DNA of 62,323 nucleotides, taken from Methanothrix sp. GTDB taxonomy: Archaea > Halobacteriota > Methanosarcinia > Methanotrichales > Methanotrichaceae. Under the pieces are notes generated by a model. That model did not search any database, had not been told where the DNA came from, and worked only from the letters and a program-made list of their open reading frames with translations. Below, piece after piece: positions 1 through 62,323 of the stretch. The position numbers and the translations under genes were made by a program. The stretch spans positions 1 to 62,323 of the forward strand of contig JAPKYD010000121.1 of the NCBI GenBank assembly GCA_026394475.1. Reading direction: 5' to 3'. Positions within the stretch are counted from its first letter, which is position 1; the number at the start of each line of letters is the position of its first letter.

Positions 1-154
1 GTGCATTCTCATATTTGGCTAGGCGGGCTTCAAGCTCAACTATTTTCGCCTTAAGCAATTCAAGTTCACTTACTTTTGCCCTAAGCAACCCATTATCAAG
101 CCTTAATTGCTCATTCTCTTTTCGAAGTTGCTCAATAGTCTCTCCTTCGTCCAT
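1..154 (-). CDS. IS66-type transposase, N-terminal part
   Basis: The 51 visible codons begin MDEGETIEQLRKENEQLRLD and form a leucine-rich coiled coil. This is the usual N-terminus of IS66-family TnpC transposases, ahead of the zinc-binding and DDE regions that would lie outside the window. The ATG is at 154 and a TATA-like sequence (AATTATATAATA on the minus strand) sits about 30-40 bases upstream, giving a short leader. The ORF track misses it because it is short and runs off the edge. The family call rests on the coiled-coil N-terminus plus the terminal-repeat argument, so it is probable rather than proven. Many archaeal copies of this family are intact elsewhere in their genomes. Confidence 0.6.
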   Translation of the reverse strand, partial: MDEGETIEQLRKENEQLRLDNGLLRAKVSELELLKAKIVELEARLAKYENA

Positions 155-253
155 ACTCCCAATAGGGAAATATCATCCTCGTATTATATAATTTTTCTGG
201 TCTATTGGATTTAGGCAAATTTGAATGAACATGCAAGGGACCTAAACACATAC
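1..253 (-). mobile_element. IS66-type insertion sequence, right end (cut by window edge)
   Basis: The element holds the start of a transposase gene on the minus strand and ends at about 253 with the terminal motif CTAAACACATAC. Two short non-autonomous elements (33127-33306 and 39604-39800) end in the same sequence, and one of those carries an 8-bp target duplication, as is usual for the IS66 family. The outer left part lies beyond the window, so the other end and the target duplication of this copy cannot be checked. The boundary at 253 is inferred from the shared terminus. Confidence 0.6.
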
Positions 254-297
254 GATTTTATGAAATACAATCTCGACCACCGGACGATAGAATAATA

Positions 298-489
298 ATG
301 GATAAAATATATTACAGTCAATTTATCGTTCTACCGCTAATTTCATGCTTCATTGCTTATATTTGTATTGTTGATGGAACACAATTATCAGCAACTTCTG
401 CAGTAACTATAGGAGCAGCAGGCCCAGCAATATTAAAACAACTGGCATCAACGGTGCCAAAGTTGGGAGGAGAAGACAAGATTGATTAG
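298..489 (+). CDS. small hypothetical membrane protein
   Basis: The 63-residue product has one hydrophobic stretch at about residues 7-25 and a Gly/Ala-rich middle, so it is probably a single-span membrane peptide. No family is recognised. It starts 45 bases after the IS66-type terminus and ends 18 bases before the next gene, with which it may be co-transcribed. There is no clear ribosome binding site before ATG 298. It could be a spurious frame; its protein-like composition and position before an exported protein are the only support. Confidence 0.4.
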   Translation: MDKIYYSQFIVLPLISCFIAYICIVDGTQLSATSAVTIGAAGPAILKQLASTVPKLGGEDKID

Positions 490-507
490 TTCAGTCATGT
501 AGGAGGG

Positions 508-1116
508 ATGTTGTTGAAGCTAAAAATAGCTTTATTGTGCGTGGCGTTGATTCTGCTTGCATCAACTGCAAATGCATCCGAAAAAAGCGTATCGATAGGC
601 GGACACACATTTACGGCGGATTTGGATGATAACTGGGTGACTTCAGTAGGACAAATCGCCCCATATGATCCCAAAGACCTACCGGACTCGTATCTTGATT
701 ATGGCAACGCAGAATATTGGACAGGAACACGAGATTTCTATGCTTTCAACTATGGCCCAGATCTCCCTGGCGAAAATGAAAATTCAGATCAAACTGGTTA
801 TGCGAGCTTGTTTATACTAAAACCAGATACAAGCCTGCGCTCGTTAAAGCCAGAAGGTGAAGATGAATCTTCGTTCCTCTTGAGAGCTGCTACTGATATA
901 TTTGTAATGTGGGTTCCGGGTATGGCAGGAGGTCCTGAAGATGAGTCTCATAAGGATATAGATTTTAATGGAAGACCTGCGCATTTGGTAGAGTACAAGG
1001 ACCTTGGAACTATCGCATTCTTCCTAGATAATGATACTATCGCAGTTATTTGCATTTACACAGATAATGTTGGCATGCGAGCTTGGGACGTTCTTGATAG
1101 CATAACGGTCGAGTGA
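508..1116 (+). CDS. exported protein of unknown function
   Basis: About 200 residues with a classical signal peptide (hydrophobic residues 6-20, probable cleavage after ANA), followed by a soluble, acidic domain rich in aromatic residues and ending in a beta-rich segment. No known family is recognised. The ribosome binding site AGGAGG (501-506) is only one base from ATG 508, too close for normal use. A TTG at 514 has a better spacing of about six bases and is a plausible true start. The gene lies in the decayed island next to the IS66-type element. After the stop come two consecutive hairpins and a T-run. Confidence 0.7.
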   Translation: MLLKLKIALLCVALILLASTANASEKSVSIGGHTFTADLDDNWVTSVGQIAPYDPKDLPDSYLDYGNAEYWTGTRDFYAFNYGPDLPGENENSDQTGYASLFILKPDTSLRSLKPEGEDESSFLLRAATDIFVMWVPGMAGGPEDESHKDIDFNGRPAHLVEYKDLGTIAFFLDNDTIAVICIYTDNVGMRAWDVLDSITVE

Positions 1117-1135
1117 TATCAACCATGATTTAAAC

Positions 1136-1226
1136 GGCCGAACCTCAGGTATAGATGACTAAGCAAAGGCGTTAGGGCAAGGTTCGGCCTGGGCATAGGT
1201 ACGTGCTAAGGCCCATACTTTTTTAA
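1136..1226 (+). other. two consecutive hairpins followed by a T-run
   Basis: A perfect 10-base inverted repeat, GGCCGAACCT (1136-1145) and AGGTTCGGCC (1180-1189), encloses a 34-base loop. It is followed at once by a second stem-loop beginning TGGGC and ending GCCCA, then CTTTTTT. This could be a structured 3' end of the upstream transcript or a small RNA with its own terminator. Nothing else recognisable lies in the 237 bases between the flanking genes. Confidence 0.4.
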
Positions 1227-1353
1227 AAGGCATTTCAGATGATCGTCTCACTTCAAAGGGCGATGAGCGGATGATCAATAGCGACCGGTTTGATTCATGC
1301 GCTTTAAAAAGACTTAAGTACATAATCGCACATCTTCGAAAAGTGGTGATTTT

Positions 1354-1557
1354 GTGCCAGAAAGAGAATCATGTGTTTTCTGTGATAGGCTAGATTTAGT
1401 AAAGCCAATCGGTGGGAATAAAGGCATATGCAGCACATGCGCCGAGAAACTCACGGACGTGTTAATACACACCAAGAGAGGGGATGAAGAAGTCCGCAAT
1501 ATTAAGCTCGGAATCGGAGACCATATCAAGGTGCATAAATCAAAAGACCATAAATGA
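1354..1557 (+). CDS. small zinc-finger-like protein
   Basis: A 67-residue product with two CxxC pairs (Cys7/Cys10 and Cys26/Cys29), spaced as in small zinc ribbons or ClpX-type C4 fingers. A lysine- and histidine-rich tail follows. The start is GTG 1354, with GGTGAT at 1343-1348 as a weak ribosome binding site. It is most likely a DNA- or protein-binding accessory protein of the island; no specific family is assigned. The same reading frame continues beyond its stop into the ParB-like remnant, so the two may once have been closer or rearranged. Confidence 0.55.
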   Translation: MPERESCVFCDRLDLVKPIGGNKGICSTCAEKLTDVLIHTKRGDEEVRNIKLGIGDHIKVHKSKDHK

Positions 1558-1884
1558 TGCCGCGAGGAAGCCATCAACTGGATCATCGATAATCAGCTAG
1601 GGCGACGAAATCTGAACGAAACACAAATAGCGTATCTCCGAGGAAAACGATATGAGACGGAGAAAAAAGTCGAAGGTGCGCCTATCGATAATGTCAATGC
1701 TATGCGAAATCAATTAGATCAAAATGATCCCATTGTTTCTACTGCTCAGAAGATTGCTGATAAAACTGGCGTAAGCGAACCAACAATAAAGAGAGACGCT
1801 CAATTTTCTAGAGCCATTGATGAGGTTCGGAAGGATGAACCTGAATTCGTGCAGAAAGTTCTGCAAAAGGCTGTTATCATCTGA
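1558..1884 (+). pseudogene. ParB/plasmid-partition-like gene remnant lacking its 5' half
   Basis: Directly after the TGA of the small zinc-finger gene, the same frame reads REEAINWIIDNQLGRRNLNE and then LRGKRY. This resembles the middle of ParB-related DNA-binding proteins found on plasmids and phages. It continues into a helix-turn-helix-like segment (QKIADKTGVSEPTIKRD) that starts at the ATG reported by the ORF track (1702). No start codon or N-terminal nuclease/ParB fold precedes it. The 60-residue ORF alone is therefore the tail of a truncated gene. Its 3' end overlaps the convergent gene at 1877 by eight bases. It supports reading this region as a dead integrated element. Confidence 0.6.
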
Positions 1885-2308
1885 TTAAGGTCACTTGTGT
1901 ATCAGAAACATTTATCGTGAACTGTTTTGCCGTTATTTGGGGTTTGTAATTACGTACACTTTCTGGCACAATCTCCAAGATCTTGGTGCGAATTTCATTC
2001 CGTTCATCGGTCAAATCATCTAACTCGCTTTTTAACTTGGTTAGCTCTTCATTATCGTGCGCATATCTCTTAAGTTCACCGATAAAGCTACCCCATAAGG
2101 GTTTTTCTTCAAGGGATAAGACACCGCCTGGGAGAGGAGGCTTAGTTTGCACTGATTTAGTACGTAGGGTTTTTATTTCGCTATCTACAATTTTTAACCT
2201 ATCTACTAATTCTGTTAATTCCGCTTCTTTCGATTCAAGAAGTTTTAAATCCGATTCAAGGGCCTCTATGAATTTTGGTGTTATTTCTTCTCTCGTTATT
2301 TCTCCCAT
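1877..2308 (-). CDS. coiled-coil protein of unknown function
   Basis: A 143-residue protein built mostly of charged heptad-like helices (residues about 15-55 and 85-115), joined by a Pro/Gly-rich linker and closed by a short hydrophobic strand. No family is recognised. The ORF track starts at 2344, but GGAGGT sits six bases before the internal ATG at 2308 (MGEITREE), which is the better start. It lies convergent to the ParB-like remnant and co-directional with the recombinase gene, as part of the accessory island. Possible roles such as a structural or adaptor protein are guesses. Confidence 0.6.
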   Translation of the reverse strand: MGEITREEITPKFIEALESDLKLLESKEAELTELVDRLKIVDSEIKTLRTKSVQTKPPLPGGVLSLEEKPLWGSFIGELKRYAHDNEELTKLKSELDDLTDERNEIRTKILEIVPESVRNYKPQITAKQFTINVSDTQVTLIR

Positions 2309-2431
2309 ATTATACCTCCGAATATCTTTTGATACTCGCATCATAAATCCGGGCTTATATAACTGTTGTTAAGGAACATCCCTTTTCATCGGGAATTTGT
2401 GCGGAGATAATAAAGGGCAAAAAGAAGGATT

Positions 2432-3304
2432 CTATAAGGTGAGATATTGGCTATGCTTCTCCCTTTTTACAGCATCGCAGAGGTGCGTGTATCTTAGCGT
2501 CGTATGGATATCACGATGCCTCAAGATGGCTTGAACGCTCCTAAGATCGCATCCTCGCTTGATCATCAATGTAGCACTTGAATGCCTCGAAAAACAATGA
2601 ACTCCGCCTTTCTTCTGGATCTTCGCCTTTTCCTTATAATACATGAAAATCTTATAGATGTTGCCGTTAGTCCACCTATTACCGAAATCCGTAGCGAATA
2701 ACGGTTCGCGGCCTGCGATGATCACTTTGGGCTTCTTCTGAATATACTGATTGAGAAGCTTTGCAGTTTCGTCATTGATGAAGGCTATTGCGTCGGAGTT
2801 ATTCTTTGTCTCTCGGAGTCTCAAGGTTAGATCATCGGAATTGTAATCGGAGACATCGAGATTGCATAGCTCACCGCTTCGGAGGCATCCGAAGAACAGC
2901 ACTTTCAACATGCAGTGATGCTTTAGGTTATGGCATGCGCTGAAGATCTTTAGAATGTCTTTCTCATCGAAGTAGTAAGGCAGGGAATTATTGAGTCTTA
3001 GGAATTTGAGCTTGACCGGCTGATCTATCATGGCATGGTATTTGATCAGGGCGGCGGCGAAGTTATTGATGGAACTTCGGGACATGCCATCAGCAGATAA
3101 GTTATTATAAAATTCTTGGGCTTCTTTCGGAGTCGGTAGATCGGTCTTAACAGCCTTTAGATACATATTTGCTAGTCGGGTATAAAGGATCACTGTGTTT
3201 CTCTTGAGCCCTAAGCTCTCCAAGTATCGAGTATATCGCGATAAAGCTGGCTTTAAGTCAGATACATTTCTGTCCATAGACCAGTCAACAGCTAGCTTTG
3301 CCAT
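2432..3304 (-). CDS. tyrosine recombinase / integrase
   Basis: About 290 residues with a SAM-like N-terminal core-binding domain and a C-terminal catalytic domain. Numbered from the upstream GTG of the track, the active-site set is Arg145 (CLRSGEL), a Lys near 170 (ETKNN), Arg243 (FSRHSSAT), His266 (LRHRDIH) and the nucleophile Tyr275 (TTLRYTHL). The box II histidine is spaced HxxxR instead of the usual HxxR, a small oddity. ATG 3304 is preceded by GGGTG at a suitable distance and is preferred. It probably integrated the surrounding island or resolves replicon dimers like archaeal XerA. No tRNA or attachment site is visible nearby. Confidence 0.85.
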   Translation of the reverse strand: MAKLAVDWSMDRNVSDLKPALSRYTRYLESLGLKRNTVILYTRLANMYLKAVKTDLPTPKEAQEFYNNLSADGMSRSSINNFAAALIKYHAMIDQPVKLKFLRLNNSLPYYFDEKDILKIFSACHNLKHHCMLKVLFFGCLRSGELCNLDVSDYNSDDLTLRLRETKNNSDAIAFINDETAKLLNQYIQKKPKVIIAGREPLFATDFGNRWTNGNIYKIFMYYKEKAKIQKKGGVHCFSRHSSATLMIKRGCDLRSVQAILRHRDIHTTLRYTHLCDAVKREKHSQYLTL

Positions 3305-3558
3305 CCACAACACCCTTTGTATATTTTACGATTTATCTATCATTCTAGGGCGAATGGCAATTGCAAAATCGCATTGTGGAGATGAAGTGAGAAAAGGCAT
3401 CAGCCTTTTCGAACTTCTACTAGATCTTGAGTCTATCACCGTTGGCCTGGCTTGGTTATCCCCGCATCCGACCTGCCAAAGGCAGATCGAGCATCTTCAA
3501 GGCACCTGCGGGTTTAAGAATCTTGCGTCGGCCCAAGGCCCTCGGGGCCCGCCGGGCC

Positions 3559-3576
3559 GGGCGCGCTCCCGCGCCC
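3559..3576. terminator. GC-rich perfect hairpin
   Basis: GGGCGCG (3559-3565) and CGCGCCC (3570-3576) form a perfect 7-bp stem with a 4-base loop inside a GC-rich palindromic stretch. It lies just beyond the stop codon of the small minus-strand gene at 3585-3740. There is no T-run, so a transcription-ending role is only possible. The remainder of 3305-3584 shows no gene. Confidence 0.35.
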
Positions 3577-3584
3577 GCTCGGGC

Positions 3585-3740
3585 TCACGCATCCGCATGG
3601 GAGACGCAGGTCCAGTGGTAGTATCCGAAGATCGCGGTGCCCGTCACCTCGTCGTACTCCTCCAGCTCGCATCCGCAGATCTGGCAGGCCTCCCCTTCGG
3701 GAACCTCGATCTCGGAATCATTGCACAGGATTGTCACCAT
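3585..3740 (-). CDS. small CxxC zinc-binding protein (51 aa, absent from ORF track)
   Basis: The minus strand from ATG 3740 encodes 51 residues beginning MVTILCNDSEIEVPEGEACQ, with a CQICGC cluster and a late Tyr-Tyr-His-Trp-Thr-Cys segment. The Cys and His residues could bind one metal. A ribosome binding site GGAGG lies about ten bases upstream. It is divergent from purL, so the 67 bases between them probably hold both promoters. It is shorter than the 60-residue cut-off of the track. No family is recognised; small zinc-ribbon proteins of this kind often assist transcription or translation. Confidence 0.7.
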   Translation of the reverse strand: MVTILCNDSEIEVPEGEACQICGCELEEYDEVTGTAIFGYYHWTCVSHADA

Positions 3741-3807
3741 CAAGATCTGCCTCCGCGTGGCGGATACTCATATATCTTGGAATCGATAAATTCATAACGG
3801 TCTAATT

Positions 3808-6159
3808 ATGGATAACAACCTGAAGAGGTGTACCCCATTGAAGATAATCGGTCTTGCCGATCCGAAAGTTGCATCCAACCTGCGCGGCTCGGGCATAGGT
3901 ATGTCCGTGTCTGAGGCGCGCTCCATTGCCGAGGTGCTGGGCCGCGATCCCACCCTCACCGAGCTTTTCTGCTATGATGCCATGTGGTCCGAGCACTGCT
4001 CCTACAAGAGCAGCCGTGCCACCTTAAAAGAATTCCTGCCCACCGAGGGGCCGAACGTGGTCATGGGCCCCGTGGAGGACTCAGGGATTGTAGCCATCGA
4101 CGACCAGTGGTGCGTGGTCATCTCCCACGAGAGCCACAACCACCCCAGCCAGATCCTGCCCAATGAGGGCGCAGCCACGGGAATCGGCGGCATCGTCCGC
4201 GATGTGAACTGCATGGGTGCGACTGTGGTCGCCACCGCCGATCCCCTGCGCTTCGGCGATCCCTACGGTCCTAAAGCCAGCAAGGTGCGCTGGGTGGCGG
4301 AAGGTGTCGTGGACGGAATCTGGCAGTACGGCAATGCCCTGGGCGTCCCCAACCTGGGCGGCGACATCGTCTTCAACGAGAGCTTCGACGACAACTGCCT
4401 GGTGAACGTGGTATCCTTAGGCATCGTCCGCAGGGATCAGATCATCCGCTCCCGGGCCCCTCCGGGCGCAGGCGAGAAGGGCTACGACGTGATCCTCATC
4501 GGCAAGCCCACCGACTCCAGCGGTCTTGGCGGCGTCACCTTCGCCTCCGAGGCCCTGCGAGAGGAGGACGAAGAGACAAACCGCGGCGCTGTGCAGATCC
4601 CCGACCCCTTCCTCAAGAACGTCCTCTTCAAGGCCAACGATGATCTCTTCCGACTGGTCCGCGAGGCCGGGGTCGAGATTGGCTTCAAAGACCTGGGCGG
4701 TGGCGGCTTCACCTGCGCCACATCAGAGATGGGCGCAGCAGGAGGCTTTGGTATGGAGATCAGTCTGGACGACATGCATAAGGCAGCCGACTTCCCGCCC
4801 GAGGTCCTGAGCATCGCCGAGACCCAGGAGCGCTTCCTGATCATCTCGCCCCCTGAGCTGCGGGATAACATCCTCAAGATCTACAACGAGGACTGGGATC
4901 TGCCCAACGTCTACGAGGGCGCCAGAGCCAGCGTGGTGGGCAAGATGAACACCGGAGATCGGTTCGAGGTCCGTCACAAGGGCGAGGTCGTCTGCGACGT
5001 ACCCATCCAGCACCTCACCGGCGGCATACGCTACCAGCGCGAGGAAAGAGCGCGCACGCAAAGCCTGGCCGAGCCGGTCATAGAGGAGCCCCAAGACTAC
5101 AACCAGGTCCTTCTCAAAATCCTCCGCTCGCCCAACATCGCATCTCGTGAGCACGTTTACCGATACTACGATACTGAAGTCATGGGCAGCGCCGTGATCA
5201 GGCCAGGAGAGGCCGACGCGGGCCTGATCGCGCCCGTCCGGGGTGAGAAGTTCGGCCTGGCTCTCGCTGTGGATTCCAATCCCTTCTACGGCAGAATCAG
5301 CCCCTACTGGGGCGGAGCCACAGCCGCAGCCGAGGCCATGAGGAACGTGGCGGCCATCGGAGCCACGCCTTCCACCATCACCGACTGCCTGAACTACGGG
5401 AACCCCGAGAAGCCGGAAGCCTTCTGGGAGTTCAGAGAAGGCGTGAAGGGCCTGGCAGAGTCCTGCAAGAAGCTCTGGCTGAAGGGATACGAGAACCAGC
5501 CGGTTCCAATCGTCTCAGGCAATGTGAGCTTCTACAACGAATCGCCGCAGGGCTCGGTGGACCCATCGCCCATCATCGCCTGCGTGGGCATCATCAAGGA
5601 CATCGGCAAAGCCATAAGCCAGGAGTTCAAGGCGGCAGGAGACAAGCTCTTTCTGATTGGGCCGAGGTTCGACGAGCTGGGCGGCTCGGAGTACTACCGG
5701 ACCATGTTCGGCGTCACAGGAGCCAACGTTCCTATCGTCCGGTTCGATCTGGAGCGAGATATGATCTATGCGGTCATCGATGCCATAGACGAAGGGCTCC
5801 TGGCGGCAGCCCACGACATCTCCAACGGCGGCCTGGCCTGCACGGCCATGGAGATGTCCCTGACCAGGCCGGCAAAGTTCGGATTTGAGCTGGACCTGGA
5901 TGGAGCCGAAGAATCGGGAATGAGGACCGACACGCTGCTATTCTCCGAGTCGTCGGGCTTTGTTCTGGAGGCAAGGCCCGGAAGAGAGGCCAGACTGATG
6001 GAGCTTTTGAGGAGCTGCCATCTGGAGCCGATGGAGATTGGGAAGATAACAAGCAAAAGAAGGATGGTAATGAGAAGAGCAGGCGAGACTTTAGCCGACC
6101 TGGACCTGGACGAGGCGAGAATGGCATGGACCTGCGGCCTTGCGGAGGCGATGAGATGA
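3808..6159 (+). CDS. purL: phosphoribosylformylglycinamidine synthase large subunit PurL
   Basis: Catalyses the ATP-dependent conversion of FGAR to FGAM in purine synthesis, using ammonia channelled from PurQ. The 783 residues match the small-type PurL: an N-terminal segment with the hallmark WSEHCSYKSSR (His63), then two AIRS-type ATP-binding halves, with DLGGGGF and later AHDISNGGL motifs. The start is not settled. ATG 3808 gives a Bacillus-like N-terminal extension, while ATG 3901 would shorten it. A TATA-like CATATATCTT at about 3769 would place transcription start just before 3808, suggesting a nearly leaderless message. The stop overlaps the purQ start (ATGA), so the two are translationally coupled. 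Confidence 0.95.
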   Translation: MDNNLKRCTPLKIIGLADPKVASNLRGSGIGMSVSEARSIAEVLGRDPTLTELFCYDAMWSEHCSYKSSRATLKEFLPTEGPNVVMGPVEDSGIVAIDDQWCVVISHESHNHPSQILPNEGAATGIGGIVRDVNCMGATVVATADPLRFGDPYGPKASKVRWVAEGVVDGIWQYGNALGVPNLGGDIVFNESFDDNCLVNVVSLGIVRRDQIIRSRAPPGAGEKGYDVILIGKPTDSSGLGGVTFASEALREEDEETNRGAVQIPDPFLKNVLFKANDDLFRLVREAGVEIGFKDLGGGGFTCATSEMGAAGGFGMEISLDDMHKAADFPPEVLSIAETQERFLIISPPELRDNILKIYNEDWDLPNVYEGARASVVGKMNTGDRFEVRHKGEVVCDVPIQHLTGGIRYQREERARTQSLAEPVIEEPQDYNQVLLKILRSPNIASREHVYRYYDTEVMGSAVIRPGEADAGLIAPVRGEKFGLALAVDSNPFYGRISPYWGGATAAAEAMRNVAAIGATPSTITDCLNYGNPEKPEAFWEFREGVKGLAESCKKLWLKGYENQPVPIVSGNVSFYNESPQGSVDPSPIIACVGIIKDIGKAISQEFKAAGDKLFLIGPRFDELGGSEYYRTMFGVTGANVPIVRFDLERDMIYAVIDAIDEGLLAAAHDISNGGLACTAMEMSLTRPAKFGFELDLDGAEESGMRTDTLLFSESSGFVLEARPGREARLMELLRSCHLEPMEIGKITSKRRMVMRRAGETLADLDLDEARMAWTCGLAEAMR

Positions 6160-6950
6160 AGATCGCTGTGATGCAGTTCCCGGGGACGAACTGCGAGCAT
6201 GAGACCCTGGTGGCGGTGAAGGCCGTGGGCATGGACGGAGAGATCTTCCGCTGGAACAGGTCGGCAGGAGAGCTATCCAGCTTCGATGGCTACTTCATAC
6301 CGGGAGGCTTCTCCTACCAGGACAGGGTGCGTGCTGGCGCTATCGCCTCCAAGGAGCCGGTTTTGGAGGCTCTGCGAGAGGAGGCTGCCAGGGGCAAGCC
6401 CATCATCGGCATTTGTAATGGATTCCAGATCCTGGTGGAGGCTGGCCTGCTTCCCGGCACCGGCAAGATCGACATGGCCCTGGCCCAGAACGTGATGGTC
6501 TCCAAGGGCCAGATCGTGCGCCGGGGCTACTATTGCGACTGGATCAACCTGAGGCACGAGGCACCTTCCCGTAGATGCAGCGGGTCTTTCCTCATCGAGA
6601 AGGGCGCTCTGATGCGCATCCCCATCGCCCACGGCGAAGGCAACCTGGTCACCACCACGCCTGGGATGATGCAGAAGCTGAACGATGAGGCGCAGGTGGT
6701 CTTCCGCTACTGCGACAAGAACGGACGGGTGATAAACGAGTTTCCTGTGAATGTGAACGGCAGCACGGAGAGCATCGCAGCCATCTGCAACCCGGAAGGA
6801 AACGTCCTGGGAATGATGCCCCACCCGGAGAGGTCATTCTTCGCCTGGCAGCTTCCTGCCTTTGATCCCAAGAAGCAGCGGCCGGATGAACCAGGGCCTG
6901 GAAGGCGGGTCTTCGAGTCCATGAAGCACTACATCGAGGTGAGCGCATGA
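6156..6950 (+). CDS. purQ: phosphoribosylformylglycinamidine synthase glutaminase subunit PurQ
   Basis: Class I glutamine amidotransferase that hydrolyses glutamine and passes ammonia to PurL. The real start is ATG 6156 (MKIAVMQFPGTNCEHE), not 6126 as in the track, giving 264 residues. The nucleophile is Cys87 in IIGICNGFQIL, and the His/Glu pair is in MMPHPERSFF near the C-terminus. Its length, slightly above the roughly 230 of Bacillus PurQ, fits archaeal forms. It overlaps purL upstream and the PurS-like gene downstream by ATGA junctions, so the three are one operon producing one complex. Confidence 0.95.
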   Translation: MKIAVMQFPGTNCEHETLVAVKAVGMDGEIFRWNRSAGELSSFDGYFIPGGFSYQDRVRAGAIASKEPVLEALREEAARGKPIIGICNGFQILVEAGLLPGTGKIDMALAQNVMVSKGQIVRRGYYCDWINLRHEAPSRRCSGSFLIEKGALMRIPIAHGEGNLVTTTPGMMQKLNDEAQVVFRYCDKNGRVINEFPVNVNGSTESIAAICNPEGNVLGMMPHPERSFFAWQLPAFDPKKQRPDEPGPGRRVFESMKHYIEVSA

Positions 6951-7423
6951 GCCAAGAGATCAATCTGCGGGTCTGGCTGAAGATCCCCGATGCCGAGGCG
7001 GCCACGGTCAAGAACACCCTTGTAAGGAGGATGGGCTTTGCGGATTTGCTTGCCGACGTGAAGAAGGAGCGGCTCTTCAGCATAAAGGTTGATTCCGGAG
7101 ATCTGCAGGAGCTGGCCGGGGCCTTTGCCAGAGAGCTGGTCAATGAGAACAAGGAGAGCCACAAGGTTCTCATCGATGAGCTGAAGTTCGAGGAAGGCTA
7201 CGTTCCGGTGAAGGTCGCCCTGAAAATCGAGGACGGCGAGGCGATATCTACCAAAGAGCGGCTGCGAAGCCGCCTGGGCTTCAAGAACGTGGTGGATGTC
7301 AAGAAGGCCATCATCTGGAAGCTGTACATCAGCGGAATGGACCCTGAATTGAGGGCAAAGGAGATTGCTGAGGGGCTGCTGATCAATCCGCACAAGGATA
7401 CATACGAGATACTGGGCAAATAG
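6947..7423 (+). CDS. purS: tandem-domain PurS, FGAM synthase small subunit
   Basis: PurS is normally an 80-residue protein that dimerises and bridges PurL and PurQ. This 158-residue product contains two successive PurS-like folds. Residues about 4-75 begin INLRVWLKIPDAEAATVKNT; residues about 80-158 begin VPVKVALKIEDGEAISTKER. Each has the strand, helix with RMGF or RLGF, strand, helix, then 'NPHKDTYEI'-like order of the family. In the Bacillus complex PurS is present twice per PurL and PurQ, so this fusion supplies both copies in one chain. It overlaps purQ by ATGA and is the last gene of the operon, followed by a hairpin and T-run. Confidence 0.85.
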   Translation: MSQEINLRVWLKIPDAEAATVKNTLVRRMGFADLLADVKKERLFSIKVDSGDLQELAGAFARELVNENKESHKVLIDELKFEEGYVPVKVALKIEDGEAISTKERLRSRLGFKNVVDVKKAIIWKLYISGMDPELRAKEIAEGLLINPHKDTYEILGK

Positions 7424-7436
7424 GCAATTATTCAGT

Positions 7437-7477
7437 GGGCGGCAAAGTGAGCAAAAACCACTCTGCTGCCATTTTTT
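7437..7477 (+). terminator. terminator after the pur operon
   Basis: A bulged hairpin (GGGCGGCA pairing with TGCTGCC, with an inner AGTG/CACT pair) is followed by TTTTTT at 7472-7477. It lies 14 bases after the purS stop and is in the right place to end the purL-purQ-purS transcript. Confidence 0.55.
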
Positions 7478-7528
7478 GATAGCTCTTTGTCTGACACTTC
7501 ATATTTTTTTAAAATCCCACTTGACTGT

Positions 7529-7534
7529 CTCAAA
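7529..7534. repeat. 6-bp target site duplication, left
   Basis: CTCAAA directly abuts the left inverted repeat and is repeated at 9266-9271 beyond the right inverted repeat. This marks the insertion point of the IS1634-type element. Confidence 0.8.
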
Positions 7535-7551
7535 CCCAACCTCCCGAAAAG

Positions 7552-7578
7552 TTCAGGCGCACATGTTTAGCGCCTGAA
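7552..7578 (-). terminator. hairpin over the transposase stop codon
   Basis: TTCAGGCGC and GCGCCTGAA form a perfect 9-bp stem with a 9-base loop. It covers the transposase stop codon and is followed on the minus strand by CTTTTC. It is a likely transcription terminator placed just inside the IS end. Confidence 0.6.
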
Positions 7579-9127
7579 GTATTTCTCTCTGTTTTTTTGT
7601 CATTTCGGTGACGAATATCTGTCCATCTGCCAAAGTAATCTTTCTCAATTTCTCCAATTGCAAAAGCAGAAGTTCAACAGAATATTTATCCAGTATCTCT
7701 GCATCCCTCATCATATTTATCAGCCTCGTTCTGATGATTAGACTCAGGAATGCGATGAAAATGAATCCCCTTGTTGTCTTTTCGCTGTGAGTATTCAATG
7801 GAAGGATGTCAATTTCATTTTTCAATGCCTTGAAGCTCTTTTCAATCTCGTCGCGCTCGCGATAAAGAGAAAGGCACTTCATCCAGTCGAAGTCCCCTGA
7901 GTAAAACAGGATATACTTGCCCATCCGGTTCATTCTTTGAGCGACTGCGTTTTGTTTAATCGCAACATCAAAACGATTATCGATTACATGCCAATCAAAG
8001 AAGTTGCCAAATCCTTGCGCTTTCTCTTTGAAAACTACGTAAGGGTTGCTGTCCTTCCTCAAGCGCACTTTGAGCAACTCTTCGCGAATATCGTATAGCC
8101 TGCTTAGAAGGGTCTGCTTCTCGGTTTGTTCGAGTTTAGGATCATAATACACAAATCCGTGGACTTCAACAGAGTCAATATTATATGTGATTGGTTTGGC
8201 AAAAATTGGGTCCTTGTTAAATTTATGAAGATATTTTACATCGTCGATATCCTTTTGCGCTTCTGTCAGCAGGTGTTTCAGATCATTTAACTGTAATTTA
8301 GCGGCCATAATAAAGGAAATATTATTGCCCATCAACTCACGAAGATTGCTCAAGCTGAAGAAACCGCGATCCATAACTGCGACATAGTTTTGGATACCGT
8401 GAGCTTTTATCTTTTTCAAAGTGCCGGAAAGCGTACTGACATCAGAAATGCTGCCCGGGAAGATGTCATACATCACGGGGATGCCTTTGTCCTTATCCAG
8501 AATGAGGGATAGATTAATTTGCGGAAGTGATTCCCCATCACGATTGTACCCATACTCAAGAAGGTTGATAAGCTGAGAGTAACTTGACAGGCTCGTAATA
8601 TCGTAAATGAGGGTGTTTTTCGTCCCAGTTCCTTCGATAAGTTGAGACATGAACCGGTCCGGGATATTGCTTTCACCCAATCGACAGAGAAGCTCACTTA
8701 CACGCTGGCTAGTGAGATTGATTTGCGGAGATTCGAGCGCAAGAGAGGTTCCTTCGTACCATGAATCGACATTCTTCATTGCCGTAGGTCGTATGATCCG
8801 GTTGAATGCCAACGCTCGAATCATGGATACCTCCGAAGGAGACAACAAGGCCTCTAGATAGTGATCTAGATTAAGCTCTTCCATGATCGACTGGAGAACG
8901 AAGATGGACCCATAATCAAATGATGACTTGACTGATGCTGTTTTCTTTTTTGTCTTCTCTTTGACCTCGTCAGGAGCTGAACGCATCCGAACCGGCTGGC
9001 CATCAACATTTCTGCCTAAATATTTTGATTTATGTCGAATTTGTTTTTTCTCCTTGTCATAGTAAGGAGTCTCTTCATACCAATATTCGATCCCATTTTT
9101 CACTTTGATTCTTCGAGTGGGTTTCAT
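7553..9127 (-). CDS. IS1634-family transposase
   Basis: A 524-residue DDE transposase of the IS4-related IS1634 type. The N-terminal region begins MKPTRRIKVKNGIEYWYEET and includes a YLGRN segment. The catalytic core carries DITSLSSYS, then VMDRGFFS (the second Asp) and the late RERDEIEKSFKALK helix with the catalytic Glu. The ORF track extends to 9181, but ATG 9127 is preferred. A TATA box (TTTATATA at 9166-9159) lies about 35 bases upstream and TTGAGG precedes the ATG. The frame is intact, so the element may still be active. Confidence 0.9.
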   Translation of the reverse strand: MKPTRRIKVKNGIEYWYEETPYYDKEKKQIRHKSKYLGRNVDGQPVRMRSAPDEVKEKTKKKTASVKSSFDYGSIFVLQSIMEELNLDHYLEALLSPSEVSMIRALAFNRIIRPTAMKNVDSWYEGTSLALESPQINLTSQRVSELLCRLGESNIPDRFMSQLIEGTGTKNTLIYDITSLSSYSQLINLLEYGYNRDGESLPQINLSLILDKDKGIPVMYDIFPGSISDVSTLSGTLKKIKAHGIQNYVAVMDRGFFSLSNLRELMGNNISFIMAAKLQLNDLKHLLTEAQKDIDDVKYLHKFNKDPIFAKPITYNIDSVEVHGFVYYDPKLEQTEKQTLLSRLYDIREELLKVRLRKDSNPYVVFKEKAQGFGNFFDWHVIDNRFDVAIKQNAVAQRMNRMGKYILFYSGDFDWMKCLSLYRERDEIEKSFKALKNEIDILPLNTHSEKTTRGFIFIAFLSLIIRTRLINMMRDAEILDKYSVELLLLQLEKLRKITLADGQIFVTEMTKKQREILQALNMCA

Positions 9128-9360
9128 TATGTGCCTCAATATAAGTAGGCGCATAAAGTATATAAACCTTTCGGCAAGCATGGCTAATCAGGGTTGTTTT
9201 TCAAAATAAGGGCTTTAAAATCGAGATCGATCGGATAATGCTCCTACTTGATTCGGGAGGTTAGGCTCAAACCAACACAAAGCTTCTTCTTTTAGCTACT
9301 CCAATACCTCTTCAGATGACTCTGTGCCCGCCCGCTGAGGTTGATGCTCCTTCAGCAAAT

Positions 9361-10557
9361 ATGCCAAAGTGCAATTTGAGCAAGCTGCAAAATAACAAAG
9401 TCATACTCATTCTATTTATTGCAGGTTTGGTCGCTTTGCTGCTTTGCAGCTCGGCTCTTTGCGTCGACCTCTATGACCATGCAGCCAATTCCCATGAGCC
9501 TGCGGCGGTCTTCGAAGGTGGCAAGCTCTATCAGCAAGGTTCTCTGAAGGTGCTGGAGCTGCACGGAAGCTACCATCAGATGGGCAGGCAATACGGCGCT
9601 CTCCTCAAAACCGAGTTAAATGAGATTTATGAAAATATGAGCAACGAGAGCGATGAAGTAGGCGCTCTCGGAAATATCTCCTTTCCGCTCTATCCTCAGA
9701 GGTATAAAGAGATCCTCTATGGGATGGCCGAGACATCCGGACTGGGGCTCGATAAGCTGATGATCGTGAACGACCTGCAGATTTACCTGCTCCACGTCCA
9801 GGGATGCTCGGCAATCGCCGCCTGGGGAAATTACACCTCCTGCGGCCCTCTAGTCGTCGGCAGGAACTACGACTGGAGTGACAAGATGCGTCAATACGTA
9901 GTAGTAGCTGTATTCAATCCGGACGATGGCAGCATACCAGTCGCAGGCGTGCATTACGCTGGATCGATTTACATTAACACTGGGCTAAACCGCGCAGGCA
10001 TCTTCCTGGAGACCAATGGCGATACCTCTGAGAGCGTGTTCTGCACCAATAGGGTTACGACTCCTATCCAGTTCTTCTCTTTTCTGGAAGATTGTGCCCG
10101 CCTGGATCAGATCGAGGGCCATCTTCTCTCCACCAAGCCCACGGACGGATGCATAGTCAATGTGGCGGATGGTAAGGAGGCTCGCTCTTACGAGTGGACC
10201 GTCTATGATCTAAAGCCGAGAGAGCCGGATCAGGATGGTCTCCTTGTCTCTACCAACCACTTCCTGGACCCCTCCTGGGGATTTGAGCCGCCGTCAATTG
10301 GCGCAAGAGACCCCATCCGCACTGCAGAGAGACGAAGGAACCTCTTGGCCCTGGCAGAGCTCTGCAAAGGCAGATTCAATCCTCAAGTGATGATGCAGAT
10401 CATGAGCATCCCCCTGGAGAGTGGCGGAGCGCTGCAGACGTCAGGGCTGCCCACAAGCTACCAGGTGGTGGCAGTTCCCGAAGAGCTGAAGATGTGGGTG
10501 AGGATACCAGGAGTGCAGGAGTGGACGGAATTGGAGATGGAGAGGTTCTTCGCCTGA
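9361..10557 (+). CDS. exported C45-type Ntn hydrolase / acyltransferase-like protein
   Basis: About 398 residues with a signal peptide or membrane anchor (hydrophobic LILFIAGLVALLL) followed by a C45-type autoproteolytic hydrolase domain. The fold's signature is a Gly-Cys pair, VQGCSAIAAWG (Cys149 from this start). Self-cleavage before the Cys would expose it as the N-terminal nucleophile. The segment GRNYDW follows, as in penicillin acyltransferase and acid ceramidase-like relatives. The probable substrate is an amide or acylated amino compound outside the cell; the exact one is unknown. ATG 9316 (track) would add 15 residues before the signal peptide and is less likely. The IS1634 element ends about 95 bases upstream and may have displaced the native promoter. 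Confidence 0.75.
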   Translation: MPKCNLSKLQNNKVILILFIAGLVALLLCSSALCVDLYDHAANSHEPAAVFEGGKLYQQGSLKVLELHGSYHQMGRQYGALLKTELNEIYENMSNESDEVGALGNISFPLYPQRYKEILYGMAETSGLGLDKLMIVNDLQIYLLHVQGCSAIAAWGNYTSCGPLVVGRNYDWSDKMRQYVVVAVFNPDDGSIPVAGVHYAGSIYINTGLNRAGIFLETNGDTSESVFCTNRVTTPIQFFSFLEDCARLDQIEGHLLSTKPTDGCIVNVADGKEARSYEWTVYDLKPREPDQDGLLVSTNHFLDPSWGFEPPSIGARDPIRTAERRRNLLALAELCKGRFNPQVMMQIMSIPLESGGALQTSGLPTSYQVVAVPEELKMWVRIPGVQEWTELEMERFFA

Positions 10558-10806
10558 GCTTTTTTGGGGAGAAGATGGCGCCAAAAAATATTTCGAATCG
10601 GTTTCGTCCAATTTTGCATCTCCTCAAAGAGATGGTCGTGCGGACAAGTTACTGAAAATCGCTGACAATTGACTCTATGAGTTTTTATTGCGATATTTGA
10701 CTTCCAGCTATCGATTCTTGAGAATCCATTAAGCGGCACACACAATCCTGGCAAATCTCACGAGAGATGAAGATCTGCCTGGAGATCATGTGGACATCAT
10801 ATCCTT

Positions 10807-11446
10807 TCAGGGGACTTCCGAAAATCCTGCAGAAAACGATTGAAGAGATTTATAGTTAAAAACCTTGTCCGCATTGATGGCAGGGAGATACTGCCGGTCG
10901 ATGTCGAAATAACTGCTCTTGCAGCAGTCCAGCCAGCTTTCGCTGCTATTTCTCTGAACATTGTCAGAACCAAGGGAAATATTTTTATATATATGGTAGG
11001 TCCCGATGTAATCCTCATCGACCTCCACAGATGGACTCTTCCAGGCATTTATGAGAGGATCTGTTCTGGCTCCGCTAATCCCCTGTCCTGGGAGGCTGCT
11101 TCCCTGAAGAACTCCAATATGCACTCTGCCATCAGTGACATTTTCGTCGATCTTCATGTGTGCTGTGGCTGTGCTGCCGGAGACTGAGTAATCCGGGCCG
11201 TACTGACTGTAGCTGCTGCTCGAAGCCATGAACTCCGCTGCCCCGCTGATGCCGTGGGCCAGATCAACTTCATGGCCAAGATATGTTGCAGAACTCGTAT
11301 CCGCCATCTTAGTATTGCTGCCAATTCCAGAGGCGTAGGTGATGGGATGAGATGAGTAGTATCCGCTTCCCACAGAGAGGCTAACGGGAGCGCTGGTTAT
11401 GTTCCTTTGATCCTCGAAGCGGATGGATGAGTTGGTGAACGAAGAA
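10807..11446 (-). pseudogene. exported surface-protein gene fragment lacking its 5' end
   Basis: The minus-strand frame is open well upstream of the GTG used by the track. It reads NSSFTNSSIRFEDQRNITSA, then VSLSVGSGYYSSHPI, with a Ser/Thr- and Asn-rich composition and N-glycosylation sequons. No start codon or signal peptide is present, because at about 11446 the sequence changes into the tail of the cupin-associated gene in another frame. The fragment ends with a Cys-Cys segment and an ordinary stop. Its general pattern recalls the exported protein at 22494, but similarity is weak. It is best read as the 3' two-thirds of a surface protein joined by a deletion. Confidence 0.55.
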
Positions 11447-11563
11447 TTGCAGGCCCAGGCGCTTTCGCTCCGCCACGATCCGGGCCGCCTCCTGCCTCAG
11501 GCTTTCATCGCCTCTTTGCAGGTCCTTCAGCTTACTCTCTGCCCCAATATCTTCTCCACTCAT
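11381..11563 (-). pseudogene. truncated partner gene of the cupin, fused by deletion
   Basis: The start overlaps the cupin stop by ATGA, typical of coupled genes. The first 39 codons (MSGEDIGAESKLKDLQRGDE onward) look like a normal charged helix. After about 11446 the frame runs out of phase through the surface-protein fragment and stops 20 codons later. The gene has therefore lost its 3' part. The function of the lost protein cannot be told. Confidence 0.5.
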
Positions 11564-11934
11564 ATCTTTGCCTCGCGCACCTCTTCATCCTCGGCGCGCC
11601 ACATGGGATGAACTATGCAAAGGATTTTCAGATCAACGGTCCCGATGTTGCGAATGTGCTGCCAGGAGCCGGGCGGGATGAGGATTGCCTGCCCGGGACT
11701 GACCCAGGCGTGCTCCTCGTCGATATGCACCTCACCCTCGCCTTCCAGGATGAAGTAAACCTCCGAGGACGTCCTGAGCCTATGGGAGATGGATTCGTTT
11801 CCCGGTTTTACAATTGCATGGGCGATGCTGTAGGGCAATTCCACCTTCTCCCTGGCAGGGTGAAGAAGCTCACAGAGACATGTCTTGTCCTCTGCGGTGA
11901 AATATCCGCATTTACTCAAATCCTTTATGATCAT
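11560..11934 (-). CDS. cupin-domain protein
   Basis: A 124-residue single-domain cupin. The conserved barrel is seen as HRLRTSSEVYFILEGEGEVH, then PGQAILIPPGSWQHIRN. The first His, the Glu of the first motif and the His of the second motif are present, while the second His of the first motif is replaced by Leu, so metal binding may be by three ligands. Such proteins include sugar isomerases, dioxygenases and small-molecule sensors; the substrate is unknown. A TATA box (TTATATAA) lies about 65 bases upstream at 11998-12006. Its downstream partner gene is truncated. Confidence 0.8.
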   Translation of the reverse strand: MIIKDLSKCGYFTAEDKTCLCELLHPAREKVELPYSIAHAIVKPGNESISHRLRTSSEVYFILEGEGEVHIDEEHAWVSPGQAILIPPGSWQHIRNIGTVDLKILCIVHPMWRAEDEEVREAKI

Positions 11935-12078
11935 TTGATCTCCCCAAGGTCCTGGACTCCTCCTGCAGCCTTTGGACTCGATCTCTCTTGGCCAGAATTA
12001 TATAAGCCATTCTGCAATCTACTCGTTATTTGCGATTGAAGTGCAAGGAGAGACCATTGTTGGGAGGGCCGACAGATC

Positions 12079-12118
12079 AAAAAAGAATCAGGATCGGAGA
12101 CTTCTGAGGTCAGATCCT
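12079..12118 (-). terminator. terminator of the FAS1 gene
   Basis: On the minus strand AGGATC and GATCCT form a stem and are followed within a few bases by TTTTTT (A-run 12079-12084 on the plus strand). It lies just after the FAS1 stop codon at 12136. Confidence 0.5.
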
Positions 12119-12135
12119 GTTGTGATGGTCTTGCT

Positions 12136-13136
12136 TTACATGCTCAGCCTGACCGGTATGAGCACCTGATCGATGACATAGACGATGCCGTTGTCATACC
12201 TCTCGGACTTCAGGACCCTGGCTACACCCACAAGGCCGGCTCCTTCATCGACGGCCAGAGAGTCTCCCTGCAGGCTCTTAACCGAGCCCTGGTCCGTCCT
12301 GTTTTGCAGGGCACTGGCCTCAACCATGTGGTAGCTGAGAAGGGTTCTCATGCCGCCTTCTTTCTTGTTGATGGCATCCAAGGAGGCCTTGGCATTGTCA
12401 AAGACCTCATCACTGGGAGCGAAGATGGTAAAGGGTCCTTCCGTTAAAGACGCAATTCCCAGCAAACCCTGGCCGCTTAGCTGGTCCGCAAGCCCGGCAG
12501 CCTTGATGGCAGAAGCAAACTTCTTTGCCCCAAGATCGTTCGCTGTCTCCACCACACCCGCCGCTGCACTCTTTTTGGGAACCAAAACCTGATTGATCAC
12601 ATAGATGGTGCCGTTGTCGTATTCCTTGGTCATCAGCACATTGGCTCCGTTTACCTTCAGCCCGTTCTGGTTATCAATGGTCAGGTTCTCTCCTTGCAGG
12701 GTTTTCAAGGATGAGACCTCGGAGATGTTGCTGAAGAGACCATCGTTCCAGACCACGTGATAGCCCAAGACTCTCTCTAGATCGGTCTTGTTCTCCATAA
12801 TGCTGTCGATTTCCAGACCACGTGATAGCCCAAGACTCTCTCTAGATCGGTCTTGTTCTCCATAATGCTGTCGATATCAATATCCGTAACATTGGCAAAG
12901 GCCTCGTCATTGGGGGCGAAGACCGCAAAGGACCCGCTCCCGAATAAAAGCACTCCCTGGTTGTCAAGGATGTTCACCAGACCTGCCCCTTCCAGCGCTG
13001 CGGAGAAGGTATTCAGGCCAAGGTCGTTGGCAGCATTCGTCACACCATAATTTGCCGTCTCATTGCTTTGGGCGGCGCATAGGCCCGTGCCAAGCAAAGC
13101 AATGAGCAATAAGCTCAGCAAATTTCTTTGAATCAT
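12136..13136 (-). pseudogene. exported two-domain FAS1 (fasciclin) protein, frameshifted by a 65-bp duplication
   Basis: The product starts at ATG 13136 (MIQRNLLSLLLIALLGTGLC, a signal peptide preceded by GGAGG). It contains two FAS1 adhesion domains, each with the TIFAPSDEVFDN / AVFAPNDEAFAN box and the YVIDQVL / YVINQVL ending. In the first domain an exact 65-bp segment occurs twice in tandem. Because 65 is not a multiple of three, the frame shifts and the track shows two ORFs (12777-13382 and 12136-12798). Removing one copy restores one protein of about 310 residues. FAS1 proteins act at the cell surface in adhesion. The duplication could be a real recent mutation, a phase-variation event or an assembly error. 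Confidence 0.85.
12746..12875. repeat. exact 65-bp tandem duplication
   Basis: Bases 12746-12810 and 12811-12875 are identical 65-base copies beginning TTCCAGACCACGTGATAGCC. They lie inside the first FAS1 domain and shift its reading frame. Confidence 0.95.
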
Positions 13137-13245
13137 ATCTTTTAACCTCCACTCCATAATTGACAAATAAGTTGCAGGATCAAAAGATAAATCTTTTCGC
13201 TCTACTGCCGAAATATTAAATACTCCGGGATGATTATGGAAAGGC

Positions 13246-14265
13246 GTGAAGGTTTCCGCTGCCTTATTTATCATCCTGCTGGCCATGTTTCTGCTGGTTC
13301 CTGCAGCTTGGGCCCATGTGCCCATCATTCCGGAGGGCAATGAGAACATCTCTTCGGCCATGCACATCTCCGACCCTGGCAAGTCCTGGGCGATTTATGG
13401 CTTTCTGAGAGCTGAAGCAGCCCAGTACTACAGCTTCGACGTGGAGATGGGCCAGAAGATTTTCCTGTCGCTTCTCAAGTCCGCAGACCGGCAGGAGATG
13501 GATTTTCATCCGGAGATGGCGCTCCTGGGTCCTGGAGCGAAGACATCTGGCCAGCTGCCGGATCATGTGATTTTGCCCCAGAGCGCAAAGGACTTCGGAA
13601 TCCTGGCGATCGCTGGCAAGAACGCTTCAAGCGCCACCTATGAGCCCTTCGGACCCAGCAGCTACATCGAGACGGCAGTGCTGGACACTGCCGCTCCGGA
13701 ATCGGGCCGATACTATGTGGCCGTTTATGACAATGCGACTGCGGGCCATTATACTCTGACCGTGGGCAGCAGAGAGGAGTTCAGCTTTTCTGAGAGGATA
13801 ACCATGCCCATACGGCTCATATCCGTTTACCTCTGGGAGGGGCAGAGCCTGGGCATGATCCTCATCCCCTATTTGGCAGCTGAGCTTATAGCTATTCTGA
13901 TATTCTGGCGCGGCCCCAGGCGCACCGCGTTCCATCTTGCTGGTACTCTGGCCGGATTTCTCTTCCTGGCCACCAGCGCCTCCGTGTTCACCCAGATGGT
14001 CTTCAGCCTCACCCGCGCGCCCTTCGACCCTGAGGTTTATATCTCTCTGGCCGTAGCCGTTTTCCACGCCTTCCTGGGAGTGACCTGCCTGCGCCTGGCC
14101 AGCGGCGAAGCCGGGATACTACAGAGGGTTCTCCTGGCAGTCATCGGGACGACGGCCCTGCTGGCGGGATCGGGACTCATCATGGGACCTGTACTGGCGA
14201 TAGCCGCCAGCGTTCTGCCTTCTATGAGTGGCCCGGTTCTGAAAAATGCTTCAAACTTCGCTTGA
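13246..14265 (+). CDS. membrane protein with large exported N-terminal domain
   Basis: A 339-residue protein with a signal peptide (cleavage near AWA/HV). An extracytoplasmic beta-rich domain follows (residues about 25-185) that ends GRYYVAVYDNATAGHYTLTV, a pattern seen in pre-peptidase C-terminal (PPC-like) domains. Four to five membrane segments follow. The start is GTG 13246 with GGAAAGG upstream. It is transcribed divergently from the FAS1 gene, 109 bases apart, so the two surface proteins may share control. No specific family name is assigned; a role in sensing or anchoring at the cell envelope is inference. Confidence 0.7.
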   Translation: MKVSAALFIILLAMFLLVPAAWAHVPIIPEGNENISSAMHISDPGKSWAIYGFLRAEAAQYYSFDVEMGQKIFLSLLKSADRQEMDFHPEMALLGPGAKTSGQLPDHVILPQSAKDFGILAIAGKNASSATYEPFGPSSYIETAVLDTAAPESGRYYVAVYDNATAGHYTLTVGSREEFSFSERITMPIRLISVYLWEGQSLGMILIPYLAAELIAILIFWRGPRRTAFHLAGTLAGFLFLATSASVFTQMVFSLTRAPFDPEVYISLAVAVFHAFLGVTCLRLASGEAGILQRVLLAVIGTTALLAGSGLIMGPVLAIAASVLPSMSGPVLKNASNFA

Positions 14266-14311
14266 CTCTCGATAACTCGATGCTCTTTAGGATTGCCGGA
14301 AAAGAGGATAA

Positions 14312-14920
14312 TTAATCCTTGCCGAAGAAATCGTCCAGGGTGACTCCGTTCTTGTTCGGGACCAGCCTCAGCCCTGTTGCATCCTGGTCTCTCCTGGGCA
14401 TGCGGCGGCGAAAAGCTGCCGCGTTCTTGCGCAGAGGGCAGTACTGGCTGTCAATGTAGATCCTCCAGATGTCATGAGGGTCCCATCTTTCATCGGAGCA
14501 GGGCAAATTTGATCTCAATTGTTCCAGAGTATCGGCCATTCCTCTCCCCTGATCGTGCAGAATCTTGCCATCGAAGCAGATCGAGATCCAGCTCTCTCTG
14601 CCGTTCCCCAGCACTACTATCGTCTTTGGATTTCTTCTGGCAAAGTGATCGCAGACGTGGGCTCCTATCTTGTGCCTGGGCTTCAGATATCCGTAAAGGA
14701 CGTGTGGTCCAAGAGCCTTCAGCCTCACGAAGGCCTTCATCCTGTGCACCTCGGCCTGAACGCTGCAGACCATCTTTCTCAGACGCACCACCTCGACGTC
14801 ATGCGAGAACTCCAGGTCTTCCGCCACGAGGCCCTTGGCCCTGCCAAGCAGCCTTTCCGTGCAGTCCTCGTGGGCGGAGAGGTAAAAGAGAAAGTTTTCA
14901 GGAATCCTCACGCTGACCAC
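14312..14920 (-). CDS. DUF4130 / TIGR03915-type DNA metabolism protein
   Basis: A 202-residue basic protein that follows the radical SAM gene with a 13-base overlap. Pairs of this kind (a DUF4130 protein and a radical SAM protein with a C-terminal helix-hairpin-helix) recur in bacteria and archaea and are predicted to act in DNA repair or modification, sometimes with uracil-DNA glycosylase. Here the conserved C-terminal part is visible (DPHDIWRIYIDSQYCPLRKN, then arginine-rich RRRMPRRDQD). The biochemical activity is not established in the family as far as I know. The overlap implies translational coupling. Confidence 0.75.
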   Translation of the reverse strand: MVSVRIPENFLFYLSAHEDCTERLLGRAKGLVAEDLEFSHDVEVVRLRKMVCSVQAEVHRMKAFVRLKALGPHVLYGYLKPRHKIGAHVCDHFARRNPKTIVVLGNGRESWISICFDGKILHDQGRGMADTLEQLRSNLPCSDERWDPHDIWRIYIDSQYCPLRKNAAAFRRRMPRRDQDATGLRLVPNKNGVTLDDFFGKD

Positions 14921-16095
14921 ATCTCCAGAGTGGCGTCCCTCCAGCCATTGATCTTCAAAAAGGGAGCCGCCCTTTTGATCCTCACTCCCAAAGAGGCCAG
15001 CTCAGCCTTTCCGGCTATCGGCTGCCTCTGCCGGAGGGCCACTATCCTCTGGGCGCTGCGGGGCCCGATGCCCGGAACCCTCAGCAGCTCTTGGTAAGAG
15101 GCGATGTTTGGATCCACAGGCGAGTCCATCAGCTCCCGGGCGATGGCCATTTTGGGATCACTGTTCTGCAGAAAGCCGTTCTCGTCAAAGGCGTGCTCGA
15201 TCTCCTGGGGATGAAAGCGATAAATCCGGTAGAGCCAGTCCATCTGGTAGAGCCTGTGCTCTCTCCACATCGGCTGTGGCTCTCTATTCGCAAAGGGCGT
15301 GCCCTTCTGAGGGGAGAAGGCGCTGTAGTAAGCCCGCCGAACGCCGATCTCCTGGTACTCGTAAAGAACCCTCCGAAAGATCTCCTCGTCGCTCTCTTTG
15401 CCCGCACCCACCACGAGCTGGGTGGTCTGGCCTGCCGGCAGATTCGCCTTCGACATCAGGTCGCGGATATACCGCTGCCTCTGCAGGATATCGCTCTCAT
15501 AGTTCTTGGTGGCGCAGATCTCATTCATGTGGGAAGCCGAAGCCGCTTCCAGGTTTATGCTGACGCGATCGGCCAGCTCCATGGCTTCCTGGATGTGCGA
15601 GCGATCTGCTCCGGGCAGGACCTTGAGATGGATGTATCCATTGAAGTCGTGCTTTTCGCGCAAGATGCGGGCGGTCTCGACCATCTTTTCCATGATGCAG
15701 TCCTCATTTCGGCCCGAGCCGGAGCTGAGGAAGAGACCTTCGATGTAGTTCGATCTATAAAGCGAGAGGGTTATGCCCACCAGCTCTTCTGGGGTGTATG
15801 AGAAAGCCCTGGTCTTGCGGCTGCAGTTGGTGGCATTGGTGCAGTAGTTGCACTGGTGGCCGCAGTAATTGGTGTAGAGCGTCTTGAAGAGGCTGACGCA
15901 CCGGCCGTCGTGAGCAAAAGCGTGGCAAATCCCGGGAAGGGCAGGGCTCTGTGGGGAAAAGGTAGATGCGCAGACGTCGTGTCTGGTCCCCTCTCCCAAA
16001 GCGCCAAGCTTCTCCGGATCTATGCTGACCGCGGGGCCGAGGGAGTCGAACCTGCTCTCCTGGGCCAGGTGGGCCATCTTCTCCAGGGTGACCAT
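14908..16095 (-). CDS. radical SAM DNA repair/modification protein (TIGR03916-like)
   Basis: A 395-residue radical SAM enzyme. The cluster-binding motif is Cys78-x3-Cys82-x2-Cys85 (YCGHQCNYC), preceded by a conserved LFKTLYTN. The C-terminus carries a helix-hairpin-helix DNA-binding motif (LLRVPGIGPRSAQRIVALRQ). The combination is characteristic of the putative DNA modification/repair radical SAM family that pairs with DUF4130, encoded immediately downstream and overlapping. A TATA-like GTTTTAATC lies upstream of the start. Substrate and reaction are unknown. It could reverse a base lesion by radical chemistry as spore photoproduct lyase does, but this is inference. Confidence 0.85.
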   Translation of the reverse strand: MVTLEKMAHLAQESRFDSLGPAVSIDPEKLGALGEGTRHDVCASTFSPQSPALPGICHAFAHDGRCVSLFKTLYTNYCGHQCNYCTNATNCSRKTRAFSYTPEELVGITLSLYRSNYIEGLFLSSGSGRNEDCIMEKMVETARILREKHDFNGYIHLKVLPGADRSHIQEAMELADRVSINLEAASASHMNEICATKNYESDILQRQRYIRDLMSKANLPAGQTTQLVVGAGKESDEEIFRRVLYEYQEIGVRRAYYSAFSPQKGTPFANREPQPMWREHRLYQMDWLYRIYRFHPQEIEHAFDENGFLQNSDPKMAIARELMDSPVDPNIASYQELLRVPGIGPRSAQRIVALRQRQPIAGKAELASLGVRIKRAAPFLKINGWRDATLEMWSA

Positions 16096-16229
16096 CTTGA
16101 TATTAAGATGACCTCAGGGATTAAAACCAATTTGCCTGCAGGGCGAAAGTATCTGGAAGTTTTGATGGTAGATGTTTTAGGTCTTCTTTGAGGTCGATCT
16201 TCACCTCAAGTTGTTATTGCTCTTCGTCC

Positions 16230-17351
16230 TCACCCGCATCCTCCGGGCTCCATTGAATACGGCCTGTTCTCCCTCAGGCTCCATTCCAAATCAGCCAGCA
16301 GCGGCACGATCTCCCCCGTCTCCCGCAACTTTTGGGCCATAATCTCCGCCAGACTGCCCTGCTCGATGCGCTTTGCCACCACAGGCAGATAACGCTTCTC
16401 CTCCTCGGTGGCGCTCTTTTGCGCCACGGAGTAGAGTTTCTCCAGCTCCGGGCCCAGGCCAGCCACACCGTATTTCATGGCCTTTTCCAGGAGGGAGCGA
16501 AGCTCATCCTCGCCCACCTCCAGATACAGATCGCTCCGGAGCAGCGCCAGCAGGAAAGCAGCTATGGCCATATCCGAACGAAGGCACTCCTGCTCGTCAA
16601 TGGCCTTCACCTCCAGGCACTTCCTGGTGAAGCGCACAATCACGCCCCTTGAATTCACCCACTCCCGACAGAGGATGCCGGCATCGCGCTCCTTCAGCTG
16701 GGAATAGATCCGGCGATTGATCTGCACGTAGTCATCCACACTCTCCAGCTTTTCCGGGAGAATGCCATGGCAGATCTCGGGAATGTTGCGCTGGTTCTCC
16801 CGGTAATAGACCAGCCGGTTGTCCAGGTAAGACGTGAGCTTGCCTTCCACTATGGGAGAGGACGCAGACACGGCCACCAGGTACGGCATCAGCGCACGGA
16901 TCTTATTGAACATCGAGATGAGCTCCTCCTTGCTCTTGTAGGGTATGTTGATCTGCAGAGCCTGGATGTTCAGCCAGCCGTGCTGCCTGATGTTGAAGAG
17001 TCTGTCGTAGGCCTGGTAGTACTCCTGCTCATCGTCGTCCCAGCAGGCTGTCTGGTCCAAGGTCAGCAGAGGATGCATGCCCAGGCCCAGAAATCTGTGC
17101 TTGTAATTCGTGGCCCGGTAAAGCTCGATAAGGCCCCTGTAAAGATTCTCCTCCAGGAAATTCAAGGTTCCAGGCCTTGCCGGAATCAGCTCCAGAGCGT
17201 GCTTTTGCAGCTCCTTGGAGACCAGGATTCCTGCGAAGGCCACCTCGTGCTCCACCGCTCCGCTCAATTGCTCGATGATCCTGTCGGAGATGGGCAGCGG
17301 CCGAAAGCTCCGGTCGTTTATGGAGTACTCGTGCTCCGTGCCTATCGGCAT
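16230..17351 (-). CDS. GCS2-type glutamate-amine ligase
   Basis: A 373-residue protein of the glutamate-cysteine ligase family 2 fold (glutamine-synthetase-like carboxylate-amine ligase). The start MPIGTEHEYSINDRSFRPLP contains the characteristic GTEHEY motif for the metal and glutamate. LNIQALQINIPY and SASSPIVEGKLT follow. It is the last gene of an operon with a YkgJ-like protein (10-base overlap), a RimK-like ATP-grasp and a RLAN-domain protein. Related gene sets have been proposed to build small peptides or tag proteins by successive amide bonds. It probably ligates glutamate to an amine; the acceptor is unknown. True glutathione synthesis is unlikely in this kind of organism. Confidence 0.8.
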   Translation of the reverse strand: MPIGTEHEYSINDRSFRPLPISDRIIEQLSGAVEHEVAFAGILVSKELQKHALELIPARPGTLNFLEENLYRGLIELYRATNYKHRFLGLGMHPLLTLDQTACWDDDEQEYYQAYDRLFNIRQHGWLNIQALQINIPYKSKEELISMFNKIRALMPYLVAVSASSPIVEGKLTSYLDNRLVYYRENQRNIPEICHGILPEKLESVDDYVQINRRIYSQLKERDAGILCREWVNSRGVIVRFTRKCLEVKAIDEQECLRSDMAIAAFLLALLRSDLYLEVGEDELRSLLEKAMKYGVAGLGPELEKLYSVAQKSATEEEKRYLPVVAKRIEQGSLAEIMAQKLRETGEIVPLLADLEWSLRENRPYSMEPGGCG

Positions 17352-17848
17352 GGCTTCCAGTCCTTGAGCCTGATCTCCGCCACAAGATCAGTCTCCGGCT
17401 CCTCGATCCTCAAGATCTCCTCCAGCTCCTCAGGAGGCATGGCCTTCACCAGATCGACGATCTTCTCCACGGAAAGCTCGAACAGCCCATCGTAGGCCTT
17501 CCGGTTTGCCTTCAGAAACCTGACCATAGGGCAGATGCTCTCCCGCTTCAGGAAGATCTGCAGAATGGATCCATCCATATCGAAGGTGAATGGTCCGGCC
17601 ACGCAGGTCTCGGGCTTGAAAGAGTGAATGCTGCAATTACCGTCCTGGAACAGCACGCAAAAGCCATCCTGCTTCAGTCGCAACCGCTTGTATCCAGCAA
17701 ACTCCACCGCATCCGGGCTGACGCCGTTGGCCAGCAGTATGTCTATCCGCTCCTGGCAGAGGGGCGGCCTGGCCTCGAAGCAGCAGCCCCCTCCCAAGTA
17801 ACATTCGCCACAGGCCCTGCTCAAAGCTTCATAAAGGGAATCATCCAT
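17342..17848 (-). CDS. YkgJ-type cysteine-cluster protein
   Basis: A 168-residue protein of the YkgJ/UPF0153 cysteine-cluster (zinc- or iron-binding) family. The Cys residues are Cys13, Cys16, Cys22, Cys23 and Cys31 at the N-terminus, then CVLFQDGNCSIHSFKPETC in the middle. A helical C-terminal region follows. It lies between the ATP-grasp gene (39 bases upstream) and the GCS2 gene (10-base overlap), so it belongs to the amidoligase operon. Its role might be to bind a metal for, or modify, the peptide product. In other genomes this family is scattered and its function is not settled. Confidence 0.8.
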   Translation of the reverse strand: MDDSLYEALSRACGECYLGGGCCFEARPPLCQERIDILLANGVSPDAVEFAGYKRLRLKQDGFCVLFQDGNCSIHSFKPETCVAGPFTFDMDGSILQIFLKRESICPMVRFLKANRKAYDGLFELSVEKIVDLVKAMPPEELEEILRIEEPETDLVAEIRLKDWKPCR

Positions 17849-17887
17849 GGAAAACCATCTCTTGATAAAAAGAAAATGGATCAGAGT

Positions 17888-18916
17888 CTATCGCTCAGAG
17901 AAGTCTATCTTGTATGAATAGACTTCATTCTCCACCGGGGCATCCGCCTGGGCAAAGGTTGTGGCCGAGCCCAGGCCGTATTCGTCCTCGAAGCCGGGCG
18001 GCCCGTAGACCTGATCCGACAGCTCTTCACGATAGCAGGAAGCATCACCTGTCATCAGATAGGAGATGATCTTTCGGAACATGCCTGGATAATGGGCATC
18101 TTCGCCGCCCTCCAGAGAGGGGTTGTCGTTGACCTCGATGACGTAGAGCTTTCCGTTACTCTCCTTTATGTCCACTCCATACATGCCGCTGCCTATGGCG
18201 TTACCCGCCGCCATCCCCAGCTCTATCACCTCGGGCGGTACCTGATCGGCAGGCACGCTCTCCACATCGCAGTACACGATGTGCCCATTGACCGATGCCT
18301 GGATCTTGAAGGTCTCGGAGGGGATGATGTACCGGCAGGCGTAGAGCAGCTCTCCGCTCAAGACGCCTATCCTCCAGTCGAATCTGCTCTCGATATACTC
18401 CTGCACCACTATCCAGTCCGAGAGCTTGAAGAACCTCTTGGCGATCTTCAAGAGCTCCAAGACGGAAGATACCTTCTCCACCCGCACGGAGAAGGACGTG
18501 GACGGCTCCTTCAGCACCAGAGGTGTGCCCAGCTCCTCGAAGAGCTGGCAGGCGCTCCCGGCGTCCAGCTCCTTCTTCTTCAAGAACTTCGTCCTGGGTA
18601 TGGAGACGTTCTTCTTCATGAGGTGCATGTACATGTTTATCTTGTCGGCACAGATCTGGATGGAGCTGGGGTCGTCTATCACCGGTACGCCGTACATCTG
18701 AGCCATCTTCGCGGCCACGTAGGTCGTGTTCATGGGATCGGTGTTGGCGCGGATGAACAATGCGTCAAGCTTGGGTATTTTCTTAATGTCCACGGGGAAG
18801 ATGAATTCCACGGTGTGACCCATGCTCTCGCCCGCGTCCCGGCACTTGACCAGGGCCGTGAGCTGGGGAGAGCTGCTTAAAGTCTGTCGATTGACGAAGA
18901 TGCCTAGCCTACTCAA
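17888..18916 (-). CDS. RimK-like ATP-grasp ligase
   Basis: A 342-residue ATP-grasp enzyme of the RimK type. The nucleotide-binding region shows PLVLKEPSTSFSVRVEKV and VVQEYIESRFDWRIGVLSGE. The magnesium-binding end is YVIEVNDNPSLEGGED. RimK relatives join an amino acid to a carboxylate through an acyl phosphate. In bacteria the same enzyme is often fused to an N-terminal RLAN domain; here that domain is encoded by the gene just upstream, overlapping by eight bases. The pair probably forms one ligase. Together with the downstream GCS2 enzyme it suggests synthesis of an oligopeptide or peptide tag. Confidence 0.85.
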   Translation of the reverse strand: MSRLGIFVNRQTLSSSPQLTALVKCRDAGESMGHTVEFIFPVDIKKIPKLDALFIRANTDPMNTTYVAAKMAQMYGVPVIDDPSSIQICADKINMYMHLMKKNVSIPRTKFLKKKELDAGSACQLFEELGTPLVLKEPSTSFSVRVEKVSSVLELLKIAKRFFKLSDWIVVQEYIESRFDWRIGVLSGELLYACRYIIPSETFKIQASVNGHIVYCDVESVPADQVPPEVIELGMAAGNAIGSGMYGVDIKESNGKLYVIEVNDNPSLEGGEDAHYPGMFRKIISYLMTGDASCYREELSDQVYGPPGFEDEYGLGSATTFAQADAPVENEVYSYKIDFSER

Positions 18917-19562
18917 AGCCTTTCACCCTTTTATCCAGAAGGTCCTGCAACATTTCCGTTTCTTCCTTAGATAATTGCGAATACTTCACTGGCGCCAGGG
19001 AGGAGAGGCGGCAGTCGTTCTCGTCCTTGACCAGCACGATCTCCACCAGGGGCACCCTGAAGATCTCGTATATCCGCTCTGCGAGGGAAGATACTTTTTT
19101 GCAGCAGTTTATGGTCTTGCCGAAGATTGACACGCACTTGGCAACGGAGGAGGTGTCGGTTATCTTCTGATAGCAGAAGGGATACCTGCCCCGGTTGGTT
19201 ACGTGCTTGATGACCTTCTTCGCTTCCTCCAGATCGGCGACTATGAAGTGATCCGAGGGCGTGGAGAAGTAGTTCAGCCCGTAGACTATGGCCGGCAGCG
19301 AGACATACTGGTAGGAGATTATCCAGTCGCAGACCGGGATGCCTGCAAGCTTCGCCTTCTCCAGACAGATGGGAATGATGTATGCATCGAGCACGTCGCT
19401 GCTGCTGGGTATGGTCTTGATGCCTTCGTTCTCGCTCTTGACGATGGTGTAGTACGGCTCTGTCTTGTAGAAGTAACTCTCATTAACTATATATTGAGAG
19501 CCATCTTCCCTCAAGGTGTACATGATATCCTTCTTGGGAACATGATCTCTTCGTTTATTCAT
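18909..19562 (-). CDS. RLAN-domain protein (RimK-like ATP-grasp N-terminal partner)
   Basis: A 217-residue protein matching the RLAN domain that normally precedes a RimK-like ATP-grasp domain in one chain. Recognisable segments are the early EDGSQYIVNESYFYKTEPYY, the central PSDHFIVADLEEAKKVIKH and the late FRVPLVEIVLVKDENDCRLS. It is the first gene of the four-gene amidoligase operon and overlaps the ATP-grasp gene by eight bases, so fission of an ancestral fused gene is likely. The domain may bind the acceptor substrate. A TATA-like element is not obvious; the 5' region has only weak candidates. Confidence 0.7.
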   Translation of the reverse strand: MNKRRDHVPKKDIMYTLREDGSQYIVNESYFYKTEPYYTIVKSENEGIKTIPSSSDVLDAYIIPICLEKAKLAGIPVCDWIISYQYVSLPAIVYGLNYFSTPSDHFIVADLEEAKKVIKHVTNRGRYPFCYQKITDTSSVAKCVSIFGKTINCCKKVSSLAERIYEIFRVPLVEIVLVKDENDCRLSSLAPVKYSQLSKEETEMLQDLLDKRVKGFE

Positions 19563-19731
19563 TTAGATCATCACCGCTGGACCAGCGTGTGAGAAAATAG
19601 ACAGATTATGGAGAGCAAAGTCGCACTCGTTAGGTCCACTCTGAGGCGACATTGGGGATTTTCCTTCTTTCGAAGCCCAACGGTGTCGGCTGAGACTACG
19701 GTGCCTTTCCGGATCGGATGCAATTTCATTC

Positions 19732-19905
19732 TCAGAAATTTTGATCTCCTCTAGGGCGTATAGCTAGCTGGTAGTATTTATCTTTGTCGACCTGGGCATA
19801 AAGTCCGGCCTGCACATTTTCGCCAATGGCAAATTCTTTTAAAATCATGAAGTCTGCAGCCTTGCCCAGGAGATCCGCGCGATGAGAGCCGATGGCCGCG
19901 ACCGG
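19732..19905 (-). pseudogene. short open remnant, possibly a MoeA-like C-terminal piece
   Basis: After a stop at 19906 the minus strand is open for 57 codons without a usable N-terminal start, except ATG 19848, which would give 38 residues (MILKEFAIGENVQAGLYAQV...). The preceding GSHRADLLGKAADF and the AIGENVQAGLY segment faintly resemble the last domain of MoeA-type molybdenum cofactor proteins. The composition is protein-like, but no ribosome binding site is evident. It is a probable gene tail left by deletion between the YyaL-type gene and the amidoligase operon. Nothing else is seen in 19563-19919. Confidence 0.3.
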
Positions 19906-19919
19906 TTATCTCGGCCACG

Positions 19920-22019
19920 CTAGCCGGTTTTTTCCAGCAGATCGATCATCTTTTCCGGGTCAGTGATGGGCATCAGGCAGCGATGCCCGGAGCAGACGTA
20001 GGCCGTTGCTCTTCCTTTCAGCCGGACCAGGCTTTCTGTGAACGGAGCCATCTTGCCTATCTTGGCACCGGATACCACCAATACCACCTTGTTGGGGAGG
20101 AAGCGGGACCTTATGGCACTCAACATCTTCAATATGTCCCCGTCCTGCGAACTGCCCACCAGGGCTATCTCCAACGATGGTCCTAAGGCAAAGTCCAGGG
20201 CGCAAAGGAGCATAGAGTGGCCCATAGGCTGGCTGCAGGCGGCGCTGGAGAGGGCGCGAGCTATTCCTCGGGCCTTCTCCTCCAGGCCAGGGTCTCCTGT
20301 GAGACGGGAAAGCCGGAGAAGATTGAGCATGGCAGCCGAGTTTCCAGAGGGCACTGCACCATCATAAAATTCCTTTTGACGAAGCAGAAGGGTATCCCCA
20401 TCATCCGGGGTGAAGAAGAGGCCGCCTTTTTCGCCATCCCAGAAGTGCTGCAGCATGACCTGGTTCAGCTGCAGGGCCGCCTGGAGATAATTGACCTCGA
20501 AGACCGTCTCGTAGAGATCGATCAGGCCCCAGATCAGGAAGGCGTAATCGTCCAGGTTGGCCTGAATGCCTGCCTCGCCCCGGTAACGATGCAGCAGTCT
20601 CCCTTCAGGATTTCGCATCTTCTCCAGGATAAAGCCTGCCGCCCTTTGGGCTGCGGCCGCATATCTTGGTTCCTGCAAAGCTTGCGCCGCTCTGGAGAGG
20701 GCTGCTATCATCAGTCCATTCCAATCGGTGAGGATTTTGTCGTCTTGCAGGGGGCGAACGCGCTTCTTTCGGGCGGCAAAGAGCTTCTGCCTTATCTTCT
20801 CCAGCCGGCTCTGCAGCTCTTGCTCTGAGATCTTGAGGACCGCCGCAGCATCCTCCAGGGAAGACCGCAGGCGCAGGATGTTTCCGCCCTTCTCAAAGTT
20901 GCCATGCATATGCACGTCGAATAGCCTGATCATCATTTGCAGCTCTTCTTTTTCCAGGATTTCCCGCAGCTCCTCCGCCGTCCAGAGATAGAACTTGCCC
21001 TCCTCGCCCTCGCTGTCGGCATCCTCCGCTGTGCAAAATCCGCCATCGGAAGATGTCATGTCCCGCAGCACGTACTCCAGGGTCTCGCGGGCAGCTCTGG
21101 CGTACTCCTCCTTGCCCGTGGCCTGGTAGGCTTCCACGTAGGCAATAGTCAGAAGCGCCTGATCGTAGAGCATCTTCTCAAAATGGGGAATGAACCACTC
21201 CGCATCCGTGGAGTACCTGTGAAATCCGAATCCCACTTGATCATAGATGCCTCCTCTGCGCATGGCCTGCAATGTTGTCTCGACCATGGCCAGAGCATTC
21301 TCATCTTTGCTGCGCCGCCAGTAGCGCAGCAGAAAGAACAGGTTGTGAGGTGTGGGAAACTTGGGGGCAGTGCCGAAGCCGCCATTCTGGACATCGTAGA
21401 TGGAAGATAAGCCCACATAGCCCCGGGAAAGAAAGGATGCATCCAAATCCTTTGCCGATGCCCCTGAACTTGGGGCATCTCTCAGATTGTCCATGATCCT
21501 ATCGGCGGAGCTGATAAGCTCTTCCCGGTTGCTGCTCCAGAGATCTTTGATCCTGGGGATGAGCTCCATCAGCCCTGCCTGGCCGAAGCGACCATTTTTT
21601 GGGATGTAGGTGGCGGCGAAGAAAGGCCGCTTGTCCGGGGTCGTAATAATAGTAAGAGGCCATCCGCCCCGGCCGGTCATCCTCAGGGCAAGGGCCATGT
21701 ACATCTGGTCTATGTCCGGCCTCTCCTCCCGGTCCACTTTTATGCAGATGAAGGTCTGGTTCATCAGCGCGGCCACGTTCGGGTCCTCGAAGGACTCGTG
21801 GGCCATGACATGGCACCAGTGGCAGGTGGAGTAGCCCACGGAGAGAAAGATGGGCTTGTCCTCCTTCCTGGCCGCCTCAAAAGCGTCCTCGCCCCAGGGG
21901 TACCACTGCACCGGATTGTAGGCGTGCTGCAGCAGATAGGGGCTCCTCTCCGAGAGGAGACGGTTTGGCTGGAGCGCGGCTCCAGGTTCTTCTTTGCGGA
22001 AAATCGAATCTTCTGTCAT
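19920..22019 (-). CDS. YyaL/SSP411-type thioredoxin-domain protein
   Basis: A 699-residue protein of the DUF255/YyaL family. The N-terminal thioredoxin-like domain has [20 protein letters not shown] with a CxxC pair. A long alpha/alpha-barrel region follows that resembles N-acylglucosamine 2-epimerases and cellobiose epimerases (for example [20 protein letters not shown]). Its function is not firmly established; a sugar- or redox-related cytoplasmic role is usually suggested. The track's start at 22040 is a TTG; ATG 22019 with GAGGTG just upstream is preferred. A TATA box (GGATATAATTT) lies at about 22045. Confidence 0.85.
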
Positions 22020-22493
22020 CGCCACCTCATCGAGAATCAAAATTATATCCGAAACCTCGCGAATGCCCCATCAATCCTCTAAGAGGCTTTCCCATCTATA
22101 TGTATGGGGAGGCAGAAGCTTTAAATTTTTTCAATGCACGACCTCTTTTTCGCCACATCATATTAAAAATATTGAATATCGCGTTCCAATTCTTTTTGCG
22201 TTGATTCTTTATATTCCCGAGGGTGCGCCCCTCTTTGGGATTTCTTATGCAGAGGAAGGCCAGCTGATTGCAGTTGCGGTTCTGATGATGATCGATTGCT
22301 AAAAAATCAAATATATATTCAATTCTTCCCTAAAAATTGCAGAAAATAATAGCCCTATTCGAATTTTTAATCGCAAAATTTTCACATATTGCTGCCATGA
22401 CCATCTGAAACCATAAGAGACCTGCATACGATATATTTAATAAGCATTGAAGTTATCAACATATACAATTTAAAAAATAGGGGATGAAACAGC
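22020..22493. other. intergenic region with divergent promoters
   Basis: This AT-rich stretch holds the TATA box of the YyaL-type gene near 22045 (minus strand) and, at about 22428-22437, ATATATTTAA, a TATA candidate for the exported-protein gene at 22494 with a leader of about 35 bases. The ORFs drawn here by the track have low-complexity, unlikely translations. Nothing else is recognised. Confidence 0.5.
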
Positions 22494-23270
22494 ATGAAGG
22501 GAGTAGTAGTAGCGATAGTGTTAGCAGTCCTTCTTGGGTGCTGCAGCACAGGGCTAGCAACTCCGCCCATTGTACCGCCTGTACAGTATGAACAATTCTG
22601 TGAGAGCCAGAAGGTCTCAGGCACTGGCGTCATCGATGTAAGCACATCGATTGTCGACAAGAAAATTGCTCTGGAGTATTATAACGTCTTGGCTGGTGAC
22701 GGCGATCTGGAAATGAACCAGGAGAATGCCTACTCACAGAACGCAGATAAGCTCAGGAGAGCTATAACATCGGTCAATGGCGGCAAGGATTCCAATTTGA
22801 ATCTTTATGAGAACACCAAGCTGACTTACTCAGGCGCGACGCCCTTGGTTGGTGCAAAGTTCCTGAACTCGAAGGCCTTCTACGGGGGCCTCGGGGCCAC
22901 TGTGCAAGAGAACTTCGCGGTGAACGAGATGGAGAAGGATGAGACATCGTTCTTCACTTCGACCACGCCATACAACCCACCGTGCACTACACCAGAGAAA
23001 CTGATAAAGGACCTGAAAGACGCTGGAAGAGATACCGATAAGGTGGCATGCCTTATGGGCAATAATCCTGCGCAAGTGATAGGCCTGGAGGCCAAGAACT
23101 CCTTCAACGGCACATGGGGCACCGACGCTACATGGCACAAGATATTCTACAAGGATATAAAGGCCCATGAGCTGTTCTCAGGAACCTTCGAGACTGAGAA
23201 GACGATCAAATTCCACGACTACCCAGTGCCCGAAAAGGAAAAGGCTCCATGCGAGGGCATAGATTGCTGA
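22494..23270 (+). CDS. exported protein of unknown function
   Basis: A 258-residue secreted protein. The signal peptide is MKGVVVAIVLAVLLGCCSTG, with a lipobox-like end or cleavage after GLA. The mature part is hydrophilic, rich in Asn, Thr and Lys, and contains a C-terminal GTWGTDATWHKIFYKDIKAH segment and two late Cys residues (CEGIDC). No family is recognised. A similar layout, with GTYHIYKNI and paired Cys, is seen in the fragment at 10807, hinting at a family of surface proteins. It is followed after 83 bases by the Cys-rich exported protein. A TATA element lies about 60 bases upstream. Confidence 0.7.
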   Translation: MKGVVVAIVLAVLLGCCSTGLATPPIVPPVQYEQFCESQKVSGTGVIDVSTSIVDKKIALEYYNVLAGDGDLEMNQENAYSQNADKLRRAITSVNGGKDSNLNLYENTKLTYSGATPLVGAKFLNSKAFYGGLGATVQENFAVNEMEKDETSFFTSTTPYNPPCTTPEKLIKDLKDAGRDTDKVACLMGNNPAQVIGLEAKNSFNGTWGTDATWHKIFYKDIKAHELFSGTFETEKTIKFHDYPVPEKEKAPCEGIDC

Positions 23271-23353
23271 AAGCGATGGCAATCTATCCCTTTTTGCTTG
23301 ATAACAAGAAAGGTGGGATATACGATCGTACATAAAAATAGGGAGGTCAGGCA

Positions 23354-24043
23354 ATGAAGAAAACAACGCTTATGTTGGCAGCAATGGCTCTGCTCGTTTG
23401 CGCTGCCACAGCCCAGGCTTTTCCGGCGGACTCATCCGAGAAGATGGTCTTTGTCGACAAAGGGGATGGAAGAGAATGTTGCGCCAACCATGACCATGAT
23501 CAAAACCATGGACAAGATCAAGGCTTCTGCACCGATATATGCCAGGGCTCTGAAGGCTGCCACAAGGGCGGCATGAAGAACATTGTCGATCAATGCTGCC
23601 CAAAATGCATCGTCTTCGAGCATTGTGACGAGTGCAGCAAGACTTACTACTGTAATGGGATTTGCGATGAGTGCAAAGAGCCGTGCCAGGTCTACGAATA
23701 TTGTCCAAGCTGCGGAGCCAAGTACCTCTGCGAGCATGCCGACGGGCGCTGTGACAACTGCGGCAAGGATTGCTATTGCTTCCAGAAGTGCGATAAATGC
23801 GGCCACAGTCATTACTTCAATGGATACTGTGACGAGTGTGCTAGCCGATGTCAGTATGTCAGGTGCTGCCACAACCTTTGCGACATGCATCAACATGAAT
23901 CCTCAGAGAGGTGCGACTGCGGCATGAATGACAGGAACTATGCCGGGGGAGAGACTGCGAATAAAGGCGAATCCCCTGTATTGGTGGAAATTTATCCCGA
24001 GGTTCAAGGAGAGTCCGTGGCTAAGATGCCCCTGGATGCTTGA
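23354..24043 (+). CDS. exported, extremely cysteine-rich repeat protein
   Basis: A 229-residue protein with a clear signal peptide (cleavage near AQA/FP). The mature part has about thirty Cys residues in some 205. Between residues about 85 and 175 it forms three imperfect 28-residue repeats, each with a CDEC, CPSC or CDKC pair, an aromatic segment (KTYYCNG, AKYLCEH, HSHYFNG) and a second CxxC plus Cys. A His/Asp-rich DHDQNHGQDQ stretch precedes the repeats. The pattern suggests several bound metal ions, iron-sulfur centres or dense disulfides outside the membrane. The ribosome binding site GGGAGGTCA is strong, implying good expression. No named family is recognised. A terminator follows at 24113. 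Confidence 0.75.
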   Translation: MKKTTLMLAAMALLVCAATAQAFPADSSEKMVFVDKGDGRECCANHDHDQNHGQDQGFCTDICQGSEGCHKGGMKNIVDQCCPKCIVFEHCDECSKTYYCNGICDECKEPCQVYEYCPSCGAKYLCEHADGRCDNCGKDCYCFQKCDKCGHSHYFNGYCDECASRCQYVRCCHNLCDMHQHESSERCDCGMNDRNYAGGETANKGESPVLVEIYPEVQGESVAKMPLDA

Positions 24044-24112
24044 TTGGACAGCTAGGTCGGATCAAAACCAGCATCGTTTGTCCATGAGATAATCCATGAC
24101 AATCGACTCTGG

Positions 24113-24155
24113 CCCCTGGCAGCCGAGATCATGCCAGGGGAGACATCTCTTTTTT
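24113..24155 (+). terminator. terminator after the Cys-rich gene
   Basis: CCCCTGGCA (24113-24121) and TGCCAGGGG (24132-24140) form a perfect 9-bp stem with a 10-base loop. A run of six T residues (24150-24155) follows a few bases later. Confidence 0.7.
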
Positions 24156-24245
24156 GATTCACAAAAAAAACGGCACAGTGCCCATTCTGCTGTCCGAAGA
24201 ATGAACTCCATTCGTGAAAGGCAAGACCTGTCTCATGACACGACC

Positions 24246-25355
24246 CTAATCCTCAACAAGGCCCCTTTCTTTGAGCTCGTTATAGGCTTTTTCCCCACGA
24301 TCTTCCGCCTCTTGCGTCTTTCCCCAATCCACCAATTCCTTCATTCCTGCATCTATGGATACTGATGGCTGGAAGCCAAGTTCCTTTATCTTGGAGATAT
24401 CAGCGAAACAGTGCCTAATATCGCCGGACCGGTATCTATTCACGATATCAGGTTTCAACTTCTTACCATAGAGACTGGCCAATATTGTGGCTATGTCCAA
24501 GATAGTGGCTTGCTTTCCGCTGCCCACATTGAACACATTATAATTTGCACTCGATTTTTTCAGAGCAAGAAGATTGGCTTGGACAATGTCATGAACCGAG
24601 AGGAAATCCCTGCTCTGCAATCCATCTTCAAAGATAATTGGCGGGTTATCATTTTTTATTCTCGATGAGAATATTGCGCACACCCCGGTGTAAGGATTGG
24701 ACAAAGCCTGCCTTGGACCGTACACGTTGAAATATCTGAGAGCAACTGTGGGCAAGCCATAAGACCTGCCAATGGCAAGGCACATTTCCTCTTGATCTTT
24801 CTTGGTTATGGCGTAAATAGAGGTGGGCAAAAGGGGCTTGCTCTCTTTTGTAGGCACAGGCTTCACATATTTTTCGCAATTGGGACACTTCATCTCCCAT
24901 TCATGGCTTTTCAATTGCCCGTCCGGGCGCAGTGACGGATATACCACACCGCAATCCTCACAAGCATACATACCCTCTCCATAAATCGACATGGAGGATG
25001 CAACTATCAATTTTTTGACATGATGATCCTTGTTCACGAGAAGGTCCAGCAGATTGGCGGTTCCTGCTGTATTCACATCCACATATCTCTTGACCTGATA
25101 CATGCTCTGGCCAACGCCCACCATGGCGGCTTCATGGAAGATGACATCCATATCTCTGATCGCGGCCTCCAGAGCAGGAATGTCACGCACATCTCCTTTG
25201 ACGAACTCGGCGTCTTCGTTCAAGTAAGCTGGAACTTGATTATGGACCTGAGGCTCGAGGTTGTCAAAGATTCTGACGCAATGCCCTTCCTTGATCAGCT
25301 CATCCACAATGTGCGAACCGATGAACCCCGCCCCACCTGTCACCAGGATTTTCAT
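24246..25355 (-). CDS. NAD-dependent sugar epimerase with inserted zinc ribbon
   Basis: A 369-residue extended short-chain dehydrogenase. The NAD site is TGGAGFIGSH; the catalytic residues lie in VASSMSIYG and Tyr181-x3-Lys185 (YAITK). Between them is an inserted ribbon with Cys132, Cys135, Cys157 and Cys160 (YACEDCG ... KCPNCEKY). The same insertion is known in dTDP-L-rhamnose 4-epimerase-like enzymes. It probably epimerises or reduces a nucleotide sugar for surface glycans. It ends the first glycan cluster and has its own promoter at 25421-25447, similar to that of the other epimerase gene. Confidence 0.85.
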   Translation of the reverse strand: MKILVTGGAGFIGSHIVDELIKEGHCVRIFDNLEPQVHNQVPAYLNEDAEFVKGDVRDIPALEAAIRDMDVIFHEAAMVGVGQSMYQVKRYVDVNTAGTANLLDLLVNKDHHVKKLIVASSMSIYGEGMYACEDCGVVYPSLRPDGQLKSHEWEMKCPNCEKYVKPVPTKESKPLLPTSIYAITKKDQEEMCLAIGRSYGLPTVALRYFNVYGPRQALSNPYTGVCAIFSSRIKNDNPPIIFEDGLQSRDFLSVHDIVQANLLALKKSSANYNVFNVGSGKQATILDIATILASLYGKKLKPDIVNRYRSGDIRHCFADISKIKELGFQPSVSIDAGMKELVDWGKTQEAEDRGEKAYNELKERGLVED

Positions 25356-25420
25356 CTCAGATTATCTCCTCGAATTTAAACTGATGCTGTTTCTAGCCTG
25401 ATCTCTGATGCAGAATTCTC

Positions 25421-25447
25421 CTCAACCTTATATTTTTCGGTTGCGAA
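25421..25447 (-). promoter_or_regulatory. promoter motif shared by two epimerase genes
   Basis: On the minus strand TTCGCAACCGAAAAATATAA-GG lies 65-90 bases before the epimerase start. Nearly the same sequence, TCGCAACCGATAAATAAGG, occurs at 29903-29927 before the second epimerase gene. The A/T part fits an archaeal TATA box, and the shared GCAACCGA is a possible BRE or regulator site. Confidence 0.5.
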
Positions 25448-25471
25448 TATTATGGACTTCGGGGCAAGGTT

Positions 25472-26935
25472 CTACATATATTTCTTATTTATACCTCTTA
25501 ATATAGTTCTATATTTACTGACATAACTCTGTGTGCAGTTATTAATATTACGTATATTATAATAATTAGCATCCAGGGAGTTGTTGCCTTTAAGTAGACT
25601 CTCGGAACCATCCGAGAAGACGTTTAATTTATATTTCTCCAGGATCGGTGCCCTTTCTCGAACCACTTCCGGAATAGGATATAGCCTTGCCAAGTTATCG
25701 TCTGCTTGCAGTTTATAAGTTTTCAAATAATATGCTTCTTCCATCCTGGAGACGCAAAAAGACGGCCCCTCCTCCAAGCCGTACAGGTACCCAACCATTA
25801 AACCCAAAATCAAAATGAATAAAATCACACCCACCAAGAGACGATGCATCTTATTTTGACGATCCTTATTGTATATGGCTAGTGCTAAAACATATATGCC
25901 GATAATGGCCAGAGAGGTAATCGTGATGTATCTTGGGGTGAGCGCTTGCTGAATTCCAAATCCTGCTCGGAACACGGTCATGCCGAAAGAGGATATTAGG
26001 GAGAATAATATAAAAGATAACCATTTTGCATTCTCTTTCCATAGGCCATATTTTATCAAAAAAGTCAACTCTATTAATAAAATAATAATTAATGCAATTC
26101 CAATGCCTGCTGCGACCGGGATTATGAGACCTAACGGCGACCCGATATTACTTGTAAAGTAAAGCAAGCCTTTAATGGGATGCTCAATTATCAGAAATGT
26201 GCTGGGATTGCCTGCTGGCTTTGTCCAATGAATGAAATAGATAGCCGTGGTCAACAGCCCGATGAAGCTCCAGACCACTGCCATCCTTTTGTCTTTGCCT
26301 GAGAGAAGAATAAAAATCAATCCCGAGGGCCATGCCGCCAGGCCATTTACAAAAGAATAGGAGGCCAAGACGCCGCCGCCAGCTGCCAGCAAGAAGTTGG
26401 CGTCCAATTTGTTTGATTTATCCAACATATAGATGGAAGAGACAAATCCTATGACGCACAGATAAATCTGTAATTGAAATCCCCAGAGTATGTTGCCGAA
26501 TTGTTTCAAATCGAAGATCATGAATGATATCGGTATAAACGCCATTAGCATTTTGGTTGAAGTTCCAAAGCCGCTTTTATACGCTAAGAAGACCACAGCA
26601 AAGATCAGCAAGGCCAGAGTCCAGGAGAAATACATCTCATATAAATTATTATAACTAGATATATATGCCAGGATCAGCATAACGATTCTTGGAAAGAAAA
26701 GTCTGTGCTCATTATGCTGCTGGAAAAGATCATAAACCGATAGATTGTTGCTAAATAACTTCTCGATGAAGGGCACAAAATCCCATTGATCCCAAGAGAC
26801 GACATTTACTCCGAAAGATCTTATATAAAAGGCTTCCAATATGGCGGGCGATAATATGAGCAGTATCACCAGCCACCTCTTAAATGCCGACGGGCCGAAT
26901 GCGTTCGCCTGCTCAGATCGTGTTGGGATTCTCAT
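25472..26935 (-). CDS. polytopic membrane protein of a surface-glycan cluster
   Basis: A 487-residue protein with about ten to twelve membrane segments and an early extracytoplasmic loop carrying VSWDQWDFVPFIEKLF, then QHNEHRLFFPRIV. This resembles the first loop of membrane glycosyltransferases (GT-C type), where acidic residues bind the lipid-linked donor. No exact family is assigned. Its start overlaps the stop of the AglD-like gene by 23 bases, so the two are coupled. It might transfer or modify a lipid-linked sugar outside the membrane. AT content is higher than in the neighbouring core genes. Confidence 0.65.
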   Translation of the reverse strand: MRIPTRSEQANAFGPSAFKRWLVILLILSPAILEAFYIRSFGVNVVSWDQWDFVPFIEKLFSNNLSVYDLFQQHNEHRLFFPRIVMLILAYISSYNNLYEMYFSWTLALLIFAVVFLAYKSGFGTSTKMLMAFIPISFMIFDLKQFGNILWGFQLQIYLCVIGFVSSIYMLDKSNKLDANFLLAAGGGVLASYSFVNGLAAWPSGLIFILLSGKDKRMAVVWSFIGLLTTAIYFIHWTKPAGNPSTFLIIEHPIKGLLYFTSNIGSPLGLIIPVAAGIGIALIIILLIELTFLIKYGLWKENAKWLSFILFSLISSFGMTVFRAGFGIQQALTPRYITITSLAIIGIYVLALAIYNKDRQNKMHRLLVGVILFILILGLMVGYLYGLEEGPSFCVSRMEEAYYLKTYKLQADDNLARLYPIPEVVRERAPILEKYKLNVFSDGSESLLKGNNSLDANYYNIRNINNCTQSYVSKYRTILRGINKKYM

Positions 26936-28646
26936 TCAGTGTGCACCTTTTTCGGAAGTACCGCCTGGAGGCGAATCCGATGTGAATGGCGGACATAAGC
27001 CCAAAGACGTATATAACCAGCCCCCTGGCAAAATGATCTACCAGAGCGATGGACAGGGCCTCCGTTGCCGGGACACTGAAAAGCCCCAGGGTGCCGGTAA
27101 TTGACGCCTCATGAACACCAATGCCTGCCGGGGTGAGGGGCACAGTCTGCGCCACAAATGCCACCACACCTGATATTGCGGCGTAAATGAGCGGGAGATG
27201 GAAGCCCAAGGCTTTAGCGGCCAGAAATATGCTGAACACCTCGAAGAACCATATGGGAAGAGAGATGGCAAGGCATAGGAGCAGGGCGGCTTTATTGCCC
27301 GCTATTCCATCAAGGCCCTGCTTCAGCAATAGAAGCGATCTTTCAATGGTTGGCAACCTTTTCCTCAGCCGTCCGGCGATCCATTCATCGTATCTGTAAA
27401 CCACACCCAGGCCCATCGCCAACATCAGCACAATCCCAAGGGATAAAGCCTCCAGCCATAGGAATTGCTCCTGGTAAAATAATGTCGATGGGATGGCCAA
27501 GAGCAGGACCAGCGTAATCATATCGAAGATCCTTTCCACCACTATTGTAGAGAGGCTCATGCCAAGAGGTGCATCCTCCGTGGTCTTCAGCGCCACACCG
27601 CGAGCTACATCTCCCACTCTTGCTGGAATTAGATAGTTGAGCAGCCAGCTGAACATTATGCACTTGAAGAGCATACTTATGGGAAATGTATATCCTGCGC
27701 TTCTCAAGATCACACTCCATCTCCACGTCCTGAGAAGGAATGTCATAAGGATGGAGGCACAGCATAACAGAAACCACGATAGGGATGCTGATTTGAGGAT
27801 TTCAAAGACATTGGAGAAGCCTGAAAGGCTGAAGATCAATGTCAGAATGACGACTCCAAGCAGCAGAGATGCCAAGGCACCCATCCAAGAGCCTTTGACG
27901 ACCGATCCGAATAAGTCCTTCAAGGAGACCAGGTTTCCCCAAAAAAAGAGCTTCAGCAACCTTTTTCCATAAATTGAGCCGTTGCGGGATAGTTTCAGCT
28001 TTGCCTCGCCCCTCTTCCTGCCGTTCCAGCTTACTGGGACTTCCACACCCTTAAATCCCAGTATGTGAGCCTTCAGGGGGACTTCTACCGTCAGATCGAA
28101 GCCATGGGCATCTATGTTATCGATCCCAATGGCATCCAGGACCTCTCGCCTATAGGCCTTAAAGGCATTTGTCACATCTTTATAGGGTATGCCAAAGGAG
28201 AAGCGCACTAAATTGTTGAACGATCGATTGGCCAGCATCTTGGATCTGGGATATCCATTTAAGGATCCGCCATCCACAAACCTGGAGCCGTAGGCGATAT
28301 CGTAGCCATCTTCTATCTTCGAGACAAGCTTGGGAATGTCCTCCGGACTGTCCGATAGATCGCCCATAAAGGGTATGATTACATCTCCGGTGGCCTTTTT
28401 AAATCCTGTTTTGATGGCGTTGCCAAATCCCGGAGTATCTGTCCTATGAACTGGCTTGATGCGAGGATTCCCCTTGGCCAAGGCATCAATAATGGATGGA
28501 GTTCTGTCCTGGCTGTTGTCATCCACCAGCACTAGCTCGTAGTCTTCTGTTTCATTATATCGCTCCAGCACCGGTATAAGCGCAAAGGCCAGACTCTCCA
28601 GGTTGCCTTCTTCATTATGGGCCGGGACCACGATTGAGATCTTCAT
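26913..28646 (-). CDS. AglD-like GT2 glycosyltransferase fused to UPF0104 membrane domain
   Basis: A 577-residue two-part protein. Residues 1 to about 230 are a GT2 dolichol-phosphate sugar transferase (MKISIVVPAHNEEGNLESLA; VLVDDNSQDRT). The rest is a multi-span UPF0104/lysylphosphatidylglycerol synthase-like membrane region (PARVGDVARGVALK; PLTPAGIGVHEASI). The same architecture occurs in AglD of Haloferax, which adds a sugar in protein N-glycosylation. It probably loads a sugar onto dolichol phosphate and helps present it across the membrane. It lies 44 bases after the upstream epimerase gene and overlaps the downstream membrane protein gene. Confidence 0.85.
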   Translation of the reverse strand: MKISIVVPAHNEEGNLESLAFALIPVLERYNETEDYELVLVDDNSQDRTPSIIDALAKGNPRIKPVHRTDTPGFGNAIKTGFKKATGDVIIPFMGDLSDSPEDIPKLVSKIEDGYDIAYGSRFVDGGSLNGYPRSKMLANRSFNNLVRFSFGIPYKDVTNAFKAYRREVLDAIGIDNIDAHGFDLTVEVPLKAHILGFKGVEVPVSWNGRKRGEAKLKLSRNGSIYGKRLLKLFFWGNLVSLKDLFGSVVKGSWMGALASLLLGVVILTLIFSLSGFSNVFEILKSASLSWFLLCCASILMTFLLRTWRWSVILRSAGYTFPISMLFKCIMFSWLLNYLIPARVGDVARGVALKTTEDAPLGMSLSTIVVERIFDMITLVLLLAIPSTLFYQEQFLWLEALSLGIVLMLAMGLGVVYRYDEWIAGRLRKRLPTIERSLLLLKQGLDGIAGNKAALLLCLAISLPIWFFEVFSIFLAAKALGFHLPLIYAAISGVVAFVAQTVPLTPAGIGVHEASITGTLGLFSVPATEALSIALVDHFARGLVIYVFGLMSAIHIGFASRRYFRKRCTLNENPNTI

Positions 28647-28690
28647 CGGATACCTTTTTTTAGCTCTGTCCTCGTATTGGTCGCTATCCG

Positions 28691-29740
28691 CTATGCAAAG
28701 AGCCTTTTATTCTCTTCTACCCATTCTGCCAACTTCAGAACGCCTTCTTTGGGACCGACATTCGGCCTCCAATCCAGCTCCCGGGCGGCCTTGGATATAT
28801 CGGATATGTAGACCTTCTGATCAGAGGGCCTCCAATGGTCAAAGGAGACGGAACTCATCTTGCCTGTGGCATCCTGCAGCATCTCCAGCAACTCCAGCAG
28901 GGACATCTTATTGGCCTGGCCTCCTCCCACGTTGTACACGCCGTGGTGAATCCTGTCCCTTCTCTGGATAAAAGCATCGTACACCTTTACCAGGTCGCTG
29001 ACATAAAGTACGTCTCTTGCCTGTTTGCCGTCTCCATATATCGTGATTGGCTTGCCAAGAAGAGTGGCTATGACAAACCAGGCGACCCAGCCCTGATCTT
29101 CCACACCGAACTGTCTGGTGCCGTAGATGCAGCTCATCCTGAAGACGGCGGCATCAATCTCATTCCTCTGGGCATAATCCTGAACATAGATATCCCCGGC
29201 AAGCTTCGATGCACCGTAAGGGGTGTGCTCACACAGATCTATAGAAAAAGTCTCAGAAATGCCCTTCCGAAAACCGTCATCTGCAAACTCATAACTCTTA
29301 CCGCCGTCCCTTACCGGTATTTTATTTACATTATCTCCATAGACTTTGTTGGTGGAGCAGAAGACCACACAAGGACGGCTCTTGCTCAACCTTGCGGCCT
29401 CCAAGACGTTAAAGGTTCCTACGGCGTTTACCTCGAAGTCTGTTCTCGGATCTGTTAGAGACGTGGTAACCGCCGTCTGAGCGGCGGTGTGAATGATGGC
29501 ATCCACATCCCGGGCCGCTTCTTTTATCATCTCTGCCTGGCAGATGTCGCCCTTCATCAGCTCAATATTATCGTATCTCTTCAGATAGTTCCAATTACTG
29601 GCGGCCCTGGCTGCATCATACCCGAGAAGCCTGGCTCGGGAGAGATTGTCGAATACGGTGACACTATCGCCTTTCTTGGCATAATACTCGGAGACGTGGC
29701 TCCCCACAAAGCCCGCCCCGCCCGTTACAAGAACCTTCAT
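28691..29740 (-). CDS. NAD-dependent epimerase (CDP-paratose 2-epimerase-like)
   Basis: A 349-residue extended short-chain dehydrogenase. The start is ATG 29740 (MKVLVTGGAGFVGSH), six codons inside the track ORF. The catalytic motifs are FCSTNKVYGD and YGASK. The sequence around them (ETFSIDLCEHTPYGASKLAG) is close to tyvelose/CDP-paratose 2-epimerases, so a deoxysugar nucleotide is a likely substrate. It is the first gene of the minus-strand glycan cluster, whose promoter motif lies at 29903-29927, some 165 bases upstream. Confidence 0.85.
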   Translation of the reverse strand: MKVLVTGGAGFVGSHVSEYYAKKGDSVTVFDNLSRARLLGYDAARAASNWNYLKRYDNIELMKGDICQAEMIKEAARDVDAIIHTAAQTAVTTSLTDPRTDFEVNAVGTFNVLEAARLSKSRPCVVFCSTNKVYGDNVNKIPVRDGGKSYEFADDGFRKGISETFSIDLCEHTPYGASKLAGDIYVQDYAQRNEIDAAVFRMSCIYGTRQFGVEDQGWVAWFVIATLLGKPITIYGDGKQARDVLYVSDLVKVYDAFIQRRDRIHHGVYNVGGGQANKMSLLELLEMLQDATGKMSSVSFDHWRPSDQKVYISDISKAARELDWRPNVGPKEGVLKLAEWVEENKRLFA

Positions 29741-30073
29741 TTTTCCACCAGCCAACATCTCTCATTTAGGCATTCTCGAACCTGATCTGTAGCCCTCGTC
29801 TTCTCAAGCCCAAGGCCAGCAGCTTTCTTTTTAGCGAAGAGACTCTGGGCTGAAAACTGAATGCGAGAGTTGGATCTTTGCGGCTGCCCTCGCAGGAGTT
29901 CTCTCAGCCCTTATTTATCGGTTGCGAGCCTATTCTTGTGCAGGAACTTCCAAATAATTCCGGAAGCGTCAGCGAGAGACGGTAAAAGACGAGAAGGTTG
30001 AATCAGTAAAGACGAGGATACTGGAAGAATGATGAGGGACGAGATGGACATTAGGCTGCTTTCGTTATTCTAT
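29741..30073. other. leader and promoter region, no gene
   Basis: This contains the long leader and promoter motif of the epimerase gene (29903-29927, minus strand). Between about 29960 and 30070 lies unrelated sequence rich in GACGAG, leading into the duplicated Fe-S gene fragment. No reading frame looks genuine. Confidence 0.5.
29903..29927 (-). promoter_or_regulatory. promoter motif shared by two epimerase genes
   Basis: On the minus strand TCGCAACCGATAAATAAGGG precedes the epimerase/AglD-like operon. It matches the motif at 25421-25447 in both the GCAACCGA block and the following A/T block. Confidence 0.5.
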
Positions 30074-30248
30074 CTACCACATCTTCAGATCGATCGCCTC
30101 AATCCTCAGTCTGCTTCCCTCGGAGTGCACCACCACCCCGGAGTGGACCTTCTGCATCATGCAGTGATCGGGCAAGAACCGCACCGTTTCGCCAACATCC
30201 GGCCTTCGGCCCAGGCCTACCACCCCCTCGAAGGCGGCCACCAGGCAG
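30074..30248 (-). pseudogene. duplicated 3' end of the Fe-S protein gene
   Basis: These 175 bases are about 94 percent identical, without gaps, to 33473-33647, the 3' end of the 4Fe-4S gene. On the minus strand it encodes the same C-terminus ending in IEAIDLK. No 5' part of the gene is present. The two copies are direct repeats on either side of the P-type ATPase gene. Sequence between this copy and the ATPase (30249-30471) holds the ATPase promoter and otherwise nothing recognised. Confidence 0.85.
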
Positions 30249-30471
30249 TTTCTTTTGGCTCCTCGCTGTCTTGTGTGGGTAAACCTGGGGATGAGGAATC
30301 CATTGGCCGGATCACATCAATGATGTGTATCCCAAGAGGGCAAATCCAGGGGCCAGTTATCGCTATCAATCACCATCTTTGTGCTCGAGCAGGTCCTGAG
30401 ATCTCTCTTACGCTATTATAGGATTTCTCAATCAAAAATTGCTTATACGATTCAATATATTAATATAGCAG

Positions 30472-33111
30472 ATGAAACCTGCAAAAACCAAAACCGCCCC
30501 CAATTCATCTCAGCACCCGAGCAGGCTTGCGGGCGGAAAAGATGCAGAAGTCTCAGCAGATTTGTTGGAAAAGTCTCGCGAAAACATCGATACCGTCCTG
30601 AAGGAGCTTGAAACTCGCCTGGATGGTTTGAGCCAGTCAGAAGCCGATTCTCGCCTGAAAAAGTATGGCCCAAATGAGATTGCCCGAGAAAAGCGCCAGT
30701 CCGGGCTTATGCGTTTGCTCGGTAATGTCAAGAATCCACTGGTCATTCTGCTTACCGCGCTGGGCGTGATTTCTTTTCTCACCGGTGACATGCGTGCGAC
30801 CGTGGTCATCTTCGTGATGGTGCTGCTGGGCGTGGTGCTGCGTTTCTATCAGGAGATGCGTGCTGATAACGCAGCTGAAAAGCTCAAGGCGATGGTCAGC
30901 AACACTGCGACCTTAGTGCGAGGCGGCAAGGAATCTGAAGTTCCACTCAAGATGCTGGTGCCGGGCGATATCATTCAGCTGGCTGCTGGCGATCTGGTGC
31001 CGGCCGACGTGCGGGTGCTGCTCGCAAAAGACCTTTTCCTGAATCAGTCGGCCCTTACAGGCGAATCCCTGCCTGTGGAGAAAAAAGCCGCATCTGTATC
31101 GGCCGACATTCAGAACCCTCTGGAGCTGCCCAACATCTGCTTCCTGGGCTCAAATATAGAGAGCGGATCAGCGACCGCCGTAGTGGTGCATACTGGCGAC
31201 CAAACTTATTTTGGATCGCTGGCTGCCAGTATCATCGGGCAGCGCGTGCTCACCAGTTTCGACAAGGGCATCAACCAATTCACCTGGCTGATGATCCGCT
31301 TCATCGTCGTGATGGTGCCGGCCGTTTTCCTCATCAATGGACTGACCAAGCACAACTGGCTGGAAGCATTCCTGTTTGCCGTGGCAGTGGCGGTTGGGCT
31401 GACCCCCGAGATGCTGCCCATGATCGTGACTGTCAATCTATCCCAGGGCGCGCTCACGATGGCGGGCAAGAAGGTGATCGTCAAACGCCTTAACGCCATC
31501 CAAAACTTTGGCGCTATGGATGTCTTGTGCACTGATAAAACGGGAACCATTACCAAAGGAAAGATTGTGCTGGAAAAACACCTGGATGTGTGGGGTGAGC
31601 CCAGCGATAAGGTGCTACACTATGGCTACCTTAACAGCTACCACCATACCGGGTTGAAGAACCTGCTCGACGAGGCGATTCTCGATCACGAGGAGCTGGA
31701 AGAACGCCTGAAAGCCAATGAAAAGTACCGCAAGATCGACGAGATCCCCTTCGATTTTGTGCGGCGCAGGATGTCGGTGGTGATTGAAGATGAAACCGGT
31801 CTGAATACGCTCATCTGCAAAGGTGCGCTGGATGAAGTGATGAGCCAGTGCAGCCGGGTGGAAATCAATGGCCTGGTCGTCGGCATGTTGCCCGAACACG
31901 ACGCCAAAAGCCGGCAGATGGCGGGCGAACTGAACGGTGAGGGCTTTCGCGTAATAGCTCTGGCGTATAAAGAAATGCCGGGGGCGAAGGATGAACCGGT
32001 TTACTCAGTCAAGGATGAATCGGATCTGATACTGCTGGGCTTCCTGGCCTTCCTCGATCCACCCAAGGACACCGCCTCGGAGGCACTGAAGCGGCTGCAT
32101 GCCCTGAACGTGGATGTCAAGATCTTGACCGGCGATAATGAAATCATTACCGCCTACATCTGCAAGCAAGTGGGCATGCAGGTGGAGAATCTTCTGCTCG
32201 GCTCCCAAATCGAGAAGATGAACGAGAGGCAACTCGCTGAAGCGGTCCGCTCTGCAAGCGTCTTTGCGAGACTCGTCCCAGCCCACAAGGAGCGAGTTGT
32301 CCACGCGCTGCAAAGCAATGGTCAAGTCGTTGGCTTTATGGGCGACGGCATCAACGACGCCCCGGCTTTGAAGGCTGCCGATGTGGGCATTTCGGTCGAT
32401 AGCGCTGTGGACATCGCCAAGGAGTCATCCGACATCATTCTGCTGGAGAACAGTCTGTTGATACTGGAGCAAGGTGTGATGGAAGGGCGGCGCGTGTTCG
32501 GCAATATCATCAAGTACATCAAGATGGCGGCCTCATCCAGCTTCGGAAATATGTTAAGCGTTGTGGGTGCCAGTGCCTTCCTACCCTTCCTGCCCATGCT
32601 GCCCATCCAAGTGCTGATGAATAATCTGCTGTACGATTTTTCGCAGACCACCATCCCCACGGATGAAGTCGACGCCGATTGGCTGGCCAAGCCGCGTAAG
32701 TGGGCGATTAACGACATCCAGCGTTTCATTCTGTTTATCGGACCCATCAGCTCGATTTTCGATTACCTGACGTTCTTCATTATGCTCTACATCTTCAATG
32801 CCTGGACTTATCCGGCACTATTTCACACCGGCTGGTTCGTAGAGTCGCTCTTTACCCAGACTCTGATCATTCACGTCATCCGTACCAACAAGATCCCATT
32901 CATCGAAAGCCGTGCGAGCTGGCCGCTGATCGTCAGTTCCTTGATCATTGTTGCGGTCGGCGCGTGGCTAACGGCTTCGCCCTTGGCCGATGCCCTCGGT
33001 TTTGTCCAGCTGCCGCCCCTGTATTGGCTGCTACTGGCGATTATGCTGGTGTGCTATGTAATTCTGACTCAGGTGGTGAAGACCTGGTTCGTTCGTAGGT
33101 TTGGAGAATGA
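30472..33111 (+). CDS. mgtA: MgtA-type magnesium-translocating P-type ATPase
   Basis: An 879-residue P3B-type P-type ATPase that imports Mg2+ at the cost of ATP. Visible features are the actuator TGES (near residue 194), the phosphorylation site DKTGTITKG (near 354), the hinge GDGINDAP (near 623) and ten membrane segments, with the M4-region GLTPEMLPMIV typical of MgtA/MgtB. Length matches the family. It is common in bacteria and patchy in archaea, and its codon choice and leader look unlike the neighbours. It is flanked by 175-bp direct repeats of the adjoining Fe-S gene, which points to acquisition by transfer. TATA-like ATATATTAATAT lies just before the ATG. Confidence 0.9.
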   Translation: MKPAKTKTAPNSSQHPSRLAGGKDAEVSADLLEKSRENIDTVLKELETRLDGLSQSEADSRLKKYGPNEIAREKRQSGLMRLLGNVKNPLVILLTALGVISFLTGDMRATVVIFVMVLLGVVLRFYQEMRADNAAEKLKAMVSNTATLVRGGKESEVPLKMLVPGDIIQLAAGDLVPADVRVLLAKDLFLNQSALTGESLPVEKKAASVSADIQNPLELPNICFLGSNIESGSATAVVVHTGDQTYFGSLAASIIGQRVLTSFDKGINQFTWLMIRFIVVMVPAVFLINGLTKHNWLEAFLFAVAVAVGLTPEMLPMIVTVNLSQGALTMAGKKVIVKRLNAIQNFGAMDVLCTDKTGTITKGKIVLEKHLDVWGEPSDKVLHYGYLNSYHHTGLKNLLDEAILDHEELEERLKANEKYRKIDEIPFDFVRRRMSVVIEDETGLNTLICKGALDEVMSQCSRVEINGLVVGMLPEHDAKSRQMAGELNGEGFRVIALAYKEMPGAKDEPVYSVKDESDLILLGFLAFLDPPKDTASEALKRLHALNVDVKILTGDNEIITAYICKQVGMQVENLLLGSQIEKMNERQLAEAVRSASVFARLVPAHKERVVHALQSNGQVVGFMGDGINDAPALKAADVGISVDSAVDIAKESSDIILLENSLLILEQGVMEGRRVFGNIIKYIKMAASSSFGNMLSVVGASAFLPFLPMLPIQVLMNNLLYDFSQTTIPTDEVDADWLAKPRKWAINDIQRFILFIGPISSIFDYLTFFIMLYIFNAWTYPALFHTGWFVESLFTQTLIIHVIRTNKIPFIESRASWPLIVSSLIIVAVGAWLTASPLADALGFVQLPPLYWLLLAIMLVCYVILTQVVKTWFVRRFGE

Positions 33112-33126
33112 TTGTTTGTAACTTTT

Positions 33127-33306
33127 ATATGTGTTTAGCTCACTTCAATCAGCATCAATAAACCATTTCGTGATATCTCGCGCAGCCAGTTCCAGAGAGC
33201 TAACTTCAAGTAACTTCGGCTACAGACATTGTTTTTCGATCCGGCACAAGTTGTTTATCGGCATGGTCCCATCTATCGAGCGATTCTGAGGGAGCTAAAC
33301 ACATAC
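33127..33306. mobile_element. IS66-derived MITE, copy 1 (180 bp)
   Basis: This short element has no coding capacity. Its ends are TATGTGTTTAGCTC and GAGCTAAACACATAC. It is the inverted counterpart of 39604-39800, about 93 percent identical except for a missing 17-base internal block. The left terminal base is A instead of G and no target duplication is visible, so one side may be rearranged. Its right end abuts an IS3-type terminal fragment. Confidence 0.8.
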
Positions 33307-33364
33307 CATCCCTCCCTGAGTTGAAGTTGCTTAACTCATTGTCTACTCGGAGGGGTTCACTCCA
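33307..33364 (-). mobile_element. solo terminal fragment of an IS3-type element
   Basis: On the minus strand the sequence starts TGGAGTGAACCCC and continues GAGTAGACAATGAGTTAAGC. It matches the terminal 58 bases of the IS3-type remnant at 43777-43978 but stops before the orfA start. It directly touches the end of the MITE. Confidence 0.65.
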
Positions 33365-33472
33365 CTTTTTCATTTATACTCACCCTGATGCGCGGTAAAC
33401 TACTTCTGCATCCTTCAAAGGTGAGTGAAAGCTCGAAAAATCAATATGCGAGGATTTTATATAATTGCCAGG

Positions 33473-33647
33473 CTACCACACCTTCAGATCGATCGCCTCA
33501 ATCCTCAGTCTGCTTCCCTCGGAGTGCACCACAACCCCGGAATGGACCTTCTGCATCATGCAGTGATCCGGCAAGAATCGCACCGTTTCGCCGACATCCG
33601 GCCTTCGGCCCTGGCTCACCACTCCCTCGAAGGCGGCCACCAGGCAG
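33473..33647. repeat. 175-bp direct repeat, right copy
   Basis: This is the intact-gene copy of the 175-bp direct repeat that flanks the P-type ATPase gene; the partner is 30074-30248, with about ten mismatches and no gaps. Confidence 0.9.
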
Positions 33648-34114
33648 ATGCCTATATCCCTGGGCGAGGGCGAACCGTCCAGGAGGTGCACCGGGCCGAC
33701 CAGGTGCGCGGTTAGTATCCCCTGCTCATACTTCAGAACCCTGGCAAAATGAGTTATGGGGCAGCCCAGTGGCCTGTATCTCAAAATCTCTCCCGCCCTT
33801 GGCCTGGCCTCCGGATTGAAGGGATGCAGATCCTCTCGACAGGAGGGCTCGCCTGGCAGCGGCGCTAGAGTGAAATCCGCGCGCAGACCATCAAGAACTC
33901 CGATGATCTCCTCCTCCTTCTCCGAAAGGGTCAGCAGACGGGATATTTCCTCCACCCGATCCTTGAACCGCTCTTGCTGCAAAGGAGGACAGCGGGAAAG
34001 GCCCTGCACATCCACCAGAGCCGCGGCGAACTCCCGACAGCTGCCCAGGCCGCACTCACCGCAGTTGTAGCCCGGCAGCAGCTTAGCGATCTGCTTCATG
34101 CTTTTCTCACTCAC
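33473..34114 (-). CDS. 4Fe-4S protein with CODH/ACS-type cluster domain
   Basis: A 213-residue protein whose N-terminus holds the 4Fe-4S pattern Cys18-x2-Cys21-x4-Cys26-x15-Cys42 ([15 protein letters not shown]). This domain is found at the N-terminus of the corrinoid Fe-S proteins of CO dehydrogenase/acetyl-CoA synthase and of related activators. The remainder (residues 60-213) is not assigned; it contains [15 protein letters not shown] and ends in a beta-rich segment. It is the last gene of the operon cysteate synthase-ABC ATPase-GTPase-Fe-S and overlaps the GTPase stop. An electron-delivery or cofactor-reactivation role is inference. Its last 175 bases are duplicated at 30074. Confidence 0.75.
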
Positions 34115-34799
34115 CGCGGTATTCCATGAAGCCGTCCAGATGGCGCAGCACGCCCCGGTGGCGCTCCTTGGAGACGCGCAGCTCGCCGGTGCAAAGGGTG
34201 CAGATGGCCAGGGGAGGATTATGCCGCAGCACCATCTCCCCGTCGATGTCGGGCCAGGTTCGGATCAGGTCTGCCAGCTCACCTGAGCCCTTGCCGGTGA
34301 GGCCGTTGGCCTCGATTATCCTGCATCTCGGATTTGCCTCCAGGATGCGCTCCCGGAAGACCTCGCGCTCCGCCTGGGAGACCAGATCGCCCTTGGTCAT
34401 CACTACAGCGTCCGCCGTAGTGAGGAGCGGTCCTACCTTCAGAGGACTGTTAGGACCCGCGGTCACATCGATCACGCATACTGCCAGGCCCTTGTCCGGA
34501 TAGGGAGCACAGCGCAGGCAGAGCCCGGCGGTCTCGTTGAGCAGAATGTCTGCGCCTTGAGCCTTGGCCCACTGCAGCATCTCGTCCATATTGTAGATGG
34601 CGTAATGATCGGGACACATATCCCGGGAGAGGCCGACGGCCACAGGAACATCCAGCCTTTTGAATCGTATGTCGTCCTCGGTCCACATGCAGTCGATCTT
34701 TGCCAGGGCCGGCCTATGGCCGGAGCGCTTCAAATCTTTGACGGCGTGCATCAGCACCGAGGTCTTGCCCGACCCCGGCGTTCCGGCCACCACCACCAT
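34107..34799 (-). CDS. CobW/HypB-like GTPase
   Basis: A 230-residue SIMIBI-class GTPase. The P-loop is GTPGSGKTS at residues about 6-14; LLNETAGLC and VVMTKGDLV (TKGD base-recognition motif) follow. Two CxxC pairs (GLCLRCAP and AICTLCTGE) could bind a metal. HypB, UreG and CobW relatives insert nickel, zinc or cobalt into enzymes. The track ORF begins at 35261, but residues before ATG 34799 are translated from the overlapping ABC gene in another frame. A TTG at 34805 is an alternative start overlapping the ABC stop. It is third in the operon. Confidence 0.8.
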
Positions 34800-34801
34800 C
34801 T

Positions 34802-35578
34802 TCAAGCCACTACCTCTCCCTGACGGATGGTCTCGCGAAGAGACGTGAGCCAGCTGTCCACGCGCTCGATATCCTGAAAGATCTGGTGCTCCTCTGTGCT
34901 GGTGCTGATGACCTTGGTCATTCCTCCGTTCTTCATCACAATTCTGCGGGAGGCCATCAGAGCCAGCATGGGATCGTGGGTCACCACTACCACGATCTTG
35001 CCCTCCCCGGATAGAAGGCGCAAAGCTTCCTGCTTCTTTATGCCTGCATTCTCGATCTCGTCTATGAGCACGATGGGCGAGTCGCTTATGACGGCGATGT
35101 CCGCCACCATGAGGGCACGCGACTGCCCACCGCTCAGGATGGTCAGCTGGTGTTTGGGATCTATCGGCTCCCCGGTCAGGGTGTTGGCCAGCATTATGAC
35201 CTTCTCCGGCAGGGCATTGTCCTTGCCCCTGGATTTGGCGTGCATCCTCAGGAAATCGCACACGGACATGTCAGCCAAAAAATGCATGTTCTGGGAGAGC
35301 TGAGCTACCAGCTTCTTTCTCGGATCGCTGCGCAGCTGCGGCTCAGGTGGAACACCGTTGATGAGGATTCTCCGTCCGGAGGGCGTGTCGCCTTGCGCGA
35401 ACTGCTCGACGTCGGCGATCAGCGTGCTCTTGCCCGAGCCCGTTGGACCTACTATTCCTATTATCTCTCCCCGGCCTATCTCGATCTTGTCTATGGCGTC
35501 GGGCAAACCATCCTTGTCCACGCCGCCTAATATGGTCAAAGTCAGAGGTTTCATGGTTTGGTTCCTGTTCTGGTTCAT
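34802..35578 (-). CDS. ABC-type ATPase, soluble
   Basis: A 258-residue ABC ATPase with Walker [10 protein letters not shown], signature LSGGQSRAL, Walker [10 protein letters not shown] and switch histidine VVTHDP. No membrane partner gene is present in the window, so it may not be a transporter. It resembles ABC proteins that act with metallocofactor enzymes, as AtwA does for methyl-coenzyme M reductase, but it is a single-domain protein and not AtwA. ATG 35578 overlaps the cysteate synthase stop (ATGA); ATG 35554 (MKPLTLTIL) is also possible. It is coupled to the GTPase gene downstream. Confidence 0.8.
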
Positions 35579-36792
35579 GATCTGCTCTCCAGAAATTGCG
35601 CCGCCTCTTCCCATTGGGAGACGGTTATATCCGGCTGCAGTGCGTGCAGGGCATAGTCCTCTTTGATCCTGGATACGCCGCCGCCTGTGATGTTGAGAAG
35701 AATAACGTCGTCAGGGTGAACCGCATCTGATTTTGCGGCCTGCTCCAACGCGGCCACGGCCACAGCGGGTGCGTTGAGGATGTCTATCTCCTCAGACTGC
35801 TCGAAGAGCTGCTTGGCCTGGGCAGCCTCGTCATTGGTTATCCCGTAGAGATCACCGTTCGTGGCCAAAAGAGCGTCCTTTACGCCTCCGGCTATGCCGT
35901 AAGGCGGCCTTCGGTTGAAGAGCACATCATCGAACATGTCTTCGGCTGTGGGCGCGGGATCTTTTCCTTTCCAGGCAAAGTAGAGGGGTGCGTTGGGAAG
36001 ATTCTGGGCCAGGTGCAGCCTGGGCAGGTTAGATCCAAAGCGTCCATCTTCTTTCAGCCTTAAAGCCGCCTCCCAGGCCGATATGCCGCCCGTACCACTC
36101 CCCACCGCCTGGAAGTAGTGATCCGGAATCGCGTGAAGGACCAAGGCCGCCTCGAGCATCACCGTTCCCATGCCGTCCCGGCGGGCGATGTTTCTCGCCC
36201 CGCCCTCCGCCACGAAGCCTGGTCGGGACTGCACCTTTTCCGCCACGGTGATGGCATCGTAGTAGTCGCCCTTCACGCTCACTAAAGTCACCGGCCCTGG
36301 CTCTGCAGTAGTCCACATCCTGGAAAGCGCCTTCTCCGGCACGAAAAGAACCAGCGGCTGGCCCGTCAGGGATGCCACTTGGGCAAAGGCGCGGGCAGTG
36401 TTGCCGGCTGAGGCCACCACCAAGGTCAGGCCACTGCCCTGCTCCCGGAGCCTCTGCATGGTGGGCGGAGCCTCCAGGTCTTTGAAGCTGCAGGTGGGCA
36501 TGGCCGCCTTTCGCTCCGGCCAGTAGCCGCAAAAGCTGATGTAAAGGTTTTTCAGGCCCAGCTCTTGGGCTAGGCCCTGGCTCTTGTAGGTGATGGAGCC
36601 CTCGCTTGCGCCTTCAATGATGCCGTGCACAGGCAGCCAGTCGAAGAACCTCCATATTCCCGGCAGGTCTCTTAGTCCTGGGCGCTTGGCGGCATAATAA
36701 GCTCGCAGAAGCGAGTTGTCATTGGGACAGTTCAGGGCGAAGGATGGCTGCAAAGATCCATCGCTTACGCACCTGACCTCGTAATCACCCAT
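35575..36792 (-). CDS. cysteate synthase (coenzyme M biosynthesis)
   Basis: A 405-residue PLP enzyme of the threonine-synthase type. In Methanosarcinales the close relative of threonine synthase makes L-cysteate from O-phosphoserine and sulfite, the first step of their coenzyme M route. The Lys that carries PLP is in [11 protein letters not shown]. The N-terminal [20 protein letters not shown] and [13 protein letters not shown] segments match the cysteate synthase branch more than ordinary threonine synthase. It heads the operon. A TATA box (GTTATATCC, about 36820) lies about 30 bases upstream and a 12-base perfect palindrome lies further up at 36853-36864. Threonine synthase cannot be excluded from sequence reading alone. 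Confidence 0.8.
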
Positions 36793-37108
36793 AAGAGAGT
36801 CCTTTTGAGGTTTGGGATATAACGTTTTCTGTTTTCGGCAATATTTTATCCTTATTGTACAATAGATCCTCTCAAGAAATACGTTTGGCCCTGATAAACA
36901 GCAAGGTGAATATTAATGCGTCGGCCATAAGCGGGAATATTACCCTGAAGTAGAAATATCCTGGGCTTCCTTGCCCAATAGTATTCTTGACGCGGTGCAT
37001 TGCTGATTATTCAGATGGCCGCATTCTCTGGAGCTGTGGAGATATCTTCCAAAAGTAGAAATATCAGCGGGCCCATAACCCAACAGTATGCCCAATGTGG
37101 AGAGAGTG
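36793..37108. promoter_or_regulatory. divergent control region with palindrome and 37-bp repeats
   Basis: This region lies between the cysteate synthase operon (minus) and the XRE-type regulator (plus). It contains the perfect palindrome TATTGTACAATA (36853-36864), upstream of the cysteate synthase TATA box. Two imperfect 37-base direct repeats beginning AAGTAGAAATATC (36948-36984 and 37053-37089) are spaced 105 bases apart, ten helical turns. The second repeat ends 20 bases before the regulator start. They are candidate operators. No gene is seen here. Confidence 0.55.
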
Positions 37109-37603
37109 ATGAAGGCTAGCTTCCAGTCCGATGAGAACCTGCGAAAGACCTTGAAAGAAGTGCTGGGGGAGCTTGGCCTCTCCGCCCGGGAGTTTTCCAA
37201 GGCGTCGGGAATTCCGCAGAGCACCCTCTACAAGATCCTCTCCGGCCACAGGGAGCCGAACATCACCACCTTGCGGCAGATCGCCAAGACCATTCGCCAG
37301 CTGGAGGGCTCGGATGGCAACTTCATCGCCATCATCGCCGCCCGGCCGGTTCTGGACAAGATCAGCGAGAAGAAGATGAAGATCGGGGAGAAGATGCTGA
37401 CATTGCGGGAGTACTCGGCCACCACCATCGAGGAGGCGATCATCGCCGCCATAAGGGCGGAGCGGGACGGGGCAGCGGCCCTGGTCTGTGCTCCCATCGT
37501 CAGCCCCACCGTGGAGAAGATCCTCTCCATTCCCGTGGCGACCATCATCCCCAAGGAGAGCGTCCTGCGGGCGATCGAGGTGGCGGCGAGGAAGATCGAG
37601 TAA
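37109..37603 (+). CDS. XRE-type helix-turn-helix regulator with C-terminal sensor-like domain
   Basis: A 164-residue transcription regulator. Residues about 20-70 form an XRE-type helix-turn-helix (GLSAREFSKASGIPQSTLYK). The C-terminal half is an alpha/beta domain (TIEEAIIAAIRAERDGAAAL; IPVATIIPKESVLRAIEVAA) resembling the sensor part of PrpR-like regulators. ATG 37109 is preferred over 37088 because GGAGAGAG precedes it. It is divergent from the cysteate synthase operon. The repeats and palindrome between them suggest it controls that operon and itself; this is inference. Confidence 0.75.
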   Translation: MKASFQSDENLRKTLKEVLGELGLSAREFSKASGIPQSTLYKILSGHREPNITTLRQIAKTIRQLEGSDGNFIAIIAARPVLDKISEKKMKIGEKMLTLREYSATTIEEAIIAAIRAERDGAAALVCAPIVSPTVEKILSIPVATIIPKESVLRAIEVAARKIE

Positions 37604-37664
37604 GCCCTGGGATTGGCCTGATACGCAGAAGGCTTTTATCATGTTGCATCAATGTGTGGTCAGA

Positions 37665-38255
37665 ATGAGGCCGGCATCGGCAGTGGCTGTATCAGTAATG
37701 GTATGCCTTCTGGCGGCGGGCTGCTATGCAGAGAGCGCGAGCCGCTTCCAGAGTGTGAGCGGAGAGTTCGCCCAAGACTGGATAAGCGACTTCAAGGTCC
37801 AGAATCCCCAGCCTGTCCAGCAGCTTCATAGCGATAACGGCAGCGACTTATGGAACTGGGGCAGTGCCCCCAAAGGGAGCGCGATCGTCGATGGAGAGCT
37901 GACAACAGATCCCTACTATCTTCGGCCCTGGCTGAATCTATCCAGCAACTGGCTGGGTGAATCCTACACAGATCCCAATACCGGACTGCCGGTCGATATC
38001 TATTTAGATCCCCTGACCGGAAATGCGGTCTATTCATACCTCAACCCTAGCACAGGACGTCCTTATTATTCCTATTACTCTTATTTGGACCCTAAAACCG
38101 GGAAGCGAATCTATGCCTACATAAATCCCCTCACTGGAAAGCCGGTCTATTCCGCCGTCTCGCCTTCCAGCACCATGGATACGCTACTAGGTAGCCAGCA
38201 GTCGAATGGCTTGGCGCTGCCGCAGACCTTCACCTCGAATGAGCCCTGGAGTTGA
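37665..38255 (+). CDS. predicted lipoprotein with DPxTG 12-residue repeats (paralogue 1)
   Basis: A 196-residue exported protein. The signal peptide ends in LLAAGC, a lipobox, so the Cys may be lipid-modified. After a linker with WNWGSAPKGS, five imperfect 12-residue repeats follow with the core Y-x-[DN]-P-x-T-G (YTDPNTG, YLDPLTG, YLNPSTG, YLDPKTG, YINPLTG). One unit is extended by YSYYSY. Such repeats fold as stacked beta hairpins. ATG 37665 is chosen because a TATA-like GGCTTTTAT lies 34 bases upstream; ATG 37641 is the alternative. A close paralogue lies directly downstream with the same promoter motif. Confidence 0.75.
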   Translation: MRPASAVAVSVMVCLLAAGCYAESASRFQSVSGEFAQDWISDFKVQNPQPVQQLHSDNGSDLWNWGSAPKGSAIVDGELTTDPYYLRPWLNLSSNWLGESYTDPNTGLPVDIYLDPLTGNAVYSYLNPSTGRPYYSYYSYLDPKTGKRIYAYINPLTGKPVYSAVSPSSTMDTLLGSQQSNGLALPQTFTSNEPWS

Positions 38256-38373
38256 TTGATCTGGGTGGATCTGGCGCATAACGCGAAAGATTCAGCGTTC
38301 GTCGAGAATGGCTTCAGTCACTCGAAAGGCTTTTATGGTACCGCGCCCATTGCCGTTTTAGTGGGGTTTAGAG

Positions 38374-38934
38374 ATGAGGACTGCATTGGCAGTAATCGCG
38401 TTAGCAACAGCATGTCTTTTGGCGGCAGGCTGCTATGCTCAAAGCACGAGCCACTTCCAGAGTGTGGGCGGAGAGTATGGCCAGAACTTGATAAGCAGCT
38501 TCAAGGCCCAGAATCCTCAGCCCGCCGAGGAGAGCAGCAAAAGCGGCAACCTGTGGAACTGGGGAAGCGCGCCCAAGGGTAGCATGATTGTTGGCGGAGA
38601 GCTGATAGTCGATCCAACTTACATTTTGCGAAATCTCACCCGTACCAACAATTGGCTGGGAGATACCTACGTGGATCCCTACAGCAGTAATCCGGCCTAC
38701 ACTTACACAGATCCCAACACCGGAGAACAAATCTATGCTTACACGGATCCCAATACCGGGCAACCTTATTATACTTATAAGGATCCTAACACCGGGAAGC
38801 AGGTCTACGTCTACGTAGATCCCACCACCGGGCAGCCAACCTATGCCAGCCTTTCGCCTGTCACTTCGACGAACGCAGTAACGGGTGGCGTTTCGCTGCC
38901 CCCTATCTTCAACTCAAACGATCCCTGGGCCTGA
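38374..38934 (+). CDS. predicted lipoprotein with DPxTG 12-residue repeats (paralogue 2)
   Basis: A 186-residue paralogue of the preceding gene. The lipobox LLAAGC, the GG-EYGQ segment and WNWGSAPKGS are all conserved. Four very regular 12-residue units of the form Y-x-Y-x-D-P-[NT]-T-G follow, the DNA repeating every 36 bases. It ends FNSNDPWA, like FTSNEPWS in paralogue 1. It is probably anchored at the cell surface. A TATA-like AAAGGCTTTTAT at about 38325 mirrors that of paralogue 1. Tandem duplication of the gene is evident. Whether it belongs to the sheath or envelope of the organism is a guess. Confidence 0.75.
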   Translation: MRTALAVIALATACLLAAGCYAQSTSHFQSVGGEYGQNLISSFKAQNPQPAEESSKSGNLWNWGSAPKGSMIVGGELIVDPTYILRNLTRTNNWLGDTYVDPYSSNPAYTYTDPNTGEQIYAYTDPNTGQPYYTYKDPNTGKQVYVYVDPTTGQPTYASLSPVTSTNAVTGGVSLPPIFNSNDPWA

Positions 38935-38980
38935 AGAGACCATGGGCTAATGATGATACAAAGTTGTGGAGGATGATTTC

Positions 38981-39466
38981 ATGAATTTAACAAGGGCATT
39001 TGCCGTTTTGGCTTTATTGTCGCTGGCGGTGATTCCAGCGCTGGGAGAGCTGACTGACTATCAGAAAGGCGTGATGGATGGCATGAAGGCAGGTTTGATA
39101 ATGGGCAGGCTGCTGGGGGCAGCGCCCTACGATCCAGCCCAGGCTCAGGAGTATAACAATCAGGTAAACTCATTCAACCAGGGCCTGACCACGGTTCTCG
39201 GAGACAACCAGACCGCATTGAGTATGTTCTGGATGCAGCCCCAGGGAAGCACTACTGCCACTTCATTAGGCAGCTACTCGGCCAAGCCGGTGCATGCCAT
39301 AGATGCCAGCTGGAATCAGACCCGGAGGGTAAACGCCGACGTCATGTCTCAGGGGAAATACTACGGTTATGATTTAGATACCTATATCGCTATGACTGGC
39401 CATGTTCCCAGCAATATTCCAGATCTTGGAAAAAATTCCACCGACAGCTTTGGCGCAGGGCCATGA
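38981..39466 (+). CDS. exported protein of unknown function
   Basis: A 161-residue secreted protein. The signal peptide MNLTRAFAVLALLSLAVIPA is cleaved near ALG/EL. The mature part begins with an amphipathic helix (YQKGVMDGMKAGLIMGRLLG), then Asn/Gln- and Ser-rich sequence. The track start 38966 adds five residues; ATG 38981 with GGAGGATG upstream is better. It follows the two DPxTG lipoproteins in the same direction with a 46-base gap, so it may be part of the same surface structure. No family is recognised. Confidence 0.65.
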   Translation: MNLTRAFAVLALLSLAVIPALGELTDYQKGVMDGMKAGLIMGRLLGAAPYDPAQAQEYNNQVNSFNQGLTTVLGDNQTALSMFWMQPQGSTTATSLGSYSAKPVHAIDASWNQTRRVNADVMSQGKYYGYDLDTYIAMTGHVPSNIPDLGKNSTDSFGAGP

Positions 39467-39500
39467 GCCTGTCGTCTCCCTTTTTTTGGTTTTAACGACG
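39467..39500 (+). terminator. T-rich terminator
   Basis: Right after the stop codon there is CCCTTTTTTTT, with weakly complementary GTCGT and ACGAC on its two sides. It is a plausible end for the exported-protein transcript. Confidence 0.4.
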
Positions 39501-39603
39501 GGGATCAGACGGCTCTTCGCATGTTTCCTAGGTAGCGGTCACTATTTTCTATCCAGGATCATCAGCAAAAAAGTCCAAAGAGATTATATATCCCACATTC
39601 CGC

Positions 39604-39800
39604 GTATGTGTTTAGCTCCCTCAGAATCGCTCGATAGATTCTGGTTTTAGTAATTGGGACCATGCCGATAAACAACTTGCGCCAGATAGAAAAACAATAT
39701 CTGTAGCCGAAGTTACTTGAAGTTAGCTCTCTGGAACTGGCCGCGCGAGGTATCACGAAATGGGTTTAATGATGCTGATTGAAGTGAGCTAAACACATAC
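39604..39800. mobile_element. IS66-derived MITE, copy 2 (197 bp)
   Basis: The ends are GTATGTGTTTAGC and GCTAAACACATAC, perfect 13-bp inverted repeats. The 8-bp direct repeat CATTCCGC flanks both sides (39596-39603 and 39801-39808). There is no coding capacity. The sequence is the inverted counterpart of 33127-33306. The terminal sequence, including the adjoining GGGA, matches the end of the IS66-type element at 253, and 8-bp target duplications are typical of IS66. Confidence 0.9.
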
Positions 39801-39808
39801 CATTCCGC

Positions 39809-40163
39809 AGTAAGGATTGATTTAGTGAATATTTTTCTTGATAGCGATTTCGGAAATTCTCTATAAATTAAAATTATTTATAGTAAATTATATTTTTGGT
39901 TATCAGGTTGTTTGCATCAATTCCAGATTCGAGACTCCAACAAGGAGTTTTTGCTTTTCAGCACATTGTTAGATTCTTAAATTTTAAAAATAAATTAATA
40001 TCATTACATTATATATTCATATTTCAGAATCGATATCAAGAAAAATATTTGCCCATTGAAGCTTTAGTGCGGAATGTGAGTATTATGATATATTATGAAC
40101 TTTTCTTAAACCACTTTACAAACAGCTAAAGCGTAATTTTTAAATGCGATAAAATCACCAATA
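39809..40163. other. AT-rich intergenic region
   Basis: An AT-rich stretch with a near-palindrome CTATAAAT...ATTTATAG (about 39860-39882). A small perfect hairpin ACTCC-AACAA-GGAGT is followed by TTTTT (39934-39953). A TATA-like TTTTTAAAT about 25 bases before 40164 probably serves the next gene. The 77-residue ORF drawn here looks like chance. A short untranslated transcript ending at 39953 is possible. Confidence 0.4.
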
Positions 40164-40898
40164 ATGATGGAGGTTGGGATCATCAAAAGTTACGTAATTC
40201 TGACAGGCCTATTGATATTAGTGCTTGCCAATATAAACATCGGACTAGCATATTGGCCGTCTTTTGGAGTTGAGTACGATTCCACGAACGGTTTGGGGGT
40301 CAATCGCGACTCTGCGACGTCTTTTGCCGATAGAATGGTCGCCGATGGTTGGGACAAGAAGTTCTTCTGGGGAGATTCCAACGCCTGGGAGAATGACTTC
40401 AAGGATGTCTCAAAGGGAGGATGGGATAATTCCTATGCCGATAATGTAGACATGCTATTCTGGGAAGGCCACGGCAGTCCTGATGGATTGTACTTCCCTG
40501 CTGGCACTCACAATGATGATACCGCTACATATGATGATGCCATTTGGGGAAACCTGGATCTGGAATGGGTCTTTGCCCACTCTTGCTCAGTTCTGGCAGA
40601 CTCTCATCTATCCGATTGGGCCTATACAGCCTGTGCTAACGGTCTTCATATGTTCTGCAGTCATGCAACGACCGTCTATGCCTGTAATGCCGGAGACAAG
40701 CTGGCTCAGTATCTATTATCCGGAATGAGCATCAAAGATGCCTGGTTCAAGCAGCACCTCGATCTTCAGCCCAGTGGAGTTACAGCCAAGGTAATATGCA
40801 CCCAGTCTACTGCAAACGATCATATCTGGAATCATGGTTCAGTGGGACCCTGGCCAGTGCCTGGAGACACCTGGTGGCAATACTGGATAACCAAATAG
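40164..40898 (+). CDS. exported DUF6345-type protein with caspase-like His/Cys pair
   Basis: A 244-residue secreted protein with an N-terminal signal or anchor (residues 8-29). The domain resembles DUF6345. It has FWEGHGSPDGLYF with His103-Gly104 and VFAHSCSVLAD with Cys141. A His-Gly and a Cys at the end of consecutive hydrophobic strands are the hallmark of clan CD (caspase/gingipain-like) cysteine peptidases, so protease activity is predicted but unproven. Aromatic-rich loops follow. The start ATG 40164 lies about 25 bases after a TATA-like element, so the message is probably leaderless. The next two genes follow in the same direction with short gaps and are also exported. Confidence 0.7.
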   Translation: MMEVGIIKSYVILTGLLILVLANINIGLAYWPSFGVEYDSTNGLGVNRDSATSFADRMVADGWDKKFFWGDSNAWENDFKDVSKGGWDNSYADNVDMLFWEGHGSPDGLYFPAGTHNDDTATYDDAIWGNLDLEWVFAHSCSVLADSHLSDWAYTACANGLHMFCSHATTVYACNAGDKLAQYLLSGMSIKDAWFKQHLDLQPSGVTAKVICTQSTANDHIWNHGSVGPWPVPGDTWWQYWITK

Positions 40899-40910
40899 AG
40901 GGATTGAAAG

Positions 40911-42326
40911 ATGATAAACAAATGCGTCTACTTGATCTTTGGCATAGCGGCTTTGATCGGAGCATATGCCTATTTCACCCAGGCGGAGGACTCTGGATTC
41001 TGTACTGACACAAGCATTTTGACTATGGAACTGCCCAGCAAAGAGGACGGCTATTTAGCCAAGCCAACATTTACCTTAGAGACTAAACTTCCCACGATAC
41101 CAGAAACTGTGGGGATTTACAAGATGGTTAGCCCAGTAGTGACTGCGGAATCTACCAAAGTTCTGGCTGCGATAAGGATAGATAAGGTCTTATTGTCACC
41201 TGTAAGCAAGATCGTGATGACGCCATCATCAGCATTGAAGGTAACACCATCTTCTTCCATATTGAAATCCGATCAGCTAACCAACATTCGAGACCTGGCC
41301 AGCGATTCAAACCGTCTTAAAGTGCAGGCTGATCCCCAGCCAATCTCAACAGATGGAATCGTAGCTAATCGACAGCTTTCTCCAATCGTAAAGGCTTCTG
41401 CGCCCCCCGTGATGCTAAATACGGTGCAAGACATCGGGTCGGCATATACCTTAACCACAGATACCAGCTATCTTGCAGTGGATAAGGTCTCCGGGGCAGA
41501 ATCAGTGTTGTTCGATAAATTGGCTTCTCTAACAGAACGCAAAGCAGCTCTGCCATCAGAGGACATATTGAAACAGAACGCTGATGCCTTTGTATCCCAG
41601 ACAGATCTTCTGCCAGCTGGATATCAGTTCACAGGCATGTCTTACCTCATGAGGCAAATGCTTGGTCAAAACGGTCCTGAAGGAGCGACAGAAAAGGTCA
41701 TGGGTGTGGCAAAGTACTCAAGGACTATTGAGGGCATACCAGTGGAAGGTGCCGGATCTACCATATATGTAATGTTAGGTGATGAGGGCAAAGTCTTGGG
41801 ATATAATAAGGTATCAAGGGACCTAGGAGAAAAAATTGCGGTTTCATCCCAGGCTCTACTCAAGACTCAAGCCGCTGTTACTCAGCCCTCCAGAACAGTA
41901 AATAATCAGCTATCATCATCACCGCTAGCCAAAATTGATGAGAGGTCCGCCGTTTCATTGGTCCAAACCAATCCTTATGAGCTGTTATCTCCAGAGGAGG
42001 CCTTCAATCTGCTTAAGCAAAGAGGTCTAACCACCGAGATCTCCAATGTGGATACAGCAACGGTTACCGACATGCATCTGGCATACTATGAGGCAGAGGG
42101 CAATAAACAACAGACCGATATTGAACCGATCTATGTCTTCTCTGGAGTAGCCAACGGTCCAGGAGGGTCTACAGAGTACAAAGAGATTATGTCTGCGTTG
42201 AAGGTTAAAGCCGGAAGGTCGCCATTCCAGATGGATAGCATCCCGCAAAACCTTGTCAGAGATCTGAAGGCGACCATCTCTGCAGGCATTGGGAACTCAA
42301 ACGCGGAAAGAGCTGCAGTATCGTGA
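40911..42326 (+). CDS. exported protein with propeptide-like (FTP/PepSY-type) region
   Basis: A 471-residue secreted protein starting 12 bases after the DUF6345-type gene. The N-terminal membrane or signal segment (YLIFGIAALIGAYAYF) is followed by a long Ser/Val/Lys-rich low-complexity region. From about residue 245, a propeptide-like region reads KYSRTIEGIPVEGAGSTIYV, then GKVLGYNKVSRDL. This is how thermolysin-type FTP and PepSY propeptides read, and such segments fold or inhibit a partner protease. The likely partner is the preceding gene product. The far C-terminus repeats a similar strand pattern (IEPIYVFSGVANG). Function is inferred from these patterns and position. Confidence 0.6.
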   Translation: MINKCVYLIFGIAALIGAYAYFTQAEDSGFCTDTSILTMELPSKEDGYLAKPTFTLETKLPTIPETVGIYKMVSPVVTAESTKVLAAIRIDKVLLSPVSKIVMTPSSALKVTPSSSILKSDQLTNIRDLASDSNRLKVQADPQPISTDGIVANRQLSPIVKASAPPVMLNTVQDIGSAYTLTTDTSYLAVDKVSGAESVLFDKLASLTERKAALPSEDILKQNADAFVSQTDLLPAGYQFTGMSYLMRQMLGQNGPEGATEKVMGVAKYSRTIEGIPVEGAGSTIYVMLGDEGKVLGYNKVSRDLGEKIAVSSQALLKTQAAVTQPSRTVNNQLSSSPLAKIDERSAVSLVQTNPYELLSPEEAFNLLKQRGLTTEISNVDTATVTDMHLAYYEAEGNKQQTDIEPIYVFSGVANGPGGSTEYKEIMSALKVKAGRSPFQMDSIPQNLVRDLKATISAGIGNSNAERAAVS

Positions 42327-42380
42327 ATAGGTAAGGCCAATAATATGGCCTTACTACCTTTATTAATGGTAAGTGGTGAT

Positions 42381-42863
42381 ATGAAATTAATCTTATTAGC
42401 ATTAATCTCCGGTTTGCTTATCATAACCGCTTCATCCTTATGCACTCCAACCGGAAAATCTCAGCTGGAGATAAACTACACGATCCATTATGAAAACGGA
42501 ACAGTCTTATCCGTCGATCAAAACTCTTCAAAATACTCAGCCCTGAATGACTCGGTTATGAGGTTCCTTGAGTTCATAGCCTATGCCTCTGAAAGATTGG
42601 TGACCGAGGAGGAGCTAATTTCGGAGCTGAAAGGAAAGTGGTATCTGGATGTAACAATCAAAGATGCCATAACTATTCAAACCAAAAAAGACTTGAACCC
42701 CGGATGGCCTCAAGGCTATGAGATCACAACCAAGAAGATAATGATAAAATTAGGGGAAGCCGAGGCTGAAGAGAGGATCTTCACATTCCATGATGAGGGT
42801 ATTCCTATAAGGGCTTGGAGATCGATTATAGGAGTTAACACCATCAGGCTTGAAGTAAGCTGA
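42381..42863 (+). CDS. exported protein of unknown function
   Basis: A 160-residue secreted protein. The real start is ATG 42381 (MKLILLALISGLLIITASSL), inside the track ORF. The mature part is beta-rich and hydrophilic with an early NYTIHYENGTVLSVD. It lies 54 bases after the propeptide-like gene and is probably the third member of the same exported operon. No family is recognised. It might be an inhibitor or substrate of the predicted protease, but there is no direct evidence. Confidence 0.6.
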   Translation: MKLILLALISGLLIITASSLCTPTGKSQLEINYTIHYENGTVLSVDQNSSKYSALNDSVMRFLEFIAYASERLVTEEELISELKGKWYLDVTIKDAITIQTKKDLNPGWPQGYEITTKKIMIKLGEAEAEERIFTFHDEGIPIRAWRSIIGVNTIRLEVS

Positions 42864-42900
42864 AAGAAAGCCTTGGCGATGATATCACAAAGGAGGCGTT

Positions 42901-43005
42901 ATGGCCCAGATTATCGTGCGCAACCTGGATGGAGCGCCTGAAGGGGCAGCAGGCCGGAGGACGGCATACTGGCGGCCTTTAGCCCTTCGTCGGTGCGGGC
43001 ACTAA
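42901..43005 (+). pseudogene. frameshifted FitA-type antitoxin fragment
   Basis: With GGAGG in front, the frame starts MAQIIVRNLDG, the signature N-terminus of FitA-type ribbon-helix-helix antitoxins (usually MAQ-VRNLD...ERLK). The next expected words, ERLKGQQAG, are found in another frame directly afterwards, showing a single-base shift near 42933. The frame then runs to a stop without the rest of the protein, and no FitB/VapC toxin gene follows. It is a decayed toxin-antitoxin remnant. Confidence 0.6.
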
Positions 43006-43062
43006 AATATATATTTTCGGAACGCATATTTCTTTAGCCATCTTTAAAGGTCGATGATGATC

Positions 43063-43662
43063 ATGAGCAAAGATCTCAGCAGCCTCCTCTCCGAACTGAA
43101 GACCGTCCATGAGGACCTCAAGCCCATCCCCACGGAGATAGTGGTAGTGGCAGATTGGGTGAGGTGGAAATGCCGGTTTGGATGCAAAGCCTATGGAAAG
43201 CACCTCTGCTGTCCGCCCTACTCTCCCAAGCCGGAGGAGACAAGGCGCTTGCTCTCGGAGTATCGCTATGCAGCGATCGCTCGATTCGAGGCCAAGCCGG
43301 ACCAGAAGCTTCTGCCCAAGCATCCCCACCATGCCCTCTGGAGCTCCCTCACCAGGCTTCATAAAACCATCTACGAGCTGGAGCGCAAAGCCTTCCTTTT
43401 CGGCTATTACAAGGCCTTTGGCATGGGCGCCCTGCCCTGCACGCTCTGCGAGACCTGCGTCGTAGAAGAGATGTTGAAGAATGATCAGGCCGTCTTCGAG
43501 CTGGACACCGCAAGGTGCAGGCACAAAGATCTCATGCGCCCCTCCCCGGAGGCCTGCGGAATCGATCTCTTCAAGACCCTGCAGAACGCCGGATACAGCC
43601 CCAAGGTTCTGAAAGACTACGCTGCGAAGGTCGATCTCTTCGGCCTGGTGCTACTGGACTGA
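43063..43662 (+). CDS. DUF2284 metal-binding protein
   Basis: A 199-residue protein of the DUF2284 family. Conserved Cys residues are CRFGCKAYGKHLCCPPYSPK near the N-terminus and PCTLCETC in the middle, with a later ARCRH. These bind a metal or an iron-sulfur cluster. The family is frequent in anaerobes and methanogens and its role is not established. There are three Met codons close together (43054, 43057, 43063); the choice is uncertain. TATA-like AAATATATATTTT at 43006-43018 precedes it. It is monocistronic and ends next to an IS3 remnant. Confidence 0.8.
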   Translation: MSKDLSSLLSELKTVHEDLKPIPTEIVVVADWVRWKCRFGCKAYGKHLCCPPYSPKPEETRRLLSEYRYAAIARFEAKPDQKLLPKHPHHALWSSLTRLHKTIYELERKAFLFGYYKAFGMGALPCTLCETCVVEEMLKNDQAVFELDTARCRHKDLMRPSPEACGIDLFKTLQNAGYSPKVLKDYAAKVDLFGLVLLD

Positions 43663-43776
43663 TGCCGTTCCCGCCGCCTTTTGCGGCCATCGCGAGCTGA
43701 TGCGCCGCAGCCTGACTTGACATTGTCGTATAATATTATTACTATTCCATGTTCTGTAAAGTCTGCGGTATCTGAC

Positions 43777-43978
43777 CCATTCATCTCTCCACCGGGATGG
43801 AAGACTCAGATGGATGCCCTGCTCGCGGGCTATCTGAGCTACAGGTTTGCCTCGCTCAAGTTCAGCCACTACTGATATCTTGAATTCTCGGTCGTAGCGC
43901 CGCCTCATCTTCTTCATGTACTCCCCTCCAAGGATTGATGTTGCTTAACTCGTTGTCTACTCGAAGGGGTGCACTCCA
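43777..43978 (-). mobile_element. truncated IS3-type element (left end and orfA start)
   Basis: The minus strand starts at 43978 with TGGAGTGCACCCC, a usual IS3-family terminus. It contains ATG 43917, encoding MKKMRRRYDREFKISVVAEL, the helix-turn-helix start of OrfA. After about 46 residues the similarity to OrfA stops and the frame runs into unrelated sequence near the DUF2284 gene. OrfB and the other end are missing. The same terminal sequence occurs as a solo fragment at 33307-33364. Confidence 0.75.
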
Positions 43979-44006
43979 GCTCAATAACATCTTTAGGATT
44001 TCAAAA

Positions 44007-44420
44007 TCAAATTCTAAAGCATGCGGCAAGTTTCGTGTTAATTTCATTTCGCAAAGCATCATCAAGAGATCCCAACCAACCAAGAACATCATCACGTGAT
44101 ACTGTGTAGAGTACACCTAATTTTATAATTGATGAATTTTTTAATCCAGTTTTCTCAAATGATGGATTGCTTTTCAGAATTGAGACATCTGCAGGATCGG
44201 GAACAAGCAGCAGTTTTGATGTTATGTATGCCACAACTAATTGCCGTCTTTCGGTATAGATTGCCAAAGCTGGTCGCTCTTTGCTTGTTTCTTTTATCCT
44301 CCCTTCAATATCTATCAACGCCCGCACAAATCGAAAATCAACGAAAATTATATCGCCCTTAGCAATACCTCTCGCGTCCACGGGAGGGCTCCTAACTTTC
44401 CCAATGGTGTCGCCATTCAT
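44007..44420 (-). CDS. PemK/MazF-like toxin
   Basis: A 137-residue protein with the MazF/PemK fold pattern. KGDIIFVDFRFVRA is the first strand pair. ERPALAIYTERRQLVVAYIT is the central RPA-v block, and SSIIKLGVLYTVSRDDVLGWLGSL is the C-terminal strand and helix. MazF relatives are usually ribosome-independent RNases. It is the last of three overlapping genes (ATGA overlap with the gene upstream). In ordinary modules the antitoxin is a small AbrB- or RHH-type protein; here neither upstream gene looks like one. Nearby IS3 and FitA debris mark an accessory spot. Confidence 0.75.
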   Translation of the reverse strand: MNGDTIGKVRSPPVDARGIAKGDIIFVDFRFVRALIDIEGRIKETSKERPALAIYTERRQLVVAYITSKLLLVPDPADVSILKSNPSFEKTGLKNSSIIKLGVLYTVSRDDVLGWLGSLDDALRNEINTKLAACFRI

Positions 44421-44773
44421 CTAAATCGAACCTTAACATCGTTGATTGTATAGGTGTCAGGTTCTTCTTCGAGAAGATCTAAGATAACCTTGGCAGAAAG
44501 TGCCATGAACGCTTCCTGGTCGTCGAGAATTTCTTGTGTTTCGGAGCGGTTCTTGGGGTCCATTAACATAATATTGCCCTTAAATGTATTTAGGTCTATT
44601 GCGCTGATATAACTCTGATTAGGGTAACCAGCAGTCGACATATCGCTACCTAGCATATGGACTCTTATCATTTCGCCTATATCTGATGGCGCGTTCATTC
44701 CAATAGGAGGGACTGGTGTTTTAAAGGTTCCCTTAATGCCTTTGGAAAGCGATGTGACTTCAAAGGGTGGCAA
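44417..44773 (-). CDS. unknown middle gene of the MazF module
   Basis: A 118-residue acidic protein with no recognised family. The N-terminal half is loop-rich (GTFKTPVPPIGMNAPSDIGE, then a GSDMSTAGY segment) and the C-terminal half is helical (DQEAFMALSAKVILDLLEEE). It overlaps the DUF3467-like gene by 14 bases upstream and the MazF-like gene by four bases downstream. The three are therefore one translationally coupled unit. It could be the antitoxin or an adaptor. Confidence 0.6.
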   Translation of the reverse strand: MPPFEVTSLSKGIKGTFKTPVPPIGMNAPSDIGEMIRVHMLGSDMSTAGYPNQSYISAIDLNTFKGNIMLMDPKNRSETQEILDDQEAFMALSAKVILDLLEEEPDTYTINDVKVRFR

Positions 44774-45116
44774 GTAAATCCTCCACTTTTTTGTTTATCA
44801 CTTGTTTAGTCGCATCGGTTTCAACATTTTTTATTTGGCCATATGTTGTTTCATACAATTTAATATTTTGTAGCAACCAAGTAATCAAAGATTTTGCTTG
44901 TAATGGTGCGATCTTGAGACTGGCTTCTTCGGTATGCTCAAACACGTCTCTATTATTGACCACCTTTTCGAATGCATTTGCTTTTGTTGTAACTATAATC
45001 ATTTCGATGAATCCGGGTTTTACCCCGCCAAAGATATAGTCGGGCGTAATCTCTCTAAAATTTTGGGATTTGTAACCTCTTTGCTCTGGCTCTTTGCCTA
45101 TCACACCCGTTGCCAT
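44760..45116 (-). CDS. DUF3467-like protein, first gene of the MazF module
   Basis: A 118-residue protein. The middle and C-terminal parts (PGFIEMIIVTTKANAFE and LQAKSLITWLLQNIKLYETT, then YGQIK) follow the DUF3467 pattern, in which a strand block is followed by an SPQHAKxLLxxLxxNIxxYE-type helix. DUF3467 proteins are small and of unknown function. Here a 30-residue insertion separates the strand block from the helix. It begins the three-gene operon with the MazF-like toxin. Family assignment is from the pattern only. Confidence 0.55.
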   Translation of the reverse strand: MATGVIGKEPEQRGYKSQNFREITPDYIFGGVKPGFIEMIIVTTKANAFEKVVNNRDVFEHTEEASLKIAPLQAKSLITWLLQNIKLYETTYGQIKNVETDATKQVINKKVEDLLATL

Positions 45117-45371
45117 GGAGTGGACTATATGAGATTATCCTAAATACTTTTCGCTACTATTAATTTCACGGCAGATGATGTCGATTTCAAATCATCGAGA
45201 TCTCGATGCAACTCGAATTTTGTTGATTTTGAGATATTCTCAACAAGATCGCACTAACTACCTACCATTGCCTCAATCTCAGACCTTAAATAAGTCAGCT
45301 ACCGAGTTTTAACAGGTAGTTTGGGATGAGGTGAACTACCGAGGACTTGACAGAACCCACGAAATCGTTAT

Positions 45372-46058
45372 TTAGGGATGCCTTCTCACAAACAGGTCCC
45401 CGAAGATCTCCTCCTGCTCCAGCCAGACCTGCTTTCGGTGGGCCATGAAGAGCAGCGAGACGTAGTTCGTGACTCCGTCCTCGCTCCTTTTATTTATATC
45501 CCCGAAGGATACCTTCTTGGTGCTCGTGAACATGTCGTCCAGGATGGGCCCCAGGGCCTTGATCCTGTCCTCGATCCCCTCCTCGTGGGACAGATCCAGG
45601 GCCTTCTCCTCCGTAGTGGGCCAGCGGTCCCGCATGGCCTTCCTTCTGCCCACCATCTCCGCCTTCTTCAGCTCAGAGATCAGCTCATCTAAGGTCACGG
45701 GCCGCTTGGTGTGCCTTCGCACCGGCGGCGGGGGAAGCTTGTCTATCTCCTCCTTTTCTGCCGTCTCGATCTCTTCGGCTTGCGGCTCGGGTTCCTCCTC
45801 CAGCGGCCCCTCCATGGAGTCGGACTTCATGCGCAAAAGGATGCTGGCGTAGAGCAGAGTGCGGGCCGGTATTCGCAGATCGCGCTTCTCCAGGGAGTCG
45901 ATGTACCGCAGGAACTTCTCCGTGGTCTGGGCGATGTCGATATCCCAGGGGTCGATGTCTCCCCGCTTGGCCAGCTCCACCAGTACCTCCGCAGGCTCGC
46001 CGAACTTGAACTCGTCCTGCTCGGCTTCGGATTTTGGGGCAGATGGAACTTCGGTCAA
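45372..46058 (-). CDS. scpA: segregation and condensation protein ScpA
   Basis: A 228-residue kleisin that closes the SMC ring. The N-terminal helix-rich domain shows the family words VLVELAKRGDIDPWDIDI and FLRYIDSLEKRDLRIPARTLLYASILLRMKS. An acidic linker rich in Glu and Pro follows, and the C-terminal winged helix ends in VSLLFMAHRKQVWLEQEE. It follows smc with seven bases between stop and start, so the two are one operon. ScpB is not in the window. Upstream of the MazF module lies 45117-45371, where no gene is seen. Confidence 0.9.
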   Translation of the reverse strand: MTEVPSAPKSEAEQDEFKFGEPAEVLVELAKRGDIDPWDIDIAQTTEKFLRYIDSLEKRDLRIPARTLLYASILLRMKSDSMEGPLEEEPEPQAEEIETAEKEEIDKLPPPPVRRHTKRPVTLDELISELKKAEMVGRRKAMRDRWPTTEEKALDLSHEEGIEDRIKALGPILDDMFTSTKKVSFGDINKRSEDGVTNYVSLLFMAHRKQVWLEQEEIFGDLFVRRHP

Positions 46059-46065
46059 GGTCGCC

Positions 46066-49000
46066 TCAGCCGGTACAGATGCCGGTCACGCTGGATATGT
46101 TGTTCTCCTGCATGGTCACGCCCAGGGTGTACTTCGACTGCTGGATCATGGGCTTTCGCAAGGATACTACTATGAACTGGGCCTGGCCGGAGATCTTCTT
46201 GATCAGCTTGGCCACGCGCTCCACATTGGCTCCATCCAGGAACATGTCGATCTCGTCCATGGCGTAGAAGGGCGCAGGCCGGAACATCTGGATGGCGAAG
46301 ATGAAGGAAAGAGCGGTCAGGCTCTTCTCCCCGCCGGACATGGCCTCCAGGCGGTGGAGGGGCTTGCCCTCGGGCCTGGCCTTGATGGTCATGCCCGCGG
46401 TGAGCGGCTCCTCCGGATTTTCCAGAATCAGGTCGCCGTCGCCGTTGGAAAGCTCCCTGAAGACCTGCTTGAAGTTCTTGTTGATCTCATCAAAGCTGGT
46501 GAGGAAGGCCTCCTTCTTCATCTGGTCGTACTTCTCCAGCTTATCGATGATCGCCTCGCGCTCCTGGAAGAGGGTGGTCCTCCTCTGCGCCAGGATGTCA
46601 TGGCGCGTCTTCACGTGCTCATACTCACCGATGGCCAGCATATTCACGGGCTCCAGGTCCCTCATGGCCTGCTCCAGGGCCCGGATCTTCTCCGCCACCG
46701 TCTCGCTCTGGGGCGGCTCCTGGGTGGAGTCAACTCCGCAGGCCTCGATCTCCGAGCGCAGGCCATTCACCTTAGGCAAGACGACATCTCTGGCCGCGGC
46801 CGTGGCCGTCAGTCGAGCTTCGATCCTGTCTCTCTCCCGCTCTGCCTGGTCTATCTCCCTTTGCAGTGCCAGGGTCTTCTCCAGCAGCTCTCCTCTCTCC
46901 CCTTTCAGGCCGTGCAGCTCGACCTCGATCTCCGCCTCTCGCGCCTGCATGGCCTCGAGCTGCCCTTGCAGGGCCAGGATCTGCACGGCAGCGGCCTCTT
47001 TGCGCTGCAGCGCCTCGGCCTTCTGGCCCTCCAGGGTCTCCCTGCGGGCCAGGAGCTCTTGCCGCTTCTCCTGGCTGCTCTCCTCCCGGATCTTGTCTTT
47101 GAGAATCTCGGCATCGATCCCGGTCAGCCTCTCCTGCAGACGCTTGATCTCGGCCTGGGCAGCATCCGCCTGTTTGTTGAGCCCGGGGATCTGGGATCCC
47201 TTCAACTCGCTCTCGATATTCTCGATCTTCTGCTGCTCTTCTCCCAAGGTAGAGTCCGATCTCTTGATCTCCGTCTCCAGGAGGCTGAGCTGCTCTTTAC
47301 AGCTCAAGGACTCGCTCTCCATCTGCACCAGGCGCGCGCGCCGCTCTTGAATGGACTTCTCCAGCCGGGGCTTGGAGGCCGCCAGCTCGTCCAGCCGGAA
47401 GGTCTTCCTGGATATGGCCTTGTTCAGCTCCTCCACCTCCCGGGAAAGGTGGGAGATCTGCTCTTCGATTCTATCCAGCTTGTCCAGACGAGCGCTGCGC
47501 TCCTGGTCCGCAGCCGAGATCTTCTCGGATAGGTCGACCAGCTTCTTTCCCTCTTCTGCGGCGAACTTCATCTTGGAGCGGTAGTGGCCGCCGGTCATGG
47601 CCCCGGACTTCTCCACCAGATCTCCTTCCAATGTCACAAGGCGGTATCTTCCCATGAGCGCCCTGGCGTGGGAGAGAGTCTCCACCACCAGGGTATCCCG
47701 GAAGACGTACCAGAAGGCGGACTTGAACTTGGGATCGAAGTCCACCAGGTTCAAGGCGTAATCGACCACTCCCGAATGATTGGGCTTGGAGGAGAGGCTG
47801 CCCTTGTCCAGCTTGTTGAGGGGCAGGAAGGTGGCCCGGCCGATCTGCGAGCGTTTCAGGTACTCAATGGCCTGAGATGCGTCTTCATCGTTCGCGGCAA
47901 CGATGCTCTGCAGGCGTGCCCCCGCTGCCACCTCCAGAGCTGCGGAGTAGCGCGAGCCCACATTCCCCAGCTCGGCAATAGTTCCATAAAGACCCTGCAG
48001 CATCTGCTTTTTTATAGCCGCGCGGATCGCTTCCACAGCGCGGCTGTATCCTGCCTTGTCCTCCGCCGCCCTCAGGCGCCCGTCGGTGCGGGCGTACTCG
48101 CCCTGCAGCCGCTGCATCTCCCTCTCCGCCTCGGTTATCTCCCGGCGCAGCCGGAGCCGCCCGCTCTCCAGATCGTCACTGTCTTTCTCCATCTCCATGG
48201 CCTTGCCGTTCAGATCAGCCAGGTCCGCCTTGAGCTGCTCCGCCTCGTGATCTGCGCTGGCCAGAGCATCCAGGGCCTCCTTGATTCCGGCGGAGAGCTC
48301 CTCGCGCTCCAGGCCGCCGCGGCGGGTGGCGTCCAGCAGCCTGTCCCTCTCCCGCACCAGGTCTCCGAGCCTGGTCTTGGCCTCCTCCCGCAGCTGCCTT
48401 GCCCCGGCAAGCTCGTCTCTGAGCAGAACGAACTTTTCATCGGCCTTTGCGAGCTTCTCCTGGGCGATGGAGAGCTCCCCCATCTGATCGTCCAGTTCTC
48501 CTCGCAGGCTGGCTCCCCGCAGGCTGGCATCCTTCACCCTATCGGCCAGCTCTTCTTGTTCCTGCGACAGGTTGGAGATCTGAATGAAGCAGGTCTTCTG
48601 CTGCCCGTCCATCTCCATAGCCGCCTTCTCTGCCATCTCCGAGCGTCCGGCCTCGCGGGCCATCTCTCCTTTCAGCTCCTCTATCCTGCGCTTCACCTGG
48701 ATCTGCTCGTCCTCTCCCTTGTGCGTGATCTCGGCGGAAAGCGTCTTCAGGGTTTCATCAAGTGCGGCCAGCTCAGTCTTCTTGCCTTCCGACTTCTGCA
48801 AAAGAGCCTCATTCTTGGCCTGCAGGCTGTTGATTTCTTCTTCCAGCCCGGCCAGCTCTGTAGCTGCTTCTTTTAGCCTGGCCAGGAGCAGAAAAGCCTC
48901 CTGCCGCTTCAGCTCCTCACGGTGCGCCTGGTAAGTGTGGGCCCTGTCCCGCTCCTCTTTCAGCCGGGCGAGCTGAGATCCGACCTCCTCCAAGATAACA

Positions 49001-49581
49001 TCCACCCGGCCTATCCGCTCTCGCACCACTTCCAGCTCTTCCATGGCCTTTCTCTTCTTCTCGTCGAACTCGGCCACGCCCGCAATCTCGTCTAAGATCT
49101 TGCGGCGCTCCACCGGGCTCATCTCAATGATGCGCGTCACATCGCCCTGCATGACGATGTTGTAGCTTTCCGGGGTTATGCCTGCCTTGGCAAGCAGGTC
49201 CAGCAGCTCCGCCTGGCCGCAGGACTTTCCATTAAAATAGTAAGAAGAAGCGTATTTGTCGTTGTTGACCTTGATCTTTCTGGATACTTCTATTATATCC
49301 TGGTCCAGGGGAAAGATGCGGCCGGAGTTGTCCAGGCGAACTGTGACCTGGGCATAGTCAGGATCTTTGCCGTTGTCCCCCCGGTAGATGAGGTCGGGAA
49401 GCCTCTCGGCGCGCATGGCTCGCGAGCTGGAAAGGCAGAGGGCGAAGAGCAGTGCATCTACAATATTGGACTTGCCGCTGCCGTTGGGCCCGGTGACGGT
49501 TATGAAGTCGTTCTTCAGAGGCACCCTGATGCTTTTGCCAAAGGATTTGAAGTTCTTAAGCTCAACCTCTTTGATGTACAA
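46066..49581 (-). CDS. smc: chromosome segregation ATPase SMC
   Basis: An 1171-residue SMC protein. The N-terminal Walker A is GPNGSGKSNIVDAL, followed by a Q-loop and the first coiled coil. The hinge is near residues 510-650 (LQGLYGTIAELGNVGSRYSA). The second coiled coil follows, and the C-terminal head has the signature SGGEKSLTALSFIFAIQMF and Walker B FYAMDEIDMFLD. Length is typical. The start is TTG 49581 with GGAGGT five bases upstream, and a TATA-like GATAAAATAATT lies near 49632. It forms the SMC-ScpA condensin that organises the chromosome and is co-transcribed with scpA. Confidence 0.95.
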   Translation of the reverse strand: MYIKEVELKNFKSFGKSIRVPLKNDFITVTGPNGSGKSNIVDALLFALCLSSSRAMRAERLPDLIYRGDNGKDPDYAQVTVRLDNSGRIFPLDQDIIEVSRKIKVNNDKYASSYYFNGKSCGQAELLDLLAKAGITPESYNIVMQGDVTRIIEMSPVERRKILDEIAGVAEFDEKKRKAMEELEVVRERIGRVDVILEEVGSQLARLKEERDRAHTYQAHREELKRQEAFLLLARLKEAATELAGLEEEINSLQAKNEALLQKSEGKKTELAALDETLKTLSAEITHKGEDEQIQVKRRIEELKGEMAREAGRSEMAEKAAMEMDGQQKTCFIQISNLSQEQEELADRVKDASLRGASLRGELDDQMGELSIAQEKLAKADEKFVLLRDELAGARQLREEAKTRLGDLVRERDRLLDATRRGGLEREELSAGIKEALDALASADHEAEQLKADLADLNGKAMEMEKDSDDLESGRLRLRREITEAEREMQRLQGEYARTDGRLRAAEDKAGYSRAVEAIRAAIKKQMLQGLYGTIAELGNVGSRYSAALEVAAGARLQSIVAANDEDASQAIEYLKRSQIGRATFLPLNKLDKGSLSSKPNHSGVVDYALNLVDFDPKFKSAFWYVFRDTLVVETLSHARALMGRYRLVTLEGDLVEKSGAMTGGHYRSKMKFAAEEGKKLVDLSEKISAADQERSARLDKLDRIEEQISHLSREVEELNKAISRKTFRLDELAASKPRLEKSIQERRARLVQMESESLSCKEQLSLLETEIKRSDSTLGEEQQKIENIESELKGSQIPGLNKQADAAQAEIKRLQERLTGIDAEILKDKIREESSQEKRQELLARRETLEGQKAEALQRKEAAAVQILALQGQLEAMQAREAEIEVELHGLKGERGELLEKTLALQREIDQAERERDRIEARLTATAAARDVVLPKVNGLRSEIEACGVDSTQEPPQSETVAEKIRALEQAMRDLEPVNMLAIGEYEHVKTRHDILAQRRTTLFQEREAIIDKLEKYDQMKKEAFLTSFDEINKNFKQVFRELSNGDGDLILENPEEPLTAGMTIKARPEGKPLHRLEAMSGGEKSLTALSFIFAIQMFRPAPFYAMDEIDMFLDGANVERVAKLIKKISGQAQFIVVSLRKPMIQQSKYTLGVTMQENNISSVTGICTG

Positions 49582-49946
49582 TGGCTACCTCCGCTTGATC
49601 CTTGCCTTGGTCTTCGCTCCTTCGCCAATTATTTTATCCCTTCCAGTTTAGAAAGCCTTTCATGTCCGTTTCCTGATTTGCGGCGCTCGTTCCTGCTGTC
49701 GGCCAAGGCATCTGTCCAATACTTTAACTTAAGCATGTATTCGAGGATGTATATATTGTTTTCCTATCAATGATATGTTCACTGGAAGTGTCCTCTTGCT
49801 CTTACATCATAAATATATCTAGACAGATTATCATCTTCTGAGCGCCGACATGAGGGCTTGAAAGGCAAGGGCATCTCAGCCTGTCCCCTCACAAAACCAC
49901 ACCTTCCAAAAGGCAAATAAACTTGTACGCCCTCGCTGCCCTGCAT
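49582..49946. promoter_or_regulatory. divergent promoter region of smc and cobyric acid synthase
   Basis: The smc TATA candidate (GATAAAATAATT, minus strand) lies at about 49627-49637. The cobyric acid synthase TATA candidate (AAATAA, 49915-49920) lies about 30 bases before ATG 49947, so that message is probably leaderless. The rest is AT-rich and has no recognised element. No cobalamin riboswitch structure is seen. Confidence 0.5.
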
Positions 49947-51395
49947 ATGTCCCGCTTCCTCGTGGTCCTCGGCACCACCTCCCACTCTGGCAAGAGCACC
50001 CTCGTCGCTGCCCTCTGCCGCCTCTTGAGCAACCGTGGCTTTCGGGCGGCGCCCTTCAAGTCCCAGAACATGAGCCTCAACTCCTGGGTGACGCGCAACG
50101 GTTCGGAGATCGGCATTGCTCAGGCGGTGCAGGCCTGGGCGGCCCGCACGGAGCCCAGCGAGTTCATGAATCCCATCCTACTCAAGCCCAAAGGCGATCG
50201 AACCTCTCAGGTCATCGTCCTGGGAAAGCCCGTGGCCGACAGATCGGCCGAGGAGTACTACCAGGGCATCGAGGATCTGAAGGAGGTGGTGGACCATTCC
50301 CTCCAAGAGCTGGAGAAGGATTATGATTACATAGTAGTAGAGGGCGCGGGCGGCGCGGCGGAGATCAACCTCTTCGAGAGGGACATCGCTAATATCTACA
50401 TGGCCCGTTGCCTTCAGGCACCCATAATCCTCGTAGGAGACATCGAGCGTGGTGGCGTCTTCGCCAGCCTTTACGGAACAGTCCAGCTCCTGCCCGAGGA
50501 CATCCGCCCGCTCGTCAAGGGCCTGGTGATCAACAAGTTCCGAGGAGATCCTGCCATCCTGGAATCCGGGCTGGATTTGCTGGAGAGGCTGACTGGCATT
50601 CCCGTCCTGGGCGTTCTGCCCTACCTTGATCTGGCATTGCCCTCGGAGGACTCGGTCTCTTTGGGCGACAAGAAAGCCCGCGCGGGCAGCAGGGTGGAGA
50701 TTGCGGTGATCAAGCTTCCCCGCATCAGCAACTTCACGGACTTCGAGCCCCTGGAGCGATTCGCCCAGGTCAGGTACGTGGGCCTGGGCGAGCCCCTGGG
50801 AAGTCCTGACGCCGTCATCATTCCCGGCACCAAGAACACCATCTCCGACCTGCGGGAGATGAAAGAGACGGGTATGGACCGGCAGATAATCTCCCTGAAG
50901 GACACGCCCGTCCTGGGCATCTGCGGAGGCTACCAGATGCTGGGAAAGGAGATCGTGGACTGCGGGATAGAAGACACAGTGGGCGCGGTCGCCGGCCTTG
51001 GCCTGCTGGATGCAGTGACGCGCTTTGATCTTTACGAAAAAAGGACAGTGCAGGTGAGAAAGAGGGTCACAGGAGGAGGCCCCCTTCTGGAGAAGATCCG
51101 GGGCCAGGAGGTGACTGGCTACGAGATTCATATGGGCGTGACCAGTCCGAAGGGCGAAGCCGCCTTCGGGGACGACGGTGCCGTGGCCGAGAACGGACTG
51201 GTGATTGGCACGTACCTGCACGGAATCTTTGAGAACGAGAACTTCCGCAATGCATTTCTCGATTACCTCTGCCGCCGCAAGAACCTGGTGCATGATCAGG
51301 GTGCCTCCAGGGGCGACGGCTTTGACGAGCTGGCCGAGGCCGTCCAGGCCAACCTGGATATGGAGACGATCTGGCAAATGATCGGCCTCTGTTAG
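49947..51395 (+). CDS. cbiP: cobyric acid synthase
   Basis: A 482-residue glutamine-dependent amidotransferase that amidates four side chains of adenosylcobyrinic acid a,c-diamide in cobamide synthesis. The N-terminal dethiobiotin-synthetase-like ATPase domain has TTSHSGKSTLVAALC and IVVEGAGGAAEINLFERD. The C-terminal glutaminase domain has VLGICGGYQMLG (nucleophile Cys) and a late GTYLHGIFEN with the catalytic His. Length matches the family. ATG 49947 (MSRFLVVLGTTSHSGK) is preferred over the TTG 49923 of the track because a TATA element lies about 30 bases upstream. Corrinoids are needed for methanogenic methyltransferases. Confidence 0.9.
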   Translation: MSRFLVVLGTTSHSGKSTLVAALCRLLSNRGFRAAPFKSQNMSLNSWVTRNGSEIGIAQAVQAWAARTEPSEFMNPILLKPKGDRTSQVIVLGKPVADRSAEEYYQGIEDLKEVVDHSLQELEKDYDYIVVEGAGGAAEINLFERDIANIYMARCLQAPIILVGDIERGGVFASLYGTVQLLPEDIRPLVKGLVINKFRGDPAILESGLDLLERLTGIPVLGVLPYLDLALPSEDSVSLGDKKARAGSRVEIAVIKLPRISNFTDFEPLERFAQVRYVGLGEPLGSPDAVIIPGTKNTISDLREMKETGMDRQIISLKDTPVLGICGGYQMLGKEIVDCGIEDTVGAVAGLGLLDAVTRFDLYEKRTVQVRKRVTGGGPLLEKIRGQEVTGYEIHMGVTSPKGEAAFGDDGAVAENGLVIGTYLHGIFENENFRNAFLDYLCRRKNLVHDQGASRGDGFDELAEAVQANLDMETIWQMIGLC

Positions 51396-51492
51396 ATGGC
51401 GCTAGTGCAGCTAGGCTTTCTCTCTTCGGTTTGCCTCTTTCTCGTTCTCGACTCAGATATCTTTTTAAGCGCTGCCTTCGCTCGTAAATGGT

Positions 51493-52173
51493 GTGAGGCT
51501 GGGAGTGCTCTTCTCCGGCGGCAAAGACTCCGTCTTCGCCTGCCGCCGCGCCATGGAAAAGAATGAGGTAGCCTGCGTGATAACTCTTGTCTCCGAGAAC
51601 GAGGACAGCTACATGTTCCACACTCCCAATATCCGATGCACAGGTCTGCAGGCAAAGGCCCTGGGCCTTCCCCTGCTCTTCTGGCCCACCCGAGGCGAGA
51701 AGGAGGAGGAGCTGCAGGATCTGGAGGCAGCCATTGCCGAGGCCATAAAGAGATATGGCATCCAGGGAGTCGTGACCGGCGCCATCGAGTCCGTCTACCA
51801 GGCGGCCCGCGTGCAAAGGATCTGCCGCTCCTTGGATCTGTGGTGCTTCAATCCCCTCTGGCAGATAAATCAGGTGAGCTATCTGAGACTACTACTATCA
51901 GAGGGCTTTAATGTCATCGTCTCCGGGGTCTATGCCTATCCCTTCGATGCCTCCTGGCTGGGAGCTAGGCTGACTGATGAGCGCACTGAGGTGCTGGCAG
52001 AGCTGCAGAAGAGATATAAAATAAACCCCTCCGGCGAGGGCGGCGAGCTGGAGACCTTCGTCCTGGACGGGCCCATCTTCAAGAAGCGGATCGAGATATT
52101 GAAAGCCTCCAGAAGCTACGATGGCTACCGGGGACAGTTCGTCATCGAAGAGATGCAGCTGGTGGATAAATGA
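51493..52173 (+). CDS. Dph6-type diphthine-ammonia ligase (PP-loop ATPase)
   Basis: A 226-residue PP-loop ATP-pyrophosphatase. The P-loop is LFSGGKDSVFACRRAM and the C-terminal part carries GEGGELETFVLDGPIF, the characteristic EGGE-ET motif of the Dph6 family. It is predicted to catalyse the last step of diphthamide formation on elongation factor 2, using ATP and ammonia. The start is GTG 51493 and a TATA-like TTTTTAAG is 30-35 bases upstream. It overlaps the following glutamine amidotransferase gene by ATGA, so the ammonia may come from glutamine. Confidence 0.85.
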   Translation: MRLGVLFSGGKDSVFACRRAMEKNEVACVITLVSENEDSYMFHTPNIRCTGLQAKALGLPLLFWPTRGEKEEELQDLEAAIAEAIKRYGIQGVVTGAIESVYQAARVQRICRSLDLWCFNPLWQINQVSYLRLLLSEGFNVIVSGVYAYPFDASWLGARLTDERTEVLAELQKRYKINPSGEGGELETFVLDGPIFKKRIEILKASRSYDGYRGQFVIEEMQLVDK

Positions 52174-52721
52174 TCCTTCTCGTGGATTTGTGCTACGAGA
52201 AGAACTCTCTATCCCAGTATGAGTTCGTGCATCCCATCGCTTCTCATCTGGAGAGTTCTGATTTTATCTGCAGGATAATTCACTTCACTGATGTAACGAG
52301 GGATGAATTGGACCTTTGCGATAAGATAATTCTCTGCGGCACGGCTCTCAAGGACAATGGCTACGCAGAGCATCTGGAGATGTTCTCCTGGATAAAAGGC
52401 TGTGATAATCCCATCTTCGGCATCTGCGCAGGAATGCAGGTCATCAGCGCCGTCTTTGGCGGCAAGATCGTTTGGCAACCGGCCATCGGCCTGGATAGGA
52501 TCGAGATTATCCGTGAATCACCCTTGCTGGGCGAGCCACGAGAGATCCAAGGCTATCATCTGCATAGCTTCGGCGTGACCCTGCCCGAAGATTTCAGGCT
52601 TCTGGCGGGGGGCCAGGAGAGCGTGGAGGCCTTTGGGCATAGAGTTCGGCCCATCTTTGGCATCATATTCCATCCCGAGGTGCGGAATCGGTGGATTCTG
52701 GAACGCTTCGCAAATTTATAA
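52170..52721 (+). CDS. class I glutamine amidotransferase (GuaA-N-like)
   Basis: A 183-residue glutaminase domain similar to the small GMP synthase subunit. The nucleophile Cys is in IFGICAGMQVISAVFGG and the catalytic His-x-Glu is in IIFHPEVRN. It has no synthetase domain, so ammonia must be passed to a partner. The start codon overlaps the stop of the Dph6-type gene, so that ligase is the most likely partner. A role in GMP synthesis is an alternative, but no GuaA-C gene is in the window. Confidence 0.8.
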   Translation: MILLVDLCYEKNSLSQYEFVHPIASHLESSDFICRIIHFTDVTRDELDLCDKIILCGTALKDNGYAEHLEMFSWIKGCDNPIFGICAGMQVISAVFGGKIVWQPAIGLDRIEIIRESPLLGEPREIQGYHLHSFGVTLPEDFRLLAGGQESVEAFGHRVRPIFGIIFHPEVRNRWILERFANL

Positions 52722-52811
52722 TCCACAATTATAGCATCTCCCTCACTAATATGCCGGCATCCCTCTTCCTTCGAAACCGATTTATGTAATGAATCCTCAC
52801 TATCCCCAGCA

Positions 52812-53996
52812 ATGCAAGACTACTCTCTCAACCAGTTTCTGGGCCTGGCCGGGTCCCCAGCTTTAGACATCGAGATCTGCGACGTCACGCTCCGCGATGG
52901 CGAGCAGATGCCGGGAGTGGTCTTTCGTGCTGATGAGAAACTGGATATCGCCCTGCGGCTGGACGAGATAGTTGTCGATGTCATCGAGGCTGGCTTTCCC
53001 GTGGTCTCCCAGGCAGAGATGAACGCCGTGAAGGAGGTCTGCAACCAGGGGCTGAAAGCCAAGATCTCTGCTCTCTCCCGGTCCGTCCAGAAGGATGTGG
53101 ACGCGGCGATCGAATGCGGCGTGGACATGGTCAGCGTTTTCATCGCCACCTCTGACCTTCATTTGAAGCACAAGCTGCATATGAGCTGTCCCGAGGCCAT
53201 CCGCTGCGCTTTGCAGACCGTTGAGTACGCCAAGGACCACGGCCTGATAGTGCGCTTCTCGGCCGAAGACGCTACACGCACGGATTTTGAAGTCTTGAAG
53301 AAGCTCTATAAAAAGGCGGAGGAGTATCATGCCGACTACCTCAGTGTCGCCGATACGGTTGGAATCATGAATCCCCGCACTACTTATTACATGATCAGCG
53401 AGATTAGAAAGGTTGTGAAGACTCCCATTTGCATGCACTGCCATGATGATCTGGGGCTTGCTCTGGCCAATACCCTGGCAGGAGCAGAGGCAGGGGCGAA
53501 GCAGCTTCACACCACTGTTAATGGAATTGGCGAGCGCAGCGGCAATACACCGCTCGAAGAGCTCTTAGTCGCCTTGAGGCTGCATCATGGCATCGATGGC
53601 TATGATCTCACCAAGCTAAAAGACCTCTCCAAGCTGGTGCAGACCTACTCGGACGTTCCAGTGGCCAAGAACAAGGCCGTGGTGGGGACCAACGCCTTTG
53701 CCCATGAGTCTGGCATCCACGTAGCTGCCGTCCTGGAGGAGCCCAGGACCTACGAGCTCTACTCACCGGATCTGGTGGGCGCAGCCAGGCACATCATCAT
53801 AGGCAAGCATACGGGTGCCAAGGCCCTGAAGTATATCACGCAGAGGATGGGCTACCATCTGAAGGACGAGGAACTGCGCGATCTTTCGGAGAGGGTCAAG
53901 ATGTGCAGCGAGTTCAAGCATCCCATTGAATGCGAAGAGCTGCGAAAATTGATCCTCAACATGGACAACGTCGAGGTCATCTATCCTGGGCCCTAG
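52812..53996 (+). CDS. aksA: homocitrate synthase family protein (AksA, coenzyme B route)
   Basis: A 394-residue member of the isopropylmalate/homocitrate synthase family. The metal-binding motif is DVTLRDGEQMPGVVF, and the active site includes MHCHDDLGLALAN and TVNGIGERSGNTPLEELL. There is no regulatory LeuA domain, so it is the short type. In methanogens AksA condenses 2-oxoglutarate and longer oxoacids with acetyl-CoA to make the seven-carbon chain of coenzyme B. Citramalate or isopropylmalate synthase are alternatives. A TATA-like ATTTATGTA lies just upstream, and the rml genes follow after about 30 bases with their own ribosome binding site. Confidence 0.85.
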   Translation: MQDYSLNQFLGLAGSPALDIEICDVTLRDGEQMPGVVFRADEKLDIALRLDEIVVDVIEAGFPVVSQAEMNAVKEVCNQGLKAKISALSRSVQKDVDAAIECGVDMVSVFIATSDLHLKHKLHMSCPEAIRCALQTVEYAKDHGLIVRFSAEDATRTDFEVLKKLYKKAEEYHADYLSVADTVGIMNPRTTYYMISEIRKVVKTPICMHCHDDLGLALANTLAGAEAGAKQLHTTVNGIGERSGNTPLEELLVALRLHHGIDGYDLTKLKDLSKLVQTYSDVPVAKNKAVVGTNAFAHESGIHVAAVLEEPRTYELYSPDLVGAARHIIIGKHTGAKALKYITQRMGYHLKDEELRDLSERVKMCSEFKHPIECEELRKLILNMDNVEVIYPGP

Positions 53997-54025
53997 CTCG
54001 AAGGTTATAGATTGAGGTGCATTTT

Positions 54026-55078
54026 GTGAAAGCTCTCATACTCTCCGGTGGGTCAGGAACCAGGCTCCGCCCTCTTACCTACTCCCAGCAAAAACAACTC
54101 ATACCCGTAGCCAACAAGCCTGTGCTCTTCTACGCCCTTGAGGATGTGATCGAGGCAGGCGCAAAGGAGATCGGCATAATTTTAGGACCAAACAAGGATC
54201 AGGTTATCGATACAGTGAAATCCAGGACTTGGGAGGCTCGAATTGAATTCATCTATCAGGGCGAGCCCAAGGGCCTTGCCCATACCATATTGGTGGCCGA
54301 GAAGTTTCTGGACGACGATTTTGTCATGTATCTGGGCGATAACATTCTGCGGGATGGCATAGTCCGGCATGAAGAGAGGTTTAGGAGCTTGAAGAGCGAT
54401 GCCAGCGTGCTGCTCACGAAGGTCGAAGATCCTCAACGCTTCGGCGTGGCCGATCTCAATTTGGATGGAAGCATCAGAAGGCTGGTGGAAAAGCCGAAAG
54501 TCCCGCCTTCCAATTACGCTCTGGTGGGGGTCTACTTCTTCAAACCTGTGATTATAGATGCCTGCAAGGCCATCAGCCCTTCCTGGAGAGATGAGCTGGA
54601 GATCACAGATGCCATTCAGTGGCTTATAGAGCACGGCTACAGAGTCGATGCCTCTTTTGTAGAAGGGTGGTGGAAGGATACGGGCAAGCCTGAGGACATA
54701 TTGGAGGCCAATCGACTGATCCTGGATGACCTGAAGATGAAAAATGATGGCCAGGTCGATGACTCCAAATTGATGGGAAGAGTGATCATTGAGAAGGGCA
54801 CGAAGATCGAGAGATCGGTGGTTAAGGGGCCCTGCATCATCGGAAAGGATACTATGATATCTAATTCCTACATCGGTCCCTTTACCTCGGTGGGACATGG
54901 CTGCCAAATATGCGGAACTGAGGTGGAGGACTCCATAATCATGGATGAGTGCAGTATACTGAATGCTGGCAAGATTGTGGAGAGCCTGATCGGCAGAAAT
55001 GTGAAGATCCAAGAGGGCGTCTCGAAGCCCAAAGGACACAGAATCATTGTGGGCGACAACTCCGATATATCGCTGTGA
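54026..55078 (+). CDS. rmlA: glucose-1-phosphate thymidylyltransferase, long type
   Basis: A 350-residue nucleotidyltransferase that makes dTDP-glucose. The N-terminal signature is LSGGSGTRLRPLTYSQQKQL, and a C-terminal left-handed beta-helix part (GTKIERSVVKGPCIIGKDTM) marks the long archaeal/actinobacterial form. The track starts at GTG 54017, but this lies inside the ribosome binding site GAGGTG (54014-54019). GTG 54026, spaced six bases from it, is preferred. It begins the second glycan cluster, and rmlB follows after five bases. Confidence 0.9.
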   Translation: MKALILSGGSGTRLRPLTYSQQKQLIPVANKPVLFYALEDVIEAGAKEIGIILGPNKDQVIDTVKSRTWEARIEFIYQGEPKGLAHTILVAEKFLDDDFVMYLGDNILRDGIVRHEERFRSLKSDASVLLTKVEDPQRFGVADLNLDGSIRRLVEKPKVPPSNYALVGVYFFKPVIIDACKAISPSWRDELEITDAIQWLIEHGYRVDASFVEGWWKDTGKPEDILEANRLILDDLKMKNDGQVDDSKLMGRVIIEKGTKIERSVVKGPCIIGKDTMISNSYIGPFTSVGHGCQICGTEVEDSIIMDECSILNAGKIVESLIGRNVKIQEGVSKPKGHRIIVGDNSDISL

Positions 55079-55083
55079 TTTGA

Positions 55084-56085
55084 ATGAAGCTCCTTGTTAC
55101 GGGCGGACTGGGTTTCATAGGAAGTAACTTCATACGGTTCATGCTGGGTGAGCATGTGGATTGCACCATAGTCAACGTAGATGCCCTAAAGTATGGTTCC
55201 AACGCTGAGAACTTAAAAGACCTGAATGAGGCGGATAGGTATTCCTTTGTGCAGGGGGACATAGTCGATTCGGAGCTGATTTTTCGGCTGATCAAGGACG
55301 TGGACGCCGTGGTGAGCTTTGCGGCCGAGACTCATGTGGACAGATCGATCTCCAGGCCCGACTCCTTCCTCCAGAGCAATGTTCAAGGCGTCTTCAACAT
55401 TCTGGAGGCCTTGAGAAGACACAACTCTGAGGCCAGGTTCGTGCAGATCTCTACCGATGAGGTCTATGGAGACATCCTGGATGGATCTTTCACGGAAGAG
55501 AGCACGCTTCGGCCATCATCGCCTTACTCCGCCAGCAAAGCGGCAGGAGATGTATTTGTTCTGGCCTATGCTCGAACTTTTGGCCTGCCTGCTGTGATCA
55601 CCAGGTGCACAAACAATTATGGACCCTATCAATTCCCGGAGAAGCTGATTCCCAAGACCGTTCTGCGGGCCGTGAAATCCCTGAAGATTCCTGTCTACGG
55701 CACAGGTCAGAATGTTAGAGATTGGATTTATGTGAAAGATCATTGCCGGGCGGTGGAGCAGGTCTTGCAGCGAGGCGTTGCGGGAGAGATCTATAATATC
55801 TCCGCCGGTGAGGAGAAGACCAACCTGGAGGTCGTGAAGACCATTCTGAGTATGCTCGGCAAGGATGAGAGCCTGATCGAGTTTGTGGAGGATCGGCCTG
55901 GACATGATGTCAGATACAGCCTTGACTCCTCCAAGATAAGGCGTGAATTGAACTGGCGTCCCCAGCAAGGCTTCGATGAGGGAATCAAAAAAACGGTGCG
56001 ATGGTATCTGGAGAATGAAAGATGGTGGAGGCCTCTTGTGGATGATAATCTCCTGCATCCTACCCCCTGGAAACTGAACTGGTAA
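55084..56085 (+). CDS. rmlB: dTDP-glucose 4,6-dehydratase
   Basis: A 333-residue extended short-chain dehydrogenase. The NAD motif is TGGLGFIGSNF, the active-site block is ISTDEVYGDI (Thr-Asp-Glu) and Tyr-x3-Lys is in PYSASKAAGD. These are the marks of RmlB rather than a plain epimerase. It converts dTDP-glucose to dTDP-4-keto-6-deoxyglucose, the branch point for rhamnose and other deoxysugars. It lies between rmlA (five-base gap) and rmlD (33-base gap). Confidence 0.95.
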   Translation: MKLLVTGGLGFIGSNFIRFMLGEHVDCTIVNVDALKYGSNAENLKDLNEADRYSFVQGDIVDSELIFRLIKDVDAVVSFAAETHVDRSISRPDSFLQSNVQGVFNILEALRRHNSEARFVQISTDEVYGDILDGSFTEESTLRPSSPYSASKAAGDVFVLAYARTFGLPAVITRCTNNYGPYQFPEKLIPKTVLRAVKSLKIPVYGTGQNVRDWIYVKDHCRAVEQVLQRGVAGEIYNISAGEEKTNLEVVKTILSMLGKDESLIEFVEDRPGHDVRYSLDSSKIRRELNWRPQQGFDEGIKKTVRWYLENERWWRPLVDDNLLHPTPWKLNW

Positions 56086-56118
56086 CCATGATGGGCTGCG
56101 GGCTCAAAGGATCAATCT

Positions 56119-57012
56119 ATGAGAATCTTCATAACAGGCGGAAGCGGGCTGATGGGAAGCAAGGCTGCCCAGATAGCTTTAGCCAGGGGTCACGAGGTCT
56201 TCTCCGGATATGCTCATAACCAGCCGGTGTTTGGCCAAGCCGTCAGGTTCGATCTGGAGGACAACAAGGGCATCTCTGATCTGATGGAAAGGCTCAGGCC
56301 CGAGGTCGTAATTCACAGCGCGGCTCTGACGGATGTGGACCGCTGTGAGCGGGAAAAAGATCTGGCATACCGAGTGAATGTTGAGGGCACAAGAGCCCTG
56401 GCCAGGGCGGCGGAAAAGGCCGGATCCTTTCTGATCTATATATCCACAGACTACATCTTCGACGGAAGCCGGGGCATGTACAGAGAAGATGACCGAACCA
56501 ACCCGGCGAACTATTACGGCTACACCAAGCTCCAAGGAGAGCAATTCTGTCGCGGCTGCATTGCCAGAGCCTGCGTGACTTATGGATCCAGGCCTGCCAG
56601 CGGCAAGATCAATTTCGCTCTGTGGCTAATAAATAGTCTCAAATCCGGCCAGGAGGTTCGCGTGGTCACAGATCAGTTTATAACCCCCACCTTGAATACC
56701 AATCTGGCCAGAATGGTCCTGGAGGCTGGAGACAAGAGGCTCTGCGGAGTCTACCATCTGGCGGGTGCCACCAGGATATCCAGGTATGACTTCGCTCTGG
56801 AGCTGGCCAGGGAGTTTGATCTGGATCATAGCCTGATCCTTCCTTCCAGGATGAAGGATCTGAAATGGACAGCCAAAAGGCCGATGGATTCTTCGCTGGA
56901 TACATCCAAGGCAAAGAGAGATCTTAAGGAGTCGCCTGATGGATTAGAGGATTCTCTTAAGATCCTGAAGGCAGAAGTAGAATATCAATCGCGGCAAAAA
57001 TCAAAAGGGTAG
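56119..57012 (+). CDS. rmlD: dTDP-4-dehydrorhamnose reductase
   Basis: A 297-residue RmlD-type reductase that makes dTDP-L-rhamnose with NAD(P)H. Motifs are ITGGSGLMGSKAAQ, ALTDVDRCE, ISTDYIFDGS and YYGYTKLQGE (Tyr-x3-Lys). Length agrees with the family. Its TAG stop is followed after only a few bases by the methyltransferase frame. It could alternatively act as another sugar reductase, but rmlA, rmlB and an RmlC-like gene around it make rhamnose the probable product. Confidence 0.9.
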   Translation: MRIFITGGSGLMGSKAAQIALARGHEVFSGYAHNQPVFGQAVRFDLEDNKGISDLMERLRPEVVIHSAALTDVDRCEREKDLAYRVNVEGTRALARAAEKAGSFLIYISTDYIFDGSRGMYREDDRTNPANYYGYTKLQGEQFCRGCIARACVTYGSRPASGKINFALWLINSLKSGQEVRVVTDQFITPTLNTNLARMVLEAGDKRLCGVYHLAGATRISRYDFALELAREFDLDHSLILPSRMKDLKWTAKRPMDSSLDTSKAKRDLKESPDGLEDSLKILKAEVEYQSRQKSKG

Positions 57013-57015
57013 ATC

Positions 57016-57801
57016 ATGGTGCTGGCCCGCAGGTGGGGATAGTTAATCTCACTCATAGACGCGCTAAAGGATAAATTTTTCACTAGAAACATTGACACTT
57101 ATATTTGCATAGATAGCCTTAGAGGCAAGAAGGGTTTAGAGATTGGCGGACCAAGCCGCATATTTGGTGATTCTGGTGTTATACCTATCTATTCGGCTAT
57201 TGGTGAACTAGATGGATGCAATTTCTGTGAGACGACCATCTGGGAGGGAAATTTGAATGACGGCTGGAACTACCGATTTCACGAGAATAAAAAATCAGGC
57301 TATCAATATATTTGCGAAGCCACTGATCTGCAGAAAATAAACGATAAAGCTTACGATTTCATTCTTGCCTCTCATATTCTGGAACATACAGCTAATCCCA
57401 TAAAAGCGATACACGAGTGGGTAAGGGTTCTCAAAGACGAGGGCCAAATTCTCATAGTGGTTCCTCACAAAGAAAAGACCTTTGACCACAATCGTCCTGT
57501 CACACCCTTCCGCCATCTGATGGACGATTACGAGAGAGATGTCAAAGAAGACGATCTAACTCATTTGCCTGAGATCTTGGAGCTTCATGACCTAGAAATG
57601 GATGCACCGGCAGGTGATGCAGTATCTTTTAAAGAGCGATCTCTTTGTAATTGCAGGAATAGGTGTTTGCATCATCACGTTTTCGATGTCGATAACCTCA
57701 CGAAGATATTGGGCTTTCTAAATTTGAATATAATATTTTCCGGTTTTGCGCCACCCTACCATATCTTTGTATTCGCCGAAAAATCCGCAGGCAATGGTTA
57801 G
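57016..57801 (+). CDS. class I methyltransferase-like protein, in-frame TAG near the start
   Basis: The ORF track shows only 182 residues from TTG 57253, but the frame is open from 57043 and reads a proper N-terminus, KDKFFTRNIDTYICIDSLRG and KKGLEIGGPSRIF. The latter is the SAM-binding GxGxP-like segment of type 11 methyltransferases. HILEHTANPIKAIHEWVRVL is the post-motif helix. No start codon lies between 57043 and that segment. The only in-frame ATG, at 57016 with AAGGG upstream, is separated by one TAG at 57040. So the gene is either broken by a nonsense mutation, or uses a rare start, or the stop is read through. The context suggests methylation of a sugar or a glycolipid. Confidence 0.6.
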
Positions 57802-57839
57802 GGAAACTATAAAAACATCAAAGGCGCAGGTTAGAATCG

Positions 57840-58337
57840 ATGCTGTCGGGAATAGTAATAAGGCCCCTGAAGCGATCTGCCGATGAGCGCGGGTTCTTCA
57901 CCGAGATCATGAGAAGGGACTGGTCCGATATAATCATGGATGAGATCGTTCAGGCCAATATGTCTGTGAGCTATCCGGGAATGGTCCGGGCCTGGCATAG
58001 ACACGAGAGGGGGCAGGTAGATCATTTCCTGGCGGTTCGCGGTGCACTGAAGATCTGCGCCTATGATGATGAGACAAAAGAGCTGGATGAGATCGTCTCC
58101 GCAGGAGACAACCCGCAGATGATCCGAGTTCCGGGTCACTATTGGCATGGTTTTCGAGTGGTCGGAGATGAGCCTGCCACTCTGATCTATTTCGTGAATA
58201 AGCTGTACGACTATGCGAATCCTGATGAGATTCGGCTGCCGTGGAATGATGCCACCATTATCCCCGCATCGATAAATGGCAAGAAGGACGGCCGTTGCGG
58301 CCAGCCCTGGGATTGGTTTTATCTACCATACAAGTGA
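57840..58337 (+). CDS. rmlC: RmlC-type dTDP-4-dehydrorhamnose 3,5-epimerase
   Basis: A 165-residue cupin of the RmlC type. It starts IVIRPLKRSADERGFFTEIM, with the conserved GxFxE segment. The catalytic His lies in MVRAWHRHERGQVDHF, and later come GHYWHGF and LIYFVNKLYDYANPDE. It is slightly shorter than most RmlC proteins, so a 3-epimerase or isomerase variant is possible. It is placed after the methyltransferase frame and before the flippase and completes the rhamnose set rmlA-B-D-C. Confidence 0.85.
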   Translation: MLSGIVIRPLKRSADERGFFTEIMRRDWSDIIMDEIVQANMSVSYPGMVRAWHRHERGQVDHFLAVRGALKICAYDDETKELDEIVSAGDNPQMIRVPGHYWHGFRVVGDEPATLIYFVNKLYDYANPDEIRLPWNDATIIPASINGKKDGRCGQPWDWFYLPYK

Positions 58338-58361
58338 TATGCACAGATAAAGGGATGCATT

Positions 58362-59795
58362 TTGAGCACGGCACAGAGATTGGCTAAGAACACTTTTATC
58401 TTATCTTCTTCTAATATAATTGTGCTGATATTGGGCTTGTTGTATTCGATGTACACCACTCGCTACCTTGGACCCGAGCGCTACGGCATTATCTCCTTCG
58501 CCCTGGCATTTGTCAGCATCTTCGGAATTTTTACTGATCTTGGCTTAAATGCATTAACAGTACGCGAGATTGCCAGGAATAAGAAGCTTGCCAAGAAGTT
58601 CCTGGGAAACCTTCTGCTCTTGAAGCTCATCTATGTTATCCTTACGCTGGCCATCATCACCATAGCCATAAACCTGACAGGCCACGATAAGGTGACCGTA
58701 GATGTCGTCTACTTGATCTATTTGAGCATAGTGGTGGGTGCATTTAGTGGAATCTTCAACGCCATGTTCCAGGCCTTTGAGCGAATTGAGTTCATCTCTA
58801 TGGGAAATCTCTTGAGCAGCATTTGCATGCTGCTGGGGGCCTTCTATGCCATAAATCAGGGCTTAGATGTGATGGGCTATGCCTGTATTTACGTATTCAG
58901 CAGCCTTGTGGTCTTCATTTACAGTTCCATCGTCTTTCATAAAAAGCTCTTCAAATTTGTGCCAGAGGTCGACAGAGGATTGATTCGACCGACGCTTGCG
59001 GAGGCCGTGCCCTTCGGGCTGACCGCCTTATTCGGCATGATTTATACTTATGTGGATTCCATAATGCTCTCCTCTTTTCAGGGCAACGAGGTGGTGGGCT
59101 GGTATAATGCGCCCTACAGACTCGTGCTCATGCTGTTATTCATACCAAATGTGATTAACGTTGTAATCTTTCCAGTCATGTCCAGGTATTATACGTCCTC
59201 TCCTGCCTTCCTGAAGCTGATGTACACAAAATATTTCAAATTCATGCTGATCCTCTGTCTCCCCATAGGCATAGGCACTACCCTAATTGCAGATAAAATA
59301 ATATTGTTTGTATTTGGGGAAAGCTACACTAATTCCATAATAGCCCTTCAGATTCTCATATGGACTATGGTGCTTATATTTGCGGGTGCCGCATTTGTGA
59401 GGTTGCTTGAGTCTACCAATAGGCAGAGGGTCATCACCAAGATATCGCTGATCTGCGTAGTAGTAAATATATTGCTGAATTTAATGTTGATACCCAAGCT
59501 CAGCTATGTAGGATCGAGCATTGCTACAGTATTAACGGAGATGGTCTTGGTCGGAAGCGTCATCATCTTCACCTACAGGTCAGGCTATGGGATTCCGCTT
59601 TCTGCAATGAAGGATTATCTGCTCAAGATCATGTTCTCATCTCTCATCATGTCTGCCTTTGTGTTGTACTTGCGCAGCCTGCATGTAATAGTTCTCATCT
59701 TATCAGCAGGGATAGTATACTTCGTTTCCTTATATCTGGTCCGAGGCTTGGACGATGAAGATATTTTGCTATTCAGACAAGCCACACGCAGGTGA
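58362..59795 (+). CDS. Wzx/RfbX-type flippase
   Basis: A 477-residue membrane protein with about 14 segments. The N-terminal sequence RLAKNTFILSSSNIIVLILG, then YTTRYLGPERYGIISFALAF, is typical of polysaccharide flippases of the MATE/MOP type. It probably moves a lipid-linked oligosaccharide across the membrane for glycoprotein assembly. The start is TTG 58362 with GGGATG upstream. It is downstream of the rml genes and upstream of two glycosyltransferases, consistent with one biosynthetic unit. Its codon composition is more AT-rich than that of the rml genes. Confidence 0.85.
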   Translation: MSTAQRLAKNTFILSSSNIIVLILGLLYSMYTTRYLGPERYGIISFALAFVSIFGIFTDLGLNALTVREIARNKKLAKKFLGNLLLLKLIYVILTLAIITIAINLTGHDKVTVDVVYLIYLSIVVGAFSGIFNAMFQAFERIEFISMGNLLSSICMLLGAFYAINQGLDVMGYACIYVFSSLVVFIYSSIVFHKKLFKFVPEVDRGLIRPTLAEAVPFGLTALFGMIYTYVDSIMLSSFQGNEVVGWYNAPYRLVLMLLFIPNVINVVIFPVMSRYYTSSPAFLKLMYTKYFKFMLILCLPIGIGTTLIADKIILFVFGESYTNSIIALQILIWTMVLIFAGAAFVRLLESTNRQRVITKISLICVVVNILLNLMLIPKLSYVGSSIATVLTEMVLVGSVIIFTYRSGYGIPLSAMKDYLLKIMFSSLIMSAFVLYLRSLHVIVLILSAGIVYFVSLYLVRGLDDEDILLFRQATRR

Positions 59796-59879
59796 GAATG
59801 ATTTTATACCTTTACTGAACAATTCTTAGCCCAGATGAGACCTGAGAAATCCTTTGTAGATACCGAGAGTTGTATTTGA

Positions 59880-60662
59880 ATGATCTCGGTGATATGTGTA
59901 TACAACAACAAAACGTCTCTGGATACCTATCTTCTGAAGAGCATAAATGGACAGACTGCAGATCATGAGCTAATCCTTCTCGATAATACTGGAGGAGGCT
60001 TCAAATCAGCCGCAGAAGCGCTGAACAAGGGCGGCAGGGAGGCGAAAGGCGAGCACCTGATGTTCGTGCACCAGGACGTATATCTGCCATCAGGAAATTG
60101 GCTGACGGTTGTAGAATCAAGGCTGAACCAGCTGCCCAATCTGGGCATTGCCGGTGTGGCTGGGGCACGCGAGATGAAGAGATGCGTTGTAACCAACTTG
60201 AAGCATGGCGACCCTCCCAGACCTGCTGGCAATATACAAATAGATACCCCGGAAAAGGTCCAGACTCTGGACGAATGCCTATTATTGATACCCAAGTCCG
60301 TCTTTGATGAGCTGGAGTTTGATGAAGAGACCTGCGATGATTGGCATCTTTATGCTGTGGACTACAGCCTGAGCGTCAGGAAGCTGGGCTATGATGTCTA
60401 TGTCATACCTGATTACGTATATCATCGCTCATCGGGCGATTCCATGTCTGGCGGATACTATCGAGTATTAAACAACGTCTTGGAGAAACACCGGGATGCT
60501 TGTCCCGTTATTTATACTACTAATGGCGACTGGTCCACCCCATACCCAATAATCGTATACAGGTTGCTTCGGCTAGCTGATAAGCTGAATTATCATTGCC
60601 TGAAGTTTAAGAGGCTGGCGAGATCGGCAGTTCTGTATGCTATGGGGAGGGGCGCGGCTTGA
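59880..60662 (+). CDS. GT2-like glycosyltransferase
   Basis: A 260-residue protein with a GT2-type fold. MISVICVYNNKTSLDTYLLK is the first strand and loop, ELILLDNTGGGF the nucleotide-sugar end, and LMFVHQDVYLP holds the likely metal-binding Asp in place of the usual DxD. It is not a standard member; the LD-N motif replaces VDD. It is 84 bases after the flippase and overlaps no gene, while the next glycosyltransferase begins 13 bases later. It should act on the cytoplasmic side to build a glycan. Confidence 0.75.
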   Translation: MISVICVYNNKTSLDTYLLKSINGQTADHELILLDNTGGGFKSAAEALNKGGREAKGEHLMFVHQDVYLPSGNWLTVVESRLNQLPNLGIAGVAGAREMKRCVVTNLKHGDPPRPAGNIQIDTPEKVQTLDECLLLIPKSVFDELEFDEETCDDWHLYAVDYSLSVRKLGYDVYVIPDYVYHRSSGDSMSGGYYRVLNNVLEKHRDACPVIYTTNGDWSTPYPIIVYRLLRLADKLNYHCLKFKRLARSAVLYAMGRGAA

Positions 60663-60675
60663 TCGCGGCGATTCT

Positions 60676-61671
60676 ATGGTGAACTCTCCCCTGGTCTCAA
60701 TAATAACCCCGACATACAACCACGAGAAGTTCATAGCAGAGTGCATCGAGAGCGTTCTGGCCCAGACATATCCGCATTGGGAGCAGATTATCATTGACGA
60801 TGGATCGACTGATGGAACCGGCGAAATAGCAGCCAGCTATGGCGATGAGAGGATTGACTATATCAGGCAGAATAACCAGGGCATCTGGCGGCTGGGGGAG
60901 ATATACAACCATGCCCTCAGGCGCTCCCATGGGGAGTTCATAGCGATATTAGAAGGAGATGATTACTGGCCCCCTTACAAGCTAGAGCGGCAGATTGCGG
61001 CGCATGAAGGCCATGACGCCGTCTTGAGCTGGGGGCGGGCAAGGATCATTGACAGTCAGGGCGCTGAGCTGGCGGTTTTGCCCGAGGACATGCAACGCTT
61101 TATGGATTTGTCGAAAGAGCAAGTATTGGGCGAGCTGCTGTTCAAAAATCCAATGACATCCTGCACCATTATCTGCCGCAAGAGCGCATTGCAGTCAATA
61201 GGGGGATTCAAGCAACCGGATAAAATCCCTTACGTAGACGGACCAACCTGGCTGGAGCTCGCTTTGCGAGGGGAGTTCTTGCCCATCGACGAGGTCCTGG
61301 GCTGCTACAGAAGGCATGAAAGACAGGTCTCTTCCGCCATGAAGACCTCCATGATCAAGGCTGGCCTTTATTCCATAGAATTCTTTCACAGTCTTCCAGC
61401 AGAGGTCAAGGCTTGCGTGGCCGAAAAAGCGGATGGCCTGGAGGAGAGACTGAGGCACAAGGAGACGGAGTATCATTATTATCTGGGAAGAGCTTATTTA
61501 AAGGAAGGGAAGCGATCTGAGGCCGAAGAAAGCTTCCTGAAAGCAATCCGCAAAGGGGACTCTGCTCTCAGGGCCAAGGCCATTTTGGGGCTCATCTGCA
61601 GCCTCTGCAGAACCGATCTGGAGCGGCTCGCACATTTGAGCGATCTGCAAGGACTCTATAAAAAAAAGTGA
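60676..61671 (+). CDS. GT2 family glycosyltransferase with helical C-terminal region
   Basis: A 331-residue protein from ATG 60676 (MVNSPLVSIITPTYNHEKFI), which is better than the track start 60637 inside the upstream gene. The GT-A core has WEQIIIDDGSTDGTGEI (DDG) and LEGDDYWPPYKLE (DxD-type ED-D). A C-terminal part of about 100 residues is helical and looks like a TPR-type repeat (LGRAYLKEGKRSEAEESFLK). It probably adds a sugar to the lipid-linked glycan. It ends the plus-strand unit and is convergent with the next gene. Confidence 0.85.
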   Translation: MVNSPLVSIITPTYNHEKFIAECIESVLAQTYPHWEQIIIDDGSTDGTGEIAASYGDERIDYIRQNNQGIWRLGEIYNHALRRSHGEFIAILEGDDYWPPYKLERQIAAHEGHDAVLSWGRARIIDSQGAELAVLPEDMQRFMDLSKEQVLGELLFKNPMTSCTIICRKSALQSIGGFKQPDKIPYVDGPTWLELALRGEFLPIDEVLGCYRRHERQVSSAMKTSMIKAGLYSIEFFHSLPAEVKACVAEKADGLEERLRHKETEYHYYLGRAYLKEGKRSEAEESFLKAIRKGDSALRAKAILGLICSLCRTDLERLAHLSDLQGLYKKK

Positions 61672-61703
61672 TATCCTTAGGCTCAGGTTCGGGCCGCTTT
61701 ATA

Positions 61704-62323
61704 TTACTTTTTTCGATAGATATTCATGAATCTCTCCGCCGATCTCACCCAGGTGAACCTCTCTTGCGCCGTGATCTTTGCATTTCTCCCGATCTCGCTT
61801 GCCAGATCCCTGTGCTCGATCAGGAAGCATATCTTTTCAGCGATCTTATTCTCATCTGGCCCCACCAGAAATCCATTGAAGCCATCGTCTATCGCCTCAG
61901 GTATTCCTCCCACTGAAGTGGCGATAACGGGTTTTCCCATGGCCATCGCCTCCAGAAGGGATATGGGCAGTCCCTCTCCCAGAGAGATGTGCGTGTAAAT
62001 GTCGCACACAGCCAGAGGAACATAGGAGTTGTCCACATCTCCCGTGAACACGACCGCATCTTCAAGCCCTTCTCTCCTGGCAAAGTCCTTCAGCTCCGGG
62101 ACGTAGCTGCCCTCGCGGGTGGCTACGAGAATCACATCAGGATACTTGCGTCTCACCTCTCTGACCGCCTTCATAAGGATCTTCAGGCCCTGCGCCTTGT
62201 AGCTCATGGCTGTTAGCCCGAGAGCCAGCAGAATTATGGAATTTTTATCTATCTTGAAGGCCTTGAGGAAATTATCTATGGAGCTTGGGGAGACATCTTG
62301 GAGATTGACACCTGCGTACGTTA
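61704..62323 (-). CDS. GT4 family glycosyltransferase, C-terminal part (cut by window edge)
   Basis: The minus-strand frame runs to the window end, beyond the ATG of the track. It reads TYAGVNLQDVSPSSIDNFLK and IILLALGLTAMSYKAQGLKI. The last 170 residues contain a GT-B C-terminal domain: AVVFTGDVDN, HISLGEGLPISLLEAMAMGK (the E-x7-E motif), then SVGGIPEAIDDGFNG. The track's ATG at 62207 is internal. The N-terminal Rossmann domain lies outside. It is convergent with the upstream GT2 gene and presumably contributes to the same glycan. Confidence 0.85.
   Translation of the reverse strand, partial: TYAGVNLQDVSPSSIDNFLKAFKIDKNSIILLALGLTAMSYKAQGLKILMKAVREVRRKYPDVILVATREGSYVPELKDFARREGLEDAVVFTGDVDNSYVPLAVCDIYTHISLGEGLPISLLEAMAMGKPVIATSVGGIPEAIDDGFNGFLVGPDENKIAEKICFLIEHRDLASEIGRNAKITAQERFTWVRSAERFMNIYRKK

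What the first reader, a model, noticed from the sequence alone, without database searches (positions are those of the whole stretch)
16230..19562. Four-gene amidoligase operon: split RLAN/RimK ATP-grasp, YkgJ-like cysteine cluster and GCS2 ligase
A RLAN domain protein and a RimK-like ATP-grasp, usually one chain in bacteria, are separate overlapping genes. They are followed by a YkgJ-type Cys-cluster protein and a GCS2-type glutamate ligase, with overlaps or short gaps throughout. Two different amide-bond enzymes plus a metal-binding protein suggest a pathway to an undescribed peptide or peptide tag. Published genome surveys have predicted such amidoligase sets, but I know of no product for an archaeal version with a YkgJ partner.
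Basis: partly seen in the sequence, partly recalled or inferred. Interest (0 to 1): 0.75.

Follow-up and report, generated by a model that had tools for sequence, protein, structure and literature searches.

The report
Archaeal two-ligase peptide operon, product unknown
Four neighbouring genes in a methane-making archaeon, kept together in several archaeal families including Archaeoglobus relatives, encode two different amide-bond-forming enzymes, a partner subunit that looks like a dead copy of one of them, and an iron-sulphur-type cysteine protein; together they probably make a small peptide that nobody has described.

Summary
On the - strand at 16230-19562 lie RLAN, RimK-type ATP-grasp, YkgJ (CxxCxxCC) and GCS2 genes, with an 8-nt overlap, a 39-nt gap and a 10-nt overlap. 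The set recurs across Methanotrichaceae, Methanoregulaceae, one unnamed family and Archaeoglobaceae, and linkage mostly survives gene reordering. In 296 Halobacteriota genomes the GCS2 clade never occurs without RLAN (38/38), nor this YkgJ clade without that GCS2 (36/36). RLAN and RimK are separate genes at every archaeal locus examined but fused in the bacterial plasmid examples. A Legionella locus (fused RLAN-RimK, GCS2, N-formylglutamate amidohydrolase) is the nearest bacterial counterpart. Both ligases keep their catalytic motifs; neither reaches an NCBIfam cut-off for a characterised relative. The predicted RLAN structure has an ATP-grasp-like fold, apparently without catalytic residues, suggesting a pseudoenzyme-enzyme pair. 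In Methanotrichaceae a conserved upstream small ORF, in Methanothrix apparently AUU-started, abuts RLAN. Best reading: glutathione-like logic, two successive ATP-dependent ligations making a small peptide, with YkgJ as an Fe-S/metal tailoring partner. Substrates and product are unknown. It is a widespread archaeal variant of a known kind (linked amidoligases).

The parts
18909..19562 (-). RLAN protein (217 aa), predicted ATP-grasp-like fold, probably non-catalytic partner of RimK
   Evidence: PF14401 E=9.6e-10; orthologues 65-87% identical in Methanotrichaceae; AF2 pLDDT 87.7; Foldseek best hits ArgX/LysX/RimK E=3e-9, TMq 0.55-0.59; no sequence-profile support
17888..18916 (-). RimK-type ATP-grasp ligase (342 aa), TTG start inside the end of RLAN, 8-nt overlap
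   Evidence: PF08443 E=1.6e-9, TIGR00768 78 bits, below its cut-off; K136, D249, E261, N263 invariant from Archaea to Legionella
17342..17848 (-). YkgJ/CxxCxxCC cysteine-cluster protein (168 aa), eight conserved Cys (C13, C16, C22, C23, C64, C72, C82, C106) plus H75
   Evidence: PF03692 E=2.9e-7; conservation; AF2 pLDDT 86.8; no PDB fold match
16230..17351 (-). GCS2-type carboxylate-amine ligase (373 aa), a clade found only with RLAN/RimK in the genomes searched
   Evidence: PF04107 E=5.8e-39; E6, E8, E47, N135, E247, D252 conserved to Legionella; only plasmid-collection hit is the GCS2 beside RLAN-RimK in Legionella
19563..19739 (-). Conserved small ORF (58 codons), apparent ATT start, stop TAA directly before the RLAN ATG; contains RHRSLSRHR
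   Evidence: in-frame substitution score 1.92 vs column-shuffle null -0.05 +/- 0.53 (0 of 300), no stop in 22 distinct sequences, third-position entropy 0.73 vs 0.31 and 0.29
19740..19751 (-). Shine-Dalgarno-like GAGGAGATCAAA before the small ORF
   Evidence: Conserved as GAGGAGATCCAA in genus Methanothrix
19770..19782 (-). Conserved TATA-like element GATAAATACTACC, possible promoter of the operon
   Evidence: Conserved across Methanothrix leaders; role inferred

Best explanation
The locus is an archaeal biosynthetic module that makes a small, probably glutamate-containing, peptide or peptide-like metabolite by two successive ATP-dependent amide ligations, with the same logic as glutathione synthesis (a GCS2-fold ligase followed by an ATP-grasp ligase) but different enzymes. 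GCS2 would join the first carboxylate and amine; the RimK-type ATP-grasp would add the next unit. RLAN would be an ATP-grasp-like, catalytically dead subunit that pairs with RimK, as it does in cis in the fused bacterial proteins. YkgJ would be an iron-sulphur or metal-binding tailoring or redox partner, not needed in every lineage. Shown: gene structure, conservation, co-occurrence, conserved catalytic residues in both ligases. Predicted: the RLAN fold. Inferred: RLAN-RimK heteromer, order of steps, substrates, product, YkgJ's role.
For: Four genes linked across genera of Methanotrichaceae with the RLAN/RimK overlap conserved, in Methanoregulaceae and in Archaeoglobaceae in a different order. 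Presence in 296 genomes: RLAN 43, GCS2 clade 38, YkgJ clade 36, perfectly nested; RLAN occurs without the GCS2 clade in 4 Methanocellaceae genomes and in G109, and YkgJ is missing in 2 genomes that have GCS2 (p-values there ignore phylogeny). RimK and GCS2 trees recover the same family groups. Catalytic motifs are retained in both ligases down to Legionella. The RLAN model resembles ATP-grasp ligases in two libraries. Linked ATP-grasp and COOH-NH2 ligases are described as often catalysing successive ligations, glutathione among the examples (PMC4431377). FliB, whose CX4CX3CC motif its authors compare with PF03692, binds a [4Fe-4S] cluster (PMC8598068).
Against: No substrate, product or precursor is identifiable. 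RimK-family enzymes also modify proteins, so a protein target is not excluded. RLAN and RimK show no sequence-profile homology (hhalign probability under 1%), so the ATP-grasp reading of RLAN rests on a predicted model. Methanocellaceae keep RLAN-RimK without this GCS2 or YkgJ, so the ATP-grasp pair can work alone. The YkgJ Fe-S role is by analogy only.
Confidence: 0.5

Rival explanations
1. A protein-modification (peptide-tag) system: RLAN recruits a target protein and RimK adds glutamate or another residue, as RimK does on ribosomal protein S6 or LysX/ArgX on LysW; GCS2 supplies or caps the tag.
For: RimK-type ATP-grasps commonly act on protein or carrier C-termini (RimK on RpsF, quoted); the RLAN model's closest solved structures include ArgX with its carrier LysW; in Methanocellaceae RLAN-RimK stands without GCS2, and a gene read from its sequence as ribosomal protein S19e lies nearby.
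Against: GCS2-family ligases are known for small-molecule carboxylate-amine chemistry; no conserved target gene shared by all loci; YkgJ C-termini are not conserved, so it is unlikely to be a LysW-like carrier.
Confidence: 0.25
2. A RiPP-like pathway in which the small upstream peptide with the RHRS motif is the substrate of the amidoligases.
For: The small ORF is under coding constraint, abuts or overlaps RLAN, and is found in three lineages of Methanotrichaceae; ATP-grasp enzymes modify precursor peptides in graspetides.
Against: Not found in Methanoregulaceae, Archaeoglobaceae or Methanocellaceae, which have the ligases; the apparent AUU start and coupling to RLAN fit a leader or regulatory peptide equally well; GCS2 is not a graspetide enzyme.
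Confidence: 0.07
3. The RimK-like enzyme is an ordinary cofactor or amino-acid biosynthesis ligase (MptN, CofF, LysX) that happens to be linked to other genes.
For: Weak matches to TIGR00768, LysX_arch, MptN and CofF models.
Against: All far below curated cut-offs (LysX_arch 72.5 vs 275.6, MptN 67.5 vs 350, CofF 39 vs 300 bits); most of these genomes hold a separate, more distant RimK-family gene as well; strict co-occurrence with GCS2 and YkgJ.
Confidence: 0.05
4. GCS2 is a gamma-glutamylcysteine ligase making a thiol, with the ATP-grasp pair completing a glutathione-like thiol and YkgJ using or sensing it.
For: Fold pairing equals GshA/GshB; the only solved relatives found are plant glutamate-cysteine ligases; the anaerobic hosts and the cysteine-cluster partner fit thiol or metal handling.
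Against: GCS2 is below every GshA/YbdK cut-off; no sequence feature reads out cysteine specificity.
Confidence: 0.13

Closest known systems
Linked amidoligase operons (Iyer et al. 2009, Mol Biosyst 5:1636; not readable here, class described in PMC4431377)
   Same: Two amide ligases of unrelated folds (ATP-grasp and GCS2) in one operon
   Different: Archaeal, RLAN as a separate gene, YkgJ partner, wide conservation in Halobacteriota; I could not check whether this exact set was listed in 2009
Bacterial fused RLAN-RimK with GCS2 and N-formylglutamate amidohydrolase (Legionella adelaidensis NZ_LR134436.1, L143)
   Same: Same two ligase clades side by side (RimK 35%, GCS2 31-34% identical)
   Different: RLAN fused to RimK; an amidohydrolase in place of YkgJ; function unknown
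Glutathione synthesis, GshA (GCS2 type) plus GshB (ATP-grasp)
   Same: Same pairing of folds acting in succession
   Different: Not the GshA/YbdK clade by cut-off; RimK-type rather than GshB; RLAN and YkgJ have no counterpart
RimK/RimB and Rlo systems of Pseudomonas (PMC12239564)
   Same: ATP-grasp ligase in a conserved operon
   Different: Partner there is a retropepsin-like protease; no GCS2 or YkgJ
FliB flagellin lysine methyltransferase (PMC8598068)
   Same: Cysteine-rich motif (CX4CX3CC) that its authors compare with PF03692; eight conserved cysteines
   Different: FliB is a protein methyltransferase in bacteria; no activity is known for this YkgJ

Membership tests
Amidoligase operon with two ligase folds | ATP-grasp and GCS2-type ligase genes adjacent and conserved together | tested here: met
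Amidoligase operon with two ligase folds | Both ligases retain catalytic and metal-binding residues | tested here: met
   GCS2 E6, E8, E47, E247, D252 and RimK K136, D249, E261, N263 invariant; roles assigned by motif, not by structure
Amidoligase operon with two ligase folds | Successive ligations on one product | not testable with these tools
   Needs biochemistry
RLAN (PF14401) | Profile match above gathering score | tested here: met
   38.7 vs 25 bits, profile positions 80-149 of 150
RLAN (PF14401) | Fused N-terminal to RimK ATP-grasp | tested here: not met
   Separate genes at every archaeal locus; fused in L142-L144
ATP-grasp fold (for RLAN) | Structural similarity to ATP-grasp ligases | tested here: met
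   Predicted model, Foldseek E=3e-9, TMq 0.55-0.59 for the best hits; viral library likewise
ATP-grasp fold (for RLAN) | Sequence-profile homology and catalytic residues | tested here: not met
   hhalign prob 0.8% and 0.7%; no invariant Asp or Asn at the expected C-terminal strands (by-eye mapping)
GshA / YbdK carboxylate-amine ligases | NCBIfam cut-off | tested here: not met
   TIGR02050 48.3 vs 176.4; PRK13515 37.1 vs 371; gshA_cyano 26.2 vs 249
LysX / MptN / CofF / RimK equivalogs | NCBIfam cut-off | tested here: not met
GAK system ATP-grasp | NCBIfam cut-off TIGR04356 | tested here: not met
   13.3 vs 300 bits
YkgJ / CxxCxxCC (PF03692) | Profile match and eight-cysteine signature | tested here: met
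   31.5 vs 23 bits; eight Cys conserved
YkgJ / CxxCxxCC (PF03692) | [4Fe-4S] or other metal binding | not testable with these tools
   Only the FliB analogy
Graspetide RiPP cluster | Precursor peptide gene linked to the ATP-grasp in all loci | tested here: not met
   Small ORF found only in Methanotrichaceae

The most novel reading that the evidence does not exclude
Some Halobacteriota (Methanothrix, Methanoregulaceae, Archaeoglobaceae) make an undescribed peptide cofactor through a two-ligase pathway in which the ATP-grasp step is carried out by a heteromer of one active ATP-grasp (RimK) and one degenerate ATP-grasp (RLAN), with an Fe-S-type cysteine-cluster protein as tailoring partner.
Probability: 0.38. 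Interest if true: 0.8.

Novelty: new variant of a known kind. Interest (0 to 1): 0.55.

Why it matters
A conserved biosynthetic module without a known product lies in methanogens important for global methane and in Archaeoglobus relatives. It gives a concrete gene set, natural plus/minus genomes in one family and testable enzymes for finding a new small peptide or cofactor. If RLAN is a degenerate ATP-grasp, a Pfam domain without a known fold becomes understandable as a pseudoenzyme partner, in bacteria as well as archaea.

Tried and rejected
Assembly frameshift as cause of the split: rejected, the split recurs at all archaeal loci with differing overlaps. Known RimK-family cofactor ligases and GshA/YbdK: rejected by cut-offs. 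YkgJ as LysW-like carrier: unlikely, C-terminus not conserved. A precursor peptide between RimK and YkgJ: rejected, the spacer varies from a 4-nt overlap to 192 nt. Known RNA element upstream: no Rfam match in 14000-23000; the conserved leader proved protein-coding instead. Sequence homology of RLAN and RimK: not supported. YkgJ fold by PDB search: nothing. GCS2 in the phylum of the Zixiibacteriota genome: none, but without a positive control. Literature searches for RLAN/RimK/GCS2/YkgJ: no paper on this set; Iyer 2009 is not held.
Full report
What is there. Four genes run on the - strand: RLAN 19562-18909, RimK ATP-grasp 18916-17888, YkgJ 17848-17342, GCS2 17351-16230. Pfam places each above its cut-off. 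RLAN and RimK overlap by 8 nt, YkgJ and GCS2 by 10 nt, and 39 nt separate RimK from YkgJ. RimK starts with TTG. The window belongs to a Methanotrichaceae genome: the nearest relatives are named Methanothrix.

Conservation and linkage. Across genera of Methanotrichaceae the order RLAN-RimK-YkgJ-GCS2 is kept, with RLAN/RimK overlapping by 8 or 4 nt. Named Methanoregula, Methanolinea and other Methanoregulaceae MAGs carry the same operon. In the family I take to be Archaeoglobaceae the genes are rearranged: RLAN-RimK-GCS2-YkgJ, or RLAN-RimK convergent with GCS2-YkgJ, or with GCS2 on another contig. Linkage that mostly survives reordering argues for a functional link rather than inherited gene order.

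Co-occurrence. In the same 296 Halobacteriota genomes RLAN is found in 43 (36 by Pfam profile, plus 7 found by a profile from this family at loci first found by GCS2), the GCS2 clade in 38 (strong matches only) and the YkgJ clade in 36 (E <= 1e-20). The sets are nested: no GCS2 without RLAN, no YkgJ without GCS2. Fisher p-values near 1e-39 to 1e-44 do not correct for shared ancestry. Exceptions: four Methanocellaceae genomes and G109 have RLAN without the GCS2 clade; G099 and G115 lack this YkgJ, as do several Methanoregulaceae loci. The core is therefore RLAN-RimK-GCS2, with YkgJ usual but dispensable. Trees of RimK and GCS2 recover the same family groups, with Methanotrichaceae and Methanoregulaceae together apart from Archaeoglobaceae. 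One Zixiibacteriota genome has a split RLAN-RimK pair 51% identical in RimK, beside a gene that reads as a GNAT acetyltransferase.

Bacterial counterpart. Bacterial RLAN-RimK proteins on plasmid records are single chains. In Legionella adelaidensis the fused protein is followed by a GCS2-family gene and an N-formylglutamate amidohydrolase. That GCS2 is the only plasmid-collection match to ours (34% identity, E=9e-43). So RLAN-RimK with this GCS2 clade spans bacteria and archaea; the YkgJ partner was seen only in archaea, and the separate RLAN gene in archaea and the one Zixiibacteriota genome.

Enzymes. GCS2 keeps E6/E8 of the start motif, E47, N135 and the ExKxxD-type motif (E247, D252) down to Legionella. 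RimK keeps the ATP-binding Lys (K136) and D249/E261/N263. Both should be active; residue roles are assigned by family motif. No NCBIfam cut-off is reached by either. YkgJ keeps eight cysteines; FliB, with a motif its authors compare with PF03692, binds [4Fe-4S] (PMC8598068).

RLAN. Pfam calls it the RimK-like ATP-grasp N-terminal domain, and the PDB has no sequence relative. AlphaFold2 on 28 sequences gives pLDDT 87.7. Foldseek against the PDB lists 405 matches at E <= 0.001; the fifty shown are ATP-grasp proteins led by ArgX, LysX, PsnB and RimK (E from 3e-9, TMq about 0.5-0.6). The named matches at E <= 0.001 in the viral library are nearly all ATP-grasp proteins too. By eye the order of elements fits an ATP-grasp (DAYIIPICLEKAKLAGIPV as the helix before the ATP-binding strands, PFCYQK as the QEYI strand, the last two strands as the VDIKE/VIEVND hairpin), with the catalytic Lys, Glu and Asn replaced. 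Profile comparison finds no sequence homology, so this is a structural inference. It suggests a pseudoenzyme-enzyme pair, in trans in archaea and in cis in bacteria.

Small upstream ORF. The spacer before RLAN is conserved in Methanothrix. In one frame it encodes ISENE.ASDP.RHRSL.RHRR...SIFSHAG.AVM(I/F), ending at or just before the RLAN start codon in nearly all Methanothrix loci. Substitutions fit coding: score 1.92 against -0.05 +/- 0.53 in column shuffles (0 of 300), no stops in 22 distinct sequences, third positions most variable. In genus Methanothrix there is no conserved ATG/GTG/TTG; an ATT stands just after an SD-like GAGGAGATCCAA. The regular expression contains the ATT, so its conservation is shown by the alignment, not by that count. 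Another lineage (L068) has an ATG-started version, and a third (L139) a short KKHRSGVV version that runs into the RLAN start. It was not found in the other families, so it is an accessory leader peptide or small protein, not part of the core.

How it works, graded. Shown: a conserved, co-inherited gene set with two ligases whose catalytic motifs are intact. Predicted: RLAN as an ATP-grasp-like partner. Inferred: GCS2 then RimK build a small peptide, as linked ligases of these folds often do (PMC4431377), and YkgJ handles or uses a metal or Fe-S centre on or with it. I give this 0.5, protein tagging 0.25, a specific thiol version 0.13, RiPP 0.07, an ordinary cofactor ligase 0.05.

Novelty. Linked amidoligases are a known kind. 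The archaeal module with separate RLAN and YkgJ, its distribution, the RLAN fold and the AUU-type upstream ORF are new to me and to the papers I could search; Iyer et al. 2009 may have listed parts of it and could not be read.

Noticed in passing
window 19563-19739 (-), and upstream of RLAN in L041-L066: Conserved 43-60 codon ORF with an apparent AUU start after an extended SD, ending at or just before the RLAN start codon in nearly all Methanothrix loci; candidate leader peptide or small basic protein with the RHRS motif.
   Followed up: partly
window 19920-22040 (-): DUF255/YyaL-type protein (thioredoxin-like plus six-hairpin region) sits just upstream of the operon in nearly all Methanotrichaceae loci, but among the wider set was detected next to the module only at the Methanotrichaceae locus.
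   Followed up: partly
window 14908-16095 (-): Radical SAM protein with helix-hairpin-helix, close to the family linked to uracil-DNA glycosylase (TIGR03916 325 bits vs cut-off 343.5), downstream of the operon at several loci.
   Followed up: no
window 17888-18050 (-): RimK in Methanotrichaceae has a variable C-terminal tail of about 50 residues ending in a conserved YKIDF-like motif, absent from Methanoregulaceae and Archaeoglobaceae; possibly a docking motif.
   Followed up: no
window 16230-16250 (-): GCS2 ends in a CG-terminated tail (such as PGGCG or PGRCG) in genus Methanothrix and a near genus only.
   Followed up: no
L126, L127, L128 (Methanocellaceae): RLAN-RimK without GCS2 or YkgJ lies near a UPF0147-like gene, and in L126 and L127 near a gene that reads as ribosomal protein S19e; the UPF0147-like gene is also beside RLAN in two Archaeoglobaceae-type loci (L132, L141).
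   Followed up: no
L130, L131, L134, L138: An ArsB/NhaD-like membrane transporter abuts GCS2 in three Archaeoglobaceae-type loci and one locus of another family; identified from sequence by eye.
   Followed up: no
L073, L078, L091, L095, L137, L147: Methanoregulaceae RLAN genes appear to have long, variable, probably disordered N-terminal extensions beginning MN(D/N/S).
   Followed up: no

Follow-up and report, generated by a model that had tools for sequence, protein, structure and literature searches.

Results

The operon and its surroundings

The window analyzed here is a stretch of 62,323 nucleotides from Methanothrix sp. (assembly GCA_026394475.1, contig JAPKYD010000121.1, positions 1 to 62,323 of the forward strand) and is a single contig of a 1.9-Mb draft genome. 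It contains three consecutive genes on the forward strand. Protein 1 (40164 to 40898, 244 amino acids) is a DUF6345 (PF19872) domain protein with a predicted caspase/haemoglobinase-like fold. Protein 2 (40911 to 42326, 471 amino acids) begins after a gap of 12 bases and belongs to a PepSY/FTP/YycI-like family, and protein 3 (42381 to 42863; listed frame 42345 to 42863, 172 amino acids) is a small protein with a signal-like N terminus. The three reading frames and the 12-base gap between the first two were found as the original prediction had described them. All three proteins carry an N-terminal hydrophobic stretch resembling a signal or anchor, with no strong later one in any, and from their sequences proteins 1 and 2 are both predicted to be exported. 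The GC content of the operon is 41 to 49%, compared with 52% for the window.

A hairpin with a 10-bp stem is predicted by RNA folding on the forward strand between the genes for proteins 2 and 3 (42330 to 42355); the 69-nt stretch that contains it folds at -20.3 kcal/mol (z, -3.26). The hairpin overlaps the listed start of protein 3 at 42345. Translation more likely begins at the ATG at 42381, since the listed start sits inside a strong hairpin and the N terminus produced from the later one is cleanly signal-like. The hairpin is possibly a processing or regulatory site.

Neither protein 2 nor protein 3 had a Pfam match at an E value of ≤1, and a search of NCBIfam with proteins 1, 2 and 3 returned no named family. 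Just upstream of the operon are two tandem paralogous lipoprotein-like genes (37488 to 38255 and 38374 to 38934) with YxYxDPNTG repeats, which are unrelated to the operon by sequence. A PepSY match in the second of these (E = 0.0097, below the cut-off) falls in the DPNTG repeat and was taken as chance. Downstream, a PemK/MazF-like toxin gene (Pfam E = 9.4e-8) lies on the reverse strand at 44007 to 44420.

Protein 1 has a predicted caspase-like fold and an invariant His/Cys dyad

Protein 1 matched the DUF6345 model with an E value of 4.8e-53 and a score of 180.3 bits, far above the gathering cut-off of 26.9, confirming its assignment to this family. An AlphaFold2 model built from an input alignment of 35 sequences reached a pLDDT of 89.7 and a pTM of 0.84, and its strands lie, in order, at residues 33 to 38, 64 to 70, 97 to 101, 135 to 139, 163 to 167 and 207 to 213. 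When the model was compared with the PDB by Foldseek, the best match was caspase-11 (E = 2.4e-4, probability 1.00, TM-score 0.48), followed by caspase-1, -4 and -7, with legumain lower and flavodoxins among the weaker matches; the E values span only 1e-4 to 1e-2, and the TM-score is modest. Taken together, the strand order and the top matches indicate a predicted six-stranded caspase-like sheet, so the caspase-like core that had been proposed for this protein is upheld by the model.

The same proposal had singled out His103-Gly104 (codons 40470 to 40475, forward strand) and Cys141 (codon 40584 to 40586, forward strand) as a clan CD pair. In the model, His103 comes just past the end of strand 3 (residues 97 to 101) and Cys141 just past that of strand 4 (residues 135 to 139). 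Placement of the histidine and cysteine after strands 3 and 4 defines clan CD (PMC4357240), and protein 1 shows this placement in its predicted strands and conserved dyad. In the DUF6345 family alignment, His103 is present in 69/69 sequences and Cys141 in 72/72, and among homologues the two lie 34 to 53 residues apart. The match is not due to chance, because both residues are invariant in all homologues aligned there. Neither of the results that would have counted against the original prediction, a fold lacking the caspase-like core or a dyad that is not conserved, was obtained. Other conserved columns are Trp135 (69/72), His162 (70/71), Asp219 (70/71) and Gly225 (70/70).

No sequence similarity to caspase family C14 was detected, with no PDB match by phmmer or profile and no match to a peptidase Pfam model; PDB sequence searches with proteins 1 and 2 and their family profiles likewise returned nothing significant. 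Among the conserved helices of clan CD is alpha-3, between strands 3 and 4. The model of protein 1 has no helix of at least 4 residues between these strands and has one at residues 146 to 157, after strand 4 and before strand 5. Because of this absence and this addition, a separate family within the caspase fold is likelier than membership in C14. DUF6345 is most likely a peptidase family of clan CD type that is new.

Protein 2 belongs to an unnamed PepSY/YycI-like family

Protein 2 is conserved at about residues 52 to 87, 170 to 316 and 352 to 423. Two low-complexity insertions, at about residues 92 to 171 and 314 to 355, are missing from its closest orthologues, which share 50% identity with it and adjoin DUF6345 in three Methanothrix-family genomes. 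Profiles built without Methanothrix rows, and thus non-circular, recovered protein 2 both from split partners of other lineages (E = 2.1e-39) and from the N-terminal partner domains of fused proteins only (E = 1.2e-5). Protein 2 is a member of an unnamed exported family.

Among 30 members of the partner family, the FTP profile weakly matched seven (best E = 4.3e-5), the YycI profile three (best E = 3.7e-5) and the PepSY profile one (E = 0.082). The FTP and YycI signal occurs only in relatives of protein 2. Protein 2 itself stays below the FTP/PepSY Pfam cut-off, with no match at an E value of ≤1, and the FTP score of one relative was 13.8 bits, below the required 21.

Structural evidence comes from a fused homologue of 667 amino acids in a cyanobacterial bin (L073), for which a model was obtained with a pLDDT of 76.8 and a pTM of 0.81. 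Foldseek matched it to YycI (2o3o, probability 1.00), to a PKD domain (4l9d, TM-score 0.81) and to caspases, in addition to long low-confidence Ig-like matches. Its architecture is read from the model as YycI-like, PKD and caspase-like, and the pTM suggests a defined, fixed arrangement of these domains. When compared with the chains of 2o3o, the partner region gave probabilities up to 1.00 and TMt values up to 0.46. By homology to this region, protein 2 would adopt a YycI/PepSY-like fold. The original description of a region of protein 2 as FTP/PepSY propeptide-like thus holds at the level of the superfamily, but not as a Pfam match of protein 2 itself; "PepSY/FTP-like" is broadly right, with YycI as the closest known structure.

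DUF6345 is paired with or fused to the partner across archaea and bacteria

The survey of the pairing took in 64 DUF6345 domains, all non-redundant and ≥120 residues long, a sample biased toward relatives of the query. For 44/64 domains, the partner is encoded immediately downstream on the same strand, within 60 bases in 38 of these 44, and it is fused to DUF6345 in a further 17/64, with the partner first in 13 and DUF6345 first in 4. It is missing in only 3/64, one of which meets a contig end (L081) and another of which has partner-like sequence on the opposite strand (L060). The split arrangement is shared by archaea and bacteria (Kordia, Phycisphaerae, Desulfogranum and Cloacimonadota). Fused forms, which the original prediction had suggested seeking in other genomes, were found in Deinococcus, Thermaceae, Actinobacteria, Chloroflexi, a cyanobacterial bin, Phycisphaerae, Zixiibacteriota and a Heimdallarchaeon, as well as in three Methanotrichaceae genomes. 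Many bacterial fused chains consist of a signal or lipobox, the YycI-like domain, a PKD-like linker and DUF6345, and a few have the reverse order. One fused protein (L015) has no obvious signal peptide and is encoded near a sedolisin/kumamolisin-like protease gene.

Among 394 genomes of the phylum, DUF6345 was detected in 48 and the partner in 69, and both were detected in 44, compared with 8.4 expected (hypergeometric P = 1e-35, with relatedness ignored). The partner occurs without detected DUF6345 in 25 of its 69 genomes. DUF6345 is therefore nearly always accompanied by the partner, but not the reverse, and the partner is not exclusive to DUF6345. At three loci (L120, L126 and L127), DUF6345 remnants lie beside the partner with no intact DUF6345 gene, which suggests that the enzyme decayed and the partner was kept. 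On a Methanoregulaceae contig (L079), DUF6345/partner pairs stand in tandem, some intact and others broken.

The operons closest to that of the window are on Methanothrix contigs. DUF6345 is patchy within the Methanotrichaceae, where 8/50 genomes have it; none of the 25 further species in the genus of the window does. It is present in Methanosarcina acetivorans. The gene that flanks the operon at 43054 to 43662 is found in 21/26 genomes of the genus; gain of DUF6345 in the window species and loss elsewhere are therefore both possible.

A trans-acting propeptide with a secreted caspase-like enzyme had been proposed as a new arrangement in a methanogen. This claim of novelty did not survive: in archaea and bacteria alike, DUF6345 usually comes with this partner, with fusions in both orders, and trans-acting PepSY regulators such as YpeB, which acts on SleB, have already been described (PMC4282423). 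The value of the finding lies instead in the family-wide pairing and fusion of DUF6345 and its partner.

Protein 3 is an accessory component

In other archaeal loci, relatives of protein 3 also come after the partner, and one is fused to the partner N terminus on a Cloacimonadota contig. Such proteins accompany only part of the DUF6345/partner family; elsewhere, a winged-helix regulator can take their place after the pair. A PDB sequence search with protein 3 yielded nothing significant, the protein has no recognizable fold, and the possibility that it is a diverged partner was ruled out (hhalign, 11.6%). Protein 3 is an accessory. The genome of the window, which has a single DUF6345 gene, contains a second, shorter copy of protein 3 (G000:C104:2150-2476, L033).

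Discussion

We consider it reasonably probable that DUF6345 and its partner form a two-part extracellular enzyme, in which a clan CD-like peptidase works with a chaperone or inhibitor that is either separately encoded or fused. Protein 1 would be exported and fold as a clan CD-like cysteine peptidase with a His103/Cys141 dyad. Protein 2 would be exported separately, bind the enzyme outside the membrane and serve as its folding chaperone, its inhibitor or both, performing the job that pro-domains perform in cis in other clan CD and thermolysin-type proteases. Because pairing is near-universal for DUF6345 and often takes the form of fusion, the partner is probably a detachable folding aid or inhibitor of the enzyme. 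PepSY-type domains have been described as inhibitors whose target lies either in the same chain or in another protein, YycI and YpeB being examples of the latter (PMC4282423), and in most clan CD families except caspases, terminal regions block the active site (PMC4357240). A reading of protein 2 as a trans-acting propeptide is plausible. The analysis establishes the genes, their homology, the predicted folds, the conservation of the dyad, and the pairing and fusion; from these we infer export, proteolysis, binding, inhibition or chaperoning, the interface between the two proteins and any substrate.

DUF6345 might instead have the caspase-like fold and dyad but another activity, that of a transpeptidase, ligase or amidase whose targets are surface proteins or envelope polymers; protein 2 would then localize the enzyme or present its substrate. 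The caspase/haemoglobinase fold is also used by transamidases such as GPI8, and the near-invariant His162 and Asp219 are unexplained. PepSY proteins are also known to regulate enzymes other than proteases, such as SleB (PMC4282423). However, nothing specific points to transfer or amidase chemistry and clan CD enzymes are mostly peptidases, which makes this possibility unlikely.

At four loci, the pair is immediately followed by an ArsR-like winged-helix protein with C-terminal hydrophobic segments that appear to lie in the membrane (L066:3323-3799, L067:2069-2590, L071:6786-7319 and L074:6697-7227). Together with the occurrence of the partner without DUF6345, these proteins fit a slightly less likely scenario in which the pair is mainly a sensor outside the membrane that regulates a membrane-bound regulator, with proteolysis secondary or serving as a release switch. 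No such regulator directly follows the operon of the window or its Methanotrichaceae orthologues, the fused bacterial forms lack any regulator domain, and the absolutely conserved dyad suggests catalysis. An extracellular proteolytic signaling module, in which the partner restrains the caspase-like enzyme and its release is relayed to the winged-helix regulator where one is present, is similarly doubtful.

In the least probable alternative, protein 2 would serve protein 1 as a substrate or as an anchor to the surface. Its two insertions make it longer than its orthologues, and the fused forms have lipobox-like signals and PKD-like linkers, as is usual for proteins displayed on the surface. However, the conserved part of protein 2 is a YycI/PepSY-like domain rather than an anchor, and a folding or inhibitory partner accounts at least as well for fusions on both sides of DUF6345.

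For a family that had no assigned function, the two-part enzyme is a concrete prediction: DUF6345 would be a clan CD-like enzyme that is secreted, has an invariant dyad and works with a PepSY/YycI-type partner, and that is conserved across archaea and bacteria. Caspase-like activity has been measured in archaeal cell extracts, for which gene homologues had been lacking (PMC3615174). DUF6345, which Methanosarcina acetivorans has, is a candidate class for this activity, although export is predicted for it. Its split and fused forms also provide a natural experiment on the path by which a pro-domain comes to be encoded by a gene of its own.

No paper naming DUF6345 or PF19872, or describing its pairing or fusion, was found in the literature searched, which included few subscription papers. 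The Pfam entry of which protein 1 is a member gives no function; the present analysis supplies a catalytic interpretation and a near-obligate partner. Protein 1 resembles clan CD peptidases (caspases, C14; legumain, C13; gingipain, C25; clostripain, C11) in its predicted fold and in having first His and then Cys where strands 3 and 4 end, and its pro-domain-like partner recalls the clan CD pro-regions that often block the active site (PMC4357240). Unlike those enzymes, DUF6345 has no sequence similarity to any solved chain, the helix that should link strands 3 and 4 is missing from its model while an extra one lies between strands 4 and 5, and its pro-domain-like partner is PepSY/YycI-like and often a separate gene. 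The partner resembles YycI, a regulator of WalK/YycG, and FTP/PepSY propeptides in its match to 2o3o and in the profile matches of its family, but it goes with a caspase-like domain rather than with a histidine kinase or an M4 metalloprotease. A parallel in organization is YpeB-SleB, in which a separate PepSY-type protein controls a partner hydrolase outside the membrane (PMC4282423), although SleB is a cortex-lytic enzyme.
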